Assembly: GCA_030619985.1 (NCBI GenBank)
Contig: JAUXAI010000014.1
Coordinates: 1-20,463, forward strand
Length of the DNA: 20,463 bases
Direction: 5' to 3'
Source of the DNA: a bacterium
GTDB lineage: Bacteria; UBP18; UBA7526
Part shown: one piece after another, positions 1 to 20,463 of the stretch
Numbering within the stretch: position 1 is the first letter of the stretch
Layout of the letters: every line of letters starts with the position of its first letter
The notes under the pieces: model-generated
Databases searched by the model: none
What the model was told of the DNA's origin: nothing
The model's input: only the letters and a program-made list of their open reading frames with translations
Translations under genes and position numbers: made by a program

Positions 1-1
1 G

Positions 2-640
2 TCGAGATTGATGGGAAGAGTATATGAGGAAACAAAGAGAAACATTGAGAGAAAATATTCTTCTGGAAAATTATTAGATATGGGATGCGGATTGGGACTA
101 TTTTTAAAGTTATGGAATCCCCAAAAATGGGAACTCTTTGGGATGGATATCTCTAAGAAAGCGGTTGAGTATGCCCAGAGTAAGGGATTGAATGTCAGAG
201 AGGGTTCTTTAGAAAAGACCGATTTCAGCGACAACTACTTCGATGTTATTACTATGTTCTATGTCCTGGAGCATCTTCCTAACCCGTTGAAAGTTTTAGA
301 GGAAGTAAGGAGAATCTTGAAGAAGGACGGTCTCCTGGTCGTCAGGGTTCCTCAGAGTATATCGGCAGAGAGGTTTTTGAGGTTCTTTGGGGTGAGGCGC
401 AACCTCTTCCATCCGCCAATGCATCTCTATGACTTCTCAACAGAGATACTGAGAGAGTTCTCACTAAAGGCAGGATTCAAGAAGATAAAAACTGTGATCG
501 GCAGACCAACTTCTCCAGAGAGAAGAATAGAGAGGTTCTGGACAAATTATTTCAATCTCTGGGCCCAGGGCATCTATTTTCTAACAGCCAGGAAGGTCCT
601 CGTTCCTGGAGTGAGCAAGACCACTTATGCAAAGATCTAA
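2..640 (+). CDS. Class I SAM-dependent methyltransferase, 5'-truncated by window edge
   Basis: Probably transfers a methyl group from S-adenosylmethionine to an unidentified small molecule or lipid. The glycine-rich SAM-binding motif I (LLDMGCGLGLF) is encoded around nt 71-105, followed by the post-I acidic segment GMDISKKAVEYA and the DVITMFYVLEHLPNP motif typical of the Methyltransf_11/23 (UbiE/SmtA-like) group. The frame is open to the left window edge, and relatives often carry an N-terminal zinc-ribbon segment, so the true start is probably outside the window; TTG at 8 and ATG at 11 are possible internal starts without a good ribosome binding site. The 3' end overlaps the FabD-like gene by 14 nt, so the two are probably co-transcribed. 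Substrate unknown; a link to the downstream acyl chain is inference. Confidence 0.85.
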   Translation, partial: SRLMGRVYEETKRNIERKYSSGKLLDMGCGLGLFLKLWNPQKWELFGMDISKKAVEYAQSKGLNVREGSLEKTDFSDNYFDVITMFYVLEHLPNPLKVLEEVRRILKKDGLLVVRVPQSISAERFLRFFGVRRNLFHPPMHLYDFSTEILREFSLKAGFKKIKTVIGRPTSPERRIERFWTNYFNLWAQGIYFLTARKVLVPGVSKTTYAKI

Positions 641-1541
641 GATCGCCTTTCTTTTTCCCGGGCAAGGTTCCCAATATGTGGGAATGGGGAAGGAATTCTA
701 TGATAATTTTAAAGAGGCGAAAGAGATATTTCAGAAAGCAGATGAAATCCTTGGCTTTGATTTAGCAAAAATCTCTTTTGAGGGACCAGAAAAAGAGTTA
801 AATAAGGACCTGAATGCTCAATTAGGGGTCTTTACAGTAAGTATCGCTACTTACCAGATATTGAAGGGGAGAGGAATCGCTCCTGATATTATTGGAGAGC
901 ATAGTCTGGGAATATATGCTTCTCTTGTAGCCAGTGGAGCCTTAAGTTTCGAAGACGGACTTGAGATAACGAAGAAAGCAGGAGAATTAGTCCAAGAAGT
1001 CCCTGGAGGAATGGTAGCCATCATTGGATTAGGAAAGAAAGAAATAGAAGAAATCTGCCAGATGACAAGGACAACAATTGCCAATTATAACTCTCCTAAA
1101 CAGTTCGTTATTTCTGGAGAAGAGAAGGCTTTAGATAAAGCGATAGATTTGGCCCAAAAAGATGCCTTAGAGGTCGTCCCCTTAAACGTTTCCAGCCCCC
1201 TACATACCAGATCGATGGAGGGGGCTTCTCAGAAATTGGCATCTTATTTAAATTCCATAGAGATAAAGAATCCTGAGATTTCCCTGATTAATCATTTCGA
1301 TACAGACTACGTAAGAGATAAAGAAAGGGTAAGAGAAATATTAGTAAAGCAGATAACAAGGCCCGTTCTCTGGGAAGAGAGCATACGCCGAATGCTATCT
1401 GAAGGAGTGGATACCTTCATCGAGGTCGGTCCGGGTCAGGTCCTCTCCCAACTCGTCCAGTGGATAACCCGCGAAGTCAAGGTCTTAAATGTAGAAAATC
1501 TGCCCTCCCTAGAAAAGACAATCAAGACAATAAAGAATTGA
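627..1541 (+). CDS. FabD-like acyl-CoA:ACP acyltransferase lacking the malonyl-binding arginine
   Basis: A 304-residue acyltransferase of the malonyl-CoA:ACP transacylase fold, expected to load the acyl carrier protein encoded two genes downstream. Seen: N-terminal FPGQGSQYVGMG; nucleophile elbow E91-H92-S93-L-G, where most family members have G-H-S-x-G; catalytic-type His193 in SPLHTRSME; and the C-terminal EVGPGQVL motif. In E. coli FabD the nucleophile is Ser92, and Arg117, which binds the malonyl carboxylate, lies 25 residues later. Here the residue 25 after Ser93 is Ala118 (KKAGELVQ where the family has an Arg before Gly). This suggests a non-dicarboxylic acyl substrate or different malonate recognition, so I withhold the symbol fabD. 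The start ATG at 627 overlaps the methyltransferase gene by 14 nt. The family is certain; the substrate is not. Confidence 0.9.
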   Translation: MQRSKIAFLFPGQGSQYVGMGKEFYDNFKEAKEIFQKADEILGFDLAKISFEGPEKELNKDLNAQLGVFTVSIATYQILKGRGIAPDIIGEHSLGIYASLVASGALSFEDGLEITKKAGELVQEVPGGMVAIIGLGKKEIEEICQMTRTTIANYNSPKQFVISGEEKALDKAIDLAQKDALEVVPLNVSSPLHTRSMEGASQKLASYLNSIEIKNPEISLINHFDTDYVRDKERVREILVKQITRPVLWEESIRRMLSEGVDTFIEVGPGQVLSQLVQWITREVKVLNVENLPSLEKTIKTIKN

Positions 1542-1587
1542 TTTTACCTTCTGTTCGTGCTAAAATTTTGTTTATAGGGGTTGATGA

Positions 1588-2331
1588 ATGAAACTTGAGG
1601 GAAAGATTGCTCTGGTGACTGGTGGAGGAAGAGGGATTGGGAAGGCGATCTCTCTTGCTCTGGCAAGGGAAGGGGTAAAGGTCTGCGTCAATTATTTTCA
1701 CAGTAAGGATGCCGCAGAAGAAGTGGTAAAAAGAATAAAGGAAAAGGGCGGGGAAGCGATTAGTCATACGGCAGATGTCTCTAAATTGGAAGAAGTGAAT
1801 GGAATGGTAGAGGAACTCAATAAGAAGTTTGGGAGGATTGATATTCTGATCAACAATGCTGGTTTAAACATCGATAAGTATCTCATGATTATGAATGAGG
1901 AGGAGTGGGATAAGGTAATAGATGTCAATCTCAAAGGAACATTCAACTGCTCAAAAGCAGTTTCGAGAGTTATGATCGGTCAGAAAAGCGGAAATATTGT
2001 CAATATCTCATCTGTTTCTGCCATTTCTGGCACTGCGGGTCAAACGAACTACTCCGCTGCTAAAGGAGGGATGATCAGTTTCACTAAGTCCTTAGCCCGA
2101 GAACTGGCTCCTTTTGGCATAAGGGTGAATGTCCTTGCTCCAGGACTCATTGATACCGAGATGATTAAGAAGATGCCCAAGGAGATGTTAGATCAGGTTT
2201 TGGAGATAACGCCATTAAAGAGAGTAGGCACTCCAGAGGAAGTAGCAAAGGTAGTAATCTTTTTGGTTAGTGAGGAGGCAGACTATATCACCGGTCAGGT
2301 AATAAGAATAGATGGTGGATTAGCCATGTAA
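1588..2331 (+). CDS. fabG: 3-oxoacyl-ACP reductase (FabG-type SDR)
   Basis: NADPH-dependent reduction of the beta-keto group on ACP-bound intermediates. This is a classical short-chain dehydrogenase of 247 residues with the Rossmann motif TGGGRGIG near residue 11, the NNAG motif, and the catalytic Ser142-Tyr155-Lys159 set in SVSAISG...NYSAAK. The C-terminus DGGLAM is typical of FabG. It sits 46 nt after the acyltransferase and 11 nt before the ACP gene, consistent with one operon. The start ATG at 1588 has only a weak AGGGG upstream. A reductase of another pathway cannot be excluded from sequence alone, but its position between an acyltransferase and an ACP makes ketoacyl-ACP reduction by far the most likely role. 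Confidence 0.92.
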   Translation: MKLEGKIALVTGGGRGIGKAISLALAREGVKVCVNYFHSKDAAEEVVKRIKEKGGEAISHTADVSKLEEVNGMVEELNKKFGRIDILINNAGLNIDKYLMIMNEEEWDKVIDVNLKGTFNCSKAVSRVMIGQKSGNIVNISSVSAISGTAGQTNYSAAKGGMISFTKSLARELAPFGIRVNVLAPGLIDTEMIKKMPKEMLDQVLEITPLKRVGTPEEVAKVVIFLVSEEADYITGQVIRIDGGLAM

Positions 2332-2342
2332 TAGGAGGAAGT

Positions 2343-2606
2343 ATGACTGAAGATTTACAAAGTAAGATTAAAGAACTCATTGTTAAGAGATTGAAGTTAG
2401 AGATAAAATCAGAGGAGATCGATAGCGCCGCTCCTTTGTTCAGAACTGGTTTAGGGCTCGATTCCATAGATGCCCTGGAACTGGTGGTTGGTCTGGAGCA
2501 GGAGTTTGGGATCAAGGTCAAGGATGAAGAGGTGGGAAAAGAGATTTTTACCTCAGTAAATACTTTAGCGGAATACGTTAAAAAGAAAAAAGGAGAAAGT
2601 GAATGA
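2343..2606 (+). CDS. Acyl carrier protein
   Basis: An 87-residue acidic carrier protein that holds the growing acyl chain on a phosphopantetheine arm. The attachment motif is LGLDSIDALELV, with Ser41 as the modified residue; the usual AcpP form is DSL, so DSI is a small departure often seen in ACPs dedicated to specialised pathways. A perfect AGGAGG lies 4 nt before ATG 2343. The stop overlaps the FabZ-like start by four bases (ATGA), indicating translational coupling. Whether this is the housekeeping ACP or a dedicated one cannot be settled here; the chain-length-factor-like partner downstream favours a dedicated carrier (inference). Confidence 0.93.
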   Translation: MTEDLQSKIKELIVKRLKLEIKSEEIDSAAPLFRTGLGLDSIDALELVVGLEQEFGIKVKDEEVGKEIFTSVNTLAEYVKKKKGESE

Positions 2607-3052
2607 AAATTTTAGATATTGGCGAGATCCAAAAGATTCTCGTTCATCGCTATCCCTTTCTATTAGTGGATAAGGTCATTAACCTTGAGCCGGGCAAGAA
2701 GGGAACGGGAATAAAGAATGTTACCATCAATGAGGAGTTCTTCTCAGGCCATTTTCCAGAAGAGCCCATCATGCCTGGGGTGCTCATTATAGAGGCCATG
2801 GCCCAGGTGGCAGCCATTGTTGTGGGAAGTGAGACGATGGGAAAGGAAGTAAAGCCAGAAGAGAGAATGGGATATTTGGCAGGAATAAAGGAGATTAAGT
2901 TCAAGAGGCCGGTCAGGCCTGGAGACCGATTAGAGATTAATGTAGAGGTTGTTCAGAGATTGGCCAATCTCTTCAGGGTTAAAGGAGAGGCAAGGGTAGA
3001 TGAAGAGATCTGTGCTCAAGGAGAATTAATCTTTACCAAAGGTACGACTTAA
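2603..3052 (+). CDS. fabZ: 3-hydroxyacyl-ACP dehydratase (FabA/FabZ hot-dog family)
   Basis: Removes water from 3-hydroxyacyl-ACP to give the trans-2-enoyl thioester. The 149-residue protein has HRYPFLLVDKV at the N-terminus and the active-site segment GHFPEEPIMPGVLIIEAMAQ, with His50 and Glu64 spaced 14 residues apart as in the FabZ active site. Its start overlaps the ACP stop by four bases. Glu rather than Asp at the second position favours FabZ over isomerising FabA. It is followed by a 199 bp repeat-filled gap before the ketosynthase pair, so promoters or attenuation may separate the two halves of the cassette. Confidence 0.92.
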   Translation: MKILDIGEIQKILVHRYPFLLVDKVINLEPGKKGTGIKNVTINEEFFSGHFPEEPIMPGVLIIEAMAQVAAIVVGSETMGKEVKPEERMGYLAGIKEIKFKRPVRPGDRLEINVEVVQRLANLFRVKGEARVDEEICAQGELIFTKGTT

Positions 3053-3056
3053 AGAG

Positions 3057-3119
3057 GGTTTACGGTTTACGGTTTACGGTTAACGGTTCACTGTTTTTTT
3101 ACCGTAAACGGTAAACCCC
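3057..3119. repeat. Heptamer tandem array GGTTTAC with inverted half
   Basis: Five consecutive 7-nt units start at 3057: three perfect GGTTTAC, then GGTTAAC and GGTTCAC. After a T-run at 3094-3100 the sequence turns round into GTAAAC-type units (3101-3119), so transcript or single strand could fold into a long hairpin with about one mismatch in 19 pairs. It lies between the FabZ-like gene and the ketosynthase gene. No gene is visible in this gap. Confidence 0.85.
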
Positions 3120-3251
3120 GCAGATACGAAGTTATCAACGGGGTAAACAGCAACCCCGATGAATCGGGGGAGCGGGTAAATTGAATAATAGTTATTCATC
3201 AGCGGGGCAAGTAAAACGCGCCGCTCAACTGTAAACGAGGAGCACGCTTAG
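3120..3251. repeat. Palindrome-rich remainder of the fabZ-ketosynthase gap
   Basis: Contains a perfect 7 bp hairpin CCCCGAT-GA-ATCGGGG at 3154-3169, loosely nested between CGGGG/GCGGG words, and TGAATAATAG/TATTCATCA inverted words around 3181-3200. A Shine-Dalgarno GAGGAG at 3237-3242 serves the ketosynthase ATG at 3252. I see no open reading frame or clear promoter. Confidence 0.6.
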
Positions 3252-4481
3252 ATGAAACGAGTAGTTATAACTGGTCTGGGAGCGATATGTGCCATTGGTA
3301 AGAATAAGGAAGAATACTGGAAGAATCTAATTGAAGGAAAATGTGGAATCAATAAGATAGACCTCTTTGATACTAAAGAGCATAGGACCCAGACCGGGGC
3401 CCAGGTAAAGGACTTTCATCCAGAGAAGTATATCTCTTCCAAGAAGTTAAGAAGGATGTCCCGGACGGATAGACTAGGAATAATCGCGGCCCAGGAGGCG
3501 ATAGGGGACTCCGAGCTTGATTTAGAGAAGGAAGATAGAGAGAGAATCGGTGTCCTTTTGGGGGCTGGGGCAGGAGGGATGTTTGAGGCTGAGGAATATC
3601 ACAGGGCGCTTCTCACTAAAGACTTAAAGAGGGCTAAGCCTTCCTTACTTATCTCCCATCCCCCTTGCGTTACTACGGATTATATTGCTAAAGAGTTTTC
3701 TTTAAAAGGGCCTCGTTCCACAATTGTAACTGCCTGTTCTTCTTCTGCAACATCCATTGGGTATGCGGCAGATCTAATTAGAGATGGAAAAGCGGATATT
3801 ATGGTTACCGGAGGAAGCGATGCCCTGTGTCAGTTAACCTATTCTGGGTTTAACTCCATGAGGGTGGTGGATAAGGATAGGTGCCGACCATTCGATAAGA
3901 GAAGAACTGGCCTCTCTTTAGGAGAGTCAGCAGGCATCCTCATCTTGGAAGAATTAGAACATGCTAAAGATAGGAATGCTAAGATCTACTGTGAGTTCCT
4001 GGGATATGCTCTGAGTGGAGATGCCCATCATATGACCGCTCCCCATCCAGAGGCAAGGGGGGCTATCCAGGCAATAAGAGAGGCCTTGAGGGATGCTGGA
4101 ATTAAACCAGAAGAGGTTGATTATATCAACGCCCATGGCACCGCCACCCCCTTCAACGATGAGACAGAGACCTTGGCCATAAAGGAGGTCTTTGGAGAGA
4201 GGGCCTACCAGATACCGGTGAGTTCTACGAAGTCCATGGTAGGCCACTGTTTGGGAGCTGCCGGGGCGATAGAGGTGGTTGCGGTTTCTTTGGCGATTAG
4301 AAACGGCATGATACCCCCTACAGCAAATTATGAAACAAAGGATCCTCAATGTGATCTTGACTATGTTCCGGGCAAAGCAAGAAAGAAGGAAATAAGGGCT
4401 GCCCTCTCAAACTCCTTTGCTTTTGGGGGAAATAATACGGTTCTTGCCTTCGGGAAATATGTAGCAGGAAGTAACCAGTAA
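3252..4481 (+). CDS. Beta-ketoacyl-ACP synthase, catalytically intact (KS-alpha, FabF/KAS II type)
   Basis: Condenses the acyl chain with a malonyl-ACP-derived extender in a fatty-acid or type II polyketide pathway. The 409-residue thiolase-fold protein keeps the full triad: Cys162 in TACSSSATS, His295 in NAHGTATP and His332 in VGHCLGAAGA, matching Cys163/His303/His340 of E. coli FabF. The N-terminal GLGAICAIG and C-terminal NSFAFGGNN motifs are also present. GAGGAG lies 9 nt before ATG 3252. It is followed 276 nt later by a similar-length paralogue lacking all three residues, the arrangement known for ketosynthase/chain-length-factor heterodimers in type II PKS and aryl-polyene systems. The symbol fabF is withheld because housekeeping versus dedicated function is undecided. 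Confidence 0.93.
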   Translation: MKRVVITGLGAICAIGKNKEEYWKNLIEGKCGINKIDLFDTKEHRTQTGAQVKDFHPEKYISSKKLRRMSRTDRLGIIAAQEAIGDSELDLEKEDRERIGVLLGAGAGGMFEAEEYHRALLTKDLKRAKPSLLISHPPCVTTDYIAKEFSLKGPRSTIVTACSSSATSIGYAADLIRDGKADIMVTGGSDALCQLTYSGFNSMRVVDKDRCRPFDKRRTGLSLGESAGILILEELEHAKDRNAKIYCEFLGYALSGDAHHMTAPHPEARGAIQAIREALRDAGIKPEEVDYINAHGTATPFNDETETLAIKEVFGERAYQIPVSSTKSMVGHCLGAAGAIEVVAVSLAIRNGMIPPTANYETKDPQCDLDYVPGKARKKEIRAALSNSFAFGGNNTVLAFGKYVAGSNQ

Positions 4482-4757
4482 CCAGCCCGCCAAAGGCGAG
4501 GTCTCGCCCCCCTGGGGCGGACGAACAGTGACCAGCAAAGTCATAGAATATAACGACGCGCTACGCTTGCCTCGTCTAATCATAAATTATCAGAACATCA
4601 GAACATCAGAATGAGAATTCAGAATACCAGATTCTCTGCTTTCAATCTGACCCTCTGATAACTGACCCTCTTTATCTGATTATCTGATGCTCTTCTACTT
4701 TTTTACTGTAAACTGTAAACTAGTTACTGTAAACTATCCGAATAAAATGAGGATGAG
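4482..4757. repeat. Repeat-filled gap between the two ketosynthase genes
   Basis: No gene is seen. It holds a hairpin CGCCCC-CCT-GGGGCG at 4505-4519, an 8-nt tandem ATCAGAAC array (about 2.9 units, 4589-4611) whose complementary word TCTGAT recurs downstream around 4655-4690, and heptamer ACTGTAA repeats at about 4704-4720 and 4725-4735. The GAGGATGAG just before 4758 is the ribosome binding region of the next gene. The repeat classes are the same as in other gaps of the window. Confidence 0.7.
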
Positions 4758-5984
4758 ATGAATAGAGTAGTCATTACTGGATTAGGGGTAATCTCACCCA
4801 TTGGAATAGGAAAAAAGACCTTTCTAAAGAGCCTTAGAGAAGGAAGACTGGGAATAAAAGAGATTACCCGGTTTGATACCTCGAAATATAGGTCTCATCT
4901 GGGCGGAGAGGTCACTGATTTCAATCCTAAGGATTATATCAATCCTATGAAGATCAGAAGGATGGATCGGGACTCCCAGATTGCGGTTGCTGCTGCTGTC
5001 TTAGCCTTGAAGGATGCTAGCTTGGAGATTACTTCTGAGAATTCCTCAGTGTGTGGAGTCATATTGGGGAGCGGATTTACCGGCCTGGAGACCACAGAGG
5101 CCTTCCATAGAGGACTCATTGAGCATGGCCCAAGTGGAGTAAATCCCATGCTCTTTCCCAATACCGTTCCCAATGCTCCTGCTGGCCATATCTCGATAGA
5201 ACTGGGGATTACTGGCCCCAACTCCACCATTACTCAGAAGGGAGCAACGGGTGAAGGGGCCATAGGTTATGCCTATAGTCTCTTGAGGCATGATAAGGCA
5301 AAGGTCATCCTAGCTGGTGGAGTAGATGAGCTCTCCTGGATACTATTCCATGCCTATTCCCATTTAGGGATACTATCTCCCTTAGAGAATAAAGATTATC
5401 CTGAGGGTTCGCGGCCATTTGATAAGAGAAGAAATGGCATGGTTTTAGGGGAGGGGGGAGGGATTTTAGTCTTGGAGACCCTGGAACACGCCCAAAAAAG
5501 AGGAGCCAAGATATATGCTGAAGTTATAGGTTATGGGATGAGTTCCTCTAATCCTGGAATAAGCGACTACGATAGTGATGGGGCGGGAATGGCGAGGGCC
5601 ATGGAATTAGCATTGGAAGAGGCTAAAGTTTCTATAGGAGAGATTAGCTATATCTCTGCTGCAGCGAATTCCACCCCTATCCTAGATAGGTCTGAGACAG
5701 AGGCAATTAAGAAAGTATTTGGTAAAGGTGTTCCGGTCAGTTCCCTTTCTTCATCTATCGGCTACTTCAATGCCTCTGGTGGCCTGAAAGCAATAAGCGC
5801 CTGCCTGGCAATAGAGAATGGTTTCATTCCTCCCACTATAAATTATGGAGAAAAGGATTCTTCCTGCGACCTAGACTATGTTCCCAATGAGGTAAGGGAG
5901 AAGAAGATAGGGACAGTCCTGATAAATGGATTTGCAGATGGAGGGAGCAATGCCTCTCTAATCTTAGGGAGGTTTCAGGCGTGA
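4758..5984 (+). CDS. Ketosynthase-like protein without catalytic residues (chain-length-factor-like, KS-beta)
   Basis: A 408-residue ketosynthase-fold protein, nearly the same length as the upstream KS and alignable along its whole length (GLGVISPIG start, FADGGSN end), but without the catalytic triad. Gly162 stands where the KS has Cys162 (TQKGATGEG), Ala302 where it has His295 (ISAAANSTP) and Tyr336 where it has His332 (SIGYFNASGG). Known KS-beta/CLF proteins of type II PKS also lack the Cys and act as the non-condensing half of a heterodimer that sets chain length. I infer the same here. The frame is intact and the rest of the fold is conserved, so this is not a decaying pseudogene. It ends in TGA at the left edge of inverted-repeat element copy 1. 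Confidence 0.88.
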   Translation: MNRVVITGLGVISPIGIGKKTFLKSLREGRLGIKEITRFDTSKYRSHLGGEVTDFNPKDYINPMKIRRMDRDSQIAVAAAVLALKDASLEITSENSSVCGVILGSGFTGLETTEAFHRGLIEHGPSGVNPMLFPNTVPNAPAGHISIELGITGPNSTITQKGATGEGAIGYAYSLLRHDKAKVILAGGVDELSWILFHAYSHLGILSPLENKDYPEGSRPFDKRRNGMVLGEGGGILVLETLEHAQKRGAKIYAEVIGYGMSSSNPGISDYDSDGAGMARAMELALEEAKVSIGEISYISAAANSTPILDRSETEAIKKVFGKGVPVSSLSSSIGYFNASGGLKAISACLAIENGFIPPTINYGEKDSSCDLDYVPNEVREKKIGTVLINGFADGGSNASLILGRFQA

Positions 5985-6070
5985 ATCCCGCACCTTTTAC
6001 TATGTTTTATACTTATCGTTTAAAAAGCAAAAGAAAAAGCCTTATGAGTCATAAAAAAGGTGCGGGATGA
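5982..6070. mobile_element. TGA-flanked inverted-repeat element, copy 1
   Basis: An 83 bp element (5985-6067) lies between direct TGA copies (5982-5984 and 6068-6070). Its ends, ATCCCGCACCTTTT at 5985-5998 and its exact complement at 6055-6068, form 14 perfect pairs. The left TGA is the stop codon of the KS-beta gene. The right end carries AAGGTG (6057-6062) four bases before the ATG of the next gene. Removing the element plus one TGA leaves GTGAAGAAG, a GTG start overlapping the TGA stop, with AGGGAGG (5966-5972) correctly placed upstream. No transposase is encoded, so it would be non-autonomous (MITE-like; inference). Confidence 0.8.
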
Positions 6071-8940
6071 AGAAGACCTCGCTTTTTTTATTCTTAATCT
6101 TTCTCTTTTTCTCTCAAGGTGCTTTTGCTCAAAATCTCTTAAACCCTAATCTAATTCCCAAGACCCCGGAGGAAATCATCCTGGGGCAGGTTCCCTGGTC
6201 TCCCTTTAACCATCCAGAGATAAAGTGGTATGTCATAGAGGCTCCCCATTTCCTGGTCTACTTTGACAAAAGAAAACATACTGCCGTTGCTAAAGATGTA
6301 GCCGAGATTGCGGAGAGATGCTATGGACCGATTACCAAAAGGCTGGGCCATGAGCCAGAGGGTAAGACCCATATCATAATCTTAGATATCGATGATTATG
6401 CCAATGGATTTGCTGACTCTACAAATCAGAGGATTGTCATCTGGCTCACTCATATGGATATCTCCTTGAGAGGGACCCATAAGTGGCTGGAGACGGTCAT
6501 TCCCCATGAGTTTACCCACATCGTCCATCTGGACATCATGAGCGGCCTTCCCAGAAGGCTGGTTAAGGTATTCGGTCCGGGATTCCCCGGGCCCAGTGAG
6601 TTCGTTCCCTCTTGGTTCATTGAGGGATTGGCCCAGGATACGAGTGAAGTTGGAGGAGGAGAATTCTGGGATAGCCATCGAGATATGATCTTAAGAAGTG
6701 CAACATTAGAGGATAAACTACTCACCTATAATCGGATGGGGGTCTACGGGAAGAATGGCTTAGGGAATGAGATGGTCTATAATCAGGGCTACTCTCTCAC
6801 TAAATATCTGAAGAAGAAGCATGGGGAAGAAGGTATTGCCTCCATCTTAGAAGGGAAGGGCCATAACTATCTTTCCCTAAAAAGGAATATGTATCGTCGG
6901 GTAAAAGATACTTCTAAGTGGCTCTATAAAGAATGGAAGGAGGATCTGGAGAAGAAGTACAAGGAAGAGACTAAGGGAATTACTCCAGATGAGAACGTCA
7001 AGGATCTAGTTTCCTGGGGATGGTCTGATAGACACCCTACCTTTTCACCGACCAAGAATGAAGTGGCCTTTGTCTCCAATAAGGGCCAGGACTATGAGAA
7101 ATTAAGACTCTATCTCTTGGACCTGGATAGTAAGAAACATAAGTGTCTGGAGAAAAAAGTCAATCCCGATCCCTCCTTCTCCTATGGTGGAGAGAAGTTA
7201 GTCTACTCTAAGAATTGGTACAACTGGCGGGGTTCCTATTATAGTGATCTCTATATTATTGACTGGACGAAGGTAAATAAGAAGAGGCGCCTCACCCGGG
7301 GGATGAGGGCCAAGGAGCCCTACCTCTCACCAGGTGGAAGAAGCATTGTCTTTATCAAGAATGAAGAAGGAAGAACAAATATCTGCCTCTTTAGTTTGGA
7401 GACGAAAAAGGTCACCTATCTTACCAAGATCGAGGACTATACTCAGTACTTCACTCCCAAGTTCTCACCAGATGGAAAGAAGATCGTCTTCTCCAGATTC
7501 AAGGACGGCCAGAGGGATCTATATCTAATGAATGTCGATGGATCAGGAATAGTCTCCCTTACCAATGATAAAGCGGATGATCGGGATCCCTCCTGGTCAA
7601 AGGATGGCAAGAGAATCATCTTCTCCTCAGATAGGACGGGAATCTTCAACATCTATGAACTTAATTTGGAGACAAAGAGAATAAAGCAATTGACCAATGT
7701 CATTGGGGGAGCCTTTGAGCCTTCCTACTCTTCTGGAGGAAAGAGGATCGCCTTCTCCTCTTATAGCGCCGATGGCTATGACATTAAAGTCTTAGAGAGG
7801 GAAGAGACTAAAGATGAAACGGAGAAAGGGAGAAAGGGGGAAAGGGGGAAGTTTTCCGATTCTCCGATTCGCCGATTCCCCGCTTCATTTTCAAGCAATA
7901 ATCCTGAATTAGAAGAGAAAGAAGAGTATCCCATAAGAAAGTATCGGCCGAGAATAAGACCCATTCTATGGATGCCCCTGGGCTTGAGTGTTATGGGATA
8001 CGCTCAAGATGTCATGGGGAAGCATATCTTTGAGAGCGCTATCGGGTATGCAGGAGATGGTGGGGTATCGGGCTATGCCTACTATCTTAACCGCCAGTTC
8101 TTTCCCAATATCCTGATTGGCGCTTATGATTACTCTCTTGGTTACACCAACTATATTGAGGGTCCCAATCAGGATAATCTGACCGATGATTACTGGGAGA
8201 GGAGACGGGGAGGAATAGTAGGTGCTGGCTTTCCCCTGGTACCAGTGGGCTATCTATTATTAAAATATGAGGCTTACTTCGTTGATGACATAGATACCGA
8301 CAGGGACATTAATCCTCCCAATCTTCCGGATGATGGCCATATCGCTACCTGGGGAGCGAGCCTTATGCATTATGGGATAAAGCCTACTCTGGACATGGAT
8401 ATCAACCCTCAAGGGAGACGGGTCATCCTCTCTTATGATCTAGCGGATGAGTCCTATGGGAGCGATTTCAACTTCAATGAATACACCCTGGATTGGCGAG
8501 AATATATTCCCCTCTATAAGCGTCATACCCTGGCTTTGAGAGCGATGGGGGGTTTCTGTAAGGGACATAACCTGAGTCAGGGCGCCTTCCTGTTAGGGGG
8601 AATGGAGAACTTGAGGGGTTACGGGGAGAATACCTTTCGGGGAGATAAGATGGGATTCTGGAGCGCAGAGTATCGCTTTCCCATTCTGCAGGATATGGGA
8701 AAGAAGCTCTCCTTCTTCTATCTCGATAGATTATATGGCATGGTCTTTGCGGATAGTGGTACTGCTTGGTTCCAAGGGAAACTATCCATCGGTGACTTCG
8801 ATACTGATGCCGGAGCTGGGATTCGCCTGAAATCCTTCATCTTCTATCATATTCCTCTGAACCTGGAACTTGCCTTAGCCCATGGCTTCGATGACTACGA
8901 GGATGTTCGGCCCTGGCTGGGAATGGCAATAGTCTTCTAA
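6067..8940 (+). CDS. Exported metallopeptidase-like / TolB-PD40 propeller / Omp85-like barrel fusion
   Basis: A 957-residue envelope protein. Residues 1-22 are a signal peptide ending AFA-Q. Residues ~45-300 resemble an MA-clan peptidase: HEFTH at His147-Glu148-x-x-His151 and WFIEGLAQ with Glu186 as the probable third zinc ligand. Residues ~310-600 hold repeated PD40/TolB propeller strands (FSPDGKKIVFSR, WSKDGKRIIFSSDR, SSGGKRIAFSS). A low-complexity, repeat-derived linker covers ~585-620. The C-terminal ~300 residues end in the Omp85/BamA-like signature GGMENLRGYGENTFRG...AEYRFPIL and a terminal Phe. The likely site is the outer membrane with the propeller and peptidase-like domain on one face; function is unknown. 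The start ATG is created by the right end of element copy 1, whose AAGGTG acts as ribosome binding site. Confidence 0.85.
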   Translation: MKKTSLFLFLIFLFFSQGAFAQNLLNPNLIPKTPEEIILGQVPWSPFNHPEIKWYVIEAPHFLVYFDKRKHTAVAKDVAEIAERCYGPITKRLGHEPEGKTHIIILDIDDYANGFADSTNQRIVIWLTHMDISLRGTHKWLETVIPHEFTHIVHLDIMSGLPRRLVKVFGPGFPGPSEFVPSWFIEGLAQDTSEVGGGEFWDSHRDMILRSATLEDKLLTYNRMGVYGKNGLGNEMVYNQGYSLTKYLKKKHGEEGIASILEGKGHNYLSLKRNMYRRVKDTSKWLYKEWKEDLEKKYKEETKGITPDENVKDLVSWGWSDRHPTFSPTKNEVAFVSNKGQDYEKLRLYLLDLDSKKHKCLEKKVNPDPSFSYGGEKLVYSKNWYNWRGSYYSDLYIIDWTKVNKKRRLTRGMRAKEPYLSPGGRSIVFIKNEEGRTNICLFSLETKKVTYLTKIEDYTQYFTPKFSPDGKKIVFSRFKDGQRDLYLMNVDGSGIVSLTNDKADDRDPSWSKDGKRIIFSSDRTGIFNIYELNLETKRIKQLTNVIGGAFEPSYSSGGKRIAFSSYSADGYDIKVLEREETKDETEKGRKGERGKFSDSPIRRFPASFSSNNPELEEKEEYPIRKYRPRIRPILWMPLGLSVMGYAQDVMGKHIFESAIGYAGDGGVSGYAYYLNRQFFPNILIGAYDYSLGYTNYIEGPNQDNLTDDYWERRRGGIVGAGFPLVPVGYLLLKYEAYFVDDIDTDRDINPPNLPDDGHIATWGASLMHYGIKPTLDMDINPQGRRVILSYDLADESYGSDFNFNEYTLDWREYIPLYKRHTLALRAMGGFCKGHNLSQGAFLLGGMENLRGYGENTFRGDKMGFWSAEYRFPILQDMGKKLSFFYLDRLYGMVFADSGTAWFQGKLSIGDFDTDAGAGIRLKSFIFYHIPLNLELALAHGFDDYEDVRPWLGMAIVF
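7821..7879. repeat. In-frame octamer repeats in the propeller-barrel linker
   Basis: GAGAAAGG/GGAAAGGG-type 8-nt units (7821-7848) are followed by CCGATT-N2 octamers (about 7855-7879), all translated in frame as a charged then Ser/Pro/Arg-rich linker between the PD40 propeller and the barrel. The base composition differs from the flanking domains, and the units resemble the intergenic octamer arrays of this window. Confidence 0.65.
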
Positions 8941-8963
8941 GAAATTTCTGAGGAACTATTTCT

Positions 8964-9026
8964 TCACAGATTAGCACAGATTTGGAACACGGATTAGCAC
9001 TGATTTAATCTGCGCCTATCTGTGTA
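8964..9026. repeat. Dispersed palindromic repeat, CACGGATTAGCACTGATT family
   Basis: TTCACAGATTAGCACAGATT at 8963-8982 is largely complementary to the segment ending CTATCTGTGTA at 9026, with GGATTAGCACTGATT between them. A relative occurs at 16610-16710 and a weaker one at 14436-14530. Noncoding; it lies between the barrel-protein gene and the tRNA-Asp promoter. Confidence 0.7.
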
Positions 9027-9060
9027 AGATTATATTTAATTGAGAGGTCTTTTTTAAATT

Positions 9061-9089
9061 TTGACAAAAGGAACTATTTCTGTTATACT
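9061..9089 (+). promoter_or_regulatory. Sigma-70-like promoter of tRNA-Asp
   Basis: Perfect TTGACA at 9061-9066 and TATACT at 9084-9089 with a 17 bp spacer. The predicted start of transcription is only a few bases before the tRNA at 9101. Confidence 0.85.
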
Positions 9090-9100
9090 ATTTAAGTTAA

Positions 9101-9179
9101 GGGGGCGTGGTGTAGCCTGGTTTAACACGTGGCCCTGTCAAGGCCAAGAGCGAGGGTTCGAATCCCTTCGCCCCCGCCA
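9101..9179 (+). tRNA. tRNA-Asp (GTC)
   Basis: Complete cloverleaf: acceptor GGGGGCG/CGCCCCC (9101-9107, 9169-9175), D-arm GTGT/ACAC, anticodon stem TGGCC/GGCCA with loop CTGTCAA giving anticodon GTC, and T-arm GAGGG-TTCGAAT-CCCTT. Discriminator G at 9176 is typical of tRNA-Asp, and CCA is encoded (9177-9179). It has its own promoter and a hairpin terminator directly after it. Confidence 0.96.
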
Positions 9180-9201
9180 AAATTTCCCTTTGGGAAATTT
9201 T
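9179..9201 (+). terminator. Hairpin terminator of tRNA-Asp
   Basis: A perfect 10 bp inverted repeat AAAATTTCCC-TTT-GGGAAATTTT starts at the final A of the tRNA CCA and ends in four Ts. The stem has only three GC pairs, so efficiency is uncertain, but the position fits. Confidence 0.6.
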
Positions 9202-9341
9202 GATCTCGAGCGAAGCGAAAGACCTTTGATATCGCCCTTCGGATCTCGGAGATCCTCAGGATCTGAGAGGAAAGAGCGTAGCGACTGAAATACCTTTAAT
9301 CTCGAGGACTGAAAGGACGAGAGACCTCCCCAGGACTGAAA
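9202..9341. repeat. Degenerate GAGCGAAGCG-type repeat region
   Basis: Three imperfect units share a core: GAGCGAAGCGAAAGACCTTT (from 9208), GAGCGTAGCGACTGAAATACC (from about 9273) and GAGGACTGAAAGGACGAGAGACC (9304-9326). Short palindromes such as GGATCTCGGAGATCC lie between them. The same words (CTTCGCTTCGCTCAGGAT, complement of GAGCGAAGCG) occur in frame inside purH at 19351-19413. No gene is supported here. Confidence 0.6.
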
Positions 9342-9968
9342 TTGAAAAAATTCCTTTGCGTTTTTGTTACATTATTCTTATTTTCATCCCTCGCTTTCTC
9401 TGAATCGTTTGAGTTTAGAAGTCGTAATGAATATATCCATGGCCTATCCTCTACCCATAAGGATGAAGTCCAGTATGCCAACAAGCTTTCCCTGAACTGG
9501 AATTTTAAGTTGGAGAGGATAAATCGGATCTTAAGGATTGCTCCCTATACTGAGATAACCTATAACTTTGAGACGGATGAATTAAGCAAGACAGAAACTG
9601 GCTTGGAAGCAGAACTCGAAATAATAAAATACTTGAACTTTTATTCCGCCTTCCAGTACGCTACAATTAATAAGCACCATGATTACATCTGTGCCGGAAA
9701 GGATAAGATCAATTTTGAACTATTGAATGGAATCACCCTTTCCATTCCGACACCCCTGAAGGTTGCTCAGCGACCCGTTCGTTTCCGGGCAAAGGAGACC
9801 TATGTTTACGATCTCGATAGCCACCGGGGAACGAGGAATGAAATTGAAGGTGGTTTCTTCTGGCAAGCATACAAATACTTAGATTTAGGTCTTAAGTGGC
9901 GGCACATCGACCACATCCATTATACAGATATCGATGAGGCAGTAGGAGTAGTAACCCTCATCTTTTAA
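9342..9968 (+). CDS. Small outer-membrane barrel-like protein (DUF2490-like), TTG start
   Basis: A 208-residue exported protein of unknown function. Residues 1-19 form a signal peptide (MKKFLCVFVTLFLFSSLAFS). The rest is a series of alternating polar/hydrophobic strands (LSLNWNFKLER, IAPYTEITYNFE, TGLEAELEIIKYLNFYSAFQY, YLDLGLKWRHIDH) and ends in VVTLIF with a terminal Phe, the usual mark of bacterial outer-membrane barrels. The pattern resembles DUF2490-type proteins; this is recognition by eye. The start is a TTG at 9342 with AGGA (9332-9335) 6 nt upstream; no ATG gives a signal peptide. A barrel of about 8 strands would fit the length. Confidence 0.7.
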   Translation: MKKFLCVFVTLFLFSSLAFSESFEFRSRNEYIHGLSSTHKDEVQYANKLSLNWNFKLERINRILRIAPYTEITYNFETDELSKTETGLEAELEIIKYLNFYSAFQYATINKHHDYICAGKDKINFELLNGITLSIPTPLKVAQRPVRFRAKETYVYDLDSHRGTRNEIEGGFFWQAYKYLDLGLKWRHIDHIHYTDIDEAVGVVTLIF

Positions 9969-10217
9969 GCGCAAAGACGCCGAAGGAGATAGTTAGACTA
10001 GTGAATTAGTTGGAATAGTTGGACTAGTAAATTTAGGAGATTGGGTAATTGGGAGACTGGGATTTGGTGATTAGGAGACTGGGGGATTGGAGATGTTCCT
10101 AATATCCAAACATCCCAATTTCCAAATCCTGATATCCAAATCCCCTAATCTCCGATTTCCTAATCCACCTAATATACTAACCCAACTCGGCCTGCGTTTC
10201 GGCGTTTGTAAAGGAGA
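9969..10217. repeat. Large low-complexity palindromic region
   Basis: No gene is seen. The ends carry ACGCCGAA (9977-9984) and its complement TTCGGCGT (10198-10205). Between them the left half is built from degenerate GGGAGACTGGGATTTGG-like 7-8 nt words (10030-10093) and the right half from the complementary CCCAATTTCCAAATCC-like words (10100-10170), so the whole ~230 bp could fold into one imperfect hairpin. AAGGAG at 10211-10216 is the ribosome binding site of the next gene. Confidence 0.65.
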
Positions 10218-10223
10218 ATGACG

Positions 10224-10715
10224 ATGCCTTTTAAAAAGGCCCTGTTTACTTCAGTTTCTGTCCTGACTATCCTTTTGCTCTATCCGCATATAATTTCAAA
10301 TATCAACGAGACTGTTACCCCATTTCAAAAAGAAGTGAAGATAGTTAAGCCCGGTAAGGGTCAGGAGAGAATTGCCTCAAAGGCCAATAGAACCTCTTCT
10401 ATGAGTAGCGAATTGTTTTCTTCTATTAAAAAAGAGAAAAGACTTGACTTGTTCTCTAATATGGAAAAGGGGGCTACTATTGAGGAAGACAACTTCTCCG
10501 GTCTTAATGAATATTTTAGTCGGGATGGCTTCACTCTCAATTTTCCCGTTGACCGTTCGCTACACTTGATGACCAGTCTTTCTCCTCTAAACTTGAAGCG
10601 AGGTACGAAATTAAGCTTGAAACATAGGAATCAATTAGCCATTTTCAATAGTGAACTGACCCTGGGATTTACTGGAGATTATAGCCTGAGGCTTGGCCTA
10701 ACCAAGCACTTCTAA
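10224..10715 (+). CDS. Hypothetical exported protein with beta-strand C-terminus
   Basis: I do not recognise this protein. It has 163 residues from ATG 10224, chosen over ATG 10218 because AGGAG at 10212-10216 is 7 nt away from it instead of 1. The N-terminus (MPFKKALFTSVSVLTILLLYP) is a signal peptide or anchor. A polar, Ser/Lys-rich middle follows, then alternating strands (GTKLSLKHRNQLAIF, SELTLGFTG, YSLRLGLTKHF) ending in Phe, which suggests outer-membrane association, perhaps as a remnant or short barrel. The stop codon lies only 4 nt before tRNA-Phe, so the two may share a transcript. Confidence 0.6.
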   Translation: MPFKKALFTSVSVLTILLLYPHIISNINETVTPFQKEVKIVKPGKGQERIASKANRTSSMSSELFSSIKKEKRLDLFSNMEKGATIEEDNFSGLNEYFSRDGFTLNFPVDRSLHLMTSLSPLNLKRGTKLSLKHRNQLAIFNSELTLGFTGDYSLRLGLTKHF

Positions 10716-10719
10716 AGAT

Positions 10720-10795
<76 letters not shown>

Positions 10796-10934
10796 CAGAC
10801 GCGAATTAGCGCGAACTGTAAAACATAATTGGAATAAATTAGGACGCGAAGTAACGCGAATAATACAATTGGACGGTTAACTCCCCGTAAAACTCGTCCC
10901 GATTCCATCGGGTCTCGTAACGGGGCAAGGACCA
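10796..10934. repeat. GACGCGAA direct repeats and nested hairpin
   Basis: GACGCGAATTAGCGCGAA at 10798 and GACGCGAAGTAACGCGAA at 10843 are related copies; a further relative GACGCGAATTTACGC lies at 14886. A hairpin CCCGAT-TCC-ATCGGG (10898-10912) is enclosed by CCCCGT (10883-10888) and ACGGGG (10920-10925). No gene or tRNA 5' half is recognisable here. Confidence 0.6.
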
Positions 10935-10987
10935 GCCCCGCCCCTTTTTGCCGGGATAGCTCAGCGGAAGAGCAATGGTTTCGCCCG

Positions 10988-11088
<101 letters not shown>

Positions 11089-11142
11089 TAAACCATAGGT
11101 CGTGGGTTCGAATCCCGCTCTCGGCTTGGGTTAAAAGGGGCG

Positions 11143-11180
11143 GGGTTAGGTCGGGGGTTCAAATCCCTCTGCGGGCTCCA
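11143..11180 (+). pseudogene. 3' half of a third tRNA
   Basis: Variable-loop-like AGGTC (11148-11152), T-arm GGGGG-TTCAAAT-CCCTC (11153-11169), acceptor 3' strand TGCGGGC (11170-11176), discriminator T and CCA (11178-11180) are all in place. The matching 5' strand GCCCGCA and a D-arm are not found upstream of the outer inverted repeat. The AGGTC loop and T discriminator match the two Thr tRNAs, so this may be a third Thr-like gene whose 5' half was lost. Confidence 0.7.
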
Positions 11181-11267
11181 ATATAAGGACGCCTTGACTT
11201 CGTCAAGAACCTTGTTACTTTGGGGGCTAAGTTCCGGTCAAGACGTAATAAGGAGAGAGTAAGAAAA
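11181..11267. other. Leader of the PTS IIA-like gene with small hairpin
   Basis: CTTGAC-TTC-GTCAAG at 11193-11207 is a perfect 6 bp hairpin without a following T-run, so it is not a clear terminator. GGTCAAGACG near 11236 is a partial echo. AGGAGAGAG at 11251-11259 is the ribosome binding region for ATG 11268. No promoter is convincing. Confidence 0.4.
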
Positions 11268-11735
11268 ATGAGATTATCAGACTTCATTAACAAGAGGCTC
11301 ATTGTTCTGAGCCTTCAGGCAAAGGGTAAAAAGGAGACCTTGGAAGAATTGGCTGATCTCTTGACAAGACAGAGGATAATCCCAAATAAAGAGAGGTTGG
11401 TCAAAGTCTTATTGGAGAGGGAGAGCCTGGGAAGCACAGGAGTGGGGAATGGGATAGCCATCCCCCACGCCAAGACAGACTTAGTGAAGAAGATTATCAT
11501 CGCTTTTGCTAAATCAGATAAGGGAATAGACTTTGACTCTTTGGATAAGAAGCCGGTCTATCTGGTCTTTCTCATTATTGCCCCAGAGGAGGCTCACGAG
11601 ACCTATCTGAGAGTTCTTGCCCGAATATCCCGCCTCTTACACGAGGAGAGAATAAGGAATGGGCTGCGCGCTGCCCAGTCTCCTCGTCAAGTAATAAACT
11701 TAATAAGAAAAGAAGAGAAGGAGGCCGAGGAGTAA
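11268..11735 (+). CDS. PTS EIIA-like (fructose/nitrogen-type, PtsN-like) protein
   Basis: A 155-residue single-domain PTS EIIA protein. His67 in GNGIAIPHAKT is the expected phosphorylation site, and the surrounding LLERESLGSTGVGNG and LVFLIIAPEEAHETYLRVLARISRLL motifs are the family signature. No IIB/IIC domains or genes are nearby, so it is more likely a regulatory EIIA (PtsN class) than a sugar transporter part. ATG 11268 is chosen over an upstream start because it gives the usual N-terminus MRLSDFI and has AGGAG 12 nt upstream. The next genes are a CBS-pair protein and an ion transporter; I infer a regulatory link. The stop lies 8 bases before element copy 2. Confidence 0.9.
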   Translation: MRLSDFINKRLIVLSLQAKGKKETLEELADLLTRQRIIPNKERLVKVLLERESLGSTGVGNGIAIPHAKTDLVKKIIIAFAKSDKGIDFDSLDKKPVYLVFLIIAPEEAHETYLRVLARISRLLHEERIRNGLRAAQSPRQVINLIRKEEKEAEE

Positions 11736-11740
11736 ATCCA

Positions 11741-11868
11741 TGAACCCCGCACCTTCTGCTATATTTTGCCATATTTATCTTTTGAGAATAAAAGATGTGA
11801 AAGACTCTGTATTGGTTTTACTGACTGTAACACAAAATCTTCTAGATGATAAGGAAGGTGCGGGGTGA
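11741..11868. mobile_element. TGA-flanked inverted-repeat element, copy 2
   Basis: A 122 bp element (11744-11865) lies between TGA copies at 11741-11743 and 11866-11868. ACCCCGCACCTTC (11744-11756) and its exact complement (11854-11866) give 13 perfect pairs. Deleting the element and one TGA restores ATGAAGAAGG, an ATG at 11740 with GAGGAG (11727-11732) 7 nt upstream: an ideal ancestral start. The present start is the GTG at 11865, whose G comes from the element, with AAGGTG (11855-11860) before it. The inner sequence is AT-rich; its first ~30 bases loosely resemble copy 1. Confidence 0.8.
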
Positions 11869-12323
11869 AGAAGGTAAAGGACTTTATGACTAAAGAGGTG
11901 GTGACCGTCACCCGCTCCACACCCATCCTGGAGGCCATGAAGATATTCAGCGAGCATCACTATGGGGGATTACCGGTAGTGGATGAGGAGAATAGGATTT
12001 TGGGCATCGTGACCAAGAAGGAACTTCTTATGATGTTCATCCCCGACTACTTCGACCTCTTGGGTGATCTATCCTACATTGAGGACTTTGGACTTCTGAA
12101 GGCCGAGGTCCTTCCCGAACTGAACCAGCTTTTGGTAATCGATGATATCATGATCCGCAAACCAGTCACCGCCACAGAGGATATGCCCCTTTTGGCTGCG
12201 GCCTCTGTCATGGCCCACCACCATCTAAACATCCTTCCTGTGGTAAGGGATGATAAGGTAGTGGGAATTATCAGTCAGATGGATATCTGTAGAGCGGTTT
12301 ATAGAGTAGAGAAGAAAAAGTAA
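11865..12323 (+). CDS. CBS-domain pair protein
   Basis: A 152-residue cytosolic protein made of two CBS motifs (VKDFMTKEVVTVTRSTPILEAMKIFSEHHYGGLPVVD near the N-terminus, and DDIMIRKPVTATEDMPLLAAASVMAHHHLNILPVV after residue ~85) separated by a ~40-residue linker rich in hydrophobic and acidic residues. CBS pairs (Bateman modules) commonly bind adenine nucleotides and regulate partner enzymes or transporters. The next gene, one base after the stop, encodes an ArsB/NhaD-type transporter, its most likely target (inference). The GTG start and the AAGGTG ribosome binding site are both supplied by the right end of element copy 2. Confidence 0.9.
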   Translation: MKKVKDFMTKEVVTVTRSTPILEAMKIFSEHHYGGLPVVDEENRILGIVTKKELLMMFIPDYFDLLGDLSYIEDFGLLKAEVLPELNQLLVIDDIMIRKPVTATEDMPLLAAASVMAHHHLNILPVVRDDKVVGIISQMDICRAVYRVEKKK

Positions 12324-12324
12324 A

Positions 12325-13608
12325 GTGAATCAATCCATGATTCTGGTCGCTGTCATCTTCGGGGCGACCTATTTTTTTATTGTCACTGAGAGGGTTCATC
12401 GTGCCACAGCTGCCCTGGCTGGGGCAAGCCTTATATTAGTACTGAACATCCTTCCCCTAAAAGAGGCCTGGGTGGAGTATATCGATTTCAATACCCTCCT
12501 CTTATTGATCGGGATGATGATCATCGTAGCCATTACTGCGAGGACCGGTCTCTTCCAGTATGTGGCCATAAAGGCCGCCAAGTTAGCCCGAGGAAGGGCC
12601 TGGCTCATCTTGATCACCCTTTCTATAGCTACTGCCGTTCTTTCTGCCCTTTTAGATAATGTCACCACTGTTCTATTAATCATCCCCATGGCCATTTTAA
12701 TCGCCGATACCTTAGGGAAGAGCCCCTTCCCTTTTCTTATTGCCGGGGTTCTATCTGCCAATATTGGAGGGACAGCAACTTTAATTGGGGATCCTCCCAA
12801 TATGCTGATAGGTAGTGCTGCCCATCTCTCCTTCATGGACTTTATCATCAATCTAACCCCAATTTGTATCATAATTTTCATAGTAACCCTGCTGCTTCTC
12901 TTGCTCTTCTTCCATCGCCACTTCCGGGTGCGACCTGAGATGGAGAGGAAGATAGCGGCCTTTAAAGAGAGGGAGGCCATAAGGGATCCGCTATTAATGA
13001 GGAAGTCTCTCGTCGTCTTAGGACTTACCCTGGCCGCCTTTACTATCCATCATCGCCTTAACCTTCCTCCTTCCACCATCGCTTTAGGAGGAGCAGCCCT
13101 TCTATTATTTGTAAGCAGGATCAATCCAGAAGAGATCTTTAAGAAGATCGAATGGCCTACATTGTTTTTCATCTTTGGTCTATTCATTCTGGTAGGAAGC
13201 CTGGAGAAGGTAGGTATTATTGAGCATCTTACCCAACTTATTCTAAGATTCACTCAAAATCCAGTAGCCATCATCCTCATCATTCTTTGGGGAGCTGCCT
13301 TTGCTTCTTCCCTCTTGAGTGCCCCTTGCAGTGTGGTGGCTATTATCCCCGTAGTAAGACATATTGGGATCCAGCTCAACCTCCCCCCTTCCCAGATGGT
13401 TCCCCTTTGGTGGGCCCTAGCACTGGGTGTGGGAGTGGGAGCCAATGGAACCCTGATTGGTCACCTGGCCAGTATGGTTATTGCTGGAATTAGTGAGAAA
13501 TCAAGAACCCCCCTTACCTTTCGGAACTACTTAAAGATAGGCCTCCCCCTTACCCTCGTTTCTCTTTTCATGGCTTCCCTCTATATCTATTTCAGGTATC
13601 TTGTTTAA
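12325..13608 (+). CDS. ArsB/NhaD-superfamily ion transporter
   Basis: A 427-residue integral inner-membrane protein with about 11-12 hydrophobic segments. The motifs LDNVTTVLLIIPMAI and ANIGGTATLIGDPPNMLIG are the signature of the ion transporter superfamily that includes ArsB, NhaD antiporters and the P protein; the second half echoes it with NGTLIGHLASMVIAG. The substrate (Na+/H+, anion or arsenite) cannot be read from sequence, and no ars genes are nearby. The start is GTG 12325, one base after the CBS gene stop; ATG 12337 is an alternative. No strong ribosome binding site is visible, so translation is probably coupled. The neighbouring EIIA-like and CBS proteins could serve as separate regulatory subunits. 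Confidence 0.9.
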   Translation: MNQSMILVAVIFGATYFFIVTERVHRATAALAGASLILVLNILPLKEAWVEYIDFNTLLLLIGMMIIVAITARTGLFQYVAIKAAKLARGRAWLILITLSIATAVLSALLDNVTTVLLIIPMAILIADTLGKSPFPFLIAGVLSANIGGTATLIGDPPNMLIGSAAHLSFMDFIINLTPICIIIFIVTLLLLLLFFHRHFRVRPEMERKIAAFKEREAIRDPLLMRKSLVVLGLTLAAFTIHHRLNLPPSTIALGGAALLLFVSRINPEEIFKKIEWPTLFFIFGLFILVGSLEKVGIIEHLTQLILRFTQNPVAIILIILWGAAFASSLLSAPCSVVAIIPVVRHIGIQLNLPPSQMVPLWWALALGVGVGANGTLIGHLASMVIAGISEKSRTPLTFRNYLKIGLPLTLVSLFMASLYIYFRYLV

Positions 13609-13612
13609 CCTT

Positions 13613-14431
13613 ATGAAAGTGAAGATCGGTCTTGCTCTGAGCGGCGGAGCGGCTCGCGGAATTGCCCATATTGGGGCATTGAAGGCTTTAAAAGAGGCCC
13701 AGATCCCCATAGATATGATTGCTGGAGCTTCGAGCGGGGCACTCATCGGTGCTCTCTATGCCTCTGGCCTAAATATCGAGACCATTGAAAGTGTGGCTTT
13801 AGGTTTGAAGTGGAGGGAGTTTGCAGACTTTACCCTACCTAAGATGGGCCTTATCTCTGGAAAAGGTATAGAGGAGTTTGTCTCAGAGCATACTAAGGCA
13901 AAGGAATTTGGAGAACTCAAAATTCCTTTAGCCATTGTTACTACAGATTTAATTACTGAGAAAGAAGTGGTCTTTAAGGAAGGGCCATTGGCCAGGATCG
14001 TTCAGGCAAGCTGCTCCATCCCTGGGGTCTATACCCCAGTAAAGTATGAAGATATGCTTCTGGTCGATGGAGGAGTGGTCAATATTCTTCCTACTAATGT
14101 TTTGCGCAGGATGGGAGCAGACTTTGCTATTGGGGTAGATGTCAATACCAGAGCAACCATAGGTCTGGAGCCCAAGAACGTCTTTCAGGTCATCCTTCAG
14201 TCCTGGGATGTGATATCCCGTCAGGGAGCGGAGAGGGCCAGGAAGGATGCGGATATCATCATCTACCCCGAGATTGGGGATATCTCCAAAATGGATTTAA
14301 AGAGGGCCCGAGAGCTCCTCCGGGCTGGCTACCAGGCAACAAAAGAGGTCATTCCTCAACTCAAGAGGGAGATTAAGAGAAGGAAAGGAATCATCTATAA
14401 GATCAAAAGAAAAATTTTAAGAGGTCTCTGA
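13613..14431 (+). CDS. Patatin-like phospholipase (RssA/NTE family)
   Basis: A 272-residue serine hydrolase of the patatin fold, expected to act on acyl esters such as phospholipids. Seen: oxyanion-hole motif GLALSGGAARGIAHIG at the N-terminus, nucleophile elbow GASSG with Ser41, and catalytic Asp152 in LVDGGVVNILP, giving the Ser-Asp dyad. The C-terminal part is basic (KREIKRRKGIIYKIKRKI), which may aid membrane association. ATG 13613 follows the transporter stop by 4 nt; an upstream TTG at 13601 would overlap the transporter and adds nothing to the fold. Probably last in the EIIA-CBS-transporter operon. Confidence 0.92.
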   Translation: MKVKIGLALSGGAARGIAHIGALKALKEAQIPIDMIAGASSGALIGALYASGLNIETIESVALGLKWREFADFTLPKMGLISGKGIEEFVSEHTKAKEFGELKIPLAIVTTDLITEKEVVFKEGPLARIVQASCSIPGVYTPVKYEDMLLVDGGVVNILPTNVLRRMGADFAIGVDVNTRATIGLEPKNVFQVILQSWDVISRQGAERARKDADIIIYPEIGDISKMDLKRARELLRAGYQATKEVIPQLKREIKRRKGIIYKIKRKILRGL

Positions 14432-14435
14432 AAAA

Positions 14436-14530
14436 CTCACGGATTCAGACAGATTTGAACAGATTCAAATGAACAAACTGTCGAAAAGAAGTTTCCGTTT
14501 ACATCTGCTATAATCCGTTTGCATCCATTT
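14436..14530. repeat. Repeat-rich leader upstream of the cold-shock gene
   Basis: ACTCACGGATTCAGACAGATTTGAACAGATT (14436-14466, read in pieces) is a weak relative of the CACGGATTAGCAC family, with partly complementary words (TCCGTTTACATCTGC) at 14493-14508. A perfect TATAAT lies at 14509-14514, but no matching -35 is present at 16-18 bp, so promoter status is tentative. Confidence 0.45.
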
Positions 14531-14559
14531 TTAGAAATTTCTTTAGAAAGGAGAAAGGG

Positions 14560-14766
14560 ATGAAAGGTAAAGTGAAGTGGTTCAATGAGAAGAGAGGTTT
14601 TGGTTTCATCACGCCTGACGACGGTAGTAAAGATGTCTTTGCTCACTTCTCTGCCATCAAGAGCGAAGGGTTCAAGTCCTTAGCTGAAGGTGACGAGGTA
14701 GAGTTTGAGATCGAAGAGACTTCCCGAGGCCCTCAGGCAAAGAATGTTGTTAAATTAGAGAAGTAA
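14560..14766 (+). CDS. csp: Cold-shock domain protein
   Basis: A 68-residue single OB-fold RNA/DNA-binding protein of the CspA family that can act as RNA chaperone. Seen: [22 protein letters not shown] containing RNP1 (KRGFGFI) and RNP2 (DVFAHFS), then the family C-terminus [10 protein letters not shown]. Length is typical. AAAGGAG at 14547-14553 lies 6 nt before the ATG. It is followed by a strong terminator at 14787-14820, so it is probably monocistronic. Family identity is certain; cold induction cannot be judged. Confidence 0.96.
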
Positions 14767-14786
14767 TTTTTTAGTTTAACAAACAG

Positions 14787-14820
14787 CCCCGCCCCTCTGT
14801 CGAGGGGCGGGGTTTCTCTT
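14787..14820 (+). terminator. Rho-independent terminator after the cold-shock gene
   Basis: A perfect 11 bp stem CCCCGCCCCTC (14787-14797), loop TGTC, and GAGGGGCGGGG (14802-14812), followed by TTTCTCTT. It is very GC-rich and well placed 20 nt after the stop codon. Its stem sequence is close to the outer inverted repeat of the tRNA nest. Confidence 0.9.
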
Positions 14821-14838
14821 CATTGTTTATGCCGAGAC

Positions 14839-14866
14839 TTGACAAAGTAATAGTTTTGAATATGAT
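14839..14866 (+). promoter_or_regulatory. Sigma-70-like promoter of the HtrA-type protease gene
   Basis: Perfect TTGACA at 14839-14844 and TATGAT at 14861-14866 with a 16 bp spacer, just downstream of the previous terminator and about 60 nt upstream of the chosen start codon. Confidence 0.8.
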
Positions 14867-14925
14867 AGATATCAGAGGTGATGAAGACGCGAATTTACGC
14901 AAATAGAAAAGAGAGGTCAAATGAA

Positions 14926-16494
14926 ATGAAGACAAATCAAAAGTTAACCTATTTCATTATAGCCATTCTAATCTTTACTGGAATCGGTCTTGGGGTCTCT
15001 AAACTGAAGAAAGAGACGAAGCCAGTAGGGAAACTCTATACCGAGAGTAAGACCATTCCCGTTGTCCTGGAGAGGGGCTCTGCCCCAGAGGGGTCTCTGC
15101 CCCGGAAGGAGATAAGCGCCAGGAGTGAGGATAATATCATCTCCGCCGTGAAGAAGGTCTCTCCAGCAGTAGTAAGCATAAGTGGTGTAGCCAGAAGAAG
15201 AGATCCCCAGCGCTATATAGAGCCCTTCCCCTTCAGGTTCAGGGAGCGTGAGTTACTTGAGAAGTTCTTTGGAAAGGACTTCTTTGAGGAGTTCTTCCCC
15301 AGAAGAGAATATAGATATTTTAAGAGAGAGTATGGGGTACCGACTTTAGGTTCGGGAGTGATTATCAACAAAGAAGGATACATCCTGACCAATGCCCATG
15401 TAGTAAGAGGAGTAGATAAATTAGAGGTTAAACTCTCAGATGGAAGGCAGTTTAAAGGGAAGGTGGTGGGAAGCGATCCAGAGACCGATATCGCCATCAT
15501 AAAGATAAAGACCCACAATCTACCGGTTGCTGTATTGGGCGATTCGGATAGTATAGAGATCGGTCAATGGGCCATCGCCATCGGAAACCCCTTAGGCTTT
15601 CAACATACCGTCACTGTTGGGGTAATCAGTGCTACCGGAAGGAAGCTAAGCGAAATGGGCTATGAGGACCTCATTCAAACAGATGCCGCTATCAATCTCG
15701 GAAATAGTGGCGGACCATTGATTAATATCTATGGAGAGGTAATCGGGATCAATGTGGCCATTGAGAGGCATCTTTTTACCCTGATTCAGGGGATCGGGTT
15801 CGCCATTCCCATTAATATTGCCAAGGGAGTCATCGATGAACTCATAGAGTATGGGAAAGTAATCCAGCCCTGGATAGGGGTCATGATTCAGGAATTAACC
15901 CCAGAATTAGCCGAGGAGTTCAAAGTAAAAGAAGGGGTATTAATCGGGGACGTGATGTCCGATACCCCAACTGAGAAGGCAGGAATAAAGAGGGGAGATG
16001 TGGTAACTGCGGTAGATGGGAAAAAGGTCAAGACCCCCTCTGAACTACGCCGACAGATTCTGGAGAAAAAGGTGGGCCAAAGAGTAATAATAACCCTTAT
16101 CCGGGATGGAGTAAAGAAGAATATCCCGGTAGTTACTACTGAGAAACCCTCTGAGATACCCGAAATAGAAGTAAAGGCACCAGAAAAGATAGAGGAAGAG
16201 GGAAGATGGTTGGGGCTGGATGTTTCCTCCATCACTCCTCAGCTCAAGCGACGTTACAACCTTACCGACACTCGGGGGGTAGTAGTCACGGATGTTGAGC
16301 TGGGCTCCAAGGCCTATCGTATGGGAGTGAGGGAAGGGGATATTATTAAGGAGGTCAATAGGAGAAAAGTTCAGTCCCGGGCAGACTTTACCCGAATAAC
16401 AAAAGGAATAAGAAAGGGTGCCAAGATGACCTTACTCATAAAGAGAAGAGGATACACCATGTACCTCTCTCACTACGAGAAAAGATTTCCTTAG
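14926..16494 (+). CDS. HtrA/DegP-type periplasmic serine protease with two PDZ domains
   Basis: A 522-residue S1C protease and chaperone for envelope quality control. An N-terminal hydrophobic segment (LTYFIIAILIFTGIGLGV) is a signal anchor or signal peptide. The trypsin-like domain has His158 (LTNAHVV), Asp188 (ETDIAIIKI) and Ser261 (NLGNSGGPL). Two PDZ domains follow (from VIQPWIGVMIQEL, and from GRWLGLDVSSITPQL). ATG 14926 is preferred over GTG 14878 or ATG 14881 because the intervening 5' sequence is an intergenic repeat (GACGCGAATTTACGC) and AGAGG precedes 14926. The activation loop between His and the N-terminus is Arg/Phe/Glu-rich. A strong promoter and terminator frame the gene. DegP, DegQ and MucD cannot be separated here. 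Confidence 0.94.
   Translation: MKTNQKLTYFIIAILIFTGIGLGVSKLKKETKPVGKLYTESKTIPVVLERGSAPEGSLPRKEISARSEDNIISAVKKVSPAVVSISGVARRRDPQRYIEPFPFRFRERELLEKFFGKDFFEEFFPRREYRYFKREYGVPTLGSGVIINKEGYILTNAHVVRGVDKLEVKLSDGRQFKGKVVGSDPETDIAIIKIKTHNLPVAVLGDSDSIEIGQWAIAIGNPLGFQHTVTVGVISATGRKLSEMGYEDLIQTDAAINLGNSGGPLINIYGEVIGINVAIERHLFTLIQGIGFAIPINIAKGVIDELIEYGKVIQPWIGVMIQELTPELAEEFKVKEGVLIGDVMSDTPTEKAGIKRGDVVTAVDGKKVKTPSELRRQILEKKVGQRVIITLIRDGVKKNIPVVTTEKPSEIPEIEVKAPEKIEEEGRWLGLDVSSITPQLKRRYNLTDTRGVVVTDVELGSKAYRMGVREGDIIKEVNRRKVQSRADFTRITKGIRKGAKMTLLIKRRGYTMYLSHYEKRFP
15071..15103. repeat. In-frame 16/17-nt duplication in the HtrA linker
   Basis: AGAGGGGCTCTGCCCC (15071-15086) is followed directly by AGAGGGGTCTCTGCCCC (15087-15103); each unit is itself palindromic (GGGGC/GCCCC). 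Translated as the linker between the membrane segment and the protease domain (RGSAPEGSLP). Confidence 0.6.
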
Positions 16495-16522
16495 TTTTGA
16501 AAACAAAGAATATTTCGGCTTT

Positions 16523-16552
16523 AATCCCTCCCATAATGGGAGGGATTTTTTT
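16523..16552 (+). terminator. Rho-independent terminator after the protease gene
   Basis: AATCCCTCCCAT (16523-16534) and ATGGGAGGGATT (16536-16547) are perfectly complementary, followed by a run of seven Ts from 16546. Placed about 30 nt after the stop codon. Confidence 0.93.
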
Positions 16553-16553
16553 A

Positions 16554-16582
16554 TTGATTTTAGCCAGGGCCTGTGATAAGAT
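16554..16582 (+). promoter_or_regulatory. Possible promoter of the purB-purH operon
   Basis: TTGATT (16554-16559) and TAAGAT (16577-16582) with a 17 bp spacer, directly after the terminator and before the repeat-containing leader of purB. A moderate match only. Confidence 0.45.
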
Positions 16583-16609
16583 AAGCTTGAAGCGTCGAAA
16601 CTTGAGTAG

Positions 16610-16710
16610 TTACACGGATGGGCACAGATTAAAAGACACGGATTAGCACTGATTCTTATTACTAAATCCGTGCTAATCAGTTTAGTCAATCTGTGCTAAT
16701 CTGTGAAGAT
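16610..16710. repeat. Palindromic CACGGATTAGCAC repeat overlapping the purB leader
   Basis: ACACGGATTAGCACTGATT (from 16636) is answered by AATCCGTGCTAATCAG (from 16665) and AATCTGTGCTAATCTGTG (16688-16705), with a further ACACGGATGGGCACAGATT at 16612-16630. The set can form a long imperfect hairpin in the purB 5' leader. The GTG at 16703 that begins the longest purB reading frame lies inside this repeat. Confidence 0.75.
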
Positions 16711-16750
16711 TGCCGAACGAAGTGAGGCCTATCTTGAAAGGGGGAGGAAG

Positions 16751-18043
16751 TTGTTAAAGAAATATACTCTGCCAGAGATGGGAGAAGTTTGGAGTGAGGA
16801 GAATAGGTTTAAAAAGTATGTGGAGATCGAGGTCCTGGTCTGCGAGGCCCTAGCCCAGATGGGCCAGATTCCAAAAGAGGCAGCAAAGAAGATTCGCAAG
16901 AAAGCAAAAGTAGATATTAGAAGGGTAAAGAAGATTGAGAAAGTAACCCGCCACGAGACCATGGCTCTTATTGAAGCAATAAGCGAAAAGGTGGGCAAGG
17001 AGGCAAGATACCTTCATCTTGGTCTCACTTCATCCGATATCCTGGATACTGCTCTGGCTCTGCAACTAAAAGAGTCTTCCCGTTTAATTATTAAGGACTT
17101 GGAGGATTTAATAAAGAGCTTGCTTAAGAAGGCAAGGAAATATAAAGATACGGTTATGGTGGGCAGGACCCATGGCATCCATGCCGAGCCAACCACCTTT
17201 GGCCTCAAACTCCTTCTCTGGAGGGAGGAGTGCCGGAGAAATTTAGAGAGGATGAAGGAAACAAAAGAGATGGTTTCTTATGGCAAGATCTCTGGGCCAG
17301 TGGGAACCTATTCCAATATCGATCCTAAGGTAGAGAAGATAGTCTTAAAAAGAGTGGGTTTAGAGCCCGCTCCCATTTCTACCCAGATTATTCAGAGGGA
17401 TAGGCAGGCCCGGTATCTGGCTACTTTAGCCCTGATCGCTACCTCTTTGGAGAAGTTTGCCCTTGTCTTGAGAAACCTGCAGAGGACAGAGATCGGGGAA
17501 GTGGAAGAGCCCTTTGCTAAAAGACAGAAGGGATCCTCCGCCATGCCCCATAAGAGGAATCCCGTAATCTGTGAGAGGCTTTGTGGCTTAGCACGGGTAG
17601 TTAGAAGCAATCTTTTAGCAGGTCTGGAGAATATTCCTTTATGGGAGGAGAGGGATATTAGCCATTCCTCTGTGGAAAGGATCATTATTCCAGATTCGAG
17701 CATCTTAGTTGATTATATGCTCCATATGTTTAGAGAAATCATAGAGGGCCTAAGAGTCTATCCCGAAAAGATGCAAGAGAACTTGGAGAAGACAAAGGGT
17801 TTGATCTTTTCCGAAAAGGTATTACTGGAGTTGATGAAGAAGGGCCTTTCTCGAAAAGAGGCCTATTCCCTTGTCCAGAGGAATGCCTTCCGGGCAAAAG
17901 AAAAGGGTTTAGAGTTCAAAGACTGTCTATTGAAGGATAAAAAAGTCACTAGACATCTCAAGCCCCAGGAGATAGAAGGCTGCTTTAATCTCAAATATTA
18001 TCTTCGCAATGTGGCTAAGATTTACAAGAGATTGGGTATATGA
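16751..18043 (+). CDS. purB: Adenylosuccinate lyase
   Basis: Catalyses fumarate release in two purine steps (SAICAR to AICAR, and adenylosuccinate to AMP). The 430-residue protein begins LLKKYTLPEMGEVWSEENRF, matching the usual PurB N-terminus. It carries RHETMALIEAI, HLGLTSSDILDT, the VGRTHGIHAEPTTFGLK histidine region and the fumarase/aspartase-superfamily signature GSSAMPHKRNP (Ser262/263). I chose TTG 16751, preceded by GGGGGAGG (16740-16747, only 3 nt away), because the sequence upstream to GTG 16703 belongs to an intergenic repeat; the start is uncertain. The stop TGA is the left TGA of element copy 3. Next genes: isochorismatase-like hydrolase and purH. Confidence 0.93.
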   Translation: MLKKYTLPEMGEVWSEENRFKKYVEIEVLVCEALAQMGQIPKEAAKKIRKKAKVDIRRVKKIEKVTRHETMALIEAISEKVGKEARYLHLGLTSSDILDTALALQLKESSRLIIKDLEDLIKSLLKKARKYKDTVMVGRTHGIHAEPTTFGLKLLLWREECRRNLERMKETKEMVSYGKISGPVGTYSNIDPKVEKIVLKRVGLEPAPISTQIIQRDRQARYLATLALIATSLEKFALVLRNLQRTEIGEVEEPFAKRQKGSSAMPHKRNPVICERLCGLARVVRSNLLAGLENIPLWEERDISHSSVERIIIPDSSILVDYMLHMFREIIEGLRVYPEKMQENLEKTKGLIFSEKVLLELMKKGLSRKEAYSLVQRNAFRAKEKGLEFKDCLLKDKKVTRHLKPQEIEGCFNLKYYLRNVAKIYKRLGI

Positions 18044-18133
18044 ACCCCGCACCTTTAAGCAAGAAGAAGGAATTGAGCCCCACACCTTTGACAGGAACAC
18101 GGAAAAAGAGGAATATAAAAAGGTGCGGGGTGA
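18041..18133. mobile_element. TGA-flanked inverted-repeat element, copy 3
   Basis: An 87 bp element (18044-18130) lies between TGA copies at 18041-18043 (purB stop) and 18131-18133. ACCCCGCACCTTT (18044-18056) and its complement (18119-18131) give 13 perfect pairs. A second degenerate left end, GCCCCACACCTTT, lies inside at 18077-18089, suggesting an internal duplication or nested partial copy. Deleting the element with one TGA restores ATGAGGACC, an ATG overlapping the purB TGA by four bases. The current start is the GTG at 18130. Confidence 0.82.
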
Positions 18134-18687
18134 GGACCGTGCTCTTAGTCGTTGATATGCAGAACGACTTCATCTACTTTAAGAACTCACCGGTCTACGT
18201 TCCACCTGCCAAGAAGATTATTCCTAAGATAGTTAAACTTTTAACTACCTGCCGCAAGAAAAAAATTCCCATCGTTTATGCTATTACTTCTCACAAAAAG
18301 GATAGAAGCGACTGGGCTCTACTGGATAAAAAGTATAATCGCGCCTACTGTATAGAGAATACTCCTGGAGCAAGGCTCATTCTTGAGATTAATCCTCAAG
18401 GGAAAGAATATATTGTTAGGAAGAGAAGGTATAGTGCTTTCTATAAGACAGGCTTGGATAGGCTTTTGAAGAGATTAAAAGTTAAAAGGCTCATCATCTG
18501 CGGGGTGACCACCAGCTGCTGCGTCTCTTCTACGGTAAGGGATGCCTACTTCCGGGATTATGAGGTTATGGTGGCCTCTGATGCCGTGAGCGCTACCCAC
18601 AGAGACCTGCATAGGGCCGCCCTAAAATATTTTGAAGAGAATATCGGACTGGTATCAAAAACAGATGAAGTCATCAAAAAGATCTAA
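18130..18687 (+). CDS. Isochorismatase-fold cysteine hydrolase (nicotinamidase-related)
   Basis: A 185-residue cytosolic hydrolase, probably acting on an amide. The triad of the family is present: Asp9 in LLVVDMQNDF, Lys98 in IVRKRRYSAFYKT and Cys131 in CGVTTSCCV; DAVSATHRDLHRAAL near the C-terminus is also typical. The substrate is not readable; nicotinamidase, ureidoglycolate-type and other amidases share this fold. GTG 18130 is chosen because everything upstream in this frame is the mobile element; a start at ATG 18040 would translate 30 residues of element. AAGGTG at 18120-18125 is the ribosome binding site. The 3' end overlaps purH by 23 nt. Confidence 0.9.
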   Translation: MRTVLLVVDMQNDFIYFKNSPVYVPPAKKIIPKIVKLLTTCRKKKIPIVYAITSHKKDRSDWALLDKKYNRAYCIENTPGARLILEINPQGKEYIVRKRRYSAFYKTGLDRLLKRLKVKRLIICGVTTSCCVSSTVRDAYFRDYEVMVASDAVSATHRDLHRAALKYFEENIGLVSKTDEVIKKI

Positions 18688-20275
18688 GAGAGCACTCATC
18701 AGCGTCTTTAATAAGAGGGGTCTTCTTCCCTTTGCTAAGGGGCTAGTGAGATTGGGCTTCGAGATCGTTGCTACTAAAGGCACAGCGAGAACACTTAAAA
18801 AGAAGGATATTCCAGTCAAAACCGTCTCAGAGATTACCGGGCTTAAGGAGATTCTTGGGGGGAGAGTAAAGACTTTGCACCCTGCGATTTTCGGAGGAAT
18901 ATTAGCCTTACGCAACAGAAAGCATTTGAAAGAGCTGATAAGAGAAGATATAAAGCCCATTGGTCTTGTTGTCATCAATCTTTATCCTTTCAAGAATCTG
19001 GAGGGTATGGATATTGGAGGAGCAGCTCTGATTAGAGCAGTAATCAAAAATTACCAGAATGTGGGAGTAGTTATTGATCCCGAAGATTATAAGAAAATCT
19101 TAGATGAACTAAAGAAAAGAAAAGGCAATCTATCGCTAAAGAGTAAAAAGAATTTAGCAAAAAAAGCGCTTGCATATATCCTGAAATATGATAGAATGGT
19201 GTATGAATACCTTACAAGCCACAGGCCACAGGTCACAGGCTTTAGATTTCCTGAGGAATTATTTTTAGATTATGAAAAGGCACAGGAGCTAAGGTACGGG
19301 GAAAATCCTCATCAGAGGGCAGCCCTGTATCAAATGCAAAATGCAAAATGCCCTTCGCTTCGCTCAGGATACCTCGAAGTATCAAGCGAAGTATCCCGAG
19401 AGAAATCGAGGGGCAAAATGCAAAATTGGAAGCAACTATGGGGAAAAAAGTTATCCTTTAATAACATTCTGGATTTGGATGTTGCTTCGAACATAGTGAG
19501 AGAATTTAAGGAGCCGACTGCAGTTATTATTAAGCATACTAACCCTTGCGGTGTGGCAAGGGATAGAAGTTTAACTAGGGCATATCAAAAGGCGAGGGCC
19601 TGTGATTCATTATCTGCCTTTGGGGGAGTGGTCGGCCTGAATAGAAAGGTCAATACTTCTACAGCCATGGAGATAACTTCTACCTTCATTGAAGCGGTCA
19701 TCGCTCCTGGATTCACTCCTCAAGTCCTAAAAGTCCTGAAGAAAAAGAAGAATCTACGAGTAATAAAAATCACCGATCACCGATCACCGATCACCGATCA
19801 CCAAAAAGATATGCGGACAGTAGACTGGGGATTATTGGTTCAGGATAGAGATACTGAAGATATCGAAATTAAAGAGCTGAAAGTGGTAACCAGAAGATCC
19901 CCTACCAAAGAAGAGATAAAGGCTTTACTTTTTAATTGGAAAGTGGTAAAATATATTAAGTCCAATGCTATCGTCGTAGGTAATAAGACCGAGGCTTTGG
20001 GTATCGGTGCTGGCCAGACTTCTCGGATTGATGCAGTAAAGATTGCTATTTCAAAGATGCAAACTCACATCTCACATCTCACATCTCACATCCCCTTAGT
20101 CTTGGCTTCCGATGGCTTCTTCCCTTTCCAGGACTCAATCGATGAGGCAGCCAAAGCAAGGGTTTCTGCTATCATTCAACCCGGGGGCTCAATAAGAGAT
20201 AAGGAAGTAATTGCCGCCTGTAATGAGCACAACATAGCCATGGTCTTTACCAGAATAAGACATTTTAGACACTAA
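18665..20275 (+). CDS. purH: Bifunctional AICAR formyltransferase / IMP cyclohydrolase
   Basis: Carries out the last two steps of IMP synthesis. The N-terminal MGS-like cyclohydrolase domain (RALISVFNKRGLLPFAKGL ... TLHPAIFGGILA ... VVINLYPF) occupies residues ~8-190; the C-terminal transformylase domain includes RYGENPHQ, KHTNPCGVA, SAFGGVVGLN and PGGSIRDKEVI, ending in IRHFRH. At 536 residues it is slightly longer than usual because four repeat tracts are translated in frame (19219-19239, 19334-19427, 19769-19802, 20064-20092), all between conserved blocks. ATG 18665 is preferred over TTG 18632; it overlaps the hydrolase gene by 23 nt and gives a normal N-terminus. All main motifs survive, so the enzyme is probably active. 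Confidence 0.94.
   Translation: MKSSKRSKRALISVFNKRGLLPFAKGLVRLGFEIVATKGTARTLKKKDIPVKTVSEITGLKEILGGRVKTLHPAIFGGILALRNRKHLKELIREDIKPIGLVVINLYPFKNLEGMDIGGAALIRAVIKNYQNVGVVIDPEDYKKILDELKKRKGNLSLKSKKNLAKKALAYILKYDRMVYEYLTSHRPQVTGFRFPEELFLDYEKAQELRYGENPHQRAALYQMQNAKCPSLRSGYLEVSSEVSREKSRGKMQNWKQLWGKKLSFNNILDLDVASNIVREFKEPTAVIIKHTNPCGVARDRSLTRAYQKARACDSLSAFGGVVGLNRKVNTSTAMEITSTFIEAVIAPGFTPQVLKVLKKKKNLRVIKITDHRSPITDHQKDMRTVDWGLLVQDRDTEDIEIKELKVVTRRSPTKEEIKALLFNWKVVKYIKSNAIVVGNKTEALGIGAGQTSRIDAVKIAISKMQTHISHLTSHIPLVLASDGFFPFQDSIDEAAKARVSAIIQPGGSIRDKEVIAACNEHNIAMVFTRIRHFRH
19219..19239. repeat. In-frame heptamer repeat in purH (CCACAGG x3)
   Basis: CCACAGG, CCACAGG, TCACAGG run in tandem and are translated as part of SHRPQVTG, in the linker between the cyclohydrolase and transformylase domains. 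Confidence 0.75.
19334..19427. repeat. Composite in-frame insert in purH: heptamers around a palindromic repeat
   Basis: ATGCAAA heptamers (19334-19350) and GCAAAATGCAAAAT (19413-19426) flank a ~63 bp block (19351-19412) rich in palindromic words: CTTCGCTTCGCTCAGGATAC, and GGATAC/GTATCC pairs. The block shares GAGCGAAGCG and CAGGAT words with the noncoding region 9202-9341. It replaces a short loop between conserved AALY and KQLWGKKLS segments, lengthening it to about 35 residues. Confidence 0.75.
19769..19802. repeat. In-frame heptamer repeat in purH (ATCACCG x4.9)
   Basis: Four perfect ATCACCG units (19769-19796) plus ATCACC. Seven-base units read in three frames give ITDHRSPITDH in the protein, between NLRVIK and the conserved GLLVQDRD. 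Confidence 0.85.
20064..20092. repeat. In-frame heptamer repeat in purH (CTCACAT x4)
   Basis: Four perfect CTCACAT units (20064-20091) encode THISHLTSHI, directly before the conserved LASDGFFPFQDS block. Confidence 0.85.
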
Positions 20276-20314
20276 TAACGCAAAAACGCTAAGGTATTGC
20301 AAAGGAGGAATCAG

Positions 20315-20463
20315 ATGGAAAGAGACCAAGAGGTAATCTGTCCCAGTTGTGGAAGGTTTGTTGGGATTCATGAGAAATGTCCCTACTGTGGAGCAGCGGT
20401 CAAGAAGAGAATGACCGTCAGGTTCTTCAGGTATGGCGCCGTAGTGGTGGCTGTTGTCGGATT
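20315..20463 (+). CDS. Zinc-ribbon protein with membrane segment, truncated by window end
   Basis: The first 49 residues are visible. A treble-clef/zinc-ribbon pair CPSCG...CPYCG (four Cys plus HEK between) is followed by a basic stretch (KKRMTVRFF) and the start of a hydrophobic helix (YGAVVVAVVG), so a cytosolic zinc ribbon anchored to the membrane is likely. A strong AAAGGAGG (20301-20308) lies 6 nt before the ATG. The gap after purH (20276-20300) contains ACGCAAAAACGC, related to other repeat words in the window. Function unknown. Confidence 0.8.
   Translation, partial: MERDQEVICPSCGRFVGIHEKCPYCGAAVKKRMTVRFFRYGAVVVAVVG

Follow-up and report, generated by a model that had tools for sequence, protein, structure and literature searches.

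The described systems closest to the elements analysed here are the bacterial MITEs, the Rickettsia palindromic elements (RPEs), the REP/REPIN sequences with their RAYT partners, the GIY-YIG homing endonucleases, and a set of insertions in the rRNA genes of CPR bacteria. The RPEs are palindromic elements of about 150 bp that stay open in frame (PMC10969869). In CPR rRNA genes, all GIY-YIG open reading frames are found in non-intron insertions, many other insertions are shorter than 200 bp and lack any open reading frame, and the insertions are located at stem-loops of the structured RNA; the authors judged GIY-YIG to act there outside a homing context (PMC11270868). A review of prokaryotic MITEs mentions neither GIY-YIG nor start codons. 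No description of a GIY-YIG inverted-repeat element in bacteria was found in the open-access literature, a search that stopped short of bioRxiv and most subscription journals.

The window, i.e., the whole 20,463-nucleotide stretch of DNA that was analysed, carries three short elements, copies 1 to 3, at positions 5986-6067, 11745-11865 and 18045-18130. All are intergenic and lie between the genes where a sequence-only reading had placed them, and their end motif, with up to two mismatches, is matched 11 times in the window against 0.98 ± 0.84 times in shuffled sequences. The terminal inverted repeats pair perfectly over 13-14 bp. That reading gave the three copies the same ends, which holds for the common core, YCCCGCACCTT/AAGGTGCGGGR, and fails for the base adjoining the flank, which varies (Y/R; the ends of copy 1 are ATCCCGCACCTT/AAGGTGCGGGAT). 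The bounding tetranucleotides are TGAA/TGAA in copies 1 and 2 and TGAA/TGAG in copy 3. Since the copy 3 orthologues of genomes G002 and G004 read TGAG on both sides, the left TGAG must have mutated by one base in the window genome, and the target duplication is one of 4 bp (TGAA in the first two copies, TGAG in the third), one base longer than the TGA first proposed. In Rfam, only tRNAs were matched in the window, and no family corresponded to the elements themselves. The features are as follows:

5981-6070, plus strand: leader open reading frame of copy 1, from the old GTG (5981-5983) to the TGA at 6068-6070, reading VNPAPFTMFYTYRLKSKRKSLMSHKKGAG and a stop; its interior resembles a GIY-YIG N-terminus
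5982-5985, plus strand: left target duplication of copy 1, TGAA; its TGA ends the upstream open reading frame 4758-5984
5986-6067, plus strand: copy 1 element, 82 bp, TCCCGCACCTTTT...AAAAGGTGCGGGA, between the TGAA copies
6068-6071, plus strand: right target duplication of copy 1, TGAA; with A6067 it forms the new ATG of the open reading frame 6067-8940
11740-11868, plus strand: leader open reading frame of copy 2, from the old ATG (11740-11742) to the TGA at 11866-11868, reading MNPAPSAIFCHIYLLRIKDVKDSVLVLLTVTQNLLDDKEGAG and a stop
11741-11744, plus strand: left target duplication of copy 2, TGAA; natural empty sites in G002 and G004
11745-11865, plus strand: copy 2 element, 121 bp, CCCCGCACCTTC...GAAGGTGCGGGG; present in G000 and G001, absent from G002 and G004
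11866-11869, plus strand: right target duplication of copy 2, TGAA; with G11865 it forms the new GTG of a CBS-domain gene, 11865-12323
18041-18044, plus strand: left target duplication of copy 3, TGAA (TGAG in G002 and G004); its TGA ends the adenylosuccinate lyase gene 16703-18043
18045-18130, plus strand: copy 3 element, 86 bp, CCCCGCACCTTT...AAAGGTGCGGGG, in frame with an isochorismatase-family gene (open reading frame 18040-18687)
18131-18134, plus strand: right target duplication of copy 3, TGAG; with G18130 it forms GTG

Copies 1 and 3 occupy stop-start overlaps (GTGA and ATGA, respectively), as had been proposed; copy 2 has a TAA 4 bp upstream. In copies 1 and 2, the old start codon and the element together make an open frame of 29 or 42 codons that ends at the TGA of the new start, and copy 3 reads in frame with the downstream gene. 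Nested within copy 3 is a further, degenerate copy (CCCCACACCTTTGACAGG..., starting near 18078), which resembles the 3' end of L331, an intact element of the window's genus. The prediction that removal of an element restores RTGA was borne out by natural empty sites: the copy 2 junction, filled in G000 and G001, is empty in G002 (AACTAAATGAAGAAGG; ...TAACTAAATGAAGAAGGTAAAGG) and G004 (AATTATGAAAGTAAAAG; ...TAATTATGAAAGTAAAAG), where it reads ATGAAG and ATGAAA, i.e., the predicted ancestral start codon. In G002 and G005, the start codon at the copy 1 site is occupied by another element, which is nested, and in G003 the copy 3 site has another one that is decayed. The description of the copies as a non-autonomous mobile element with a short target duplication stands.

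Other repeats are found in the same window. At 10936-11145, an inverted-repeat unit (CCCCGCCCCTTTT/AAAAGGGGCGGGG) contains nested tRNA genes: a tRNA-Thr(CGT), whose outer halves when joined give a good tRNA-Thr(CGT), is split in the anticodon loop by an insert carrying an intact tRNA-Thr(CGT) at 11000-11072. On the reverse strand of L119 (Portnoybacteria MHMZ01000031), a tRNA with a GCG anticodon, as read by eye, is split in the T-loop by a CCCGCACCTTCT element with an intact tRNA-Arg(GCG), so that the cargo apparently matches the broken host tRNA there as well. Window positions 16613-16705 hold AATCTGTGCTAATCTG-type repeats with overlapping inverted arms, which are widespread across the family genomes.

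Beyond the window, the 10-mer CCCGCACCTT occurs 40 times forward and 38 times reverse in the 1.25 Mb draft genome from which the window comes (reversed control, 0 and 1), forming about 36 pairs of ends. A strict short-gap search found paired ends in five of the six family genomes. When one genome per GTDB species was scanned, at least 116 loci were recovered, mostly in Omnitrophota and Patescibacteria MAGs; among the loci listed, further groups were Planctomycetes, Nitrospirota, and Thermodesulfovibrionia, and the few matches in other groups look like chance. From these draft metagenome bins a table of 241 distinct elements in several phyla was compiled, with orthologues counted in and decayed copies missed because exact end motifs were required.

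Of the 241 elements, 112 lie on a start codon, nearly always R-TGA-R, as judged by an end in RTG followed by an open reading frame of at least 60 codons; other subfamilies lie elsewhere. A 4 bp duplication is visible in about 86 of these 112 (TGAA 71, TGAG 12, few others), and removing it together with the element gives an old start of ATG in 71 cases, GTG in 13 and TTG in one. Among the 73 with an upstream co-directional open reading frame, 42 sit on a 4 bp stop/start overlap. RTGA start codons are strongly over-used as targets and not universal: elements with a TGAR duplication lie on start codons in 24 of 25 cases in G042 and 8 of 9 in G000, against an expectation of about 15% derived from intergenic TGAR sites and a generous count of starts (G042, p about 3e-19; the gene calls are simple open reading frames and hence crude), and the start codon is not the sole target, because sister subfamilies duplicate TTGA at -35 boxes or TAAA. 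Twenty elements with the same ends and other interiors duplicate TTGA; since the site is TTGAC in 16 of them and a -10-like hexamer follows 16-18 bp downstream in 17 (18-20% of control sites), the promoters are cut in two right at the -35 box. A third group with the same ends duplicates TAAA, in several cases apparently at stop codons, as judged by eye only. Four elements lie inside an Omnitrophota RNase P RNA gene (RF00010, 198.5 bits). In that gene (L165, 6664-7174; JAHIUV010000113), the four hairpins replace or extend helices, and one is aligned as a stem of the model.

Neither the fixed orientation, nor the open reading frame, nor the GIY-YIG parent element described below figured in the sequence-only reading. 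The orientation of start-codon copies relative to the gene is identical in 179 of 182 related pairs, not all of which are independent. Their length leaves a remainder of 2 when divided by three in 70 of 112 (p 3e-10), and in 47 of these 70 the leader frame is open from the old start to the TGA of the new one (7.6 ± 2.4 in shuffles), with the consensus M-N-P-A-P-(S/F)...(K)-(E)-G-A-G-stop, the stop overlapping the new start. Most copies form such a separate overlapping frame, and a minority, copy 3 included, extend the downstream frame. Codon-level conservation of the interior peptide was not found in the largest cluster, and purifying selection on the leader peptide was rejected, the synonymous share being about the same in all frames; what is kept is thus openness and not peptide sequence. 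In the predicted fold, the left repeat pairs with the new SD-like AAGGTG and the first base of the start codon in a stem of 13-16 bp (z-scores -2.5 to -3.7) that a ribosome reading the leader may open for downstream translation. Ligation of cohesive ends was an attractive source of the fixed orientation, yet non-start copies (L049, and L001 compared with its pair L074) lie either way relative to TGAA, so the orientation is not forced by the target. Translational coupling explains it only in part, as reversed interiors would often be open too. One leader, GTGAAATTGCCGAACGANGTGAGGCC, comes after a 73-nt element at L010, L012, L039, L042 and L265, where it precedes genes that are unrelated to one another (HAD-like, MerR-like and kinase-like), which looks like the spread of a start module.

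A search with PF01541 across the family, and then with a clade profile over 57 genomes, led to intact units of 270-375 bp consisting of a single GIY-YIG gene between the same inverted repeats. Such copies are known from the window's genus (L331), Omnitrophota (L339, L352, L353), Patescibacteria (L324, L361, L412, L413) and bacterium WY3 (L357), and intact genes lie between variant repeats in L349, L364, L366, L367, L369, L371 and L372, the versions with CCCCACACCTTTT, L364 and L371, being from Nitrospirota. L357 lies at a -35 box, its TTGA duplication preceding TTGACA-N17-TATAAT, as does L349 (CCCCGCCCCC repeats, TCAA/TTGA); L369 and L372 are on start codons; and both L353 and L360 struck the starts of nrdR-like genes. 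L372 and L360 each contain a single frame that starts at the host start codon (MNPALPKNEGWYYVYLL..., MNPESSLYSQMHHVYLL...), spans the nuclease and stops at the new start. Truncated or decayed forms also exist. L405, a start-codon element between ptsH-like and ptsI-like genes on contig C48 of the window genome, encodes a truncated GIY-YIG form, MNPAPPKIYYVYLLKSCEKTWIYVGFASDLSRHLQEHSQYIGGAG and a stop (Pfam GIY-YIG E-value 4e-4), and L295 is a decayed intermediate of 292 nt; the incomplete assembly to which the window belongs yielded no intact CCCCGCACC-type nuclease copy. Some interiors resemble the N-terminus of a GIY-YIG nuclease, those of L090 and L016 scoring 15.2 and 11.0 bits in a profile comparison and shuffled peptides at most 6.2. 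Copy 1 scores 6.7 bits, its subfamily members 7-11 and copy 2 2.8, so that the link of copies 1 and 2 to the nuclease, taken alone, is weak.

The nucleases themselves match PF01541 with up to 66.7 bits. Residues Y5, Y16, G18, R26, H30 and E62 are invariant among 17 sequences, and the model has a GIY-YIG fold (pLDDT 94.5) matching UPF0213 BH0048, Slx1 and I-TevI; both the fold and the catalytic Tyr, Arg and Glu place these proteins in the GIY-YIG superfamily. A flanking inverted repeat of at least 12 bp was found for 7 of 14 clade GIY-YIG genes against 2% of control open reading frames, and for many clade GIY-YIG genes repeats were absent from the windows tested. Two GIY-YIG genes on Rhizobiaceae plasmids, in Shinella (L402, NZ_OZ000531) and Rhizobium (L403, NZ_CP020952), lie between 21-30 bp inverted palindrome copies (TCCGTCATCCCAGGGCTTGACCCTGGGATC in Rhizobium), which hints at a wider partnership between GIY-YIG nucleases and palindromic repeats. 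The -35 box in front of a further GIY-YIG gene is split by an element at L047/L327 (G000:C69:30542-30936); that gene, along with a tRNA-like sequence, lies between CCGTCCCGTCCGGCC palindromes.

Several other origins were considered. DDE-type MITEs typically have inverted repeats and a short target duplication, and many of the copies here lack any gene, as would be expected of ordinary MITEs moved in trans by a DDE, Y1/RAYT or similar transposase, the GIY-YIG gene being a passenger or a secondary invader. However, no gene other than GIY-YIG was found inside the repeat-bounded units, the three transposase families searched (PF01797, PF01609, PF13701) gave 0 matches in the six family draft genomes (53-93% complete), and several phyla have GIY-YIG genes between repeats of different kinds; such an origin is considered unlikely. 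The Y1/RAYT candidate was rejected, being absent from the family and, where Y1 genes occur elsewhere, without these repeats as flanks. The IS1380/piggyBac-like and DDE_Tnp_1 candidates, considered because of the CCC termini and the 4 bp duplication, are likewise absent from the family and without linked repeats. When paired ends separated by 0.4-4 kb were sought as the sign of a long autonomous element, only pairs of short copies bracketing genes came up. Host-kept leader-peptide or RNA regulatory hairpins, not selfish ones, would account for the open leader frame, the overlap with the new start and the strong hairpin over the ribosome site; nonetheless, close relatives differ in their presence or absence, the downstream genes are unrelated, copies also lie at -35 boxes and in RNase P RNA and tRNA, target duplications are present, and the peptide lacks codon-level conservation, which makes a regulatory role as the origin very improbable.

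A further explanation, compatible with a GIY-YIG origin, is near-random insertion at T-N-N-A/G followed by purging, which alone would leave the start-codon and -35 pattern. In tight operons the RTGAR overlap is among the few sites that spare both genes, in keeping with the 42 of 73 on 4 bp overlaps. On the other hand, intergenic TGAR sites outnumber usable starts by about 6:1, yet start codons were hit in 24 of 25 and 8 of 9 cases, on crude gene calls, and nothing obvious forces hits on -35 boxes, yet these show TTGAC in 16 of 20 and the -10-like hexamer in 17 of 20. Purging alone is possible and somewhat doubtful. The preference is probably one of nuclease specificity combined with survival, the latter because the duplication rebuilds the signal.

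Taken together, the window elements are most probably internally deleted, non-autonomous derivatives of an undescribed GIY-YIG inverted-repeat transposon. At the level of sequence, the comparisons establish the build of this putative parent (a GIY-YIG gene of about 85-100 codons, 10-14 bp repeats starting (A)CCCCGCACCTT, about 270-375 bp in all, 4 bp duplication), as well as the repeats, duplication, empty sites and intact copies, the derivation by deletion, the frame and the orientation. We infer that intact GIY-YIG copies are autonomous and that their enzyme would make the staggered cut and be required for movement. The nuclease would cut at short sites that form part of widespread functional signals (R^TGAR start codons in this case), and insertion would produce a 4 bp duplication, the joining being performed by the nuclease itself or by the host. 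The GIY-YIG enzymes characterised so far are DNA hydrolases and are not known as strand-transferases; host factors or a further enzyme may thus be needed to join the strands. In copies on start codons, the old RTG and its ribosome site serve the element's own frame (MNPAP...GAG-stop), whose TGA overlaps a new RTG made of the element's last base and the duplicated TG, the right repeat supplying an SD-like AAGGTG. In the mRNA, the repeats are predicted to pair over 13-16 bp and to hide the new SD and start; leader translation would therefore be needed to open the downstream gene. Through this start swap and coupling, both genes would survive, the frame would be kept open and the orientation partly fixed.

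It is also likely, though somewhat less certain, that these elements form a new class of DNA transposon whose sole protein is a single-domain GIY-YIG nuclease, with lineages aiming at RTGAR, TTGAC and possibly the TAAA stop. At about 270-375 bp, they would perhaps be the smallest kind of autonomous transposon. Since one side of the insertion has its signal restored by the 4 bp duplication, targets within host signals would stay available and insertions harmless. If true, a GIY-YIG-driven inverted-repeat class with minimal gene content would join the known transposition enzymes, and a selfish element could enter a dense operon with neither gene broken, taking a start codon and returning one; leader peptides and N-terminal extensions could also arise anew from it. 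A nuclease that really reads RTGAR or TTGACA would naturally lend itself to directing insertions to start codons or promoters.

Compared with described systems, the elements resemble bacterial MITEs in being short, with inverted repeats, target duplications, many copies and an origin by internal deletion; the 13-14 bp perfect arms, the 4 bp duplication and a GIY-YIG parent with the same ends agree with that class. They differ in the parent, which is only about 270-375 bp and has a gene for a GIY-YIG nuclease in place of a DDE or HUH transposase; derivatives of DDE elements (IS4/IS5-type, IS1380) would call for PF01609 or PF13701, which are absent from the six family genomes. REP/REPIN sequences with RAYT are likewise intergenic palindromes with a small single-domain nuclease partner, whereas this family lacks a Y1 transposase (PF01797, 0 matches in six family genomes) and has real 4 bp duplications. 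Like the RPEs, the elements are palindromic and stay open in frame. However, RPEs are often in-frame fusions inside open reading frames, which most start-codon copies are not; these take the start codon, in most cases as a leader gene that overlaps the next one, and have an identified parent nuclease. The GIY-YIG homing endonucleases (I-TevI type, free-standing or intron-encoded) are similarly nucleases of selfish elements with constrained targets, but here there is no intron, and short inverted repeats, a 4 bp duplication and gene-less derivatives are found instead. Homing addresses one cognate allele, in contrast to the many unrelated insertion sites per genome observed here, and the few target bases that these sites have in common seem to argue against classical homing. 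The CPR rRNA insertions (PMC11270868) are alike in being non-intron, some with GIY-YIG and others short and lacking open reading frames, although they are described in rRNA genes only and inverted repeats are unmentioned; if the present reading is true, it gives an origin for those short or GIY-YIG-bearing insertions, left unexplained in that study. The best reading overall is that a GIY-YIG element settling on start codons, for which no published description was found, represents a new transposon class.
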